Shown here one piece after another: positions 1 to 64,000 of a stretch of DNA of 64,000 nucleotides. How positions within the stretch are numbered: position 1 is the first letter of the stretch; the number at the start of each line of letters is the position of its first letter. The position numbers were made by a program, and so were the translations under genes. The notes below the pieces were generated by a model, which was not told the origin of the DNA, made no database searches, and saw nothing but the letters and a program-made list of their open reading frames with translations. Source of the stretch: Dermacentor variabilis (Eukaryota > Arthropoda > Arachnida > Ixodida > Ixodidae); the NCBI RefSeq assembly GCF_050947875.1, contig NC_134568.1:211301632-211365631 (forward strand). The letters run 5' to 3'.

Positions 1-2640
1 GAAATAAAGATATGGGTATATATCACGTAATTCGATGTAACAATAAGTCACATAACTTTATGCTGCAAAATAGGATGTATTTATTACATAGAAACTGTCA
101 CAGGTCTCAGCCCATTTAACACTTAACAAGAAGAGGGATGCACTTCTGTGACTGGAGGCCATAGTGCACAGCTTGTGTTTGGAACCAAAACATACCAGTG
201 CACCACATGCTGGAATCAAAAGGTGCACCAACAATGCATAATTTAACTTCATGTTAAGTCTACCTGCAAAATGCAGTTGCAGAAGCTGTTGCCAATTAAA
301 ATTACCCTGTGGAACAGATGGAGCAAGACATTAAGACCACACTACTTCAGTGGCATATAATCAGCCTTACATAAGGCTTGTGTCCTTGCTGACCAATATA
401 TATGATTTCAAGCACACAAAACAGTTTTAAGTTATGTGCAGCGCAAAAAAATCGCCGCCCAAGCACTCTGTACAGATGGTTGACTAACGAAGCTGAAACG
501 CGCAGCCCCAGTGTTTATCACTGGGTTAATCCCGACGGTTCATTAAACGACGGCTTGGTAGGCTGTCGGATCCTCGGTACGCAGTTGCTGCTTGTGCTCG
601 GCTGCATGGGCCTGTTCTTAAACCTGGGCTGCAGCATCGGCACAGAGTAGACAAGCTCATTCCCGGTTCTGCTCGCTGCATTACTGATTGGAAGCTGCCT
701 GCTCCTGAGGAGTACATACAATGCGTGGACTACCCACTTCGGAGCTCGATAGAAACTGTTGCGCGCGCACTCGGCTGCAATGGAGAGCAACGTCACCACT
801 ACTGGCGCAGCTAGCCGCGCGCGTCAGTTTTTTTTTTTTTTTTTCCGCTTGCGCATGGGGTTGCGCCGGAGGAGTTTTCAGCGTATAGGCGACAGACGGA
901 CGGACCGCCAATGCGGCTAGCCATATACAGCTTAGCTGTAAAAAGCCAAATATCTGCACAGCCTGCCAACGCACCCTTGTATTCGCACTTGCAGCCTTTA
1001 CCAGTATATGTGAACAACATTGTGATGATCAGTTTTACCGATTACTGTTACAGGCTCCTCAGAAATTGAACGTTTTCAGAGATCCTGTGGCCTGTAAACT
1101 TTTGTGGTCGAAAGTACATCATGCAATACAAAGCACACAGTGTATTATCTCCCAAGCTTTTCTTGTCAGATAAGCTTCATAAATATACACAAACATTGTT
1201 TCTGACAATCTGTTACCAGCAAAGTCCAAGATCACATAACTATGCAGAATGACTTAAAAGCAATATGCTATCTGCGGTGACGTACATACATACATAGGCT
1301 CTGGAACCCCTTTTTACTCCTTACATAAAAGGATTAACACTGCCTTTAATGAGAACACACAACCATACACATGCTCAAGATTAAAAATACATGCTCATTA
1401 AGCATGCAATGATACTGTGTGGTTTGTGCCCTTGAGTGTTTGAGGTACCACCAAAAACACATTCACACAGTATGCTGTTACACAGATGCATCAAACCTGC
1501 TGCATAATGCCAAGCTGTATGGCAGATTGAACACCCTTGGCAAATATTTTACAAGGCCAAGCTGGATATAGGGACAATATTTCGATAAGTGCATCCATCT
1601 TCACAAGTGTGACTGAGCTGAAGTGGTTCACACGAAGGCATATATGAAAGCTCGGCTATAAGAGATGTGAACATAAATGTGCAGATTTCTCTCATGAAAT
1701 GTACACATTGAACAACCTACGGAACTTCAGAGAGCCCAAGTATCTGGCAGCAATCAATAATCAATACCACCACCTTCCATCAAACCTAACAAGGAGGTAA
1801 ACCATGCCCCAGAAGGAGCAATCTTAACATACCAATTTGGAGAAACAGCAGGTTAGTGAAGATCTTGAGGCAAGCGTTCCTGCGGGGGAGACAATCAGCG
1901 GGGTAAGCAAGGGCGTTGGGTAAGCGTGTCTCACAACAGCGGCCGGTTCAATAATGGCTATTGTTTCGAAATAACCACATGCAAGCGTGCAGTGGGTACA
2001 CAAGGCTTTAAATGAGAACACAAAAAAAAAGAGGTCCAGTATTGGGGAAAGTTAAAAAGTTGTACAGTGGTTTGTATCAAAGGCTCAAACCGGCAAACGC
2101 TGCAACAGGTCGCGCTCTGAAGGCTTATTTGGGGTCATTAACGGCGTACTGCGTTAGCAAAGCCATCGGAGTGCAAAAGAAAATTGCATTTTCACAGTGA
2201 TTTCAGTCACATGCTTGAACGGGGAGATAAATCGGAGAAACGTGACCGGCGTGGCACGCGGATTACATTCATTACGGCATAGCCGGACGGACACACACCC
2301 ACAAGCACACTATGCGGCACAAGAATCAGCAAATGCTTCATCCTAGCATGAATGTGCTCGCTAGAGCCCAAACGAAATCCGGGTTTTAGCCACTATACAA
2401 CACAAAACGATTTACATCAAGTATTAGCATACAAAGAAAACTATGAAGGCATCGGATACGGATTTTTGTTACCGTTTAAACAAGTATGTTCACGTCAACA
2501 CAGCAGCAAAATCGTGCGTTATAAATGATCAGAGCCAAAAGTGATGTACTTCACCACCGGGTTTTGAAGGTTAAAAACGCCGAATGAATCGACGTTTAAG
2601 AGAGGCTTAGAAAACGACTGAAAAGCACATGTTAACTTAC
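1..2640. other. Non-coding stretch, no recognisable gene
   Basis: Only short open frames without recognisable motifs are visible on either strand. A T-tract lies near 829-844, and small A-rich runs near 2020-2030. Apart from the repeat-like block at about 400-945 I see no element ends, no RNA gene and no long coding frame. If the candidate exon at 2641-2841 on the minus strand is real, this stretch would lie in its downstream intron. That is inference. Confidence 0.4.
400..945. repeat. Probable interspersed repeat with T-tract and short palindrome
   Basis: GC-richer than its surroundings, with a 16-nt T-tract (about 829-844) and a perfect odd palindrome ACAGCTTAGCTGT near 928-940. The block resembles dispersed repeats I remember from tick genomic sequence, but I cannot name the family, see no target duplication and cannot fix its ends. 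Open frames through it look incidental. A copy-number search would settle it. Confidence 0.3.
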
Positions 2641-2841
2641 GGACGTTAGGGCTAGCAGGCTGGCTTTAGAGAGAGTCCCTCGGCACCTCGACGACACTTG
2701 CAAGGCGTAAAACGCCAATTCAGCGCATAAATACACACTGAGCGAAAGCGCAAGAACCGAAATTACACGGACCATTCGCGAAATTTTTCTGAAAGCTTGT
2801 AAAAAAAGTCTCTCTTGCACTTTACAGACGTCACACAGCAC
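2641..2841 (-). CDS. Candidate first coding exon of a host gene (partial)
   Basis: On the minus strand an open frame from an ATG at 2841 runs into a good splice-donor match, GTAAGT (plus 2635-2640), before its first stop. The translated exon would be about 67 residues. It contains a hydrophobic stretch (MVRVISVLALSLSVYLCAEL, about residues 23-42) that could be a signal anchor or signal peptide. A later in-frame Met at the start of that stretch is an alternative initiation site. No acceptor or second exon is identified, so the call rests only on donor plus frame plus hydrophobic segment. It could equally be chance. No function is proposed. Confidence 0.22.
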
Positions 2842-3130
2842 ACCGGCTTTGGTGTGGCATCGGGCGCCGGACTGTAAAATCCGGATTTATTCTGTAATCT
2901 GCACAGACGGCCGCGCTTCACAACAGATGACTAGAGCTTGTCGGAACATAAAACCTGAAACGTACCGGCTAGTGCGTGAAAGCTTTCGCGTAGGACGACA
3001 TAACAGCGCACGGGGAGTTAGTACTTCTTTAGAAATTTGACTGTTCAAGAGGATCGGACGCCGCACAACATTGCAATATGGCGGACAGCCCGCCGAGATC
3101 AAATCGAGGCCAAAGAACACGAAACGAGCC
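2842..3130. promoter_or_regulatory. Possible host promoter / 5' end region
   Basis: The stretch next to the candidate exon is CpG-richer than the flanking AT-rich DNA and includes an ATGGCGGAC motif near 3078. This has the form of the YY1-type ATGGCGG element found at many metazoan transcription or translation starts. The plus-strand frame from that ATG closes after about 25 codons without an obvious donor. No TATA box is visible. Direction of transcription is undecided. Low-confidence inference. Confidence 0.2.
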
Positions 3131-3239
3131 GATGCGCCACCTGCTCAGTTGAACAACTTCGCATGACCGCCACCAGTAGTTATTCTCTCAAAACATTTTC
3201 GTATGTGAATTGCACAAAAAATATTTTATTATTATAAGT

Positions 3240-3710
3240 AACAAAAAAAACAATTTAGAAACAAAAAAAAATCTGCAACTAACTTTTACCGATCACAGGA
3301 TCAGTCGCGGGAAATTTTAACCATCAAGTAGGCAACTAATTTAGCTACGTTGAACAAACGCACTTATTACTTACCAGCCCTGGGCGGATTATCCACACTT
3401 GTTTTTGCTACCTCGTTGTCAACTTCAGAAACATGCAAATTCCCTGCTTCGCATACCAGTGCACGGAGATAGCCCGAATACCAACTACTCAGTAAAATCT
3501 GCAGGAGTCTTCCTCAATTCACGAAAATTCCTGACCGCCAGTCGCGTTCGTATAACCACTACGTAAGAACCATTTTCGGCCTTTTCCTTCCACATTATAC
3601 ACTTTCAACGTTCCTGCAGTTCACAATTTTCAAGTGCGTAAACACGCACACTTTACGAAATTACTACAGACGCATCCTATGAATATGCGTCATTCATTCT
3701 TTTAGAGAAT
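3240..3710. other. AT-rich stretch with no visible feature
   Basis: Contains A-runs near 3242-3270 and no coding frame or element end that I recognise. It ends at the CAG-rich tract (about 3711-3725) that forms the 3' tail side of the following minus-strand LINE. Confidence 0.4.
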
Positions 3711-4376
3711 CAGCAGCAGCAGCAGCCTATTTTTTATGTCCACTGCAGGACGAAGGCATCTCCCTGCGAACTCCAATTACCCCTGTCTTGCGCTAGCTGA
3801 TTACAACTTACGCCTGCAAATTTCATAATTTCATCATCCCACCTAATTTTCTGCTGTCCTCGACTGCGCTTGTCTTTCCTTGGGACCCATTTTGTAACTC
3901 TAATGATCCACCGGTTGCCTACCCTACGCATTACATGGCCTGCCTAGCTTTTTCTTTTTTTTTAAATCTTAATGTCAACTACAATATCGGCTATACCCGT
4001 TTGCTCGCTGATTCACACTTCTCTCTTCCTGTTCCTTAACGTTACGCCTAACATTTTTCGTACCATCACTCTTTGCGCGGATAGCGCCGTCCGAATGCAA
4101 TGATTGTACACTTTTCTTTTCAACGACAGTGATAAACTCCCAGTCAGGATTTGGTAATGCCTGCCGTCTGCACTCCAACCCATTTTTATTTATCTTTAAA
4201 TGTCCTTCTCGTGATCAGAGTCTCATGTGCGTAATTAACCTAGATAAACATACTCCGGCACCGACTCTAGAGGCTGATTGGCAATCACGAATTCTCGTTC
4301 CCTTGCCAGGCTATTGAACATTACACATACGCCCTTCTGCATATTAATCTCCAACCCCCCTCTTGCACTTTCTTGG

Positions 4377-4884
4377 TTAAAGGGACACTAGAGAGAAAAA
4401 TAATTTCACCTGTACCTGCAAATTATACCCTCCTACAGTACCAAAAGCACCATCATTACCGCGAGAAGACGCTAGGTAAGCCGAAAAATGTACAATCACG
4501 AAAGACGGGCGGCGACGCCGCCTTGGCTTTCCCGCGCGAGCCCACCGTGACGTCAGGAATTCCGACATCATCTGCTGGGTTCTCGTTCATTATTTATGGG
4601 TCAAAGTAAACTACAATGTGTTCTAAAGTAGCTAAGGAATGAACTTTCACTAAGGAATGAAGTTGCGGGAACTTTCACTGAGCCCAACGCTGTCCCAAAA
4701 TCCGTGACGTCCCACTAACGTACAGGCTTTGGGGTTCCGGCGCGAAATTCAAAAAATTAAACTTTGACCGTCATTTTCTTTCCTCATAATCAACACATTA
4801 ACGCGAAATTAACGCCAATAGAGTTCTCAAACAATTGTTTATCAGTCCAAACTTATTTATTGTTTTGCTTTACTGTCCCTCTAA
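4377..4884. mobile_element. MITE with TTAAAGGGACACTA-type inverted ends
   Basis: A 508-bp insert inside the LINE. The left end reads TTAAAGGGACACTAGAGAG, and the right end, read on the opposite strand, TTAGAGGGACAGTAAAGC. These are imperfect inverted repeats of about 28 bp. It has no coding capacity. LINE sequence continues on both sides. The TTAA start suggests a TTAA-targeting (piggyBac-like) origin, but the right end is CTAA on the plus strand, so the target duplication is degraded or misassigned. Confidence 0.6.
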
Positions 4885-5041
4885 GGTACTCAATATATCA
4901 CTTGTAATTCGTCCCCAGTGCTGCTGAAGAGGGCAATGTCATCTGCAAATTGAAGGTTGCTGATATATTCGCCGCTGATCCTCACTCCTAAGCCTTTCCA
5001 GTCTAATAGCTTGAATACTTCCTCAAAGCAAGCAGTGAATA

Positions 5042-5500
5042 AAACAAATTATGGGGTATTGCTTGCGGCACGCCATAATAGGGGACTCTGGATTAATTTT
5101 GACCGACCCGCCGTGGTTGCTCAGTGGCTCTGGTGTTGGGCTGCTGAGCACGAGTTCGCGGGATCGAATCCCGACCACGGCGGCCGCATTTCGATGGGGG
5201 CTAAATGCGAAAACGCCCGTGTACTTAGCTTTAGGTTCACGTTAAAGAACTCCAGATGGTCAAAATTTCCGGAGTCCTCCACTACGGCGTGCCTCATAAT
5301 CAGAAAGTGGTTTTGGCACGTAAAACCCCATAATTTTTTAATTTTGACCACCTGAGGTTCTTCAACGTACACCTAAATCTAAGTACCACGGGTGTTTCGG
5401 CATTTCGCCCCTATTGAAATGTGGTCACCGTGGCCGGGATTTGATCACGCGACCTCGTGCTTAGCAGCCCGACACAGCCACTAAGCAACCGCGGCAGTTT
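5042..5500 (-). mobile_element. Ruka-like tRNA-derived SINE, split by a second SINE
   Basis: Minus-strand SINE in two parts (5042-5104 and 5350-5500), flanked by near-identical 10-bp repeats (gcagtgaata at 5032-5041, gcagtgagta at 5501-5510). LINE RT sequence resumes on both sides. The tRNA-like half, with box-B-like sequence, lies at the high-coordinate end. The tail half has an internal deletion near 5065. It was interrupted later by the plus-strand SINE. Confidence 0.75.
5105..5337 (+). mobile_element. Ruka-like tRNA-derived SINE nested in an older SINE
   Basis: Shows the family head CCGCCGTGGTTGCTCAGTGG (A-box-like) and GGGATCGAATCCC (B-box-like), then the tRNA-unrelated body and a short T/A tail. 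It is flanked by a perfect 12-bp duplication ttaattttgacc (5093-5104 and 5338-5349). It lies head-on within a minus-strand copy of the same family. The RNA would be transcribed by Pol III and mobilised by a LINE in trans (family knowledge). Confidence 0.85.
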
Positions 5501-5510
5501 GCAGTGAGTA

Positions 5511-5837
5511 GCATTGGAGAGATTGTGTCTCCTTGCCTGAGCACTTCCTTAATAGGAAAACTTCTACTTTTCTTGTGGAGAACCAAGGTATCTCTGGAAC
5601 CTTTGTAGATATTTGTCAAGCTGTTCACGTATGCCTCCTCTACTCCTTGATTACGTAATGCCTCGATGACAACTGGTATCTCTACTGAATCAACTTCCTT
5701 TTCATAATCTATGAAACCCATATAGAGAGGGTGATTGTACTCCGCAGATTTGTCAGTTACCTGATTGATGACGTGGATGTGATTCATAGTAGAATGTCCC
5801 TTCCTGATGCCAACCTGCTCTCTTGGTTGACATAAGT
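5511..5837 (-). pseudogene. RTE-like LINE reverse transcriptase fragment
   Basis: Part of the RT finger/palm of the interrupted LINE. The minus frame from about 5787 reads HIHVINQVTDKSAEYNHPLY, then a FIDYEK block equivalent to FIDYEEAFDSV in the copy at 20366-20722. It ends at a block matching RQGDTISP. The catalytic FADD-equivalent region lies in the next segment (4885-5041), across the SINE insertions. A degenerate, non-functional segment. At 5837 the RT is cut by the Penelope-like insertion and resumes at 7825. Confidence 0.75.
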
Positions 5838-5868
5838 AGGACGTTCTTGAGGGCTAATTGGTTCATAC

Positions 5869-6800
5869 TTGAAGGTAGGTTAAAACTGCGCGATAAACGA
5901 GGACAGCGAAAGAAACACACAACGCACCACGAGAGCCGATCGCCAATCGTTTACTCATGAAATCAGAGTATAGGCTAGTTCAAGTAGGATCCCGGGCACA
6001 TGACCACATCGTCAATCACACTTGTCCAGAGAACATGAGAGAGTTCTGCAGACTAACTGTAGCACAGTCTGTACCGAATAAACACGAGAGGAAAAAACAC
6101 CGAACCAATCTGTTGTGCGCACAAACAGTGAGCAATAAAAAAAAATGAAGACGGCACAGATCAGAACAGTTACTGAAGTGTAGGCAATAAGTGAGGGAAT
6201 GAAAAAGCGCGATCGTACCTATAAAACGTGGTTACAGCAAGGTCAGCACTAGTGACGTGATAAGGACAAAGCATAACGAAGATGACAGAATGAAAAGACA
6301 GCAATTAACCGAAGTAAAGGCGAAGGTGAAACTATTAAAACCATAAAACTTGTGAACTGGCATGGGGAAAGAGTAATGAAACGCGTTAATATATGATGAA
6401 GCTCAGCATGAACTCGCGAACTCACAAGTGGCTTCCCCCCTCCTCCCCCCCCAAAAAAAAGCAATTTCTTCGTGTAAAAGCGAAACAGACGGTGTGCTGA
6501 CACACCTATCGCTAGAGTTTATAATGTGAAATGCTTCCACAATTTCCCTTTCTGTCTGGTCTCTCAATCTGAACAAAAACGTCGTGTTTTCCAAGATCGG
6601 CACGCAAGGAGTCTTTTGCTTACCCTCACCTTTACCTTTACATCCTTCGCAATGTTGGGCTAAGGTGCCCCCTGCGTTATTCTTCACATTCCAGTTATGT
6701 TCACGTGCCCTATCGTTGAAACACCTACCCGTTTGTCCCATGTAGAACCTGTTACAGGTGAAGGGAATTAGATAAACTACCCCACAAATGCACTCAGTGA
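5869..6800. repeat. Left arm of ~930-bp inverted repeat
   Basis: Reverse complement matches 6885-7818 almost throughout, from ttgaaggtaggt at the outer edge to gcactcagtga at the inner edge. Visible differences are scattered substitutions and small indels in the homopolymer near 6450-6460. Confidence 0.9.
6403..6741 (-). pseudogene. Penelope-type GIY-YIG endonuclease fragment (left arm)
   Basis: Minus frame of 112 codons reading MGQTGRCFNDRAREHNWNVK, then a Cys-rich QHCEGCKGKG block and a conserved Glu in TEREIVEAFHI. These are the GIY-YIG core and the catalytic Arg and Glu positions typical of Penelope-like endonucleases, which nick target DNA. The first strand of the domain lies just upstream on the minus strand (about 6742-6780). 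No RT domain precedes it. The 3' part shifts frame at a G-run relative to the right arm. It is a mirror copy of the right-arm frame. Confidence 0.7.
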
Positions 6801-7264
6801 TCTGTAAACTCAGCAGCGTGCGTCCTTTCGTGACGCAAGAAAATAAGCGTAGGCCTCAGTGCACAACGAAGCACTATAAGCAGTTCACTGAGTGCATTGG
6901 TGGGGTTGTTTATCTAATTCCCTTCACCTGTAACAGGTTCTACATGGGACAAACAGGTAGGTGTTTCAACGATAGGGCACGTGAACATAACTGGAATGTA
7001 AAGACTAACGCAGGAGGCACCTTAGCCCAACATTGCGAAGGATGTAAAGGTAAAGGTGAGGGTAAGCAAAAGACTCCTTGCGTACCGATCTTGGAAAATA
7101 TGACGTTTTTGTTCAGATTGAGAAACCAGACAGAAAGGGAGATTGTGGAAGCATTTCACATTATAAACTCTAGCGACAGGCGTGTCAGCACACCGTCTGT
7201 TTCGCTTTTACACGAAGAAATTGCTTTTTTTTTTGGGGGGGGGGAGGGGGGAAGCCACTTGTGA
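6788..7264 (+). pseudogene. Penelope-type GIY-YIG endonuclease fragment (right arm)
   Basis: 158-codon frame. The domain starts with GGVVYLIPFTCNRFYMGQTG (the GIY-YIG-equivalent strands, VYL and YMG), followed by DRAREH (catalytic Arg), a Cys/His-rich linker (QHCEGCKGK, QKTPC) and TEREIVEAF (catalytic Glu). Residues before this (LSSVRPFVTQENKRRPQC) correspond to the link between RT and endonuclease in Penelope-like proteins, so this copy extends slightly further 5' than the left one. The ATG at 6788 lies in the left arm and is probably not a natural start. It ends at a poly-T/poly-G run. Not a complete element. Confidence 0.75.
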
Positions 7265-7818
7265 GTTCGCGAGTTCATGCTGAGCTTCATCATATATTAA
7301 CGCGTTTCATTACTCTTTCCCCATGCCAGTTCACAAGTTTTATGGTTTTAATAGTTTCACCTTCGCCTTTACTTCGGTTAATTGCTGTCTTTTCATTCTG
7401 TCATCTTCGTTATGCTTTGTCCTTATCACGTCACTAGTGCTGACCTTGCTGTAACCACGTTTTATAGGTACGATCGCGCTTTTTCATTCCCTCGCTTATT
7501 GCCTACACTTCAGTAACTGTTCTGATCTGTGCCGTCTTCATTTTTTTTTTATTGCTCAATGTTTGTGCGCACAACAGATTGGTTCGGTGTTTTTTCCTCT
7601 CGTGTTTATTCGGTACAGACTGTGTTACAGTTAGTCTGCAGAATTCTCTCATGTTATCTGGACAAGTGTGATTGACGATGTGATCATGTGCCCGGGATCC
7701 TACTTGAACTAGCCTATACTCTGATTTCATGAATAAACGATTGGCGATCGGCTCTCGTGGTGCGTTGTGTGTTTCTTTCGCTGTCCTCGTTTATCGCGCA
7801 GTTTTAACCTACCTTCAA
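6885..7818. repeat. Right arm of ~930-bp inverted repeat
   Basis: Partner of 5869-6800 (see there). Ends at ACCTACCTTCAA directly before the ATAAGT duplication. I looked for a hammerhead core (CTGANGA followed by GAAA) in the arms, since Penelope elements can carry one, and found no convincing match. Confidence 0.9.
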
Positions 7819-8025
7819 ATAAGTCAAGTGTTGCCCTGATTCTACTGGAATTTATCTTGGTTAATATTTTATACAACATTGAAAGCACCCAAAGTCGTGA
7901 GGCATTGCGTATAAAGAGCCGCAAGCTTTTCAAGCATATCTCCTCCATCTTCGACTAAATCGACTGTTATTCCATTTTCGCCTGCCGCTTTTTCCCGGGT
8001 CATGTCTTGCAAGGCCCTTCTCTTG

Positions 8026-8238
8026 ACGGTCTTCCACTCCGTTCTTCATCGTGGACTTCCTTCCGACCGGCACTAAACTCACTGCACCACTTTCGGACGT
8101 GTTGAACGGACATACACTTGTCGCCATAACCTCTGTCAGCTGACGACGAATATCTACGGGTGGAGTCCCTTTGGCGTGCAAAAAGCGAATCACGGAACGA
8201 ATCTCGCACTTGGCGGGATCAGCAATGGGAACCTCCAT
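8026..8238 (-). pseudogene. mariner transposase N-terminal HTH fragment
   Basis: From an ATG at 8238 the minus strand reads MEVPIADPAKCEIRSVIRFL and then HAKGTPPVDI. After a one-base frameshift near 8130 it continues YGDKCMSVQHVRKWCSEFSA and EVHDEERSGRPS. This is the HTH_48-type DNA-binding half of mariner-family transposases. Everything after RPS is replaced by LINE sequence (junction about 8025), so the DDE catalytic domain is gone. No terminal inverted repeat is visible upstream. A relic created by LINE insertion or recombination. Confidence 0.7.
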
Positions 8239-8405
8239 ATCGGACGGCTGCTGAGCTAAGAATGAGCGGCTCAGCGAAGCGCGGCCGGGGGGAATCGAGA
8301 GTGGGGGAACAGCCGCGCGGGGCAGCAGTGTTGCTGGATTTCGCCTCGCACCTTCCCGTGTGGCTGGAGCTATTTGGGACCCTTATTTCTGCAGTGGATC
8401 AACCA

Positions 8406-8861
8406 TCGTAATTGGCCTGTTCTCCGAAACAGCGTCACCCCTTTTATTTCCCGAACTGACACAAAGGGATGGACGAAGAGAGGACAAACCGAAGGGCGGG
8501 AGGTCGTCGACAACAGAGTCTGACGAAATCACCAATGCTTCCACAGCCTCTCCGGGAAGACGGCGACAACGACAAGGCCGCAATAGGGAATTAAGGCCGT
8601 CTTGGCCCCCCGTATGATTGATATGTCAAGTGTGAGAAGCGTTCAAGCGGGCGTTCCCATGTCCACATAATTGCCCTCTTCTGCGAAACAGCGTCACCCC
8701 TTTTATTCGCCGAGCTGACACAAAAGGAAGGACGAAGGAAAGAAAACCCGAAGGGCAGGAGGTCATCGAAGGCAGAACCTATTTCCACAGGCTCCTGATG
8801 AAGACGTCGACGAGCACAAGACCACAATGGGTTATTTAAGGCCGTCCAGGCCCCCGTGTTA
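8406..8861. repeat. Two diverged direct repeat units (~200 bp, offset ~262 bp)
   Basis: Units about 8406-8618 and 8669-8861 share gaaacagcgtcacccctttt, a ctgacacaaa...aggacgaag block, cgaagggc.ggaggtc and a final ttaaggccgtc..ggcccccgt. They may be promoter repeats in the 5' LTR of the old plus-strand Gmr1-like element that follows, comparable in style to the 49-bp repeats of its younger relative. TTATTTAAGG near 8832 could act as a TATA-like box. LTR limits are not defined because no 3' partner exists in the window. Confidence 0.5.
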
Positions 8862-9213
8862 ATCAGAACCGCTCGAGACCCGGATGAGAGTCACAACTAT
8901 GTACCAATGAAGTGAATACAATCTTTTCTACTTTTTTTCATCATCACGATGTCCGGCTTCGTCGTCGTTTTCTGATTCTTGCGGTGAAGACCCGCGCCTC
9001 ACCCGGTCGAGATCGTATCAGCCGTTCGGCAGCAAGGGGATACTCCACCCTTCGTCCTGGCTTCAGCAGAATGGTGAGCGCTTGAATTTCTTTGAGAATT
9101 TGCCAAGTTTTAACTCGCGTGTTTTCTAAAACTGCAAATTAGTTTCTGTACGTGCAGGCTCCTGTTGAAAGCTTCCTCGCGTCACAGCAAAGTAAGAAAG
9201 TCCTCGTTCAGCA
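8862..9213 (+). other. Presumed LTR end / leader of old Gmr1-like element
   Basis: No coding frame. It lies between the direct repeats and the gag pseudogene on the plus strand. Its position suggests U5 plus untranslated leader, but no clear primer-binding site is identified. Inference from position only. Confidence 0.35.
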
Positions 9214-10011
9214 TTGACCACGGATTTAAGCAAATGGAAAAAGCCAGAGTTGTTATTACTATGTGAAGAGCTGGGAATTGAAGTCGGGAAATGTCAGAGA
9301 AAGCCTCAACTCCTTGAGGCGATTGAGAAGTGCGGGGCTCTTGAGGACGAAATTTCAGAAGCATGGGAAGAGATAGAGAAACGAGCTGAAAAAGCTGAAC
9401 AAAACGCTGCAGAGGAAAGTCAAAGAGCTGCAGAAAGAGAGGAATGAGAGCAGCAGAGCGCTGATAAAGCTGCAGAAAGAAATGAACAGGAGGAACAGAG
9501 AGTTCACGAACTAAAGCTAAAAGTACTAGACATGCTGCGAGATCTGGCCATGCAATCGGCAAATAACATCACAATAAATGAAAGACGTTCAAGTGAAGCA
9601 GGAGTAAAAATAAGGGATCTCATGCCGTCGTACAAGGTAAACAATGACATGGGTTTGTTTCTCGCTACTTTTAAACGAACCTGCGAGAAAAACGGGTTGG
9701 CACTAGAGAGTTGGCCGCAACGGATTCTGACCGTTCTTCCTTGCGAGGCGTCCGAAATAATTGCAAGGCTAACGAGAAACGACGCAGATGACTATCAGAT
9801 AATAAAATCTGCATTTCTAAGGAAATATCGGCTCTCAGCAAAAGCTTTCTTTCGTTGTTTTCAGGAGAAAGCTAGAACGCCGGGCGAGCCTTTTCAAGAT
9901 TTCACTTACAAGCTGAAAGCCAACTTACTTGAATGGCTAAAAGGGGAAGATGCGTTCGGTTGTCACGACAAGGTTGTTGAGTTAATCTGCATGGAGCAGT
10001 TCTATGGGTCC
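9214..10011 (+). pseudogene. Gag 5' part of the old Gmr1-like element
   Basis: The frame begins at 9214 (TTG; the ancestral ATG seems mutated) with DLSKWKKPELLLLCEELGIE. This SAP-like opening is paralleled by the intact element at 11174-15646. A Glu/Lys-rich coiled-coil stretch follows, then a TGA at 9445. The frame resumes and a second clean stretch (9532-10011) contains the capsid-like part: MGLFLATFKRTCEKNGLALE, SWPQRILTVLPCEASEIIAR and YRLSAKAFFRCFQEKA. It is cut after GGTCC at 10011 by the LTR of the younger element and continues at 16734 in the same frame once one copy of the 4-bp duplication is ignored. Non-functional because of the stop. Confidence 0.8.
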
Positions 10012-10691
10012 TGTTGGGACCTCAGCGCTGACGCCCGTTGTTGCACCTGGGTCGCAAGCCCCAAGGGTAGCGTTGGCCTGGCGGCCTGGGGCACAACTGG
10101 AAGCATTCGAAGGTCCCGGCAAAGCATGAGTCGACTGGTAACAGAACAACTTGTTTATTCAAGCATAGCATAAGAGCGGGCGGTCAGGTCGACCGAAGTA
10201 GAGAGACGGGAGTGCACGTTACTCAACAGAAGAAATCGGAGCCTCCTCTTGGCGTCCGGGGGCAGCTGCTTTTATACTCTCGCAGTTGAGGGCAAGAAGG
10301 AACGCCTCTATAGACGCGCACGTGACTTCGCCGCTCGGGAACGTTGGGATGAGTAGGTGGCGCCTCCACCGGGCCGGCGCCGCTCGGGCACGTTGGGACG
10401 CGTAGGTGACGCATCCGCCGGGCCGGCGCCGTTCAGACCTCCTCGCTTCACAGTTGGGGGAGCTCCTCTCCCCGGCTGCCGCGCTTCGACAAGCGTGGGC
10501 ACCAACATGCACACACACACACACACACACACGCACACGAAGACACGTGGCATTGGAACATGCCTGGACGCGCTTGGCGGGGAGGCGTAGCGGCGGCGCC
10601 GAACGGGCCAAAATGTCTGCCGCTTTGAACGAAGCCCCAGCGTCCGTCGCATCCGCGCCGGCTATACCGCGCGTCGTAGGCGAAACGTAAC
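10012..10691 (-). repeat. 3' LTR of the Gmr1-like element
   Basis: 680 bp. On the minus strand it begins TGTTACGTTTCGCC and ends GGTCCCAACA. It carries TATAAAAG (plus 10269-10276), an AATAAA polyadenylation signal (plus 10154-10159), one A-B pair of 49-bp repeats and a CA/GT microsatellite (about 10508-10540). A GC-rich purine tract (GGCGGGGCGG on the minus strand) directly precedes it and may be the polypurine tract. Confidence 0.9.
10332..10429. repeat. Tandem 49-bp LTR repeats, two units (A-B)
   Basis: Unit A (10332-10380) and unit B (10381-10429) share cgctcggg.acgttggga and end in the same gggccggcgc. They differ at several internal positions (gatgagtaggtgg against gcgtaggtgac). GC-rich, probably enhancer-like. 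The other LTR has A-B-A-B. Confidence 0.85.
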
Positions 10692-11173
10692 AGACCGCCC
10701 CGCCGGGGGAAGGAGATCCCGATGGTCAGGGGACTGCATCCGCTGTCCGGAGGGATGTCGCTCTATGATGCTCATAACCGAAGTCGGGCGTCCCTCGACG
10801 TTTCTTGAGCGCAGCGCACAGAGAAGGCCTCGTTCTCTCGTTCAGGTTCACACAGGACACTGCAAAGTGACTTCGGGAGAGTTCACATTTTTGTTCTCGT
10901 TCCCGGCAAGCGTTAGAACTACGCTGAAACTCAACCGCTCAGTCAGCAAGCACGGCACAACCCTCACTAAGCCCTGCCAGGCTCTTTCCCCTTTTATACC
11001 ACTGCCTAGTTCCTTACAGTAGTCTAGCAGCACTCAGAACGCGTCCACAAATTGGAAAATTGCACTAGAAAGCATGTCATCACTTTGAAACACTAAACAA
11101 AAGCAATATGTTAAAAATCCTGCCTCAGGAAGAAAAACATCAGTAACAAACAATTTTGAGGCTGATTCCTACG
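10692..11173 (-). other. 3' untranslated region of the Gmr1-like element
   Basis: About 480 bp between the end of the polyprotein frame and the 3' LTR. No further frame (no env-like ORF) is visible on the element's coding strand. The LTR-proximal end is GC-rich. Confidence 0.6.
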
Positions 11174-14100
11174 TTAGGGGCTTCGACTTAAGCCATCGGC
11201 GTTACCGTTGAGACTCCCCTTTTTGTAACGCACCTCAAAGGAATATTGTTGCAAAGCGAGGCTCCAGCGCAGGAGGCGGCCATTTTTGGGAGAGATGGTC
11301 TGCAGCCATTGGAGAGGGCAGTGATCCGTCTCAATGATAAACCTCGAGCCGGCTAGATAGCATGACAATTTCTGAACGGCCCACACGAGACACGCACACT
11401 CTTTCTCGGTGGCGCTGTACGCCTGCTCACGACTGGTCAGCTTACGACTAGCATACAGGACGGGGTGTTCTACTTCTCCATTTTCCCGTTGGCACAGTAC
11501 AACGCCCATGCCTCGCTCACTAGCATCGCACTGAACAACGAACCCTTTTGTGTAGTCGGGCGATCGTAGCACAGGCTGGCTTGTTAGGGCACTCTTTAGG
11601 GCGCTAAAAGCTCTTTCCTTTGTCTCGTCCCAGACGACTGTTTGGGGCTCTGTCTTTCTTAGAGCATCCGTCAGGGGAGCCGCGATATCAGAGTACCTGG
11701 GGATGTACCTCTGATAGTAGCCGGCGACACCTAAGAACGACCGAATATCGGTCTTCGTGCGCGGTTGCGGGAAGTCTCGCACAGCGGCCACCTTTATTTC
11801 AGAGGGGCGGCGACGACCCCGACCAATCACGTGAGCGAGGTAGACAACCTCGGCCTGTGCTAACTGGCACTTGGGAGCCTTGACTGTCAAGCCCGCATCG
11901 TGCAGGCGGGTTAGCACTGCCCGCAAGTGGGCCATATGCTTAGACCAGGATGCGGAGAATATCGCTACGTCGTCTAGATACGGTAAAGCGAATTCTTGCT
12001 GTCCCCGCAACACTTTATCCATGAGGCTTGAAAAGCAGTATGGCGCGTTCTTCAAACCAAAACTCAAAACTTTAGGACGGAACGTTCCCATTGGTGAAAT
12101 GAACGCCGCATACCTACTAGCCTCTTCTGTAAGTGGAACCTGCCAATAACCCCTGACAAGATCTAGGGTGGAAATAAACTGAGCGCTACTAACTTTCTCA
12201 AGGCGCTCCTCGATGTTAGGGATCGGATAAATTTGATCCTTAGTGATGGAATTAAGCCTGCGGTAGTCGACGCAAGGACGAGGTTCCTTGCCCGGTACCT
12301 CAACTAAAATCAAAGGGGAGGTATAATCACTCTCACCTGCCTCAATAACACCGAGCTGTAGCATTTTCTTTACCTCAGCCTCCATAATATCGCTCTGGCG
12401 GGGTGACACCCGGTACGCCTTGGATCGTACTGGCTCTGGGGAGGTAAGTTCTATATCATGAGTAAGGACAGAAGTCCTACCAGGCCTCTCAGAGAACAGA
12501 CCTTGAAACTCTTGTAAGAGCTGGTGTAGTTCGGTTTTCTGCTCAGGCGACAGCGATGCTCTACTGATTAAGTCACTAATGACTTGATCGGTGTCTTTCC
12601 TGTTCGTCACTGAGCCTAGTCCCGGAAGCTCGACCGGAAGCTCTTCAGGAACGTTTACCATCATGCACACCACTGCTTCCCGTTGTTTATAGGGTTTGAG
12701 CAGATTACAGTGGTAAACTTGCTGTGCTTTCCGCTTTCCTGGCAGACTCACCACGTAGTTGACGTCCGACAGTTTTTGAACAATTCGTGCTGGGCCCTCC
12801 CACTGCACGTCTAGTTTGTTTTTTAGCGATGTGCGCAATAGCATGACCTCATCGCCCACTTCAAAACGACGGGCCCTGGCTGTCCGATCGTAATAAACCT
12901 TGGCCCTCTGCTGGGCCTTTGCCATTGCTTCACCTGACAACTCCTGTGCCCTTCTTAAGCGTTCGAGGAGCTTAAGCACGTACTCCACCACGACTGGGTC
13001 GTCGCCCCTGCCTTCCCACGATTCTCGAAGCATGCGAAGCGGAGATCGCAGCGAGCGACCGTACACCAGCTCAGCTGGCGAAAACCCCGTAGCCGCATGC
13101 GGCGCGGTCCGTAATGCAAACATCACCCCAGGCAGACACAGCTCCCAGTCGGTTTGATGTTCAAAACACAATGCTCTCAACACGCGCTTCATGACGGAGT
13201 GGAGCTTCTCAACGGAATTCGACTGTGGGTGGTACACTGAGCTGTGTAACAGCTTTACCCCACACCTTTCGAGAAAAGTTGTCGTCAAAGCGCTAGTAAA
13301 CACTGTGCCCTGATCTGATTGGATTTCCGCAGGAAAACCAACTCGCGCAAATATGGACAGTAGTGCATTGACTATCTCAACTGAGCTGAGTTCTTTAAGC
13401 GGCACTGCTTCAGGGAACTTTGTCGCTGGGCAGATCACAGTCAAAATGTGTCTGTACCCCGTGGCTGTTACCGGCAGAGGTCCCACTGTATCAATAACGA
13501 GCCGTCTAAAAGGCTCCGTAATGATAGGTACCAATCTCAACGGCGCCCTCGATTTGTCCCCTGGTTTGCCCAGCCGCTGACAGGTGTCACATGTCCTCAC
13601 GAAATGGTCTGCGTCCCGAAAACACCCTGGCCAATAGTACTCTTGCAAGAGACGGTCCTTAGTTTTCTTAACTCCTAGGTGTCCGGACCACGAACCCCCG
13701 TGCGACAAGCGCAACAGATCCTGACGATAGCATTGAGGAACGATCAGCTGATCGAACTCCACTCCCCTGCGGTCTAGATACTTCCGGTACAGGACCCCAC
13801 CTCTTTCCACAAAGCGAGCATTTTTCTTGGCGATACCTTCCTTGACAATGCAGCGTATGTTTTCTAGGCTGCCATCCTTCTTTTGCTCGGCTACCAAAGC
13901 CGACCGGCTGACTTTTAGCAACCTATTAAGTCCGTCTGACGTAGGCGCGATGAGCAAATCTGCAGATAGCTCTTCTAACTTTCCCGCATCGGGAATTTCC
14001 TCTCCAGTATCTGGTGCCTTTAACGCTACAGGCTCAATTTTATTCAGTTCGGGCGTGCTCTGAATATCAGCTTGCTGCGCCTCTGACCCTTTTTCATTGT

Positions 14101-15646
14101 TTGACAACGTCGGCCCCGCAACTACCGCCTTTGCAGCGAGCTCCCGAACCTTCGATCTGGTTAAGGCCTGAACGCTAGCCTCACCAAACAAAAGCCCCTT
14201 CTCGCGCAGGAGGTGATCGGACCTGTTCGAAAATAGGTACGGGTACTGGGGGGGCAGCATAGATGACACTGCGGCCTCCGTCTCAAGTGCTCCGAAAGGT
14301 CCTTCAATAAGCACTTTTGCTACGGGCAGACACACGCTATGAGCTTCCACGGCTTGCTTGATCCATGCGCACTCGCCCGTGAACATATCGGGTTCTACGT
14401 AGGAGGGGTGAACTACATCCATCGTAGCTGCGGAATCGCGAAGCACTCGGCACTCTTTCCCGTTCACGAGGAGGTCTCGCATGTAAGGCTCGAGAAGCTT
14501 CATGTTCTCGTCAGTGCTGCATAATGACAAAAACACGACTTTTGTTTTTGTTTCCGGACACTGCGCCGAAAAGTGACCCGGCTTCTGGCACGTATAACAC
14601 ACGCGCGCTTGCCTCGTCTCGAACCGCTTTCTGCGTTCGGCTTCGGCTGCCGCCGTCTCCTTACGTTCTGTCGGACTGCTTTCACTCGCATCCGCACTAC
14701 GTGTGTCCCCCTTTAATCTCATGGGCGTGAACTTCGGTCTCTCAAACTTCGAGCCAAATTCACCCTTTTGACCGTCCTTAGCTCCGCGAGCCCGACGCGT
14801 CACAAACTCCTCGGCTAGCTCAGCGGCTTTAGCCACTGTACTAACGTCTGGCCTATCCAAGACCCAGTACCGCACGTTCTCAGGTAACCGACTATAAAAC
14901 TGTTCTAGCCCGAAACACTGCAGAACTTTCTCGTGGTCACCAAACGCTTTCTCTTCTTTGAGCCACTCCTGCATGTTTGACATTAGCCTGTAGGCAAACT
15001 CTGTATATGACTCACTTCTGCCTTTCTCATTTTCCCGAAACTTCCGACGGAACGCCTCCGCTGACAGCCTGTACTTTTTTAGCAGACTCGATTTCACTTT
15101 GTCGAAATCCTCTGCCTCCTCTCTATTCAAGCGAGCGACTACGTCGGCCGCCTCGCCGGGTAACAAAGTGAGCAAGCGCTGTGGCCACGTTTCCCGAGAG
15201 AACCCCTGCTTCTCGCACGTTCGCTGGAAGTTAACCAGGAACAAACCAATGTCCTCTCCAAGCTTAAACGGCCGCATCAGGTCAGTCATTTTGAACAATA
15301 CTCGTTCTCCTGCACCGTGTGCCTGACTTCCATTACGAGCGCGTTCCATCTCTACCCCGAGACGCTTCATTTCCAAAGCGTGGTCGCGCTCTTCTTTTTC
15401 TTTCTCTTTTTGTTCTTTAAGTTCGCGCTCCTGTTTCTCTTTTTGCTCTTTAAGTTCGCGCTCCTGTCTTTTTGCAGTCTCCCTCTCCTCAATGGTCTCA
15501 AGGCATTCCGACAGCTCGTCATCCTCAGCTTCTAACTCAAGAATAGCCCTCAGCAGTTCTGGTTTTCTGAGTTTGTCTGAGACATCCAGACCCAACTCTC
15601 TTGCAAGCTCCAGCAATTTCGGTTTGCGCAACGACTTCAAATCCAT
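11174..15646 (-). CDS. Gmr1-like Gag-Pro-IN-RT-RH polyprotein, intact
   Basis: 1490 codons without a stop, start ATG at 15646. Order by residue: SAP-like N-terminus (1-35; KLLELARELGLDVSDKLRKP); Glu/Lys coiled coil (about 45-105); capsid-like Gag (about 115-290); zinc knuckle CYTCQKPGHFSAQC (about 348-361); protease-like block with RDSAATMDVV (about 405, DSA for the usual DSG/DTG); integrase H2C2 zinc motif (about 645-690, HLGVKKTK and CDTCQ); integrase core with D in VIDTVGPLP, D in SDQGTVFTS and E in NSVEKLHS (about 718-815); GPY/SH3-like tail (about 900-970); RT (about 1070-1250) with YLDDVAIFS; RNase H (from about 1373) with CDASERGMG and ATEKEC. Gag and pol are fused in one frame. All key catalytic residues are visible, so it may be active. 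It encodes the element's capsid and replication enzymes. Confidence 0.92.
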   Translation of the reverse strand: MDLKSLRKPKLLELARELGLDVSDKLRKPELLRAILELEAEDDELSECLETIEERETAKRQERELKEQKEKQERELKEQKEKEKEERDHALEMKRLGVEMERARNGSQAHGAGERVLFKMTDLMRPFKLGEDIGLFLVNFQRTCEKQGFSRETWPQRLLTLLPGEAADVVARLNREEAEDFDKVKSSLLKKYRLSAEAFRRKFRENEKGRSESYTEFAYRLMSNMQEWLKEEKAFGDHEKVLQCFGLEQFYSRLPENVRYWVLDRPDVSTVAKAAELAEEFVTRRARGAKDGQKGEFGSKFERPKFTPMRLKGDTRSADASESSPTERKETAAAEAERRKRFETRQARVCYTCQKPGHFSAQCPETKTKVVFLSLCSTDENMKLLEPYMRDLLVNGKECRVLRDSAATMDVVHPSYVEPDMFTGECAWIKQAVEAHSVCLPVAKVLIEGPFGALETEAAVSSMLPPQYPYLFSNRSDHLLREKGLLFGEASVQALTRSKVRELAAKAVVAGPTLSNNEKGSEAQQADIQSTPELNKIEPVALKAPDTGEEIPDAGKLEELSADLLIAPTSDGLNRLLKVSRSALVAEQKKDGSLENIRCIVKEGIAKKNARFVERGGVLYRKYLDRRGVEFDQLIVPQCYRQDLLRLSHGGSWSGHLGVKKTKDRLLQEYYWPGCFRDADHFVRTCDTCQRLGKPGDKSRAPLRLVPIITEPFRRLVIDTVGPLPVTATGYRHILTVICPATKFPEAVPLKELSSVEIVNALLSIFARVGFPAEIQSDQGTVFTSALTTTFLERCGVKLLHSSVYHPQSNSVEKLHSVMKRVLRALCFEHQTDWELCLPGVMFALRTAPHAATGFSPAELVYGRSLRSPLRMLRESWEGRGDDPVVVEYVLKLLERLRRAQELSGEAMAKAQQRAKVYYDRTARARRFEVGDEVMLLRTSLKNKLDVQWEGPARIVQKLSDVNYVVSLPGKRKAQQVYHCNLLKPYKQREAVVCMMVNVPEELPVELPGLGSVTNRKDTDQVISDLISRASLSPEQKTELHQLLQEFQGLFSERPGRTSVLTHDIELTSPEPVRSKAYRVSPRQSDIMEAEVKKMLQLGVIEAGESDYTSPLILVEVPGKEPRPCVDYRRLNSITKDQIYPIPNIEERLEKVSSAQFISTLDLVRGYWQVPLTEEASRYAAFISPMGTFRPKVLSFGLKNAPYCFSSLMDKVLRGQQEFALPYLDDVAIFSASWSKHMAHLRAVLTRLHDAGLTVKAPKCQLAQAEVVYLAHVIGRGRRRPSEIKVAAVRDFPQPRTKTDIRSFLGVAGYYQRYIPRYSDIAAPLTDALRKTEPQTVVWDETKERAFSALKSALTSQPVLRSPDYTKGFVVQCDASERGMGVVLCQRENGEVEHPVLYASRKLTSREQAYSATEKECACLVWAVQKLSCYLAGSRFIIETDHCPLQWLQTISPKNGRLLRWSLALQQYSFEVRYKKGSLNGNADGLSRSP

Positions 15647-15961
15647 GGCTGCTCTGAATGCTGCTTTCTCTACTGCCTATTATTGTCTTGCCGCAAACTA
15701 ACCCGGCAGCAACGACAACCACAATTACCAGCTCTGTTTCTGACACTAACAAAAGCCTGGCAAAACTCAGAAGAAGAATGTCCCGCACTCACCAAACCTC
15801 GCAGCCAAGAATTCAGCGCAGTCGTTCCGCTGCAGGCAACCAGTCATCACACAGGGCTCGTTGCACTGCTCCCGGATGGTCGTTGTGCTGCTCAGCATAC
15901 AGTCAACTGCATATCTTCGCTGCTGGCCTCCGTTGTCGCGATCTCACCGCTGGCAGACAGT
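15647..15961 (-). other. 5' leader of the Gmr1-like element
   Basis: About 315 bp between the 5' LTR and the Gag start. On the minus strand the sequence just after the LTR reads ACTGTCTGCCAGCGGTGAG. It has no obvious TGG-initial primer-binding site, so the priming tRNA is not identified. Confidence 0.5.
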
Positions 15962-16218
15962 TGTTGGGACCTCAGCGCTGACGCCCGTTGTTGCACCTGG
16001 GTCGCAAGCCCCAAGGGTAGCGTTGGCCTGGCGGCCTGGGGCACAACTGGAAGCATTCGAAGGTCCCGGCAAAGCATGAGTCGACTGGTAACAGAACAAC
16101 TTGTTTATTCAAGCATAGCATAAGAGCGGGCGGTCAGGTCGACCGAAGTAGAGAGACGGGAGTGCACGTTACTCAACAGAAGAAATCGGAGCCTCCTCTT
16201 GGCGTCCGGGGGCAGCTG

Positions 16219-16226
16219 CTTTTATA
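16219..16226 (-). promoter_or_regulatory. TATA box of the Gmr1-like 5' LTR
   Basis: TATAAAAG on the minus strand, about 115 bp upstream of AATAAA in the same LTR. This is the expected promoter position for transcription of 11174-15646. The identical motif occurs in the 3' LTR. Confidence 0.6.
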
Positions 16227-16281
16227 CTCTCGCAGTTGAGGGCAAGAAGAAACGCCTCTATAGACGCGCACGTGACTTCGC

Positions 16282-16477
16282 CGCTCGGGAACGTTGGGAT
16301 GAGTAGGTGGCGCCTCCACCGGGCCGGCGCCGCTCGGGCACGTTGGGACGCGTAGGTGACGCATCCGCCGGGCCGGCGCCGCTCGGGAACGTTGGGATGA
16401 GTAGGTGGCGCCTCCACCGGGCCGGCGCCGCTCGGGCACGTTGGGACGCGTAGGTGACGCATCCGCCGGGCCGGCGC
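16282..16477. repeat. Tandem 49-bp LTR repeats, four units (A-B-A-B)
   Basis: Units at 16282-16330, 16331-16379, 16380-16428 and 16429-16477. The A-B pair is duplicated as a 98-bp dimer; the other LTR has a single pair. GC-rich with repeated gggccggcgcc. Confidence 0.85.
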
Positions 16478-16733
16478 CGTCAGACCTCCTCGCTTCACAG
16501 TTGGGGGAGCTCCTCTCCCCGGCTGCCGCGCTTCGACAAGCGTGGGCACCAACATGCACACACACACACACACGCACACGAAGACACGTGGCATTGGAAC
16601 ATGCCTGGACGCGCTTGGCGGGGAGGCGTAGCGGCGGCGCCGAACGGGCCAAAATGTCTGCCGCTTTGAACGAAGCCCCAGCGTCCGTCGCATCCGCGCC
16701 GGCTATACCGCGCGTCGTAGGCGAAACGTAACA

Positions 16734-17507
16734 GTCCTTGAACGAAGAGATGCGCCTGTGGATTCAAGATAGGTCGGGCGAAAAGGACTTGGAACGTGCT
16801 GCAGTGCTAGATGAATTCGCTGCACGTCGCGAATCCGAGAAAACACGTGTCAGGCCATTCACTAAATTCCGCAAAAAGGAAAACAGGCGCCCCATTCAAC
16901 ACGTCAAGGCTGAAGGAGGGGCAAAAGACGTATACAGCGCGATAATTCAGAAGGTAATAACACCGCAGTAAAAGACGAAAGAAAAACAGAGCGTTTGAAG
17001 CTAGAAAACCGGTCGTCTGTTTCCGTTGCCGGGAGCCTGGACACCTTGTGATCGGCTGTCGAAAGCCTAGAATTGTTTTTCTTTCTTGAAAGGCGGCGAT
17101 GACAACTTGGCCCTCTTAGAACCCTACCTTCGCGGCCTAGTAGTGAATGGAATGCCGTGTAAAGTACCTAGGGACTCAGCTGCGAGAATGGACATTGTCT
17201 ACCTTGCGGTTGTGAAACCTGAGGATTTCACCGGGGAACATGCGTGGATCCGGCAGCTAGTCGAGAAGAATGGTGTTTGCTTCGCCGTAGCCAGCACGAA
17301 GATTGAAGGGCCGTTTGGACTATTGCCGACTGAAGCAGCAGTATCGCCAAATATGTCGAAACATTATCCCTACTTATTTTCCAATCACTCAGAGATGCTG
17401 TTGAATAAGAAGGGCCTGAGTTTTGGCGACCATACAGTCCAAGCTCTCACGCGTTCAAAAGCTAGGGAGATCGCGGCAACACGCGGACAAAACTATGGAA
17501 ATGCCAT
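16734..17507 (+). pseudogene. Gag 3' part and protease-like region of the old Gmr1-like element
   Basis: Continues the gag interrupted at 10011: LNEEMRLWIQDRSGEKDLER and so on to a stop at 16971. After frameshifts, a zinc knuckle CFRCREPGHLVIGC is encoded at 17018-17059. The frame 17086-17507 reads LLEPYLRGLVVNGMPCKVPR, DSAARMDIV and YPYLFSNHSEMLL. It parallels the protease-like region of the intact relative, where the same blocks follow the knuckle. Homology stops near 17507, before integrase. The copy is therefore truncated and already disabled by stops and frameshifts. Confidence 0.8.
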
Positions 17508-17792
17508 TTTAGGTGTGTTTATGCGGTGAAGGTGAAGGGGCTTCGGCATCGCCGGGGGGGGTGGAGGGGAGGCTGCTCCCTGCTGACAACTCCGGAAGGG
17601 GCACGGGCCCCGAAGCCCCCCCCCCCCCCCGCCTTCCGTAGGCGGCGCCTATCCGCAACAGACTTGTTTCGGCCGACCGTTGCAAAGCCACAAGTGCTGC
17701 TAGGCAAACAGCCCCATTGTATTTGGTGGAGGCGCTCAGTTTCTCTTCCATATCCTAGAACTCCGCAGTCGGACGCTACCACTTGCTATTGA
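17508..17792 (+). other. Presumed LTR/leader of a second gypsy element
   Basis: Contains G- and C-runs (about 17556-17580 and 17616-17631) and TGGTGGAGGCGC at 17724-17735, which could be a primer-binding site because it begins TGG. The gag start follows 57 bp later. The LTR start may be TGTGTTTATGCGG near 17514, but no second LTR is present to confirm it. Confidence 0.4.
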
Positions 17793-18711
17793 AATGGATG
17801 ATCCGGGACCGTCCCAGGCTGCTGCTCCCGTACCCACGGCCATTGTTTGCCTTGGCGTCATCCGGCAGAGCGATCCTGCTATATTTAGCGGAACAGACGA
17901 CCACGACGTGGAAGACTGGCTCGCCGACTGTGACCGTGTAAGCGCCTGTAATAAGTGGGACGACCGCGTCAATCTCACTAATTTGATCTTTTACTTGACG
18001 GAGGTGGCAAACATGTGGTTTCGCAATCATGAATCCGACCTTACCAGCTGGTCGGCTTTCACGACAATTTTGACAGAGGTCTTCGGCCGTCCCGCCGTTC
18101 GCCGGTTTCGTGCTCAGCAGCGCTTGCGTGGTCGAGTTCAATGCAAGGACGAGAACTTCAAAAATTACATTGAAGACGCGCTCTCGCTCTGCAAGCGCGT
18201 CAACTCATCTATGGACGAAGCTGACAAGATTTAGCACGTCATGAAAGGCATCGATGACCATGCCTTCCAAATGCTCGTCGCCAAGGGTCCCCGGACGATT
18301 GTCGAGATCATACAACTCTGTCAGCAGCACGACGAGCTGCGCAAGCAGCGTGCCTCAACACGTTGTGCTGCTCGGCAGGACACCGCGGATTTACGTATCT
18401 CCCTTGGATTTCAGCCTTGGCGCTGCTGACGTTACGGCTTTAGTGCGACAAAGCAGCTCATGCGCCAGGAAGTCGCACGCCAACTCTCTCTGGCGACTAG
18501 CACACCCAAGCCGTCGACAGCCTTAGCTCCTTCGCTTCGTCATGTAATTCAGACATAAGTTGCCGAGGCGCTGCCACCTGCCCCTCCTCCGCAGACAGTT
18601 GATGGACCGCTAACTTACGCTAACGCTGCAGTCGCCCGGCCATACGCTACTCCGGCGCCTGACCCCTACCGGACCACCAGCACCGTGCCCAGTGCATTTG
18701 CAGTTTATTAA
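17793..18711 (+). pseudogene. Ty3/gypsy Gag remnant
   Basis: Starts ATG at 17794 (MDDPGPSQAAAPVPTAIVCL). It carries the usual Gag capsid blocks: PAIFSGTDDHDVEDWLADCD, LTNLIFYLTEVANMWFRNHE and FGRPAVRRFRAQQRL. A TAG ends the first frame at 18234. The same frame continues HVMKGIDDHAFQMLVAKGPR. A frameshift near 18390 is followed by RQEVARQLSLATSTPKPSTA and a Pro-rich tail to about 18711. No zinc knuckle or pol follows, so only the 5' part of the element remains. Different family from the Gmr1-like neighbours. Confidence 0.75.
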
Positions 18712-19121
18712 TACTAGCGGTGCACACTATTGAGCGTTCATACGAGTGGAAATCACACGTTGACTAGTGCCATCAACCATCGTGCGGCACGAAAAGAATA
18801 GAAATTTCTCATGCGGAAGTTGTATAGTCATGAGCAAATACGAGCGGTAACATCGAATTTGTTTTGCTGAAAGAATTACTCGTGATGTGTGAATTCAAAC
18901 TTTAGTGTAAATAGGCAGCAGGTAGCGCTCCCTCTAAACGTTGAGCGGCATTGAACACTTTTGTGCTGTGTATGCGTGTTTAGCCATGGACTACAACGTT
19001 TTGAAAGCATTTTTTTTATTCCCTTTAATATTGCTTGATGGCGGTACAACGCGTAATTCATACAAAAGGACAAAAAAAGAACTGCTATAAACTAAAGCCG
19101 AATGACAGTGATAGGGGCAAA
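18712..19121. other. No visible gene or element
   Basis: AT-rich. No frame or repeat end recognised up to the (CAT)n tract. Confidence 0.4.
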
Positions 19122-19157
<36 letters not shown>

Positions 19158-19158
19158 G
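19122..19158. repeat. (CAT)n microsatellite at a LINE 3' end
   Basis: About twelve CAT/ATC units. It sits at the 3' (low-coordinate) side of the minus-strand LINE that follows. Confidence 0.9.
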
Positions 19159-19751
19159 ATGTTCGCAACAAAATGCGGTAAAAATGCAGATGTACACAGT
19201 AATCACGTACGCTACATGCAAACAAAATAAATTACGGCACTAACTCATTCCAAAAATGTATCCACTTAAACACCGATGGACTTGCTACGCGCAACTCGAT
19301 ACACTCTTGAATGGCCTTTGGGGAAAAAAACTATGCTTGAAACAATCATTTCTTAGAACCGTCATTCGAATATGCCTACTCTGACGATGGCTTACTTGTA
19401 AATGTATATCGTGATTAATTTTTGTCTTTTGATGTATAATTAAAAACAAGAACCTAATATTCGTATGAAGTTCTGCAATGAAAGAAGGAAGATGGGCAAG
19501 TCTACAAACGGCAGTGGTTTAATAATACCGCGGCGATATGTATACAAAATGAACGTTGACGCCAGCCTTTGAGCATTGTCAATTTTCGAGGAATTTTTTA
19601 GGGTATATGGGTCCCACGCAACTTTAGCGTATGCGATGATGGGTCGGATAAGGGATTTATAAACAAGACAGTTGGTTTCAGAGGTCGCATTATTCTATAA
19701 TTCAAGTCCCACCGCAGACACCACTATGCTTTGCGGGCTTTAGAGCGTACA

Positions 19752-19987
19752 TAGAAAAAAAATTACGGGGTTTTACGTGCCAAAACCACGATCTGATCAT
19801 GAGGCATGCCGTAGTGGGAGACTCCGGAAATTTGGACCCCCTGGGGTTCTTTGACGTGCACTTAAATCTATGTACACAGGTGTTAATTCTTGCCCCTATA
19901 GATTTGCGGCCACCGTGGTCGGGATTCGATTCCGTGACCTCGTGCTTAGCAGCCTAACACTATAGCCACTAAGCAACCACGGCGGGT
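19752..19987 (-). mobile_element. Ruka-like tRNA-derived SINE
   Basis: Minus-strand copy ending in the tRNA-like head (ccacggcggg at 19977-19986) with a T/A-rich tail at low coordinates. Flanked by a diverged 13-bp duplication (tttagagcgtaca 19739-19751, tttaaagcatgca 19988-20000), 11 of 13 positions equal. Inserted in the CR1-like LINE. Confidence 0.8.
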
Positions 19988-20168
19988 TTTAAAGCATGCA
20001 TTAGTGCTGTGAATAACATTCCAACGAATATCAGAGGTGAAAGTAAGACCGAGGTATTTATGTTAATGAACTCTAGATAGATCAACATCATCATCATCAT
20101 CATCATCACCATCATCAGCCTGGTTAAGCCCACTGCAGGGCAAAGGCTCCAACAACCCCGGTGCCTCG

Positions 20169-21292
20169 CTACTTATCATAAACTGCTGTTCTCTTCCCGA
20201 GACTGTTGAACATTACTTTAGTTTTCTGCAGATTAATTTTTAGACCCACTCTTCTGCTTTGCCTCTCCAAGTCAGTGAGCATGCATTGCAATTGGTCCCC
20301 TGAGTTACTACGCAAGGCAATATCATCAGCGAATCTCAAGTTACTAAGGTATTCTCCATTAACTCTTATCCCCAATTCTTTCCAATCCAGGTCTCTGAAT
20401 ACCTCCTGTAAACACGCTGTGAATAGCGTTGGAGAGATCGTATCTTCCTGCCTGACGCCTTTCTTATTGGAATTTTGTTGCTTTCTTTATGGAGGACTAC
20501 GGTGGCTGTGGAGCCGCTATAGATATCTTTCAGTATTTTTAAATACGGCTCATCTACACCCTGATTCTGTAATTCTTCCATGACTGCTGAGGTTTCGACT
20601 GAATCAAACGCTTCCTCGTAATCAATGAAAGCTATATATAAGGGTTGGTTATATTCCGCACATTTCTCTATCACCTGATTGGTAGTGTGAATATGGTCTA
20701 TTGTTGAGTAGCCTTTACGCAATCCTGCCTGGTCCTTTGGTTGACAGAAGTCTAAGGTGTTCCTGATTCTACCTGCGATTACCTTAGTAAATACTTTGTA
20801 GGCAACGGACAGTAAGCTGATCGGTCTCTAATTTTTCAAGTCTTTGGCGTCCCCTTTCTTATGGATTAGGATTATGTTAGCGTTCTTCCAAGATTCCGGT
20901 ACGCTCGAGGTCATGAGGCATTGCGTATACAGGGTGGTCAGTTTTTCTAGAACTTGCCCACCATCCTTCAACAAATCTGCTGTTGCCTGATCCTTCCCAG
21001 CTGCCTTCCCCCTTTGCATAGCTCCCAAAGCTTTCTTTACTTCTTCCGGCGTTACTTGTGGGATGTAAAATTCTTCTAGCCTATTCACTCTTCCATTATC
21101 TTCGTGGGTGCCACTGGTACTGTATAAATCTCTATAGAACTCCTCAGCCACTTGAACTATCTCATCCATATTAGTAACGATATTGCCGGCTTTGTCTCTT
21201 AACGCATACATCTGATTCTTGCCAATTACTAGTTTCTTCATCAGTGCTTTTAGGCTTCCTCCGGTCCTGAGAGTACGTTCAATTCTATCCAT
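20169..21292 (-). pseudogene. RTE-like reverse transcriptase
   Basis: Three overlapping frame pieces (21292-20828, 20722-20366, 20375-20169). Motifs: FYIPQVTPEEVKKALGAMQR, GKAAGKDQATADLL, ESWKNANIILIHKKGDA, then a TAG where YRPISLL is expected, QAGLRKGYSTIDHIHT, YIAFIDYEEAFDSV, a frameshift near 20460 where the GVRQGD motif should be, and RFADDIALRS (catalytic ADD). The enzyme would perform target-primed reverse transcription. It is disabled by at least one stop and one frameshift. The C-terminal domain is absent. Confidence 0.8.
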
Positions 21293-21385
21293 ATTATAGT
21301 TCCTTATGTCAGCTGTCTTACGCTTGTTGATTAACTTCGAAAGTTCTGCCAGTTCTATTCTAGCTGTAGGGTTAGAGGCTTTCGG

Positions 21386-22000
21386 CTATACCGCTTGCCA
21401 CTTTCGGCTGTCCCGCTTGCGGAAAAAGGTGTTCATTATCTGCATATTATTCTGTTCTCCAAAGTCTACTGATAACTCTCCCCTGCTATTCCTAGTGCCT
21501 ATGCCATATTCCCCCACTGCCTTGTCTCCAGCCTGCTTCTTGCTTACCTTGGCATTGAAGTCGCCCATCAGCACAGTGTATTTTGTTTTGACTTTATCCA
21601 TCGCCGATTCGACGTCTTCATAGAAGCTTTCGGCTTCCTGGTCATCATGACTGGATGTAGGGGCGTACACCTGTACGACCTTCAATTTGTACTTCTTATT
21701 AAGTTTCACAAGACCTACCACTCTCTCGTTAATGCTATAGAATTCCTGTATGTTACCAGCTATATTCTTATTAATCAGGAATCCAACTCCTAGTTCTCGT
21801 TTCTCCGCTAATCCCCGGTAGCACAGGACGCGCCAACTTTTTAGCACTGTATATGCTTCTTTTGGCCTCCTAACTTCACTGAGCCCTATTATATCCCATT
21901 TACTGCCCTCTAATTCTTCCAATAGCACTTCTAGACTCGCCTCACTAGATAACGCTCTACTGTTAAACGTTGTCAGGTTCAGATTCCAATGGCGGCCTGT
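21386..22000 (-). pseudogene. EEP-type (apurinic) endonuclease of the RTE-like LINE
   Basis: The frame opens upstream of the ATG at 21928 with LNLTTFNSRALSSEASLEVL and continues with IIGLSEVRRP (catalytic Glu region), VVGLVKLNKKYKLKVVQVYA (with APTSS), VLMGDFNAKV (GDFN motif) and GIGTRNSRGELSVDF. This order matches RTE-clade endonucleases, which nick target DNA to prime reverse transcription. A stop near 21386 (FRKRDSRKWQAV*) precedes the linker to RT; typical elements read through here with a TW motif, so a mutation or deletion is likely. Confidence 0.75.
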
Positions 22001-22336
22001 CCGGATCCAGGGATTCTTAGCACCCTCTGCTGCGTCACAGGTCTGACCGCCGCCGTGGTCAGTTGCTTCGCAGCAGCTGGGGACTGAGGGCCGGGGTTTA
22101 GATAGATGTCCAGATAGATGGCAACCACCAAAAGAGTATGATCAACAATAGCTTTCTTTTTCTAGAGTCTGACATTAACAGTAATTTCGCCGAGTTTAAT
22201 TGCATTTCTGAGTTTTCGCATCAATCCCTAACTATATGCAGATTTGAGTTTAATTCGGTATCATCTTATGGCGATTTAATTCAAATGTCTGTAGGGAAAT
22301 CAGTTATAAAAGCTAAAAATGAAAGGGGACCCAAAA

Positions 22337-22567
22337 CGACCCGCCGCGTTGGCTTATGGGCAACGGCGTTGCGCTGCTAAGCACGAGTTCGCTGGATCAA
22401 ATCCCGGGCGTGGCGGCGGCCGCATTTCGATGGGGGCGAAATGCACAAACGTCCCCTGCATTGGGGGCACGTTGAAGATCCCCTGGTGGTCAAAATTAAT
22501 CCGGAGTCCCTCACTACGGCGTGTCTCATAATCAAATCGTGGTTTTGGCACGTAAAACACCAAAATT
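22337..22567 (+). mobile_element. Ruka-like tRNA-derived SINE
   Basis: Plus-strand copy: gacccgccgcgttggcttat head, ctggatcaaatcccgggc B-box-like region, gcatttcgatgggggcgaa body and ggttttggcacgtaaaacac end. More diverged than the copy at 5105. Lies within CR1-like LINE sequence. Confidence 0.75.
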
Positions 22568-22800
22568 CACTTGAATCCAACACGCTTTCTTGTGGCACCC
22601 CGGGCGCAACAGAAGACCGTATGTAGATTTCATTTCTCGAGCCTGAACATAGCGTGCCCTGGAACTAAGATATGAGCAAAACCACTGTGTCATAAAACAT
22701 GATTTTGAAAAGTGACATAAATTTTGAAGAGTAACTTGGGGCGAGGTGCCTAATCGAAGGCTTCGGCGAAGTCCAAGATATCTGGCCACGGGAGTTTCTC

Positions 22801-23222
22801 GTGGACGTCATGGACAACTTCACGTCTCTTTCGGCTGCTGCACGCGTTTCGACGCCTGACTCGATGCCTCTGCAGCGCAAGCGGCCGAGTCTGCGGGTGC
22901 AGGTGACGTCGCAGGCAGCGAACCGGAATCGCGCCAAAGACTCCGAAGACACGCGAGCGCAAAGAAAGGCGCGCGACGGCGGTCAGCGTATTTCGGGGAG
23001 CCGTCCAGGCGTGCAGTCAGGGGGAGAGCAGCGCCACTCTACACATGAGCGGGCGTAGTGCCTCAAGAGGCAAAGCGTTCGGTGCTTTTAGCGGACAGCA
23101 CGCTGGTTTGAAGCGCCGTCCAACGTGGAGACGTCGCGAGCGCCCTCCGACACTTCCTCTCGCTACGGCGAAAAGGACATTTGGGCCGACGACGTTTCAT
23201 CGCCTTCCACGGCGTCTCCTCA
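22801..23222 (+). other. GC-rich stretch upstream of a possible promoter
   Basis: CpG-rich, with open frames of up to about 85 codons on both strands but no recognisable domain. It differs in composition from the LINE on its left and could be the upstream region of a host promoter. Confidence 0.3.
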
Positions 23223-23228
23223 TATAAG
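23223..23228 (+). promoter_or_regulatory. Candidate TATA box of a host promoter
   Basis: TATAAG within catataagaaggg, in a GC-rich context, 63 bp upstream of an ATG that is followed by a splice donor. Position fits a TATA promoter with a short 5' UTR. Inference only. Confidence 0.25.
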
Positions 23229-23285
23229 AAGGGGGAAACCGGCGGCGGCAGGCGCACGCGCACCGGACGCCGTCAACGGAGACCC

Positions 23286-23300
23286 ATGACCAAGTCCCTG
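23286..23300 (+). CDS. Candidate very short first coding exon (5 codons)
   Basis: ATGACCAAGTCCCTG directly followed by GTGAGC, a reasonable donor. Arthropod cuticle and secreted-protein genes often have such tiny first exons behind a TATA box. No second exon is identified within the next kilobases, so this may be chance. Confidence 0.2.
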
Positions 23301-24222
23301 GTGAGCGCGTCCGGCTGGGCCGGCATTTTTCTTGCTTAGAACCACTGACGCGGGAGATTAAATAAACGTTATATCTCACGAGTGACGAAGGAGGTATGTT
23401 GTTTCTGTGCAGGCGGGCGATGTGTGCCCTTCCGCCTCTACTGTCAATATATTCGCACATCCCGCGGACGCAGCACCGCCTCGGGAGCAGATATGAAAAG
23501 ACGCGCATTCTTCTGGACTAGTGGGACGCAAGAAGCAGCCCTATTCGCGGTCACATGATTGCAACAGTGCAAATGGCACGCGCTTTGAGTGCACCATTCC
23601 CAACGGGAGTGGAATGCAATATTGCGCCACACTACGTGCCTATCATCGAGGCGACGGGCGTCCCCCCTCTCCCTACGCGTTCTTCTGAAGTGGTTACCCT
23701 AGTGCTGGGCTTCACACATCCACCGACGACCTTCTAAGGTTACACGAAACCGCTGAACCCTTTCCGTGGGTCGAAGTGAGGAGTCCGGGGGCACAGAGCA
23801 CCACGACTAATCTACTGACAGCCCTCAAAATTCTAGAGAGCTGCTGACCCCTTGCCGTCGAGTCTGGTGGTATGCAGCTTCTGCCGCGACGAAAGAGGAA
23901 GGCGACGTGGGCGACGTGGGCGACGTGGGTGGCGTCAGCACCCGCTCGATAAATCCGATCGTCCACGTTGCGACGACGTTGCTGCTACTAGCAGAAAAAC
24001 CTTAATAGGGGAAAATGTAGAGCATGAAGTACCTAACTTTTATCTATGACTGCAACGAATCTGTTCGTATCAATCTCTTCGCTGTATTTTTTCCACCAAT
24101 ACTATAAACGTCTCTTGTTTATCTCGACTGCTGACCGGTTGGTGCTTCCGCCCACATTAAACCCAATCGCTTCTGGAAGGTGTACGTTGCCCATGGGTGA
24201 ATATCTGGTGAATATCTTCGCA
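23301..24222. other. No recognisable gene
   Basis: Mixed composition, a ggcgacgtgg triplicate near 23902-23930, no long frame and no element ends recognised. Confidence 0.4.
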
Positions 24223-24775
24223 TTACATTAGGATGTGCTGAGTGGTCTCCGGATTTTTGCTCCAGCATACACATGCTTCATCTAGTTGCGAATATTTTAT
24301 CCGGTATGTTTTTGTCCTAACCGGCTCCAGCCTCAAATACCAAGGCAGTTCGCTTCTTGTTATCGTACAGATTTTCCCTTCTAATTTCTTTCTCCATATT
24401 CTCGTTAATCTCAATGGTGTTTTTGCTTCCATTCTTTGCATCCAATTCACTGCCTCTGTTTCTCTCACTTTCTTTCTGACGACTCCTGATGGCCTCTTCT
24501 TCCATTCTGTGTCCACGCTTTTCAGGTGCACGTACTTGGTACATTTTAGCCGCCAGTTTATTTTGTTCCATGTTCCTGAGTATTTCTTCAAAACTAATCT
24601 TGCTGCGCTTCTCCGTCTTCAAAGGAAACCCAACCCATGTCCGCTTGCACTGCCTCCTTTGTGGCCTTGCTGTGGACTCGCAAAGCCAACCGGCCCATCG
24701 ATCTTTGGTTAACTCCGACAATATATCCGATTTTATGCACAGAATAGCATTTGCGAACATCAACGCTGTCACCAT
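24223..24775 (-). pseudogene. LINE C-terminal fragment with zinc-knuckle remnant
   Basis: Two overlapping minus frames read LRNMEQNKLAAKMYQVRAPE and SVDTEWKKRPSGVVRKKVRE, then MEAKTPLRLTRIWRKKLEGK, SELPWYLRLEPVRTKTYR and CVCWSKNPETTQHILM (a CxxC...H knuckle). Similar blocks occur at 51300-51866, so this is the 3' end of a LINE family present at least twice in the window. RT itself is absent here. Frameshifted and truncated. Confidence 0.6.
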
Positions 24776-24991
24776 GACTCCTTCACCTCATATTTACTTC
24801 AACGAAGCTGTTCACCTCTCCCCCCCTGTATGCATCGCCCGCTTGCGTTCCCAGTAGGGTGAGGGGGGTCAACTACCGGACCGACCCGCGCGGCGGAGAT
24901 GAAGCAGGCTTCAAGCACTCCGCGAACTTCCCAAAATAAGTTCAATATTCTTGGTCCAAATACAACCAGATAAATTCGGCGTTCTAAGAGA

Positions 24992-27170
<2,179 letters not shown>

Positions 27171-27260
<90 letters not shown>
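27171..27260. repeat. (TA)n microsatellite
   Basis: About 45 uninterrupted TA units. It gives rise to spurious Ile-Tyr open frames on the plus strand. Confidence 0.95.
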
Positions 27261-27264
<4 letters not shown>

Positions 27265-27480
27265 TAGAAAGCGCAATTAGTGTAGCAAGTTGACCTTCAT
27301 GCGCTTTATTTGTTTTAAAGCTTGTTTGACGAATAACGAGAGGGGGAAGTGTGTGCCGACGGCGCCTGTGCCCGTGGCCTGTGGTTATAAAGCCACGCGC
27401 GTCGGAGGTGGTTGCGGCAGATGCATGGGCGGTGCGGTGACCGTGGCGGCGCTTGTGTCGGCGTAGCGGTGTGTTGTATT
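27261..27480. other. No recognised gene; GC-rich with TATAAAG
   Basis: Contains gtggttataaagccacgcgc near 27380-27400 (TATAAAG in a GC-rich setting) and a short A-run at 27481-27489. No frame or LTR partner found. Confidence 0.3.
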
Positions 27481-27788
27481 TAAAAAAAAATGTATGATTT
27501 CAGAATGTATGCAGCCCATGTATGCAGCCTAAGCATCTCCGTTGGTAATCCGTCCCCATATGAATGTTGCGGCCCCACGAATTCTTTGTGGCCCCAAAGT
27601 GCCCTATGTTTCATTATTGCTGCATTCCGCTTCCGTTTTTTTTTTGTTATTATCTTTGTGGGTGCTCCTTCGTTTACGTATACGCCGAGGTATTCATATT
27701 GCTTGACTATGGGTATGGCACTTGCTGTTGTATCGACATCACGTGGTTAACCGTCTATTCATATAGATCATAATTCCCGATTTCTCTG
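27481..27788 (-). pseudogene. C-terminal RT piece of the LINE that continues at 33147
   Basis: On the minus strand from 27788: TEKSGIMIYMNRR, then after a frameshift a YEYLGVYVNEGAPTKI block. These are the thumb-side motifs that follow the catalytic site in LINE RTs. The minus frame at 33147 ends AATNLGI, the part directly before such a sequence. The two are therefore parts of one LINE, separated by a CR1 copy and the BEL element. Confidence 0.6.
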
Positions 27789-27942
27789 TGTTGAATATTA
27801 TACTCCGAAAAAAGAAGAGAAGAAGAAGAAGTGAGAAACGAGCGTGGAGCCGAGCGTGCGCCGGCATTTTTTTAGTTGTTTTTACAAGCGTCGAATAAAA
27901 GAAGACGTTCTCTACTTCGGCTCCGCTTCCTGGTTTTCAACA
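27789..27942 (+). repeat. 5' LTR of the BEL/Pao element
   Basis: 154 bp, TGTTGAATATT...GGTTTTCAACA. Carries AATAAA (27894-27899). Preceded by the target duplication CTCTG (27784-27788) and followed by TGGTGCCGTGACCAGGAT (27945-27962), a likely tRNA primer-binding site of the BEL type. Confidence 0.9.
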
Positions 27943-28107
27943 TATGGTGCCGTGACCAGGATTTCAGATTTACAGTTGAAGACCCCTGACGATGAAGCGA
28001 GCTACCTGAAGAGGACGACCGACTGACGCGATCAACACGACGACGCTGCGACAGAATCGAAGAACGATCCACGACATCACGAAGCCACCGATTCCTGACG
28101 TGGCGAC

Positions 28108-31100
28108 ATGGAAAGACTACGACGGAAGCGTGCTACCGTTCGAGCGGCGGTCACCAGGATCATCAACGAGATGACAACTCTTATGCAGACGGAACCAACG
28201 CCATATGGTGAGCTGACCGACCATCTTAACCTATTGAAGATAAAGGAAACTATGCTTACGGACCTTGATAACCAAGTAGAAGAGCATGTTACGGATGATA
28301 ACCTTGAGGATGAGCTTCAAAGCGTCGGACAGTATCAACAATCTATCGTCCTCGCGAAATCCCGCGCTGAACGCATTTTATCCGATCAGCAAACAACGAC
28401 TACGCACGAATCTCACGATGACTTTCGTCAAGCTCGCGCACACGTTAAGCTACCGAAGCTCGATGTGCCGAAGTTTCATGGTGACCACATTAAATGGCTG
28501 GAATTTTGGGATCAATTTGAGTCTACTATTCACCAGAACCGATATATTACCGACGTAGACAAATTGAAATATCTTCGGAGCTACTTGATGGGTAAAGCGG
28601 AAGGTGTCATCAGCGGCCTGTCGACAACTAACGAGAGCTATAGCACGGCTATAGAACTTCTCAAAGAAAGATTCGGTCAGAAGTCACTGATTGTTAACGA
28701 CCACATGCGTCGCCTTCTAAACCTACGTAAAGTTTGTTCTTGCGAAGATTTCGAAGGGCTTCAAAGGTTGCATGAAGAAGTGCAGACTCGCGTGAGATCC
28801 CTGCATAACCTTGGCGTCGAAGAAAAAGAATATGGAGTGCTTCTGAAAACTGCTATAATACAAAATCTTCCGCAAGAAATGGTACTCCGTTATAATCAGC
28901 GCATCTTGTCTTCGACAAATACAGGCGTTACTAGTGACAGGCTAAATGAAATGTCTGTTCTTCTAGACTTCTTGAGTCTTGAAGTAAGAAGCATGGAACC
29001 GGGAACTATAATAATGACTTCTGACAAGAGAGAACAAGCCTCAACAGCAAAACGACAATCTAATGAGCATTTCCAAGGTTCTGCATCTATGCTAACCGTG
29101 AAACTGACTCCAGAGAGTTGTATATTATGCGGAGACAAAGATCACTCGGTGGATGTCTGCCCAACGGAACTAACATTAGACGAGAAAAAGCAGAAACTAC
29201 GGAAATTAGGATGCTGTTTCCGCTGCGCTAGACAATTTCACAAAGCTAAGGAATGCCGAAGCTGGAAGAGACTAAGCTGTGCGAAATGCAAGGGACGACA
29301 TATCACCACGATGTGTGACCCAAAATGGAAGCAGAAGAATACAGAAACGCAGACAACTGTATCCAGCTCATCGACGGACTCGCTAAAGTACAGAGTTCTT
29401 CTGCAGACCACCCAAGTTTGGGCTCTGGGCACTGGAAGCAAATGCTTTGTAAGAATGTTGATTGATGGTGGCAGTCAACGCAGCTTCATCACGGAAGAAT
29501 TGTCTAGGAAGCTGAAAGCCACTGTGTTAGCCGAAGAGCAGCTCACAATCTCGGGATTTGGAAACGTTTCAGCACCGCGCAAATATTATCGAAGAGTACG
29601 AGTCACGCTGCATAGCCAGTACGACTCAAACTCACTAGAAGTAGAGGCGATAGAAGTTCCCGAAATATGCAATGACTTGTCAGCATTGACAGATACAAAT
29701 GTACTTGCAAAGTTGAAAAGCAAGAACTTACGTTTGGCTGACGTCAACGCAGTTCAGGTCTCGTCTGAGCCTGGAATAAGCATCCTTATAGGTGCCGACT
29801 ATTACTGGCAGCTTGTCAGAGGAAGAATTCATCGACTGGACGACTCCTTGACCGCCATCGAAACTATAATAGGATGGACACTTCATGGAGATACCAGAAG
29901 TCCACCTAAGGTCTACAAGCCGGAAACCGTAAGGAACTTCAACATATGCCTAACGGAAGCCAATGTTTCCCAGCAACTGATGTCTTCCTGGGAAATAGAA
30001 CATCTGGGACTGACTAACGAAGGCAGACTTTCGAAAGATGACGAACACGTCCTGAAGAACTTCGTGGAAACAACTATTAGAAACAATGGTCGCGATCAAG
30101 TTGAACTGCCGTGGCGCAGCAATTGTTCCCAGCCTAAAAATAACTGTGATATCACGTTAAAGAGGCTGGAGTCCTTGCAGAGAACGCTACATCGAGAACC
30201 AGAGTTTCAGAAGAAATATGACACTGCCATTAGGAGCTACTATAACAAAGACTACGCTGAGAAGGTCACAATGGACAGTACGAGTGAACATATCACGTAC
30301 TATATGCCACACCGAGCAGTAGTGCGACGCGACAGAACTACGACTGAAGTACGGGTGGTATCCGACGCCTCTTCTCATGCTCCGGAGTCACCTTCACTCG
30401 ACGACGTCTTGTGGACAGGGCCGAATTTGAACCTCAACATCATCGACTTACGGCTGAAGTTTCGCAGCTTCAACATTATAATTTCCGCCGATACCGAAAA
30501 AGCGTTTCTTCAAATATCGCTGGCTGAACAAGACCGAGACGCGTTTCGTTACTTCTGGTTTGAAGAAGGATCTTCCAATATTGAAGAACTGCGCATCACA
30601 AGGGTTCCTTTTGGTGCCTGCAGCAGTCCCTTTCTCCTTGCTACAACTCTGCGACACCACTTCCAACTGGTAGAAGACAAATACCCTTCTACTGCCAAAC
30701 TATTGAAATATCTTCACAAAATCGCGGCTACTAATAGTGTGTCGGCTACTGAAGGACAGTCATGGAATTATTGGGCCAAAACTATCTGCTTCAGGAGTCC
30801 AGAAAACAAAGAAGCCGATAGAGAGACAGAGACAGCGAAAAGAGAAAGCGATGCCATGAAATTAAGAAAAGAGGATATGGAACTTTTCGGATTTTGTCTA
30901 GCGTGGGATGATTTCTATTTAGTTGTGCGTGAAATATGTAACCAAGTCACAAAACCACAGGCTCTGCGAAATCACTTGGAGCAGCGGCATGGGAGCATTG
31001 ACACCTTTGGTCGGGGTGACCACACTGCTGACACGTCCGTGCTCCACCCGGCGGGTGGAGAGAAGTCGTCGGGGCACAGCTCCTTGTCATTGTCGTCCTC

Positions 31101-31374
31101 GTCGTCGTCTTCAACGTCATCGTCTTCCGCCCCGAGACACTCGAGCGGGCCTGCCGGGCGCCCGTCGTCAACGTCGGCTCCATCTGGGTCCTCACTGTCA
31201 GGGAGGCACAGCAGTGGGGTGAAAAGGCTAAAACGCAACAACCACATGCTGGCCCCCGTTGTCCAGGTGGAGCGAATGCCACTTCCACGACAGCCTGAAA
31301 AGCCATGGCTGCCCGCAACATCTCGCCAGGCCTTGAAAAGGAATTACCTTCACCCCAGCAGCCACCACCTTTAA
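28108..31374 (+). CDS. BEL Gag-Pro-RT(partial)-ataxin-7-like fusion ORF
   Basis: 1088 codons, no internal stop. Residues 1-110: Gag helical region. About 114-300: DUF1759-type Gag (VPKFHGDHIKWLEFWDQFES). About 340-403: Cys/His knuckles (CCFRCARQFHKAKEC, CAKCKGRHITTMC). About 450: retropepsin-like DUF1758 with LIDGGSQRSFITEEL, where BEL elements usually show DSGS, so Ser is replaced by Gly. About 750-868: BEL RT (VVSDASSHAPESPSLDDVLW, FLQISLAEQDRDAFRYFWF, RVPFGACSSPFLLATTLRHH). The YVDD catalytic motif is absent. From about 872: ataxin-7-like sequence with RKEDMELFGFCLAWDDFYLV and NQVTKPQALRNHLEQRHGS (917-963), then a Ser-rich tract. RT is therefore inactive. The protein, if made, would be Gag-protease with a host-derived C-terminus. 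Confidence 0.82.
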   Translation: MERLRRKRATVRAAVTRIINEMTTLMQTEPTPYGELTDHLNLLKIKETMLTDLDNQVEEHVTDDNLEDELQSVGQYQQSIVLAKSRAERILSDQQTTTTHESHDDFRQARAHVKLPKLDVPKFHGDHIKWLEFWDQFESTIHQNRYITDVDKLKYLRSYLMGKAEGVISGLSTTNESYSTAIELLKERFGQKSLIVNDHMRRLLNLRKVCSCEDFEGLQRLHEEVQTRVRSLHNLGVEEKEYGVLLKTAIIQNLPQEMVLRYNQRILSSTNTGVTSDRLNEMSVLLDFLSLEVRSMEPGTIIMTSDKREQASTAKRQSNEHFQGSASMLTVKLTPESCILCGDKDHSVDVCPTELTLDEKKQKLRKLGCCFRCARQFHKAKECRSWKRLSCAKCKGRHITTMCDPKWKQKNTETQTTVSSSSTDSLKYRVLLQTTQVWALGTGSKCFVRMLIDGGSQRSFITEELSRKLKATVLAEEQLTISGFGNVSAPRKYYRRVRVTLHSQYDSNSLEVEAIEVPEICNDLSALTDTNVLAKLKSKNLRLADVNAVQVSSEPGISILIGADYYWQLVRGRIHRLDDSLTAIETIIGWTLHGDTRSPPKVYKPETVRNFNICLTEANVSQQLMSSWEIEHLGLTNEGRLSKDDEHVLKNFVETTIRNNGRDQVELPWRSNCSQPKNNCDITLKRLESLQRTLHREPEFQKKYDTAIRSYYNKDYAEKVTMDSTSEHITYYMPHRAVVRRDRTTTEVRVVSDASSHAPESPSLDDVLWTGPNLNLNIIDLRLKFRSFNIIISADTEKAFLQISLAEQDRDAFRYFWFEEGSSNIEELRITRVPFGACSSPFLLATTLRHHFQLVEDKYPSTAKLLKYLHKIAATNSVSATEGQSWNYWAKTICFRSPENKEADRETETAKRESDAMKLRKEDMELFGFCLAWDDFYLVVREICNQVTKPQALRNHLEQRHGSIDTFGRGDHTADTSVLHPAGGEKSSGHSSLSLSSSSSSSTSSSSAPRHSSGPAGRPSSTSAPSGSSLSGRHSSGVKRLKRNNHMLAPVVQVERMPLPRQPEKPWLPATSRQALKRNYLHPSSHHL

Positions 31375-31600
31375 CCCCTGGAGGGCTAGGAATGCTGTCA
31401 TGGGCCGGGGCCAGGGCAGGCCAGTCACATAACACCCGACGCATGCACCAGCAGCACGTCGGCAGTGGTGGCTGCGACGGCTTCCACTGCGGCACCTACT
31501 CCCATCAGGAAGACAGCAATGGTTCCACCACGAGCACAGCAAAGTGCTCATGGTGCCGACGGCAAAGTTCACTCATGCAAAGTGCGCACTTTTAGTGGCA
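30718..31600 (+). other. Captured ataxin-7 (SGF73/ATXN7)-like host segment
   Basis: The translation shows SWNYWAKTICFRSPENKEAD, MKLRKEDMELFGFCLAWDDF and the zinc-binding SGF73/ATXN7 block with ICNQVTKPQ and NHLEQRH. The usual Cys-x2-Cys is VREIC, so the first zinc ligand is Arg (CGT for TGT). It then has a Ser-rich run and LAPVVQVERMPLP. Base composition is more GC-rich than the BEL part. After about 31300 the coding-like reading moves to another frame (LEKELPSPQQPPPLTPGG), so a frameshift is likely. Ataxin-7 anchors the deubiquitinase module to SAGA (family knowledge). The apparent lack of introns across the block suggests capture from mRNA. The 3' limit is uncertain. Confidence 0.75.
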
Positions 31601-31702
31601 ACACGTTGTGGAGACCGCCACAGACGCTGTACCACCTAGAATCTGCCGGACAAGCTCCGTCTTGAAAAGAAACAAGCACGCGCAAATTGTTCGGCCGGGA
31701 GC

Positions 31703-31852
31703 TGTTGAATTTATGCTCCGAAAAAAGAAGAGAAGAAGAAGTGAGAAACGAGCGTGGAGCCGAGCGCGCGCCGGCATTTTTTTAGTTGTTTTTACAAGCG
31801 TCGAATAACAGAAGACGTTCTCTACTTCGGCTCCGCTTCCTGGTTTTCAACA
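31703..31852 (+). repeat. 3' LTR of the BEL/Pao element
   Basis: 150 bp, TGTTGAATTTATG...GGTTTTCAACA. Same as the 5' LTR except a GAA-unit loss and a few substitutions, including AATAAC in place of the AATAAA signal. Followed by CTCTG (31853-31857). Confidence 0.9.
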
Positions 31853-33146
31853 CTCTGTGCTAAACTGTGCTATTGGTATAACTGGCCCGGCACTGCAATT
31901 ACTACGTAACTATTTGAAAGATAGAGAATACACTGTATCAATCTCCAGCACTTACTCGCACCCTAAAACAACTAACATGGGTGTACCACAAGGATCTATA
32001 TTAGGGCCTCTCTTGTTTTTAATATACATTAATGACCTCCCAAAGTACCTAAAGTCCTCTGACTGTAACCTTTACGCTGACGACACTACCATCTTCTCCT
32101 CAGACAAAAGTCTTGATTCATTGATGTGTAAGCTTAATCACGACACGGCAAATATTGTAACCTGGTACCAACTAAACAGACTACACATTAATACTGCCAA
32201 ATCTAACTTCTTGATCTTCTCAGCTAAACAAAAACATATATCAGTGTATCCATCGCTAACCTTTGCTTCCAGTGCACTTTATCCTACTGATAGTGTACTG
32301 TTTCTTGGCGTCATATTAGATAAACACCTAAAATTTGACGAGCATGTTTTATCCTTAACAAAGAAGGCTGCATATGGAATTAGAATATTAATTAAAGTTC
32401 GCAATTTCTTTAATATGAAGACACTCATCTCCCTCTACTACGCTTTTATTCACACGCATATTAATTATTGCATATCATCATGGGGAAACACGTATCCCAC
32501 ACATTTATCTCCACTACAGCATACCCAAAATCAAGCAATTCGCATCATTACACGTAGCAGCTACACATCGGAAGCATCTCCATTGCTCAGATCTAACGGC
32601 ATTTTATCGTTACAGAAACTAAATAAATACTCACTTGGAATACTTGTTTATAAATCTGTTAACGGAAAGCTCCCATTCCCTATAATTACTACCAGCCAGT
32701 ATCCATATTCCACGTCTACCCGTTTCGCTTCTACCAACAGCTATTTACTACCAAAACCTAGAACTAATTATGGTAAATTTACTACTAATTTTTCAGCCAC
32801 ACTACTTTGGAACTCATTACCGTGTCATATTAAGATATCCTCTCATTTTTACACATTCAAATCAAACCTTCGTAAATTTTTGCACTCAATATAACAATTT
32901 CATCATTATCATTTTATTAATAAGTGATTTGTGTTGTTAAATATTTTACAGTGTAAGCTAGCGAGTAACTTAATATGGTGTCTTTTGTGTTTTCATAAAG
33001 CTGCTTTGTATTTATATATCCTACTCATTTGTAATGGGAGGTCCCCTGTACAGTCTCTTGACTATGGGACCTCCCTCTGTATGTATGTATAATCCCCATT
33101 TGTAACCTTATTATTATGCAGATAAAGAACTCTTGAACTCTTGAAT
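31853..33146 (+). mobile_element. CR1/L2-like LINE, 5'-truncated
   Basis: Plus-strand 3' half of a LINE: RT from just before the PQGS motif, C-terminal domain, and a 250-bp 3' UTR ending in repeated ctcttgaa units (33127-33145), a typical CR1/L2 tail. It was inserted in the minus-strand LINE whose parts lie at 27481-27788 and from 33147. The BEL element then inserted at or within a few bases of its 5' junction. Confidence 0.8.
31857..32894 (+). pseudogene. Partial CR1/L2-like reverse transcriptase, open
   Basis: 345 codons without a stop. NMGVPQGSILGPLLFLIYIN and LYADDTTIFSSDK (catalytic YADD), WYQLNRLHINTAKSNFLIFS, FLGVILDKHLKFDEHV, then the LINE C-terminal block SLYYAFIHTHINYCISSWGN and LLWNSLPCHIK. 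RT begins mid-domain, and finger motifs and endonuclease are missing because of 5' truncation, so it cannot work alone. The ATG at 31857 overlaps the target duplication and is unlikely to be a natural start. The open frame shows the copy is young. Confidence 0.8.
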
Positions 33147-35334
33147 GCCTAGATTTGTCGCTGCGTTGCGACGCATATTCGCAAGACTCTGTGAGTCTTT
33201 TTCATTGTCCGCTAGTAGCACTATGTCTTCCGCGTACATCAATGCAGGGACCTTCTGTTGCATCATTTGTCCATTACGCATATATGATAAATCAAATCCT
33301 AATTGACTGTTTTCCAGCTGTCTTTCTATGACATTAACATGAAGCGTGAACAATGGAGGTAGAGGACATCCTTGCTTCAGTCGTTGGTGAATTTCCACCA
33401 CTTCATTACAATGTCAGCCTTCCCGTACAACTTGTACTCGGTTCTCTCTCTATATATATATCCCAGCAACTCCACGAAATCGTCATCTACGCCTTCGTGC
33501 TTGAGAATGTCCCATAACTACCACCTGTCTACGTTGTCGTAGGCTCCCTTAATATTTAGAAATGCTATCTATAAAGGTCTATTCTGAGCTACTGAAATCT
33601 CTATGTACTGAGTCAGAAGAAGATTATCTTCTAAGCAGCTGTCTGGTCTGAACTAATTTCGTAGCTCCCCCAGTTTCCGCCCATTTTGACAGTTCTAATT
33701 TTATGGCTTGCATTGCCATTCTATATAGCACCGACTTTACTGTGACTGGCCTGTACGAGCTCGTCTTATCCTTATCACGTTTGCCTTTGCAGCTGAGGTT
33801 AATCTTGCTTTCACGCCATCCAACCGAAATTTTATTCGTCTTAATCACTTCCGCGGCATTAGTAAGCAGTGCCTTGCTCTTTGGGTTGTTTTTTTTTATT
33901 AGCTGCATTGGGATTTCATAGGATCCTGCGGCAGTGTTATTGGGGACATTTTCTTCTGCTTCTTTTCCAATAAAAGTTTTCTGTGGTAAATTTTGATCTC
34001 TCAGGCTTCTCTGAGGATGCTGGATTTGTTTGGGTCCGAACTATGCTTTCTTATGTGCCGAAGTTAGCCCCAACAGTGTCTGTGATGTACCGCAGCGCAT
34101 CGTCTCCTTCGAAGATGATACAATCTTTATCCCTTATAACCGTCTGCAAATTGTTTAGTTGGAGCTCCGGGCGCCCTTACATGGTTCCAGAATCTTTTTG
34201 GTGCGCCTTCGTCTTTTTTGCAAATGTTATGCACCCAACGTTCACTTGTGTATCTAATTCTCTCGTGCACGAGCTCACTCGCCACCCTTTTCTTTTCTCC
34301 GTATTTGTTTCATCTAAGGAGCACCTCTTCTTCGTCAACTCAATCTCAACTTTCTTGGCTTCTCGATAATCCCTAGACGCCTGCTTGCACTCTTCGATAT
34401 AGCTTGCTTTATTTCCTTTTTCTACACTTACGTGTTTTCTCTTTCCAATACAAGTCTTCTTTTTTTCCTTGTCTGTCTTATCTCCTTCTGCATGACGTCT
34501 AACAGTTCCTTATATTGCCAGACTGTTGTAGGAAACGCCCCCATTTTCTCGTCTATGTTTTTGCACTCTCTATTATTTGCTTTTCATTCATCTTTAGAAA
34601 TTCTGATTCCATTGGTTCCTGTTTTGCGTTAGTATCTCCCCCAAATTCCAAGGTTAAACGTTTATGATCGCTACCCAGGCTATCTTTTTCATGTTTATTT
34701 ACCGTCAGTTGGCCTAGTCGTTCGTAGACCGTTTCTGAGACTAAGGCGTAATCGATACAGTACTGCCTATTTCCGCACTGCCACGTTACCTGTCCATGAC
34801 ACTTATTCTCCCTGTTAGCTACTATAAGGTTCTGTTCATCACACAGATCCGGCACAACAGAACCGTTGTAATCAGTATATCTGTCTAAATCATCCACGTG
34901 GGCGTTCATTTCCCACTAATATGACGTGGCCTGATTTCTTGAACTCATAGATATCGCTTAATTGTAATGCAATCAATCAATTCCTTATATTTATCTCTGC
35001 TACCACTACCTGTCCATAAGTAAGCTGCTCCCAGCCACGTCCTTCTGCCTTGCCATATGCCGCTAATCCATAAATACTCCTTACATGTCCCTTTTACCCT
35101 TTGCCCCTTCAGACCTCGCCTAATTGGCATGCCTATGCCCCTGTTTTTCCTCGGCCTAGTCATTATGTTGCACCCTTCCCATACAAAATTGTCATTGACA
35201 GACGGCTGCTCCAAATCTCGATGATGTGTTTCGGTCAAGGCGCTAACGCTAATCGCTTTGTCATTCAGCTGCGTTTGAATTTCCAGCCATTTTTTCCCCC
35301 TTGAGACCAACCACCCTGAATAATTATGAAACAA
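33147..35334 (-). mobile_element. LINE with EEP endonuclease and RT (ORF2), broken
   Basis: Minus-strand pieces: 35334-34945 (endonuclease N-part, ALTETHHRDLE and GIGMPIRRGLKGQRVKG), 34909-34553 (NAHVDDLDRYTDYNG, IDYALVSETVYERLG, SLGSDHKRLTLEFGG), 33908-33624 (TSSYRPVTVKSVLYRMAMQA) and 33401-33147 (RLKQGCPLPPLFTLHVNVIE and LMYAEDIVLLADNE, with AED replacing the catalytic ADD). It continues beyond the CR1/BEL nest at 27788. The clade is in the EEP-endonuclease group (possibly I/R1-like); exact placement needs a tree. Stops and frameshifts are numerous. Confidence 0.7.
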
Positions 35335-36100
35335 ATCTTACCGTCTTTATACTTATCCTCTGTGCGTCTTTTCTTAACTCCTTGTGGCCTAATTCTGCTC
35401 CTTCCTGGTGTGTCACTACATTCAATACTTCACCTTCCTTCCTGGTTGCCTTGGGACCCCCTAATAAAGCTACAGCGCGCGCCGCGAATCAACGTCCAAC
35501 CGGTGTTGCTACACTTTCGCCAAAATGTATCCCGTCACCCACAAAAGCGCCTTCGCGGCCTGCGCGGTGCACTTCTCGGTGGATGCCAATGACCGTAACA
35601 TTTATTGCCTTAGCTATACGCGTAGTGCGCGCCGATGGACGCGCCACTGGTGGCGGCCTCGCGCAGAACACGCGGGAGAGGAGCCAGGCGCGCGCCGTAG
35701 TTTGCTGTGTCGTTGATGGTGCTTCTCTGTCTTATTCACGTTTTCAGAGCAAAATAGGCAACACCCTTCGCATCTGTGGGGTGGCCAAAGCTTCAAGGAA
35801 TGTCCCGGAAGAAACGTTGCAGGGTGGGGGTGTCAAATACTGGCGAAAACATGCCGGCGATACGGTTTTAATCATTCCCCGCAAAGCCTCATCAGCGGGA
35901 TCAACGGTAGCAAAAATGGATCGTCACTTCGGCAAGAAATTTCTTGTTCTCATCCTTTCCTTTGTCACGTCGGTGTTTTTTTTTTTTCACTCGATCATAC
36001 GCGTCTGCAGTGCAGCATGCGCTTTAAAGGCATTTCTAAAGGTCAGAATGCCGTTTCCCGCTTATATTATTTTCCGATTCTTTACCGCGTTGCGCTAGCT
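35335..36100 (-). pseudogene. Probable LINE ORF1 region with SGNH-esterase-like motif
   Basis: Upstream of the endonuclease on the same strand. The minus frame near 35671-35489 reads INVTVIGIHREVHRAGREGA and FVGDGIHFGESVATPVG, then a stop and ALLGGPKATRKEGE. The DGIHF motif resembles the D-x-x-H end of SGNH/GDSL esterase domains found in ORF1 of some LINEs. Further upstream is a Cys-rich CEGCCLFC stretch. The domain start with the catalytic Ser is not identified. Reading frames are broken. A plus-strand open frame covering 35301-36098 is taken as a shadow. Confidence 0.4.
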
Positions 36101-39072
36101 AGGCAGCACGACTGCACGAGATCATTGCGTTGTATGTTAAAGCTACTGAAGTTTGCAAGAACTGAAATTGTTGGTTTTATGTGGCCCGGTAAATCCTCGC
36201 ACCAGCTTTCCCGCACTTCATGTTTTTACATCTATTTTATGCGTGCCTTCGCACATGTTTAACTGTTGCTAGTTGCTCCATGCATAACTCTTGTTGATTC
36301 TTTTGAGCTGCGAGGTTTTCATTCTGCCTCGTTTGTAAAGGGTGTAAATCACGCTGTGTCTTATAGGAATGATACCAAGGAAGTGCTTCTTTAATAGCTT
36401 TATTCTTTTTGCCCGAGGGCATCTTAGATATTGTGTTTTTTGGGGAAATGTTTTTAGAAAATAGGTAGTTCAGGGCGAGAATTGCTAATAGTTGCTGCAT
36501 ATGGTATTTTTGAACCATTTCTAACTGAAAAGTTCGCGTCACGTTTGGGAAGTCAACGCACCTGGATGCTGCCTGAGCAGACTTAACACGCCGAGTGATT
36601 TGTTTGTTTCACAACGTAGTCCCTTCTTGCATGTGAATTTTGTACTCAACTGAATTCTTTCTTATTATACTTAGGCTGCAGAGGACTAAACCCGGCCTTG
36701 CCGCCAGCGCTCATCTACTTTGACTGGCGCTGCTCTGCCTTTAAATATATCATGTGGCACCTCTCTCTAGTAATATAAAAAAAGTACTGAAAAATTAGTC
36801 AGACTTTAGCTTACTACGCTTCAAAGAAGCTCCCTTGGGAAATTTAAAATTGCAAGAACTGCAGCGGGAACGGCAGTTCATCGGTGTATGCAGCAGAATT
36901 GCATCGGCAGTACAACGCTAACATGCGCTTTTATTAACCCGTGCGTTTGGTGACTTCGTTGGCTAGCGTACGCGTTTCCATCAATAAATTCGCAATTACT
37001 CTTCTTGAGGCGACTTTGACTGCACTTATTCGGCGATGTCACATGCATTCATCGGCAGAAAAATCACAACAGCATATGCAGACATCGCACCGTGCGGATT
37101 TGTTTGATATAAGTCTGCACTAACGACGGCTGCTTATTATTGAGGTACAGAAGCAGCATTACGGCAAGGGTAGAATTTAAAAAAAAAGCGATCGAGAGAT
37201 CGCATCACTCAACAAAATTTATCGGCTAGTTAACATGAGCTCCACTTCATGTAAATGGGGTTCATGGTGTTTGTCTGCGGGACACACCTGGCACGTATGT
37301 GGACCATGTTGTCCCAAACACCGGTAACATCGTGTTCATATCCGCTCTCACAGAGGTCAGCGTCTTCTCTACAGCTGTCACCGCAAAAGAAGTAGCCTGG
37401 CACCCGAACAAAGGAGAAATCGCAGCCGCGAACTTCAACCATCCTTGCTGCAAAGGGTCGTCGTCTGCTACTGCTCCCGCGCGTACTGTTGGAAGCGCCC
37501 GCTAGGTTGCTGTCAGTGGCGCCTTTATAGGCGGTGCACGAGGCGTACAGCGTCCAAGCTTTCCTGTTTACTGCAAGCACTGCCCTTTAAATTGCATACC
37601 ATACGACCAGGGAAAACGCCACGGTCACTGCCAGCCCGCATCCCAGCGAGACCTCTGGTTTGCAATAACTGCCGTTGTTGTTATTTATCAGTTGTGTTGT
37701 CGTGTGTCTGCTAGTCCCTGTACCGCCAAATCCAGTGGTGCACGGTGAGCACTGGTTGGCCGTCAAGCCTAAGCCTTTACATGCAAAGGTGGTTTGTAGA
37801 GAACACCGTCCATAGCTTGACGAATAAGCAGGAAAATATCTCCGCAGCGTGGCTACAGCTAGAAATCAAATGATCGCATGTACTCTTCGTTTCGGTATCT
37901 GCAGTTGTCGACTGCCGTTCTGAAATTACCACAAGTGCATTGATGACAGAGGATTTGACAGAAATGTCATCGCTGCTATCCGAACCAAAGTATGTTTTTG
38001 AGTCATACCGCTTGTAAGAAAGTCTACCTCAGTTCTCCCAACGGGAAACAAAAACGTACACTCAAGAATCACTAAAAAGAAACAGTAAAGCAGGTCTCAA
38101 ACTGTATTACGCTTTCGGAGCTCTTCGTGGGAATAACGCAGGCCAAACTTTCGTTCTTGAATTTCGGCATAGGTGACGTCATTGCGTGATATTACGCATT
38201 TCGCGTACTTGCTTCCCTCCCTTTCCCCACTCTATTTTTCTTTATTTTTTATTGAGCAGAAACACCAACAAAAATTGGCGTTGTGAGTTTCCGGTAAATG
38301 CCCTGATGAAGGAGACTGGCGGATTCTGACCTGATTCTCAACCATCCCCATCTACCCCCAAGCTTCGGCCCGCGGCATGATTGCCGCTGTAGTAGTACAG
38401 CACTAAAGCTGTAAGTACACTACCTGGAGAGCACAATGGCAAAGTGACCGTCTTCATCCTCGGCTTCTTCCCCCCCCCTCCGCTCCTAGCTTCATCTTTC
38501 CCCTATAAGCACATGCAACAAGCTGAGCTATGTTGTATTGAAGAATCATTAATGTAAAAAAAAAATTAACGTATTACGTATTCTCTTTCACACTTGTTTT
38601 AATGTGATTTAGCTCTGTCTGCTTCCTCGCGGAAGACGGCAGTATAGGAACAAGAACAGCGGCTCAGACAGCCCACGTACCGGATGAGTCACCTTCGTCA
38701 TGTGCTTGAAGCGTCGTGCACCAATCACATGTCGAGCCTGCGGATGAGCGGAGGTATCGGATGAAACACAACTGCGACGCGTGCGACCACTTGCCTGCAT
38801 GTTACACTCAGTAAACACAGATAATTTATGGGTCTGCACGCGACACGACAACAAGACATGGTTTGCCGATGACCCCGACGTATATGCAAAGCGGGATGAC
38901 GGCGACGCCATTACAGCGTCCATCTCTTTCCCTGCTGTCACTGCTTTGTGACAACACCTCTTGCCACATATTCTTGTGCTTTAAGCGCATGAGAGAAAAA
39001 GTGAATTTTATAATTAAGTTAACTATACAAATTATGGCTATCGCGCAATTCCCACGCGTCCGCCACCGCTAA
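36101..39072. other. Nearly 3 kb without recognisable genes
   Basis: Short frames only. A minus frame at 36237-36542 (MPSGKKNKAIKEALPWYHSY) is the longest lysine-rich one, unassigned. CCTTTATAGG near 37527 and several A/T runs are seen. No SINE, LTR or LINE signatures recognised. Likely old repeats or intergenic DNA. Confidence 0.35.
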
Positions 39073-40086
39073 CGATTTGTTATTTATTTTATTTTACAAT
39101 ACTGCCGCTCTCAGCCGAGAGCCTAGCAGACACTTTCTTTTCCCTACATAAATACATGTGCGAGCTACACAAAGAATGAAAAAGCAACAATATTCAACAA
39201 AATACAAAAGATAAGGTAGATAAGCTATACAACAGAACACTAAACAAAGCAGAATAAAATGAACAACAACCGGGACATATCATAGTCGAAGCAAAAACGT
39301 GAAGTATTTGGAAACAAACAAGTGTATACATTTTTTTCCAAGTACTGTTAGTTTAACATAAAGAGAACAAGGAACAAACATGAGAAATCGTTAATAATCT
39401 CTTGTGATGAGCTCCAGTTGTGAAACGAACAGGGATAAAGAATTTGTCGCTGTTAATGACGAGTTAAGTTCATTCCATTCTCTGATTACTCGAGGAAAGA
39501 ATGAGTACCTGAATGCGTCATTAGAAAAGGAATACTCGGTTAGCGTATGTTCGTGTTGATTCCGTGTTATTCTAGATTGCGAATATGAAATGTACCGGGT
39601 GATATCAATTTTATACTGACGGTGCAGCATTTGAAACAGAAATTTTAGTCGACCTTGTTTCGCTCTCGTCGATAATGTGTTGAGGCCTCAGGAAGCTAAG
39701 AGACATGAAGGTGAGTCAGTAGAACGATATTTGCTATGAATGAACCTTGCGGCTTTTCTTTGTACAGCTTCAAGTTTAGCTATGTTAGTTGCTGTGTAAG
39801 GAAACCAAATTGTGTTAGCGTATTCTAAAATAGGTCTCACAAATGTTTTGTAGGCCGGAAGCTTAATGTTCGTTGGAGCGATCTTTAGGCGTCTGTTTAG
39901 ATAAAATAGCTTTCGTAGTGCAGTAGTTGTAATATTAGTTATGTGTGTTTCCCAATTGGAGGTTTGATGTCAGCGTTATCCCTAAATATTTCTGTTGCTC
40001 AACCATGGAAAGAGGCGTGCCATTAACGATATAGGTGAAATGAGAGGGGTGCTTTTTTCTTGTTATTGTCATTGCCACTGATTTAT

Positions 40087-40320
40087 CGAAAAAAATTAAA
40101 TTATGGGGTTTTACGCGCCAAAACCCCTTTCTGATTATGAGGCACGCCGTAGTGGAGGACTCCGGAAATTTCGACCACCTGGGGTTCTTTGACGTGCACT
40201 TAATCTAAGTACACGGGTGTTTTCGCTCCCATCGAAATGCGGCCGCCGTGGCCGGGATTCGATCCCGCGACCTCGTGCTCAGCAGCCTAACACCATAGCC
40301 ACTGAGCAACCACGGCGGGT
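40087..40320 (-). mobile_element. Ruka-like tRNA-derived SINE
   Basis: Well-preserved minus-strand copy with a 9-bp duplication CTGATTTAT (40078-40086, 40321-40329). Head at 40300-40320 (gagcaaccacggcgggt), B-box-like region near 40257-40270. Confidence 0.88.
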
Positions 40321-40329
40321 CTGATTTAT

Positions 40330-40858
40330 TGACGTTAATAGACATTTGCCACTGGGAGCACCACTCGGCTAGCGTGTTAAGGGAATCAGAAAGATCGAGA
40401 TGGTCGTTATGGCTGTTAATTTCTTTATGTATCACGCAGTCATCCGCGAAGAGTTTGATTTTGCACCCTATATTATTGGTTATATCGTTAATAAAGATCA
40501 GAAATAACAGCGGTCCGAGTACCGAGCCTTGTGGTACTCCAGATGTGACAGGAACGACATCAGATGGCATGTGGTCAAACATAACAAATTGTGAGCGGTG
40601 TGTTAGAAAAGCTGTTATCCAAGCAGAAACTTCTCCTTTCCCGATGGCATGCTCCACTTTTGCAATTAGCTTAGTGTGACTCACGCAATCAAAAGCTTTA
40701 GATAAGTCAAGTAAAATCATGTCAATTCGAGAACGATTATTAATACTAAGAGCAAGGTCATGAACTACCTCTGTTAGTTGAGTGATGGTTGATAAGCCAG
40801 ATCGAAAACCATGCTGGTGAGGCGATAGGATGTTTTCACGTTCTATAAATACTGTCAT
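40330..40858 (-). pseudogene. CR1-like reverse transcriptase, interrupted by a SINE
   Basis: The minus frame from 40858 shows SPHQHGFRSGLSTITQLTEV, MILLDLSKAFDCVSHTKLIA, TSGVPQGSVLGPLLFLIFIN and IKLFADDCVIHKEINSHNDH (catalytic FADD), WCSQWQMSINVNKS. It is then cut by a SINE at 40320. Upstream RT motifs (KAKIIPIHKKGDKNNVANFR) are in another frame near 41000. The core motifs are intact, but the protein is split. It would have catalysed target-primed reverse transcription. Confidence 0.8.
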
Positions 40859-41661
40859 GTGTTTTAGAATGATGTGTTCTAGTATTTTGCATGAAATTAA
40901 GTGCTGGTGAGAGATATGGGTCTGAAATTGGCAACATTATTTTTGTCTCCTTTCTTGTGGATCGGTATTATTTTAGCCTTTTTCCAGTCGTGTGGTAGAT
41001 TAGAAGTTGCTAGTGATTTACGAAAAATGTGTCCCAGATATCTACTGCACCACTCAGCATACTTTTTTAGGAATTCGTTTGGAATTTCGTCAGGCCCGTT
41101 TTATTTCTTAGGGTCAATGTTGAGGAGAATATTGTGGATTCCGGTGTCCGTTATTATTAACCGATCAAGCACTGACGTACAGGATGGTGGAAGAGGGGGG
41201 AGTGTACCATTGTCTTCCGTGAAGACTGATTTGAAGAAATTGTTATATTTGTTTGCCGTTGCACTTTTTTCTTCTTCAGTTAGTTTGGTTGTTGTCTGCT
41301 CGGTACTGCGCAGATGTTGTAAAGTATTAGCTTTTTGCCTCAAACGCAGTATCTTCAATTTCTTTTTTTTTTATCCTCACACAACCCAACTGATTCGATT
41401 ACCCATCTATAAATGCCCGTGCATTCACGGCATGCGTGGATTTTGGTCAGCAACACGACAGGCGCTTCTGTAGTGGCTGCATTCGACATCATATTCAGTT
41501 TTGGAGTTGGTACATATTAAACACCTAGTCTTCATATCGGGCAATAACGGGCGCACACAGCAGATGCGCCCAGTGCGTAGGCCTGTCAGAAAAACGTGCC
41601 GCTATACCTTTCAGCGCCGACTGACCCTCGATCATTACTACAAATAAGGGAGACTAAAAAA

Positions 41662-41862
41662 ATAAATTCCGGGGTTTTACGTGCCAAAACCACGATCAGA
41701 TTATGAGGCACGTCGTAGTGGGGGACTCCGGAAATTTGGACAACCTGGGGTTCTTTAACGTGCACTCAGCGCACGGGACCCGGGCGTTTTTACATTTTGC
41801 CCCCATCGAAATGCGGCCGTCGTGGCCGGAATATGATCCCGCGACCTCGTGCTTAGCAGAAT
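41662..41862 (-). mobile_element. Ruka-like SINE, 5'-truncated
   Basis: Minus-strand copy with tail (attccggggttttacgtgcc) and body, ending after ctcgtgcttagcag. The A-box end of the tRNA head is missing. Confidence 0.75.
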
Positions 41863-44800
41863 TGGAGACACAATGGTAGTTCTTCTTGACCAAGGTTCAC
41901 AGCAGGGGCGCACAAAAAAAAAATATTGCCAACGGATTGTTCTCCAGATCAACTTTTTGACCATTACTGTCAGGGCGCCCTGCAATCAGCTTTTAAACGA
42001 ACGAGACGTTTTGCTTCATCTTACGCGCGAAACCCAAATTGAGTGCATGCGGCAGGGGTGCGCGTGGTCACGCCAAAGGTACATCCCGTTGTGATATGTT
42101 CCAACGTCAAAAAGCGACGTCACATCCGCTGGCGCGCCGGCCGGAACGTGAGGCTTATACTATAGTTCACTATAGCTTATACACTCGAAGAAATCTCGGC
42201 CGGCGGTTCATGCTTGCATTGTGCTTGTCATACGGTGAAAAAATAATAAACAAATAAATTTTAAAAAAGGAGTCATTGGTGCTGATCGACAGCGGATTCA
42301 CATGGATGTGCATAGCGAAGGTCTGCTACGAGCAGGGCTTTCTCGCATTTGTTTGGTGGCGTGCAACCGATTTGGATCCTTAATAAGTTATTTAATGAAT
42401 CTTAGCAGATTAGGGAAAAAAATGATTTCTCAAGGAAATTTCTTTTGTCCGCACTTGTTTTGAATCTTGGCCAGCAAAATGTATCATGTCTCGAATCCTC
42501 AGCCGTGCCACCCAGTTATCCTGAAAGGTCGGTGCGAAGCGAATGCAGATGACGTGGATGTTCGGGCCTTGCATGCTTCAAATCCCAAAGTACATCCACG
42601 CACAGGGTCACGCGAGAGTCGACGCTGCCCATATAAGGTCGCGTCATTTCCGCCCTGCGTTGCACACGGAGATGCAGAGGCGATGATTCAGCACTCGCTG
42701 GGCAGTCAGTGCCAAGAGCGACCGAAGCGAAGCCCCTCGTATTACCCCAAGAAGCCAGGCACAAGTTGAAAGACCTGCAGCTCTCCTATGCGAGGGCGAC
42801 AAGCCTTCTTTTGGCGCTCCCTAATCCTTTCTTGCCTTAATTGGCCGTGCAGGCTACGAACTTATCGGTGCGCCAAGAGCCCTAAATATAGGCGTGCACA
42901 TCTGCCCCTTCTCCCCGAAAGTGGCCTCCGCCGTATGCAGAAACTGCCAGGTACTGGCGACGGTAACCTTCGTAATCGTATTCGCGCAAAAGATAGCAAC
43001 ATTCAGCCACTGAAATGTCAAGCCGGCTCACAGGAGTCGATTGGTGGAGACGGTGGATCGTCGTGTAGGTCGCGTGCCGCGGTCACGACTGCGAAGTAAA
43101 GACAGTCGTGGTCCATAAGAGGGAAGAAGTTAAACGACAACTATTGTGTCTCACTGCTAAACCAAGGTGGGCGGGTCATCAGTGGACCTTTTCGTTGTGC
43201 GTTGTGTTACAAACTATGTGGCTTATAGCCGAAAAGTGGGGCTGTGTCAAATTCAATTAGGGAGCGCGTTTCGCCAGTGTGGCTTGCGACAATTCTTTCT
43301 GTAACTTGGAATTGGAAAATTTTGACCTATAAGTACGTCTCCGCTAATTCCTCAACACTCTTCGTCGTTTCCGGTGTCTTAGTTTATTGCTGAGTTGCAG
43401 TTGAGAAACTCGGCCCATCAACGAAAGGATCCTACAGCTTAGATAAGAATACCACGCCAACAAAACCGACTTAGGGTGGCGACCAGCGCAACGTAGTGAA
43501 AGAACGCCACCCAGCGCCCAGGGTTCTCTCATGTGCATTCATCACAACACGTACACGGTTATCTTCTGACAGCAAGCATCAACGTTGCTCTTTGTCCCTC
43601 ATATCGCGGAAAGCTCGTACGCTCTGCTCGTTGCAAAGAATCCGCGAGAAACAGCTGCGCATTAGCATTTCAACTGATGCAAGTTCGCATAATGCAAGTA
43701 CATTTGGTAAGCTCGCTCTCTGTAGGAAGCCCGACGCCACGTTCAGCTGCAAGTACACGAGGCTGTCTCAAGTACACCAGAAAAAAAAAATATTTATTTG
43801 CAGATCCCACGTACTGTGGGAATCGGAAGTTGTGCGAAGCATTTTGTAGGTAGCTGGCTATGGCGTCAACCATGCGGTGCTTTGACTCTTGGATTCTATC
43901 GATCAGTTTGAGCTCATTGTGAACCTCGGACATGCTGAGGGTGAGAGAGAGAGCTCTCCTAGCTGCTCGATCATTGGTTGAACACGTTCCCCTTCCTTTG
44001 CGCCCAGTATAGTATCATAGTAGCACGCCATCCTCGAGCTGCTCGAGGATAAACCTCTGAGGAAAGCAGTCTTGAGTTCTTTTTTGAAGAAGCTGCGGCT
44101 CTTTGTTAGCGTCGCTGTAATGACGCTGCCATGCTGGAGTTCGGCGCTGCGTTGTCGTGCTCAAGACTCCATGTGCAACACGAAAGAGAAGGCCTCGGTG
44201 CTTGATTAAACGGCCTGGTGAACACGAAAATGGCCGTGAAATTCGGATGCGAGCTTGGGGAGGAAGGGGGAAGAGGCGCGCCGCTGTCCGGCGATCGGAA
44301 ATCAACGCTCGTGAGAAACTTGCTTTTGACTCGCTCTTCGTACGAAGGCACCCGTCACCCGGTGTTCCGCAGCCGAGATGCCCGGATCTTCCTATATACG
44401 CACGTAACCTGGCTCGAGCGCAGTTAGTAGGCGAGAATCGGATGACGACGATGCAGCGACCGCGACGGCATCGCGAACACGAGCCTCTACCCGATGGCTC
44501 CGGTTGGTGTATATAGGCACCTCCAGCACCGCGGCGTAGGAGGCTATAGACAGACACACTCGAAACGCTTCAAGTTCGCAAATAATGTTTCGCATTAAAA
44601 ACGTTCCAACCATGACTGTGCTATTGTTGCCATTTAGCGCCTGTGGAACATCTTCGTATTTATTCGCAGCTATTCACCTTGATAAATTAAGCACGCGTGA
44701 CCGCGTTCAAGTCGCTCTCGCGCCATCGTCTTCAAATCTCCCCGAAGAGCGGTTCGGCGCGCGGCCGTTTCCACCGTCACTGCGTAGGTGGTGTCAGTGA

Positions 44801-45769
44801 CTGTAAAGACATGCCACAGAGTCATTACCGTCTCCTATTTAAATTGTTCAACCCCGCTATTTCCTTGCTTTAAGTGCAGCCGCCGGAGGGACTAGAATTT
44901 CTAGTGGATGCCAATGTTCCCATCAATCTCTTCTTCGCAAACATATATAGAACAGAAAAACGGGAAAAAGAGAAGCCCAACAAAATCAACACAGTCCGTC
45001 CTTCGCAGCCGCTAACTTAAGAGGACTTTTTTTTCTTTTTTTAGTTGCGGAATAGTTTTCGCCGATAGAAGAAGAAAACGAAACGGCGTCAGCAGATAGG
45101 TTGCGCCATTACTCTAGCCACCCTAACTGCACTAAGGAACAACCATCAAATTGACCGTTGTGACGAAGGCGCTCGTCGAGCGATGGACTGCGAGGCTTGA
45201 GCTACTTGTCCCCCGAATTATTATAAGCATGAAGAGGAGGGGCTGTCCTTGCTATACATGGTGGTTGCTCAGAAGGGTGCCGGTAATACAAGTAAGGCAA
45301 ATCCAGCCTAGCCAGCTGCAGCAATACTGTGCTTCGCTATGAGACAAGCCTCGTTCAGAGATGCGCCTCCGACCGGCACAACCTAGGGCGAAAACAAATT
45401 GGTGGCGATCCCGCAGAGCACCGACCTGTGACCAAGGAGAGGATCTCCAGCAGTTCGTCGCATCCCGCGACCTCCTCGGGTCCGGAGAGTGCGGCCCACC
45501 CGGAGGGCCAGCTGAGTGGACTAGGCTTATGTTGCGGCTCCATGATGATGATGACCTTGATATGTTTGGCGCATACCCACTTGCGGGGATTGGCCAAGAG
45601 TCGGGCAGACTTTACATAAGTGTTGAGGTAATAAATTTATAAATATATAATTTTGATTAATAAATTAAAGCGACGAAAGTTCAAAACGATTCAGTAGACA
45701 GACATCCAATCAAAAAGAAAAAAAAGTGTATATAATATAAATGAGGCCATAAAGGAGGAATGAAACGAA
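41863..45769. other. About 3.9 kb without recognisable genes
   Basis: Only short unassigned frames. Features noted: an A-rich tail-like end at 42236-42268; a GA run near 43943-43953; a TATATAG near 44509; a (GAT)n tract near 45542-45556; and a block at 45560-45625 resembling LINE 3' end sequence (gcatacccacttgcggggattggccaa). Nothing supports a host gene firmly. Confidence 0.35.
44509..44515 (+). promoter_or_regulatory. Candidate TATA box
   Basis: TATATAG in ggtgtatataggcacc, GC-rich upstream, about 70 bp before an ATG (44585) opening a 71-codon frame whose N-terminus MFRIKNVPTMTVLLLPFSAC is moderately hydrophobic. The frame shows no recognisable domain. Weak inference. Confidence 0.15.
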
Positions 45770-46250
45770 TAATACGGTCAGCAATGAAATCGGTTTGATT
45801 CAATAATGAATTTTTATAAGGCGATACGCACATTCCTGCGTGAGTGCCCAAGCACAGGCGCTCTGAAAGACAGCAGTAGCGGAGTGTTCAATTGCAGGCC
45901 CAGCTGTCGCACTGTAATTTCCTATGTCATTTTTTTCAGGGAGTAGAAACGCCGGCATTCCAGTAAGTAGTGTTCAATCTTTTCTAATGAGTTGTAAAAA
46001 TGGCACAAAGGGGGAATTGCCAGACCAGATCGCTGCATGTATAAATTTAGAGGTAGGACTCGACAACGCAGCCTCGTTAATGTCACTTCCTATGTCTGGT
46101 TTTGCGAAATTTCCTGCTCGAAGGGAATTGTAAGTGTTGTATAGTTCCGAGGATGATGCTAGATTTGATTTTGATGTTGAAAGAATGTATTTTCTAAACC
46201 TGACAGACGTGATAAAACCCGTCGTTGAAAGAAGGGTAAGCACCGAGCCA
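45770..46250 (-). pseudogene. LINE C-terminal zinc-knuckle fragment (I/R1-like)
   Basis: Minus frame 46243-45974 (FIHAAIWSGNSPFVPFLQLI), and in a shifted frame EKIEHYLLECRRFYSLKK. This is the His...Cys half of the knuckle found at the C-terminus of I/R1-type LINEs. The RT part is absent. Decayed. Confidence 0.5.
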
Positions 46251-46655
46251 TAGCACGAGACGCGCTCTATAGCTGGCTGTAAGCAATGATGATGACTGCT
46301 TATGATGCCGCGCCTCCAACTGAAAACTGATGCTGTGGATCTAACACGTAGGCTTCCATTGCAGAACGACGGTGCTTTCTTCGCTTAAAGGTTCACGTAC
46401 ATCGACACATTAATATTGCGATATTCACAATGAACAGTAATTAAAACCGGGCACCTCAAGCAGTTGGGAGTCTGTGAATCCCTAAAGACTCTTATTCGCG
46501 GACTCCGACCGCCAAAGGAGAGTTTGGAGTATAGCAGCGCAGTTTTTCACGCTGCGCGTGTTGGTTTTGTGACTTTCAACGCCGTAACAGCGCACAGGAG
46601 ACAGGGGCGGTCCATGCTCGGTGGCATCGACTGTGGGGATGGCCGAACGGTCGGA

Positions 46656-47290
46656 ACGATAAGTGGCGCCACGCCCTTGCGTGTCTCAACAACATCGTCA
46701 TCTTTTCTCGAACGTTCGAAAAGCACCACCACCACGGAGAGGACGTCCTTGGGAAGTTGCGTTCCACTAGGTTGGCACTAAACTCGAAGAAGCCCGAGCT
46801 ATCCTCGAATATACATTCAGGGCCTGAGGCGCATTTTGGGCGGGATGAACTTTCAGCGACAGTTTATCCCTAAGTGTGCTGCGCTCCAAGCACTCTCAAC
46901 AGCACTGTTAAAGATGGCAATATAATGCTTTTCGCGAGTTGACCCGAGCTTTAGTAGCCACAGCCGAATTGGGAGTTTGTTGTCCAAACTGACGTGAGCG
47001 ACCTGTGACTTGTGGCGGTGCTACGTGTGAACACGACGGCGTTCTTCGACATTTGCCAGCCTTTGCCATAGTTTTTGCTCTCCGAAAGTTCCACAGTTAT
47101 GTAGATGTAGTACCATTTGTTGTAAAGGCTGAATACACGGAGCTCGCCGGGCTTAAGCAATTGCGTGACCCCCCAGGCCACCTCGCGCGCTGGGCATTGA
47201 CACTGCACTGCTACATTTTTGTTGTGCGCTATCAGAAAGAATTTTAACTTGATGGCGGATGCTTTGCCGCGCGCTCCCTTTTCGACGTCT
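46656..47290 (+). pseudogene. Ty3/gypsy RT-RNase H remnant
   Basis: WRHALACLNNIVIFSRTFEK corresponds to the gypsy block containing YLDDIVVFSRTFEE; the catalytic YLDD has become CLNN. It is followed by STRLALNSKK, then after frameshifts FALRKFHSYVDVVPFVVKAE, GLKQLRDPPGHLARWALTLH and FVVRYQKEF, matching the RNase H tether region. No LTR or integrase detected around it. Dead. Confidence 0.65.
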
Positions 47291-47344
47291 GCCACTTATG
47301 TCCACCACTCCCTTGATCACTCGCACCAAGTGCATAGAATCTTT

Positions 47345-47720
47345 AGACTTTGTCTCCCATGGACCGATCGAAGCGAACCCCAAACTCGCACCAAGTAGAA
47401 CCCGGGGCCTATGCCTCCCAGATCGAGTGGAGCGAAGCTGGGGACGTATTGTGCGACGACCACTTTCGGCGACAGTATCGCCGTAAGGCGCGCGCTGTTT
47501 GACTGCTTGAGCAAAATCGGATGAGCCGATTGGCTGGTTAAGCACTGCGTCACGCGAAGGCGATAGTATCGCCGAAATTATCGTCGCAGGATACGTCCCC
47601 TGGACCCGCACTCAGCAGAGACAGCCCAGAGCCTTTGTCTCCCATGGCTCCTCGAAAGGCGCGAGCAGCAACTCGCATTCCGTGGAAACCGAGGTCATTG
47701 CCTCCCACGGCTCGAACAAC
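47345..47720. repeat. Diverged direct duplication
   Basis: tttgtctcccatgg occurs at 47348-47361 and 47634-47647. After each, comparable sequence follows with ctcgcacc/ctcgcatt and gcctcccagatcgag/gcctcccacggctcg. Offset about 286 bp. Origin unknown; it may belong to the gypsy remnant. Confidence 0.4.
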
Positions 47721-48249
47721 GCGTCTCTATTTTATTTTATGGAGTTACTGTTACCACAGGACTCCTATCATGATATAAATACTGCTAATTTTTTTATCAG
47801 CCATTCCATTCATTTTTCTAATCGGCTTTCTGGCTCGTAAAGAATTCTGGCAATAAAAGTTTACGGGCGACCACCTTTCAGATATCTGCATAATTTACTG
47901 CGCTAAGTCTAATAAATCACGAAGATTGATTCTGGTCGTATTATGACGAAAACGAACACAATGCCATTGTTAGAATGAATGAGTGCTCATATTGGTGCCT
48001 TAATAGATGCGGTTTTAAATTGATAATGGCGCTGGATGGAGTGAAAAATTATTACATAACAGACATATAGTGCTGCATCGTCTGAAATTATTTTATTTTT
48101 GTACGATAAATGAAGTTCATGCGATTTCATTCAAATAATCATTATTCTACATTTACTTTAAGACATAACAATGACGCGAAAAGTTACTCGTACATAAGAG
48201 AATATCAGCCTAAAACCTGAAGACGAAAGCACGGCACCATAGCTACCAT
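47721..48249. other. AT-rich, no visible feature
   Basis: No coding frame or element end recognised. Confidence 0.4.
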
Positions 48250-48480
48250 ATTTTTGGTTTGTAGCGCGAAGTGGCACACACACCGACTAGAGGAAGGCAG
48301 GACGAGTGCTGACTCTCAGCTAAATGTTTATTGAAACTATCAACATATATATAAGTGATTGCAAATACCGCAGCATACGAACATGACAAGGTCTAAAGAC
48401 TATCAGTTAAACATGTCAACAGGGAGGCAAAAGAAGAAACAATTATTATGGCGTTAGGTATGCGTCCCTTTAGTACCTTG

Positions 48481-49660
48481 TAACACTGGTATTTTTATTT
48501 ATTTTTTTATTTTTCAAATACTGTTGGGGCCGTCTTTGGTTATTGATTTCACGATATAATAAACAATCGTCTGCAAATAACCGGATGGTTATGTCATTAC
48601 TTATGTGATGAGCAATATCATTTATGTAAACTAGAAAAAGAAGTGGTCCTAAAACCGATCCCTGTGGAACGCCTGAGGTTATTTTTGATTGGCTAGATTT
48701 GTTACCATTTATTTCAACGTATTGTGTCCGATCTGTAAGATATGAGCGGATCCACATAACATCATAATTTATATTCATTTCCACCAGTTTGTTAATTAAT
48801 TCGTTATGTACGACCAGATCGAACGCCTTCGAGTAATCTAAAAATATAGCGTCGACCTGCTTTCTATTGTTCAAGGAAGCTGAAAAATCGTTGATAGTTT
48901 CTATCAACTGTGTGACAGTCGAAAGTTTCTGCCGAAATCCGTGCTGGTTGGGAAAAAAAGCTCTCTTGTCTTCAAGGTAGGTGTAGATTGCCTTTGAAAC
49001 TATGTGTTCAAGTAGTTTGCAGCATATACACACGTGAGTGAAATTGGCCGATAGTTTCCAATATGTTGCCTTTCACCAGACTTGTGAACCGGAACCACCT
49101 TTGCGACTAGCCAGTCATCTGGGACCCGTTTTTGTGTTAGTGAAGAATTAAAAATGATCTCTAGATAGTGAGCTACCCATTCCGCATTTGGTATGCCGTC
49201 TGGACCTACAGATTTCTTATCGTTAATTTTAAGCAAAAGAGCTACAATGCCTTCATGCGAAACTTGAATATTAGGCATTGGTGATGTGTACGGGGATTCT
49301 AGTGAGAAGTGAGAAAGACCATCTGCAGAAATATCAGTAAAGACACATTGAAAAAAATCATTAAAACATACTGCCATACGCGAGTTGTCCGACACAATTT
49401 CACCATTAGCGATAATGCCACTTGGACCTTCGTTATTATGCGACAAATGGCGCCAAAAACGGTGCGGATCGTGCTTCATAAAATTAGTTAATGTCACGTC
49501 ATAGTAATTTGTTTTAGCAGCAGCCATATTTGTGCGCAACATAGAGCTTAGCGCCGAAATTGTATTATGATCTTTTTTTTTTACTTCTGCCTCTCACGGT
49601 TAATTTTCCGCTTTAAATGTATAATTTCGCGCGTTATCCACGGGTTCTGTTTATAGTTTA
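48481..49660 (-). mobile_element. CR1-like LINE fragment within the Penelope-like element
   Basis: Minus strand. Linker (NYKQNPWITREIIHLKRK near 49600-49655), N-terminal RT (49542-49003: SVGPDGIPNAEWVAHYLEII, VAKVVPVHKSGERQHIGNYR) and RT (49033-48515: QHGFRQKLSTVTQLIETIND, FLDYSKAFDLVVHNELINKL, ITSGVPQGSVLGPLLFLVYI, RLFADDCLLYREINN). Sequence then jumps to a T-rich 3' tail (48486-48525), so the thumb and C-terminal domain are deleted. One frameshift at about 49020. Confidence 0.75.
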
Positions 49661-49976
49661 TCAGATTCTACTCAAGTGCGGGAAAGCTTACATTAGACAG
49701 AGCTGAAGGTGCCTCAATACCAGACTAAAAGGACATAAACAATCACTTAATAACCCTAATGCTTCCCATCTAGCGTCGCATTGTTTCAATTGTGGTTGTA
49801 AACCTTCGTTTGAAGACACTAAAGTCCTTTCAAGACACAAATGCCAAACCACAGGCGAAATAATTGAGGCATTTGACATTAAAAGATTAGGAGAGACTTG
49901 TGTTAGTCAAGCATCAATATCTCTGTTAGAAAGCGAACTTCAATATCTTCTGAGTACGTGTGTCAATCTCAAGTAG
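49645..49976 (+). pseudogene. Penelope-type GIY-YIG endonuclease fragment
   Basis: Read in one frame with a TGA: VYQILLKCGKAYIRQS*RCL, then NTRLKGHKQSLNNPNASHLA, HCFNCGCKPSFEDTKVLSRH and EIIEAFDIKRLGETCVSQAS. This is the GIY-YIG core (VYQ/AYI), catalytic Arg in NTRLKGH, a Cys/His linker and catalytic Glu in EIIEAF. The Gly of the expected GQTGR block is mutated and a stop is present. It ends SLLESELQYLL followed by a stop near 49975. Inactive. Confidence 0.7.
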
Positions 49977-50175
49977 TGCCTTTGTTGTTTGGTTTTTATG
50001 GCTTCCCTACCTCTTCATGTCCTTAAATGATAGTCTTTAGACATTGTCGTTCGTATGCTGCGTTATCTGCAATCGCTTGTAAATATTTTGATAGTTTCAA
50101 TAAAGATTTTGTTGAGAGTTAGCGCTCGTCCTGTCTTCTTCTAGTCTGTGTGTGTGTCACTTCGCGCTACAAACC

Positions 50176-50612
50176 AAGAATATGTTACCGTACCAACTCG
50201 CCCAAATTTCCATCCTTCTGCAACATCGCTACCGCTTGTAGAATTATACAGCGACAAAATAACATGAATCAAATTATGCTCGTCGAACGAAGACTAATGC
50301 ACTATAGTCAACAAAACCATGACAACATTCTTCTGCAAAAAAGTTGCAAATGCTAGATCAGTTCAAAGTCTCTAATTCGAAGTACAGCATACATAGCAGC
50401 GACATATTCATAGGGCATTCATCCCACTTTAGTACTTGCTATTAACGCTATAGAATCAGCATTACCGCAGCGCAAAGAGAAAATCCCCCGGAAACTCGAC
50501 AACATAATTAAAATAGTGATGATACATCTCACTAACTGCAGCTCGGGGAACGAAACACACGTGTAATTAAAGCCACACCACCCCACTCTATACAGCAGCA
50601 ATTCGATATGTA
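50176..50612. other. No visible gene
   Basis: AT-rich. Nothing recognised between the Penelope-like end and the mariner TA site. Confidence 0.4.
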
Positions 50613-50699
50613 CTAGGGCGAATCAGAAAGTCTTTGCCCCTATTTTTTATTAGCCAAAATAAGGTACATACAGGTATAGAAATGTATACGTACTATTAT

Positions 50700-51000
50700 A
50701 CGTACCTTACACTATTTTCCCATATAGTCCCCACACCGGTTCAGACATTTGTCCCATCGCAGCACTAAATTGGAGATGCCCCTGTGGTAGAATTAGTTCG
50801 GCTGAGTGTGGAACCATCGTCGAACTTCACGGCCTTTTGCAAACTCGCAACACCACCAATTGACACTTCTCAAGGCGAGACACATTTCCCCATACGAGGA
50901 CTGCATTCCCGTGTGGATTTAGATGGGCGTTCGTCCCTTGCTCCATAGAAAACGAATCACACTTCGTTTGCTCGTACGCCGTGGACGCAAAGTTGGTTCT
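50700..51000 (-). pseudogene. mariner transposase C-terminal fragment
   Basis: The minus strand reads FSMEQGTNAHLNPHGNAVLV, EVRRWFHTQPN, a stop where Glu/Lys is usual, FYHRGISNLVLRWDKCLNRC and GDYMGK*. The last is the normal mariner C-terminus before the 3' inverted repeat. The DDD catalytic core and HTH domains are missing. Dead. Confidence 0.65.
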
Positions 51001-51299
51001 TTATTCTATGGTGGACGTGTGATGGATGGATGTTATGAACGTCCCCTTTGGAACGGGGCGGTGGGTTGCACAACCAAGCTCTTGCTAATAGACTGCCTAA
51101 TGTGTTACCTAGGTTAAAAAAGAAAAAAAAGAAGAAAAAAACCCTATGAACTCCCACAACCAAGTTTTCTGATCCCCTATTGCGAACTTTGCTTTTGTAC
51201 GTCTCCGTTTTTCGTCGTTTCCCTACTTTTCTTCCGCCAATCTTCCAATCGCCTCTTACTAATCTCTATTGCGGACATGTTTACTTTTCCCCTGCTCTC

Positions 51300-51870
51300 G
51301 CTGAACTCAAGGGCTTCAAGGAGGCCAGTGGTTCCTAAATCGACCGCTGGCTAGACTTCTTCACATTCTAATAAAACATGCTCCATCGTTTCCCTAGCTT
51401 TACCGCTGCAAGCACATGCTTCTTCTTCCTTCTTATATCTCGCGTTATAGGTGCCTGTTTTAAGGCATCCCGATCTCGCTTCGACAAGTAATGAGCTTCT
51501 TTTTGAGTTATCATAAATTGTTTCTTTCCTGATTTAGTTTTTTCCTCTTAAGTAAATACTCATGGCAGGTTTCTTTTCCATCGCCGCCACGCATGAGATT
51601 ATTTCAGCCTCTCTGACTTTTCGTTTGACGTTCTTTGTTGCTGTGTTGCCCACCCTACAGGCCGTATACTTGCTGGTAAACTTCCTAGTTCTTTTCTTCC
51701 ACTGTGTATCAATGCTTTTCCTGTACAGATACCTCAACACTCTCCCAGCCCATTTACTTTCTTCCACATTCCTCAGTCGTTCTTCATAATCAATTTCTTC
51801 AACAACGAACAGCAGCGCCGTGCTGCGGAGCTGCCGGCAGATGAGTCCCGGCCGGTCCATTCTCAAAAGT
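51300..51870 (-). pseudogene. LINE C-terminal fragment with CCHC-like knuckle
   Basis: Minus frame 51866-51534 (ESKWAGRVLRYLYRKSIDTQ, VREAEIISCVAAMEKKPAMS), then a shifted frame with ACACSGKARETMEHVLLECE (C-x-C...H...C). Same protein region as 24223-24775. It lies within mariner ends, so it entered the mariner copy by insertion or recombination. A-rich tract at 51118-51142 nearby. Confidence 0.6.
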
Positions 51871-51956
51871 CCACCGCTGAGAATGGATATGTTGACTTCG
51901 CATTTACAGTCATAATTTGGCTAAAAAATAGGGGGAATGACCCTGATTCGCCCTCG

Positions 51957-52339
51957 TATATGGAATTTGACCGAAATTTGAAGAGTACACAAAGATCACG
52001 AAAATAATGTAAATCATCGTTGACGTACGCCCAAACGATATATTTATGCTCTTCCTCAAAAGTGACAATCAGAGAGGGTATTCCAAAATAGACATCGAAG
52101 CTTTATTACAAATAAAAACGTAAAAATGTCAGTTTATGTACTAGACTATGTAGAAGCAATACTCAAACAAAATTTATGACCAGATAACTAGAATGTCAGC
52201 TTGGTATATATTTAGGCAGCTCTATTAAAAAGTCCGGTTGAAGTGGCGAATAGCAAGCTATAGCGTTACCGCCCAAACTACAACCTCCGTCGTCCACGAT
52301 TTCAGTTGGCGAAGCGATTGATAACATTTTAACAGTCAG
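51957..52339. other. No visible gene
   Basis: AT-rich. Stops in all frames. Possibly includes the 3' flank of the hAT element, but no inverted end is identified. Confidence 0.35.
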
Positions 52340-52680
52340 CAGAGATGTCTCTTTACATGCGTATGCAGCAAGGTCAGGCCAGTCAGGCGAGTTTCACTAA
52401 TCTGTGGTTACAGCAATGTTTTTAAGCGACGTAGTGTGGAGAAAGACCTTTCGGCGCTAGCAACGCTGACAGGGAGAGTAGCCAGTGTCTGCAGATGTGT
52501 TTTGATCGAAGCGAAGATGTCACCGTTGCACATGTAGATCGCTTCAACAGCAGTCGAAGGGACGTCCGGTCTTTCAGCGCTTTAATTCGCACTTCCATTT
52601 TTCCTGACATAGCCGCGGTCGGCTTCAGTAGCCCTTGCAGTTATCGGGGCATGCCTTCCAACGAGTGAGCTTGGTTTGGT
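52340..52680 (-). pseudogene. hAT C-terminal dimerisation domain
   Basis: The minus strand reads AERPDVPSTAVEAIYMCNGD, then TLATLPVSVASAERSFSTLR and RLKTLL*PQISETRLTGLTL. This is the hAT dimerisation motif with the hallmark SVASAERSFS. One stop inside. It is separated from the rest of the transposase by the 1.5-kb foreign block. Confidence 0.75.
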
Positions 52681-52689
52681 TTAGCTTGA

Positions 52690-53544
52690 TGCATATGGGC
52701 ATGGCTCTACCCACTACTGGGATCGACCATGAATCGGGCGGCAGTAGGTAAAAAAAGGAAGAAAACTTAAAAGGAATTTTATGGTTTAAGAATGAGATGA
52801 TACATGAATACTAATCGTTAATATCAATTTTCAGGCTATATTACTTTAAATTTGAAGTTAATATTTTTGTTTTCATGTTGAGAAAAAATTCACCGACGAT
52901 TACGATACTCCCTAACGCGAAATTTGAGCGCAGCTTTATACGTGTTTTCATTTCCCCATATTTTGCTGGCGTGGATAGTCTGTCTCGTGCGGCACATTGC
53001 AAACGGAGCGAAGCGTGGCACGACTGCCTTGCTATTCGGTAGATCGCGAGAGGCAACGCATGGGTGATGCATCGGCGCGATTCACAGCAGTCGCCGCAGA
53101 CAGACCTCCGCTCATACAGTGCTTTGTTCCCATGTATGGTATCGGTGGACGCGCTCGCAGCATGCCATCGGTGAACAGACAACGACGCGCTACTCTGGCG
53201 CCATTTCGTAGCGGTCGTCGCCGCAGAGCCCGTCTTGTGCGGTACTACGCTTTTCTTCTCACGCTTTCACCATACCCCCATCCGCTTTCCGCCTCTCCGC
53301 TTTCCTCCTCTCGCCTCCTCACTCTCACCGATTTTTTTTCATTCCCCGCTGCGCTCCGCGTTCGCTCTCATCTTTCGTAGTGCTCGTTCGTTCGGTCACG
53401 CCGTAGGACAACACCGACGCTCGCCGCAGGAACGGGCGCCTAGCTAAGAGCTGCGCTCTTAAAAAGCTATAAAATTAACATGAACATGTTAATTAACTAT
53501 GACATCACATACATTCCTATTGCAGTATCCCAGTGCTGACGCAC
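52690..53544. other. Unassigned insert inside the hAT remnant
   Basis: AT-rich left half, CpG-rich right half (about 52970-53450). Frames up to 127 codons on the plus strand (MQTERSVARLPCYSVDRERQ) have no recognised domain. Possibly another unidentified element. Confidence 0.3.
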
Positions 53545-53790
53545 CCACCGTGGTGGCGTAGTGGCTAAGGCGTTGTGCTGCTAAGCCCGAGGGCACGGTA
53601 TCGAATCACGGCCATGGCGGCCGCATTTCGACGGGGCTGATCGAGATGCAGAAACGCCCATGTACCGCACGTGCATTAGGTGCACGTTAAAGAACCCCAG
53701 GTTGTCAAAATTAACCTGGAGTCCCCCACTACGGCGTGCCTCATAATCAAACAGTGGTTCTGGCACGTAAAACCCAAGAATTTTTTTTAA
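53545..53790 (+). mobile_element. Ruka-like tRNA-derived SINE
   Basis: Plus strand: cacccaccgtggtggcgtag head, ggtatcgaatcacggcc B-box-like region, body with cacgttaaagaaccccaggt, tail ggcacgtaaaacccaagaat followed by T-run. Target duplication not clear. Confidence 0.78.
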
Positions 53791-53965
53791 TTACCGACGC
53801 CACAAGAGGCAGTATCACAGGAAGCGTAATGACCAATACAACTTGGCGAAGGGGATCTTGCAGACGTCGTTTTCTTTGCACGTCGAACCGACGACATTCT
53901 ATAAGGAAATGCTTTGTAGTTTCCGGTTCATTACAATAATAATATTTAGGGGAATGAACCAACCA
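53791..53965 (-). pseudogene. LINE C-terminal zinc-knuckle fragment (I/R1-like)
   Basis: The minus frame reads SPKYYYCNEPETTKHFLIEC and RRFDVQRKRRLQDPLRQV. This is the C...H....C half of an I/R1-type LINE C-terminal knuckle (the first Cys became Tyr). About 60 codons only. Confidence 0.6.
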
Positions 53966-54153
53966 GGCCCACGGGAATAAAAATTAAGCATTGGTGTACC
54001 GCTGGGCAATCTCCGTTACTACTTTTGCCTCCTGCAGTGCAGTGCAGAGGCCGCATACTTCAAAAGTTTATTTGTTAAATCTCGATTCTTTAAACACATT
54101 ATCCAGTAGTGGCATGTATAACGACATCCTGTAGAAGACCTCTGGATCGAGCG

Positions 54154-55570
54154 CTAGAGTGTTAGACCTGTGGGTCTGTTTCTTCGTGATCGCGCCGCAA
54201 TCGTGGCGCAGTAAATACTCACTTGAAGCTTCATACAAAGTATTTGATTATTTGACTGAAAGTACTGCAGCAGTGTAGCCTGCTTTTTATTGGCAGCCCT
54301 GTGCTTAAGGTCATCCACCAGCGCGACGGCTTGCTCGTAGAGAGGCGTGAATACCTCTTGGCAGTTTTTTCTCCGCGCATTTAGAGCTGCTACGGTGTCG
54401 GTCAACGCTGTTTGCACATCGACGCACTCGTTCTGGTAGAAGCCGCTCAATGGGAGCGTGTGCGCCAGTAGGTTCGAGAGGCAAACTATCGCCATTTTAA
54501 ACTCGTCATCGCTAACTGCAGCGACGCGGAGCGTCCGTGCTTTTGCAGCGCTTTGCAATTCTCTCTAATTGGCGAAGGCGTCAAGAGCTTAGCCACGGAG
54601 CCAAGTGAGTCTCAAAACTGGATGACACTGTTGTGTCGTTCGACTCATCTCGTCTCACACAGGCCTTTAAGTTGGTGGCCAAGTGTGCTTTTCAGGACAA
54701 TATTTCGTTTTGCTGACGCGGCGAAGGACATTTTTAAAAATGTTCATTTCATTCATTTTTACCTTCACGACCTTTAGGCATTACAGCATTTATTATCTTT
54801 TTCATAATCTATACTGCGTTCCTGACGGCTTGAACATGCAATGATTTGGATAAATACGAGTGCGTGGTTAAAGCATGGGAAGTGAACTGCATTTCGTGCA
54901 CCTCGCGCTTAATTTTAGACAAGGCGATACATAGCTCTCATGCGCACAATGACGCTGAAGCCATCTGTCACTATGCCAACGCGCCCGCCGAGGTTGAGTT
55001 CTAGGACCTTCAGCATTTTTAGAACCCGTTGACCGAGTACCTTCTCTGTCAGGATGCATGGGCTCTGTTACGTTGGCGTCGACAGCATCTCTGTCACTGC
55101 GCTGGTCGACGAATTGGACGAAGTCTTCTCTTACCATGTTCTTGTGTACGTACCGCAGGACAAGTCTTAGCTGCGACGTGTGAGATACATCAGTTGTTTC
55201 AGCTAACATGATGCTGTGGACGCGCCTCATGCACCCACTGAGTAAGTGTAGCAAGAACCTCGTCTCCACAGCACTTGATCAGTCTGTTCTGGGCCGCCTT
55301 GCTGATGAACGTGGATGATTTGCTGACAAGGTGGTTCTGAAGCTCAGTGTCATCGCTTGATATTCGAAAGCGCCGAACGTCGTGGAAATTCCTCCCATTC
55401 GAAGTCAATGAGGCCTCGTTTAACCACTCATAAAGTGTTACGTCGTCCCGGTGTCTACAAAATGGTATATTTTGGCACCCAAGAAAGGTGATCGACTTTA
55501 TGACTGGAAACGGGCGGTTTCGGTTGACGTTCACTTGATGTAGATGCTGAATGCAAAGTTGGTTGGCCAC
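54154..55570 (-). pseudogene. hAT transposase N-terminal and middle parts
   Basis: Frames in order: 55570-55199 (FLGCQNIPFCRHRDDVTLYE, SSTFISKAAQNRLIKCCGDE), 55269-54868 (RRVHSIMLAETTDVSHTSQL and RLVLRYVHKNMVREDFVQFV), 54558-54154 (NLLAHTLPLSGFYQNECVDV, LNARRKNCQEVFTPLYEQAV). These match the DUF4371 and following regions of ZMYM1-like hAT transposases; the first catalytic Asp region (IMVDETTD in relatives) reads MLAETTD. Frameshifts and stops separate them. Inactive. Confidence 0.65.
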
Positions 55571-55620
55571 ATCTTTTTCAGGTGCGCGGACACATATGCG
55601 AGCAAGTCCTCCCCATCTTG

Positions 55621-56751
55621 CATTGCTTTTTGGTGGTATTTGTTCACTTCATGTACAGGAAGATCCCCATCTTTACCCAGAAGAGTTGCAAAGAACGTGA
55701 GTGGCTTGGTGACCAGTCTTTAAAGGGGAGAATTTTTCTGGTAGCCTCCCATTGTACCTGTTATGAACAAAGCGCAGTACCTGCAGTACAGGCTTCTGCA
55801 AGAATCGGAGAGCACAAGCCACCTGAACTTGCTTAAGTGTGACTGACTTACGTATCGTTTGTCACCTTTGCCGTTTTTGCTGTGAACCGTGTGAGCATTG
55901 AAAACTAATTATTCGGAGGGAACCAGTACGTTTCCAACAAATGCCGCTTAGTGTAGTCATCGACTTGTCCGCCAACAAACTTTCCGATGTCGCAATGAGC
56001 TGGTACTAACAAAGTGACGGACGTCCTCGAGCAGTCGCTCAAGAATATCACGTCCAATCTTTAGATTTGATCTTCGGTATTTTGGTTACAAGCAGGGTGG
56101 GAACATTTTACTTGTAGAGGTGGCGATATGCTACATGATACCGCCCAGGAGGAACACAGATGTTCGTGTTTCTCTCGTCCAATGGCACCGTTGAGAAGAT
56201 TGCTGATGAGGAGGCTTGTTCGGTGCCTACGACTGCAATTTGTACGCTTTTCTTGGAATCAGGAGTGAAGAACTAATCGATCTTTTGGAATCTCGTTCTA
56301 TTCATTCCTCAGGTAAAGCTTTAGTGCTGCCAAAAAAAATGGTTGACGAATACTTTCGGTGTATAATCACGAGCCGCAATTGCGAGTTTCGTGTTTTAAA
56401 TGCGCGGCTTAACGGCACGAGCACTCGTGATGGGGAAACACTAAATATACTGGATCACGTTTGTGCAAACTGAGGTACGCGTTATTGGTGCCATAAAGCA
56501 CATAGTGTTTGTATTTCATGCCCTTTAAACAAGCATATATACAGGGTGTTCCCTGTATATGCAAATGTCAAAAATATGCAAATGTCACGTGGCTGGACAG
56601 AACCAAAGTAATATTGTTTGCCGTAGCTTGGAGGTACTCAGACTATTCTTTTCATTCCGCCTAATTAGATAATTAGTATTAATTAATCAACTTCTCAAAC
56701 ATTGTAATATGATTAAAAGTCTCAATGAGAAAATTGTAGCAACATGAAGAA
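55621..56751. other. No recognised gene
   Basis: The longest frame is 85 codons (56216-56473 plus, RSEELIDLLESRSIHSSGKA), without a recognised domain. The left part may still include the decayed N-terminus of the hAT transposase. Confidence 0.35.
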
Positions 56752-57500
56752 TGAATGAATGTGTATTGTTTAGTGGCGCAAGGGCCAGGGATGGCCAAAG
56801 AGCGCCATGACTAATTATGTGTTGTTAAGCGCTGATTTGTGAGTTTCGATGGTGGGATGTAACATGGCTGTAAAGTGGCCTAAAATCAATGCGTATCATA
56901 GAAACGTAAAATGATATATAGTATAAAATTATGATAGTGACATATGTAGTTGTCTATGGGTATAGTACGCTTGATAAGTGATCATGACGCTAAAATGCAA
57001 GAACCTGGAAATAGCTCCTATGCCTCCGGAAGGCCTTTGAGCCCAAAGGCTGGGAGGCAGGCGCTTTCTATTAATGCAGTTACCGCAGCAGAAACCTCAG
57101 TTAAGAGGCTGTGCTACGGATTTCCTGGTGATATAACATGAAAACTACGTACATCTTTTAAAAATTCGAACAACGACTGATATTTAAAAAAAAGGTTCTA
57201 TACCTATGAACATTTGAGGATGAAGTGGAATTCGCTGCCGATGTGGGAATGGAAAATGCTTTTTCCTATTTGTGTCTAGTTCCCTGCATTGTATCAGGAA
57301 GTGAAGCACGGTAAGTGGCTCACCACATGAAGAGCTCCTGATACAACTTTCTGTTGCTCAATATGGACTACATAAAAGTGTTTTTTCGAGCATGAGAGCC
57401 CACGAATCCGATACTAAACGAAACTTTCTACAGCTAGATGGCTATGCAGCATCGTTTAGGGTTCTGCAAAGCGTTCTCGAATGGACCAGTGTGTTTGTGT
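56752..57500 (-). pseudogene. I-like LINE 3' end with knuckle remnant
   Basis: The 3' UTR begins near 56762 with ttgtttagtggcgcaagggccagg, which resembles the 3' end of I-type LINEs of ticks. Upstream on the minus strand, near 57290-57400, frames read LLCGEPLTVLHFLIQCRELD, the C...H...C knuckle typical of the I clade C-terminus. RT absent. Confidence 0.55.
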
Positions 57501-57585
57501 AAGATGAAAAAACCACCTTCTTAAAGGCGCGGAGGCGCATGCACCCGGAAAAGTCGCGAAATAGCTTTTGAAGGCCCCATGGGTG

Positions 57586-57738
57586 TGTAGTGGACAGTAC
57601 TCATAGAGCCCCGCAATGGAGGAAGAGACTGGACTAGCGCCCTCAGGCATATAGGCTCGACGATTGAAGCCGTGACATCGACGCAGTAACGCACCTCATA
57701 AATAAATGGCAATTCTTTGTGGGCCTTCTGTTCCTACA
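57586..57738 (+). repeat. 5' LTR of decayed gypsy element
   Basis: 153 bp, TGTAGTGGACAG...TTCCTACA. Followed after two bases by TTGGTGACCTCC, a likely primer-binding site. Matches 61900-62016. Confidence 0.75.
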
Positions 57739-57806
57739 AGTTGGTGACCTCCGACTTGATACCACAAAAAAACTGTATACGTCTACCAAGTTTCTGCACG
57801 ACGTCA

Positions 57807-58450
57807 TGGAACCGTACGGCGAACAACGACGCCCCGAAGAAAACGGAACGTCTTCCGTCGCCACACTCAAACTTCCCGAATTCTGGCTCTCGGACTGTGA
57901 ACCTTGGTTTGTTCACATCGAGACGCAGTTTCGCCGTCACCGAGCCACGTCTCAGGCGGCCAAGTACGACAACGTCGCGAGTGCGCTTAACCCGACCGCT
58001 GCAGTTTTGGTCCGCGAGCTTTTGCTAGCTTCTCCGCCCGATGATCTGTACGACATCCTTAATCGGGAGTTACTACGGCGCACCACCGACTCTGAGTCAC
58101 GACTGATTCAACAGTTCCTTTCATCGGGGGAGCTTGGTGACAGAAAACCAACTGAGCTGCTTCGCCGCATGACACAACTCCTGGGAACCAGTCCATCATC
58201 AGCAGACTCGAAAATCCTTCGGGAGCTCTTCTTACAGAGTCTACCGAACCAGGTACGCATGATTTTATGTGCCTTACCTACTACGACATCTGTCGAGGCC
58301 GTAGCGACGATGGCAGACCAGATTATGGATTCTTTCCATCCTGTGATATCCGCTGTTGACCGTTGTAATGCACCCGTGCGACACAACTCCAGTTACAGCA
58401 GCACTTTGATGAACCCGAAAGTTCAAGCACGCACCTTGCTGTGCAAGTAG
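57807..58450 (+). pseudogene. gypsy Gag
   Basis: From ATG 57807: MEPYGEQRRPEENGTSSVAT. The Gag core reads LKLPEFWLSDCEPWFVHIET, YDNVASALNPTAAVLVRELL and LGDRKPTELLRRMTQLLGTS. It stops at 58450 before the usual protease. The downstream protease-like region (58470-58760) is in mixed frames, with DTGAEI-like residues visible near 58725. Forms the capsid in intact relatives. Confidence 0.72.
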
Positions 58451-59217
58451 AGGAACTAACCGGTTGGCTGCCTTACGCTTTCGTGGGAATAACCATCAGC
58501 AGTGGCATCGCTCGCATGACCAAAACGTGTCACGTTCTCCGTATCTCTTTATTTGTTGGTATCGCGCCAGATATGGCACTCGCGCACGTCAACGTCGTCC
58601 GCCTTGCAACTTTCCTGGAAACAGTCGGGCCAGTCACTGACGACGGCTAGTGCTACTGGACCTATATCAAGCCGTCTCTTCTACGTCACCTAACGTGTCA
58701 CGAAAGTTCGCTATCTTGTAGATACTGGTGCGGAAATTTGAGTAATTCCCCCTACTATTCAAGGCCGCAGAAGACATCGCCATGACACGTCTTTTCTCAC
58801 TGCCGTCAACGGTTCCAACATTAAAGGGTATGGCCAGAAATCTGTCAATCTTGACCTTGGTCTGCGACGCCCCTTTCGATGGCTATTCACTGTCGCCGAC
58901 GTCCGCGGGCCGATCATCGGCGCTGTCTTTCTGTGGAAGTTTAACCTTCGCGTCGACCTTCGCCATTGCCGCCTTCGACTCCTCAGCAAACCTGTCCGTA
59001 CAAGGTATGACCACGTCTGCACCACCTTTGCGTCTCGTACAAGTACACACCCAGGTACCGAAACCGTGGTCCACCATCCTGCTGGAATTTGCTGAACTGT
59101 TCGAACCACCCTTACCAGATCGTCCAATAGTGCACAACGTCACGCATCGCATTGTGACTAAAGAACCACTAGTATACGCCCGACCTCGCCGCTTAGCACC
59201 AGACCATATTCGAACAC

Positions 59218-59760
59218 ATGCTCGAGTTGCGCTTCGCTCGTCCTTACGCTAGCCCTTGGTCATCTGCTTTACACATGGTGCCCAAGAAGACAGGTGATTG
59301 GTGGCCGTGTGGCGATTGCCGCGCCTTAAACAAAGTGACGATTCCCGATAGGTACCCTATGCCCCACATCCACGATTTGACCGCATCGCTTCATGGTTGC
59401 TGCATATTTAGCAAAGTGGATCTAGTAAAAACCTACCACCAGATTCCTGTAGAGCCTTCCGACACTCCTAAAACCGCAATCATTACCCCTTTTGACATGT
59501 TTGAATACGTGTGCATGCCATTCGGCCTCCGTATACTGCCGCTCAAACATTTCAAACATGTCAGCGGTTCGTCGATTAGGTACTCGTGGCCTGACTTGTT
59601 GCTTCGTCTATTTAGACGGCATTCTTGTATTCAGTCGCTCTACTGTGGAACAGAAATCTGACCAACGTAAGGTGTTTGAACGCCTCCGTCAATATGGCCT
59701 GGTTGTAATCATTAGAAGAGTGAGTTTGGAGTTGCTTCTCTCGATTTCCTGGGCCATCGA
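59218..59760 (+). pseudogene. gypsy reverse transcriptase
   Basis: The frame 59218-59661 reads [60 protein letters not shown] and [20 protein letters not shown]. After a frameshift near 59540 the catalytic region is garbled: the expected YLDD site is about 59608-59625, with [16 protein letters not shown] in another frame, i.e. D-G for D-D. Inactive. Confidence 0.75.
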
Positions 59761-59904
59761 GTAGACGAGCATGGCATCCAACCCGTCCCATCCTGCGTCC
59801 CAGCCATTCAAGATTTTCCACGTTCGTCTTCCACCAAGCAATTACGGGCATTTCTGGGCCTCATCAATTACTATCGCCGTTTCATTCCTCGTTGTGCTTC
59901 AATT

Positions 59905-60452
59905 TTGCAGCCTCTGCACATTCTACTCTCTGGTACAACACGAGCTAGCATGCCTATATCATGGACTAATGCTGTTGAATCTGCTTTTACCTCTGCCAAG
60001 AACGCCCTTGCTACCACTACTCTACTGGCACTCCCGCAACCAAGCTCTTCAACGTCCGTTATGGTAGACGCCTCTGACATAGCTGTTGGCACCGTGTTTC
60101 AACAGCTGGTTGGCAAGACATCGCAGCCTACATCTTATTTTCAAAGAAGCTGACACCGCACTAAATCCGCTACAGCCATTTCGGTCGCGAATTGCTAGGA
60201 CTCGAAATCGCAGTCCGTCACTTCCGTCACAACCTCGAAGGGCATCAGTTCTTTTTTCTCACTGACCACAAACTGCTTATTTATGCTATTACCTCCAACA
60301 GTTCCTCGCACACTCGCCGCGAAATTCGCCAGCTTGCATATATCTCCGAATTCACTACTGACATTTGCCATATCAGTTGTGGTGATAATCCCGCTGCCGA
60401 CGCTCTGTCACGGATTCGTAAATGCAAGCCGAGTAAATTGTTCCGGCATTGA
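59905..60452 (+). pseudogene. gypsy RNase H
   Basis: SAKNALATTTLLALPQPSSS, VMVDASDIAVGTVFQQL (first catalytic Asp), stop at 60151, then in another frame LGLEIAVRHFRHNLEGHQFF and FLTDHKLLIYAI (TDH motif), ISCGDNPAADALSRI. Non-functional owing to stop and frameshift. Confidence 0.72.
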
Positions 60453-61028
60453 CTTCGTCCGCCTCGCTACCACTCAACGCACAGACGATGAACTTCAAAC
60501 ACTACGGACTGCCAACGATTCTTCGCGCTTCGAAGATATCTTGCTGCCTGGCTGCAACGTCACAGTGATATGCGACATGTCTACGGGTCCTCCTCGACCG
60601 TACGTTCCACAACAATTTCGGCAGCAAATTTTTGACGTATACTACACTCATCGCACCCTGGAGTACGCGCTACACAATGTCTCGTCACCTCCCGCTATCT
60701 GTGGCCGCGTATGAACGTTGACGTCCGTTGCTGGACTCGGGCATGCATTGTTAAGAACGGCCCGCTGACGTGCAAGTTTTGCCAACCAGTTGCGACCGCG
60801 GGCGTCAACTTTTCCTGGAGCGTCGCCGCAAACCTCTAGCCACGGCGTGACTAAGTCGACTGTGTGTCGAGAACAATAAGCGCGTCCTCAACTCTCCGTC
60901 GCTGGAGACGAGTTCGACGAAGCAGGCTTTGTGCCTGCACTCGCCACCGCCGCCCTGGTCTGCGATGGGATTGAGCCCCCAATCCTAACAGCATACAGTA
61001 CCAGCGCGCCAAAGTCAGTGGACACACC

Positions 61029-61859
61029 ATGAGCGCGCATGGTCATTTTCTACCACCAGACGTTCGTTTCGACCACGTTCACATCGATATCGTTGGTCCG
61101 CTACCACCGTCCTCGAACCAACGATACATACTCACTTGTATCGACCGCTTCACACGTTGGCCTGAAGCAATGCCACTCTCTCACATTACTGCAGAGTCTG
61201 TAGCTCAGGCCATCTTAAATACCTGGATTTCTCGGTACGGCGTACCACACGCCATAACGACAGACATAGGAAGACAATTTGACTCGTCCCTCTTTGAAGC
61301 TCTCTCCCGTCTTCTGGGTGTAACGCACATACAAACGACAGCTTATCACAATGACATGGTAGAACGCTTCCACCGCCAACTGAAATCAGCACTTCGTGCC
61401 CATGACTCCATGATTCGATGGACAGAGCGCCTGCCTTTGGTTCTACAAGGTCTTCGCCCAGCTCTGAAAGCAAATGCACAGTGTTGCTCAGCAGAATTCG
61501 TTTTCGGCACGACACTTCGCGTACCCGGTGAGTTCTTCACCTTGGAACCGTCATCTGCTGACCTACAATCCTTGCACCGACCGCCTCGCATTGCAGTGGT
61601 CACTGTTATACCACCGCCGCTTCGTAACGACCGCAGAAATGTTTGCTTGAGCCCATCTTTACTTCATAGCAGTCACGTATTTATCCGTCACGACGCTACT
61701 CGCGTTACCTTACAAGCTCCTTACGACGGTCCCTTCAAAGTCCTCAAGCGTGACGCCAAGTTTTTCACACTTCTTGTCAGCGGACGCGAAGAGACAATTT
61801 CGATCGACCGCTTGAAGCCAGCTCATCTAGACTCTGACAGTGCCATCTCCACATCTTAA
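61029..61859 (+). pseudogene. gypsy integrase, open but 5'-incomplete
   Basis: 277 codons. [20 protein letters not shown] (first Asp), [37 protein letters not shown] (second Asp), [18 protein letters not shown] (Glu), then [20 protein letters not shown] and a C-terminal [14 protein letters not shown] block. The DDE triad is intact. The H2C2 zinc domain upstream (60470-61020) is scrambled, so the enzyme could not work. Ends shortly before the 3' LTR. Confidence 0.78.
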
Positions 61860-61899
61860 ACCACTCAACGGCACTGCTTTCATCGCCAATGGGAAGCCA

Positions 61900-62016
61900 T
61901 GTAGTCGACAGCACTCATAGAGCCCCGCGATGGAGAAAGAAGAGACTGGACTAGCGCCATCAGGCATATAGGCTCGATCATGGTAGCCGCGACATCAACG
62001 CAGTCACCTGATAAAT
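61900..62016 (+). repeat. 3' LTR of decayed gypsy element, truncated
   Basis: TGTAGTCGACAGCACTCATAGAG... matches the 5' LTR up to about 62016. The last ~35 bp are missing where the CR1-like LINE begins. Confidence 0.7.
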
Positions 62017-64000
62017 ATTCCAACAAAACGCAAGAGAATGGCCCGCAATAACCCTTGGATCACTCGGGACATACTGCAGCTAAAGCGCCGCTTAAAACGC
62101 TTGTCACGCCCCAATAGTTGTGTCGATCGTTCTGTGCTACCGTCAATGCGTACCGAACTTGGGAAAAAAATAAAAGACTCAAAGTACCATTTTTTCAATG
62201 TTAAACTACACTATTTTTTATCTAACGCCCCAAGACAGTTTTGGATGCACATAACCGAGAAAAAGAACCCGGTCACCAAAATCAGATTGAATGATACCGA
62301 GACCAGTGACAACGAGAATATTGCGGAAGCGTTCAACGAGTACTTTGCTTCGGTATTTCTACGCGGTACTGAAGACGATAGCCTAGAATTTTCAGGTTCT
62401 GGCTGCGAACTTCCCGACCTTTTTATTTCCGAAGAAGGTATTCTTTCGTCCCTATTAAACATAGACATAAAGAAATCTGCTGGTCCTGATGACATACCAA
62501 ATAATTTTCTTTTTAGATATGCGGAGTGGTGCGCAAAGTATCTGTACATAATATTTAACGAAAGTCTAAAGCAAGGTGTCCTTCCTAACGATTGGAAAGC
62601 AGCAAAGATAATTCCCATCCATAAGTCCGGAGATAAACTCAGTATTACTAATTACAGACCCGTCTCGCTTCTCTGCACCGCTAGTAAGGTGATGGAGCAC
62701 TATGTTTTTAAGCACCTGAGCAGCTTTCTGGAAAACAATAATTTCTTTTCGGAAAAACAGCATGGATTTCGGCGTGGCCTATCTACAGTTACTCAGCTTC
62801 TACATATTACCAATGAAGTCATGGCAGCGCTGGACTGCGGCGGGCAAATAGATGTGCTTTTCCTTGATTTTCAGAAAGCATTTGACCGTGTTTGTCACCA
62901 AAGGCTAAAGCTCAAGCTACAATGTGCGCTGAAAAATGAACAAATTCTTCGCTGGCCTGACTCTTATTTAACTAATCGAACACAATATGTCCGTATAGGA
63001 AACTCATTTTCTTCACCTGCTCCCGTACTTTCCGGTGTACCGCAAGGTTCAGTACTTGGACCTCTTCTCTTTTTGATTTATCTGAATGACTTGTCCTTTG
63101 ATTCCCCGGTACGATGCCGGTTCTTCGCTGATGATTGTATTGTGTACCACAACATTCAATCACCCCATGATCAGACTGCTATACAGGATTACCTTAATGC
63201 AATCGATAATTGGTGTCAATCCTGGCGTATGAACTTAAATGCCTCAAAATGTACTCAAATGATGATTACAAGAAAGAAAGCACCATCAATTTGTACATAT
63301 AAAATCAATAATGTAGCAATTAGGACGGTTGACAAATTTAAGTATCTGGGTGTAGTTATTGACTCGAAGTTAACCTGGAACGCTCATGTCCAATACGTCG
63401 TTTCGGCGTCGCTAAGGAAGCTATGGCTAATTAAACACCGGCTCAAACATTGCACTAGTAGGACTAAACTCGCTGCCTACACGACACTCATTAGACCACT
63501 GCTTGAACATGCCGATGCTGTCTGGGATCCCCACACAAAGACCGGTGTCAACAACATTGAAAGCGTGCAAAAGAAAGCCCTTAGATTTATTTATAATATT
63601 TATAATAGACGAGTCTCGATCACTGATCTCAGAACACGGTCTGGCCTCCCATCGCTAGAATTTCGGCGTAGACTGCATCGCCTACAAACTTTGTTTAATA
63701 TCGTTAATAAACAAACAAAAATGGATCCCGACATATACATCAATTTTAATAAAACAAGAGAAACCAGACGCAAGCACAGCAAAACGATTGTGATGCCACC
63801 GACTAAAACTACTGCTTATCGCTTCTCGTTTTTTCCTCGAACTATAGCAGAGTGGAATGCTCTACCGCAAGAAGTCGCTTGTATGCCCTCGGTTGAATCA
63901 TTTGTGTCTGCCGTACAATCTTTGCGATGAAGCGTGTTCGTTTTAGAATCACCATTTTCCTATTTATGTAAATTTGTGCATGCTGCCTTTCCCGATGCAA
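62017..64000 (+). mobile_element. CR1-like LINE, 5'-truncated, runs to window end
   Basis: Begins mid-ORF2 directly at the broken gypsy LTR (IPTKRKR frame before the ATG at 62038). The RT frame ends at 63930 and 3' UTR occupies 63931 to at least 64000. The endonuclease is missing. No target duplication can be tested because the 3' end lies outside the window. Confidence 0.8.
62038..63930 (+). CDS. CR1-like reverse transcriptase, intact 630-codon frame (partial ORF2)
   Basis: RT motifs in order: KSAGPDDIPNNFLFRYAEWC (about 143), WKAAKIIPIHKSGDKLSITN (about 186), NYRPVSLL, KQHGFRRGLSTVTQLLHITN (about 240), DVLFLDFQKAFDRVCHQRL (catalytic Asp, about 275), LSGVPQGSVLGPLLFLIYLN, RFFADDCIVYHN (catalytic FADD, about 360), WRMNLNASKCTQMMITRKK, FKYLGVVIDSKLTWNAHV. 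The C-terminal domain reads YTTLIRPLLEHADAVWDPHT and FFPRTIAEWNALPQEVA. No stop or frameshift. The endonuclease is missing by 5' truncation; the frame is open upstream of the ATG, so this start is not the natural one. Reverse transcriptase for target-primed retrotransposition. The copy is young but cannot be autonomous. Confidence 0.85.
   Translation: MARNNPWITRDILQLKRRLKRLSRPNSCVDRSVLPSMRTELGKKIKDSKYHFFNVKLHYFLSNAPRQFWMHITEKKNPVTKIRLNDTETSDNENIAEAFNEYFASVFLRGTEDDSLEFSGSGCELPDLFISEEGILSSLLNIDIKKSAGPDDIPNNFLFRYAEWCAKYLYIIFNESLKQGVLPNDWKAAKIIPIHKSGDKLSITNYRPVSLLCTASKVMEHYVFKHLSSFLENNNFFSEKQHGFRRGLSTVTQLLHITNEVMAALDCGGQIDVLFLDFQKAFDRVCHQRLKLKLQCALKNEQILRWPDSYLTNRTQYVRIGNSFSSPAPVLSGVPQGSVLGPLLFLIYLNDLSFDSPVRCRFFADDCIVYHNIQSPHDQTAIQDYLNAIDNWCQSWRMNLNASKCTQMMITRKKAPSICTYKINNVAIRTVDKFKYLGVVIDSKLTWNAHVQYVVSASLRKLWLIKHRLKHCTSRTKLAAYTTLIRPLLEHADAVWDPHTKTGVNNIESVQKKALRFIYNIYNRRVSITDLRTRSGLPSLEFRRRLHRLQTLFNIVNKQTKMDPDIYINFNKTRETRRKHSKTIVMPPTKTTAYRFSFFPRTIAEWNALPQEVACMPSVESFVSAVQSLR

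Follow-up and report, generated by a model that had tools for sequence, protein, structure and literature searches.

A BEL/Pao LTR retrotransposon in Dermacentor variabilis carries part of the host gene ataxin-7. It lies in the 64-kb stretch of DNA analysed here (the window), where the host segment stands in place of the end of the reverse transcriptase (RT), RNase H and most of the integrase, and the same hybrid recurs at many other loci of the genome. Our reading, to which we give a probability of about 0.88, is that a BEL element captured a spliced ataxin-7 mRNA by template switching and was then amplified in trans as a non-autonomous, passenger-bearing family.

A BEL element cut short in its polymerase

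The whole element with its target-site duplication (TSD) occupies positions 27784-31857 of the window, and all its parts read on the + strand. A 5' LTR of 154 nt (27789-27942, TGTTGAA...TTCAACA) and a 3' LTR of 150 nt (31703-31852) differ by three substitutions in 150 aligned sites plus two indels, and are flanked by identical, strandless copies of CTCTG (27784-27788 and 31853-31857), a perfect 5-bp duplication. The primer-binding site TGGTGCCGTGACC, read from the sequence at 27945-27957, is of the TGG type and resembles the 3' end of tRNA-His; in other copies that have a 5' LTR TATGGTGC follows the LTR, except that L024 has TATGTTGC instead. Comparison of LTRs and flanks confirmed these features as first annotated, and two LTRs, a primer site and a short TSD are the arrangement of BEL/Pao elements. 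Searching the window by blastn with five pieces of the element (1e-3) found no second copy; scans of viral contigs found no relatives, and Rfam and tRNA scans gave no match.

Between the LTRs runs a single open frame of 1088 aa (28108-31374), pieces of which were searched against Pfam. The Gag part (28108-29379) has DUF1759 at about 28474-28905 (E=1.9e-34) and, read by eye in the translation, zinc-knuckle motifs at about 29119-29316. An aspartic protease (DUF1758, 29380-29979, E=8.9e-7) comes next, and then an RT fragment (29980-30708; partial RVT_1, E=1.9e-4) whose last residues, YPSTAKLLK, stop short of YVDD. The nearest kin of the protease-RT portion is the R. sanguineus BEL protein P0072 (Peptidase_A17 and RVT_1), with 79% identity; two D. 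variabilis BEL proteins that have YVDD (P0073 and P0075) show just 48% identity in the RT piece. At the point where the element's RT breaks off, P0072 goes on as ...LLKDHFYVDDLVIG, catalytic motif included; the BEL frame is thus left at about 30708, immediately upstream of YVDD. By the DUF1759 gag, DUF1758 protease and BEL-type RT predicted in one frame, the element is a BEL/Pao LTR retrotransposon, and it is without the complete RT, RNase H and integrase of an autonomous one. The initial annotation had called the RT end, RNase H and integrase missing. This is right for the first two; the integrase is nearly but not wholly gone, since a C-terminal remnant persists.

A spliced ataxin-7 transcript between two BEL pieces

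The frame continues from the RT stub into host sequence, and the Pfam and ataxin-7 matches together confirm the single chimeric frame that had been proposed. Positions 30709-30720 (ATCTTCACAAA, translated in frame as YLHK) are the end of the host 5'-UTR (...CCAGATCTTCACAAAATGG), of which 11-12 nt were captured (start at about 30709/30710). Positions 30721-31537 align with codons 1 to about 274 of the host's ataxin-7 coding sequence in its spliced form; the host start codon ATG is ATC in the window copy, and frameshifts appear downstream of about 31296. The junction previously placed near 30717 is real, and its position shifts to about 30708. The ataxin part matches human ATXN7 chain 7ktr_N (E=2.2e-19), and the ataxin-7 of the tick Rhipicephalus microplus matches the element at E=1e-93 with 80% identity. 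Pfam gave for the last piece of the frame a best E of only 0.29, with PF08313 absent; the 218-aa piece by itself drew no relatives in a protein search, probably owing to length limits, and the low-complexity part gave a single chance match in the PDB (E=1.6).

The donor gene was located in the D. variabilis assembly (G000:C6:153487416-153491571) and aligned with the element exon by exon. Its corresponding region has five exons with GT-AG borders, and all four introns are exactly removed in the window copy, where the former exon junctions fall at 30805/30806, 30874/30875, 30979/30980 and 31201/31202. Because the four introns are precisely absent, the capture took an RNA route: the host segment is a copy of spliced ataxin-7 mRNA. 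Translated search and exon alignment, the checks suggested for the capture, thus gave a significant match and no retained host intron. A literature search on ataxin exon structure returned nothing useful. No Gag domain was listed among the 71 protein matches of the search that gave the R. microplus ataxin-7, of which little can be made since proteins of mobile elements are often masked.

Host homology stops at about 31537, and 31541-31702 is BEL, not ataxin-7: it comprises a C-terminal remnant of integrase and GGGAG abutting the LTR; long-form copies match BEL proteins bearing PF18701 (DUF5641). Reading 31540-31670 as the SCA7 region of ataxin-7 was tried and rejected; it needed several frameshifts and gaps, and the stretch fits BEL integrase tails. 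The spliced host segment therefore has the element on both flanks, RT stub 5' and integrase tail 3', as LTR-mediated retrocopies do, and a host mRNA between two BEL pieces is a signature of template switching. At the junction AGATC is common to the host 5'-UTR and the long-form copies, the BEL side being known only as protein (K-D-H).

Could the hybrid have arisen at the DNA level, by insertion of a BEL element into or beside a pre-existing processed ataxin-7 pseudogene? Such a pseudogene would likewise be intron-free. The genome holds about 29 chimera loci besides the host gene (58 matches, merged by hand); we examined 21 of the 29, the window and 20 fetched loci, and the BEL side of the junction is known from a protein relative, which leaves this origin some room. 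However, the only BEL-free ataxin-7 retrocopy among the 20 fetched loci is a short fragment (L027), BEL flanks the host piece on both sides in the correct order, which would require two precise joins, and no poly(A) is present at the 3' junction. We consider a DNA-level origin very unlikely.

Fate of the captured segment

Nonsynonymous and synonymous changes (N/S) were counted after removal of L018 and L021, which duplicate L017, and of the fragment L027; the two-part trees also omit L010, L016, L019 and L025, which are incomplete. Changes common to at least two copies were 55/40 in gag, 20/21 in protease, 50/17 in the RT stub and 38/15 in ataxin, against N:S site ratios of 2.8-3.0 in these regions. 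The ataxin count is that expected without constraint (binomial p=0.75), and gag plus protease differ from RT plus ataxin (Fisher p=0.0028; p=1.3e-5 for changes in at least three copies). The private changes of L023, whose LTRs are 0.7% apart, show the same split (12N/18S and 28N/8S, p=0.0024). There are caveats: with codons in CpG context excluded the counts (42/25 vs 34/12) keep their direction at a non-significant p=0.23, and when just gag is compared with just ataxin, p is 0.11. Moreover, the gag-protease tree disagrees with that of RT-ataxin (AU p<0.001 in both directions), so the low gag N/S could stem from recombination with kin instead of constraint on the Gag of the chimera itself. With these provisos, the ataxin part evolves as if neutral and gag-protease is constrained.

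In the zinc finger, at least one of the four positions of CxxC...HxxxxH, which we take to be the zinc ligands of ataxin-7, is missing in 17 of the 20 copies that span it. In the window copy arginine replaces the first cysteine, which all ten members of the group that this copy belongs to have lost (window, L009-L014, L017, L018 and L021; eight separate insertions); L023, with the most similar LTRs, keeps this cysteine and has D for the first H. The three copies with all four positions (L015, L016 and L019) each have stops in the ataxin part, as do 10 of 18 copies counted. A proline common to human, R. microplus, Ornithodoros and host ataxin-7 is leucine in 19 of 20 copies and valine in the other. 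As host homology ends (~31537) before the SCA7 region, there is no SCA7 domain either; the window copy thus has neither this domain nor the intact zinc finger of a functional ataxin-7/SGF73.

These data bear on whether the ataxin-7 domain is selected cargo, a Gag fusion whose zinc finger would be put to use, for instance in finding SAGA or chromatin. The frame is continuous across the junction in several copies (1091, 1252 and 1283 aa among the open frames listed), 3 of 20 copies keep every ligand position, and host-to-copy dN/dS is 0.25-0.57, a value below 1 to which the constrained host branch contributes. Against this stand the unconstrained N/S in the ataxin part, the ligand losses, that in L023 included, the replacement of the proline in every copy and the frequent stops, and we regard the idea as highly improbable. 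The suggestion that the element, through a Gag fusion, spreads a domain of a chromatin complex fails: SCA7 is absent, most copies are short of a ligand and no constraint was found. The host-derived segment appears to be a passenger and not a functioning part of a protein.

Spread of the hybrid and its precedents

The RT-ataxin junction is present in 20 of the 21 loci examined, across many contigs, and ten distinct insertions each have their own, different, perfect 5-bp TSD, which refutes both a single-locus retrocopy and the assembly artefact that had been named as a possible source of the breakpoint. LTR divergence (K2P) across insertions is 0.007-0.091, and among the loci examined only L017, L018 and L021 share flanks, through segmental duplication. 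Many insertions with the same interior and different TSDs make this a non-autonomous family; the chimera spread as a hybrid element, as the initial annotation had held. RT and integrase are presumably supplied in trans, because YVDD, RNase H and most of the integrase are missing. The ataxin divergence of the window copy from the host (dN 0.050, dS 0.149) was rejected as a date for the capture; since the capture is older than this insertion, the value is larger than that between the LTRs.

We infer the following course of events. In the Dermacentor lineage a particle would have held BEL RNA together with spliced ataxin-7 mRNA during reverse transcription, and the polymerase would have jumped from BEL RNA to ataxin-7 mRNA and back to BEL RNA. 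The host piece would thereby have replaced the RT end, RNase H and most of the integrase. The hybrid would have retained its two LTRs, its primer site, gag and protease, and kin with intact RT and integrase would have mobilised it into a non-autonomous family. A later subfamily probably lost some 240 nt of the residual integrase tail. Gag and protease would have stayed under purifying selection, or been renewed when the family recombined with its kin; the RT stub and ataxin-7 piece would have drifted as passengers.

In retroviral oncogene transduction a replication-defective hybrid is likewise mobilised by helper functions; here, however, the captured part is without detected constraint and no infectious particle is implied. 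Host capture by LTR elements is already known in plants and animals. LTR-mediated retroposition in metazoans, with switching at microsimilarities (Tan et al. 2016, Genome Research, as described in PMC5408686 and PMC8232201), also places a spliced mRNA fragment between LTRs by template switching. In the tick the element is of the BEL/Pao kind, and the hybrid itself was amplified to at least ten insertions with a subfamily structure. Bs1 and other maize LTR elements carry and amplify host gene fragments (at least 189 captures, 425 intact elements), but they are listed there as copia, gypsy or unknown, none as BEL/Pao (PMC2774510). Pxyfem of Plutella consists of multicopy PxyMasc retrocopies, partial cDNAs of a regulatory gene fused to LTR retrotransposon sequence; these form W-linked tandem arrays that make piRNAs, and its authors did not find integration LTRs (PMC9674220). 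The tick copies, by contrast, are dispersed and have LTRs and TSDs. A literature search pairing BEL with ataxin-7 found no report; a BEL/Pao family amplified together with a piece of host mRNA is a new form of this known sort of capture.

The longest exact matches between element and host ataxin-7 are 32-101 nt in 21 copies. By analogy, the family might be a dispersed source of RNA matching the 5' part of ataxin-7 mRNA, such that piRNAs or siRNAs against the element also dampen ataxin-7. We think this unlikely; if true, a SAGA subunit would have come under the influence of a selfish element, in the manner of the retrotransposon-linked PxyMasc retrocopies in Plutella. For annotation there is the risk that copies of the chimera could be mistaken for ataxin-7 paralogues. 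More generally, the family is a clear animal example of a spliced host transcript captured by an LTR element and then multiplied as a hybrid. A single genome shows the gene that was captured, the two junctions, a series of copies from younger to older and a contrast in selection, which makes it possible to ask how long captured host sequence survives, how gag and protease are kept up without RT, and whether such families give rise to small RNAs against the donor gene.

An LTR element carrying spliced ataxin-7 exons

The chimeric element occupies 27789-31852 of the forward strand with a perfect 5-bp CTCTG on each side, which bears out the two LTRs and target-site duplication (TSD) of the initial annotation; the LTRs differ by 3 substitutions in 150 aligned sites plus two indels. 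A polyadenylation-like AATAAA in the 5' LTR (27894-27899) is AATAAC in the 3' LTR (31804-31809). The single 1088-codon frame also proved to be as proposed: searched in pieces against Pfam, it gave a BEL-type Gag (DUF1759, E = 1.9e-34), a protease (DUF1758, E = 8.9e-7) and a partial RT (E = 1.9e-4), and the remainder matched human ataxin-7 in PDB (E = 2.2e-19) and a Rhipicephalus microplus ataxin-7 product (80% identity, E = 1e-93).

By eye, both flanks of the chimera resemble fragments of LINE RTs and lie on opposite strands (27640-27788, reverse, with YEYLGVYVNEG; 31857-32894, forward, with GVPQGSILGPLLFLIYIND), so the chimera may have landed at or near the border of two LINE remnants. The window also holds a Ty3/gypsy-like open frame of 1500 aa (11174-15676, reverse strand) that encodes Gag (SCAN, zinc knuckle), integrase, RT and RNase H, in that order. 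Integrase precedes RT, as in the Gmr1-like elements of deuterostomes; this frame is from a tick.

A search of the D. variabilis assembly (2.48 Gb; the window is C1:211301632-211365631) placed the host ataxin-7 gene at C6:153487416-153491571, matched as separate exons. In this locus (L029) the exons have GT-AG borders; exon 1 spans 207-304, counted from where homology begins in the 5'-UTR, and exons 2 to 5 span 561-629, 1483-1587, 3409-3633 and 4269-4661. Checked against these exons for retained introns, the chimera is precisely spliced at all four joins. The exon 2 acceptor, TTTTCAGCAG, is a tandem acceptor, as R. microplus proteins (SPEN/SPETD) had already suggested. Of 196 aligned residues, 175 are identical between the captured frame of the window copy and the D. 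variabilis gene, and by eye the two have RNNH, GLGxL and ITPDxSTSSTS-like stretches in common. Because of these residues and the closer identity to this gene than to that of R. microplus, the capture probably took place in the Dermacentor lineage; the ataxin tree gives no date for it, since it places the host gene inside the set of copies, at low support (48). Between exons 3 and 4 the host gene contains a reversed partial copy of exon 1 (L029 ~2830-2901), 81% identical to the window's version, which may be another chimera fragment.

The two junctions

Of the BEL relatives found, R. sanguineus LOC119386031 (P0072) is the closest, at 79% identity. It has YPSTAKLLK-DHFYVDDLVIG in the place of YPSTAKLLK-YLHK-IAATNSVSATEGQSW in the window copy, and the host 5'-UTR at this point is CCAGATCTTCACAAA-ATGGCGGC. 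On these alignments we place the BEL end at ~30708 and read YLHK as translated host 5'-UTR; the in-frame joining of the host segment stands, and the breakpoint first put at ~30717 moves. Where the host has its start codon, the window copy has ATC; among the 19 other copies covering it, 17 have M and two (L019, L023) have K. Seven copies (L015, L016, L020, L022, L024, L025, L026) read GAAAGATCTTCAC, in which AGATC fits both parents and could possibly be a match at the switch point.

Host homology ends at ~31537, inside exon 5. Eight long-form copies (L015, L016, L019, L020, L022, L024, L025, L028) have ~240 nt beyond the window's, and in all four tested (L015, L020, L022, L028) this extra stretch and the part following it match BEL integrase C-terminal regions (proteins P0153, P0163 and P0167, bearing PF18701; E 2e-8 to 2e-25). 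The 240 nt are absent from the window copy, window-like copies, L023 and L026, which keep only the last part of the tail.

Repeated movement of the chimera

The genome contains at least 58 matches (150 of 166 candidates scored), merged by hand into 29 loci including the window, plus the host gene. Twenty loci were fetched and examined with the window, and the junction between RT stub and ataxin-7 is at the same place in 20 of these 21, the sole exception being a fragment (L027). In 15 of the 20 fetched copies both LTRs, gag, protease, RT stub and ataxin-7 are all matched, in some cases partially. L017, L018 and L021 lie within ~3.5 Mb on contig C9 and have one common TSD (AGGTC), so this locus was probably duplicated after a single insertion. 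Counting them once, both ends can be read in 14 insertions (with extrapolated LTR ends for L024), of which ten carry perfect TSDs that all differ from one another: CTCTG, ACCTC, GGTCC, CTTGA, CCCCG, ATAAC, AGGTC, AGGCG, CATAT and GTATT. Those of L015 and L022 have one base mismatched, and none was found at L020 or L026. LTR distances run from 0.007 (L023) to 0.091 (L028), with 0.118 for L022, whose 5' LTR is interrupted; the values for L024 and L026 are unreliable. The common junction, the different TSDs and the LTR distances together establish that the chimera has moved repeatedly, and as a unit, as had been claimed.

Tan et al. (2016) is reportedly the primary paper on LTR-mediated retroposition. 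The process is described in animals and plants (PMC5408686, PMC8232201), with template switching at microsimilarities (PMC5408686); maize is credited with 425 elements containing gene fragments that derive from at least 189 captures (PMC2774510), and PxyMasc retrocopies linked to a retrotransposon with piRNA production (PMC9674220). Open-licence literature yielded no BEL/Pao element with ataxin-7, a captured host gene or a chimeric retrogene, and its titles on D. variabilis, genome assembly and retrotransposons nothing on such a chimera. Here, ataxin-7 mRNA would have been co-packaged with BEL RNA in a particle, with a template switch between the two during reverse transcription; RT and integrase of relatives would then mobilise the hybrid. 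The LTRs and primer site, and possibly Gag and protease too, would come from the hybrid itself.

Selection and the fate of the captured segment

Nucleotide changes common to at least two copies gave nonsynonymous/synonymous (N/S) counts of 55/40 in gag (N:S sites 3.02, ratio ~0.46), 20/21 in protease (2.80, ~0.34), 50/17 in the RT stub (2.94, ~1.0) and 38/15 in the ataxin part (2.82, ~0.9). Gag plus protease differs from neutrality (p = 8.6e-7) and from RT plus ataxin (p = 0.0028), for which no departure from neutrality was detected (p = 0.83). Restricting the count to changes in at least three copies strengthens the contrast (p = 1.3e-5). The contrast is also kept when each of eight copies tested is left out (p 0.0006-0.0047); it is not significant without CpG-context codons (p = 0.23). 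Against ataxin alone, gag plus protease gives p = 0.047 and gag alone a non-significant p = 0.11. L023 has near-identical LTRs yet many private changes, and these show the contrast too (12N/18S in gag plus protease vs 28N/8S in RT plus ataxin, p = 0.0024). Private changes pooled over all copies do not (p = 0.24), as expected of changes that post-date insertion. The gag-protease and RT-ataxin trees conflict, so copies have recombined with each other or with relatives; this may explain part of the low gag N/S.

All four zinc-ligand positions (CxxC...HxxxxH) are kept in only three (L015, L016, L019) of the 20 copies covering the zinc finger, the other 17 being without at least one. The first cysteine is arginine in all ten members of the window group (window, L009-L014, L017, L018, L021), which represent eight separate insertions, so this lineage multiplied carrying the change. 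L023 keeps both cysteines and has D at the first histidine; the motif's proline is L in 19 of 20 copies and V in one. In the window copy the ataxin frame shifts after ~31296. The further claim that a chromatin-complex domain was being spread was not supported, given these lost ligand positions, the neutral N/S of RT plus ataxin and the absence from the chimera of the SCA7 domain, which is not reached before host homology stops. The best reading is that the ataxin-7 piece is a passenger.
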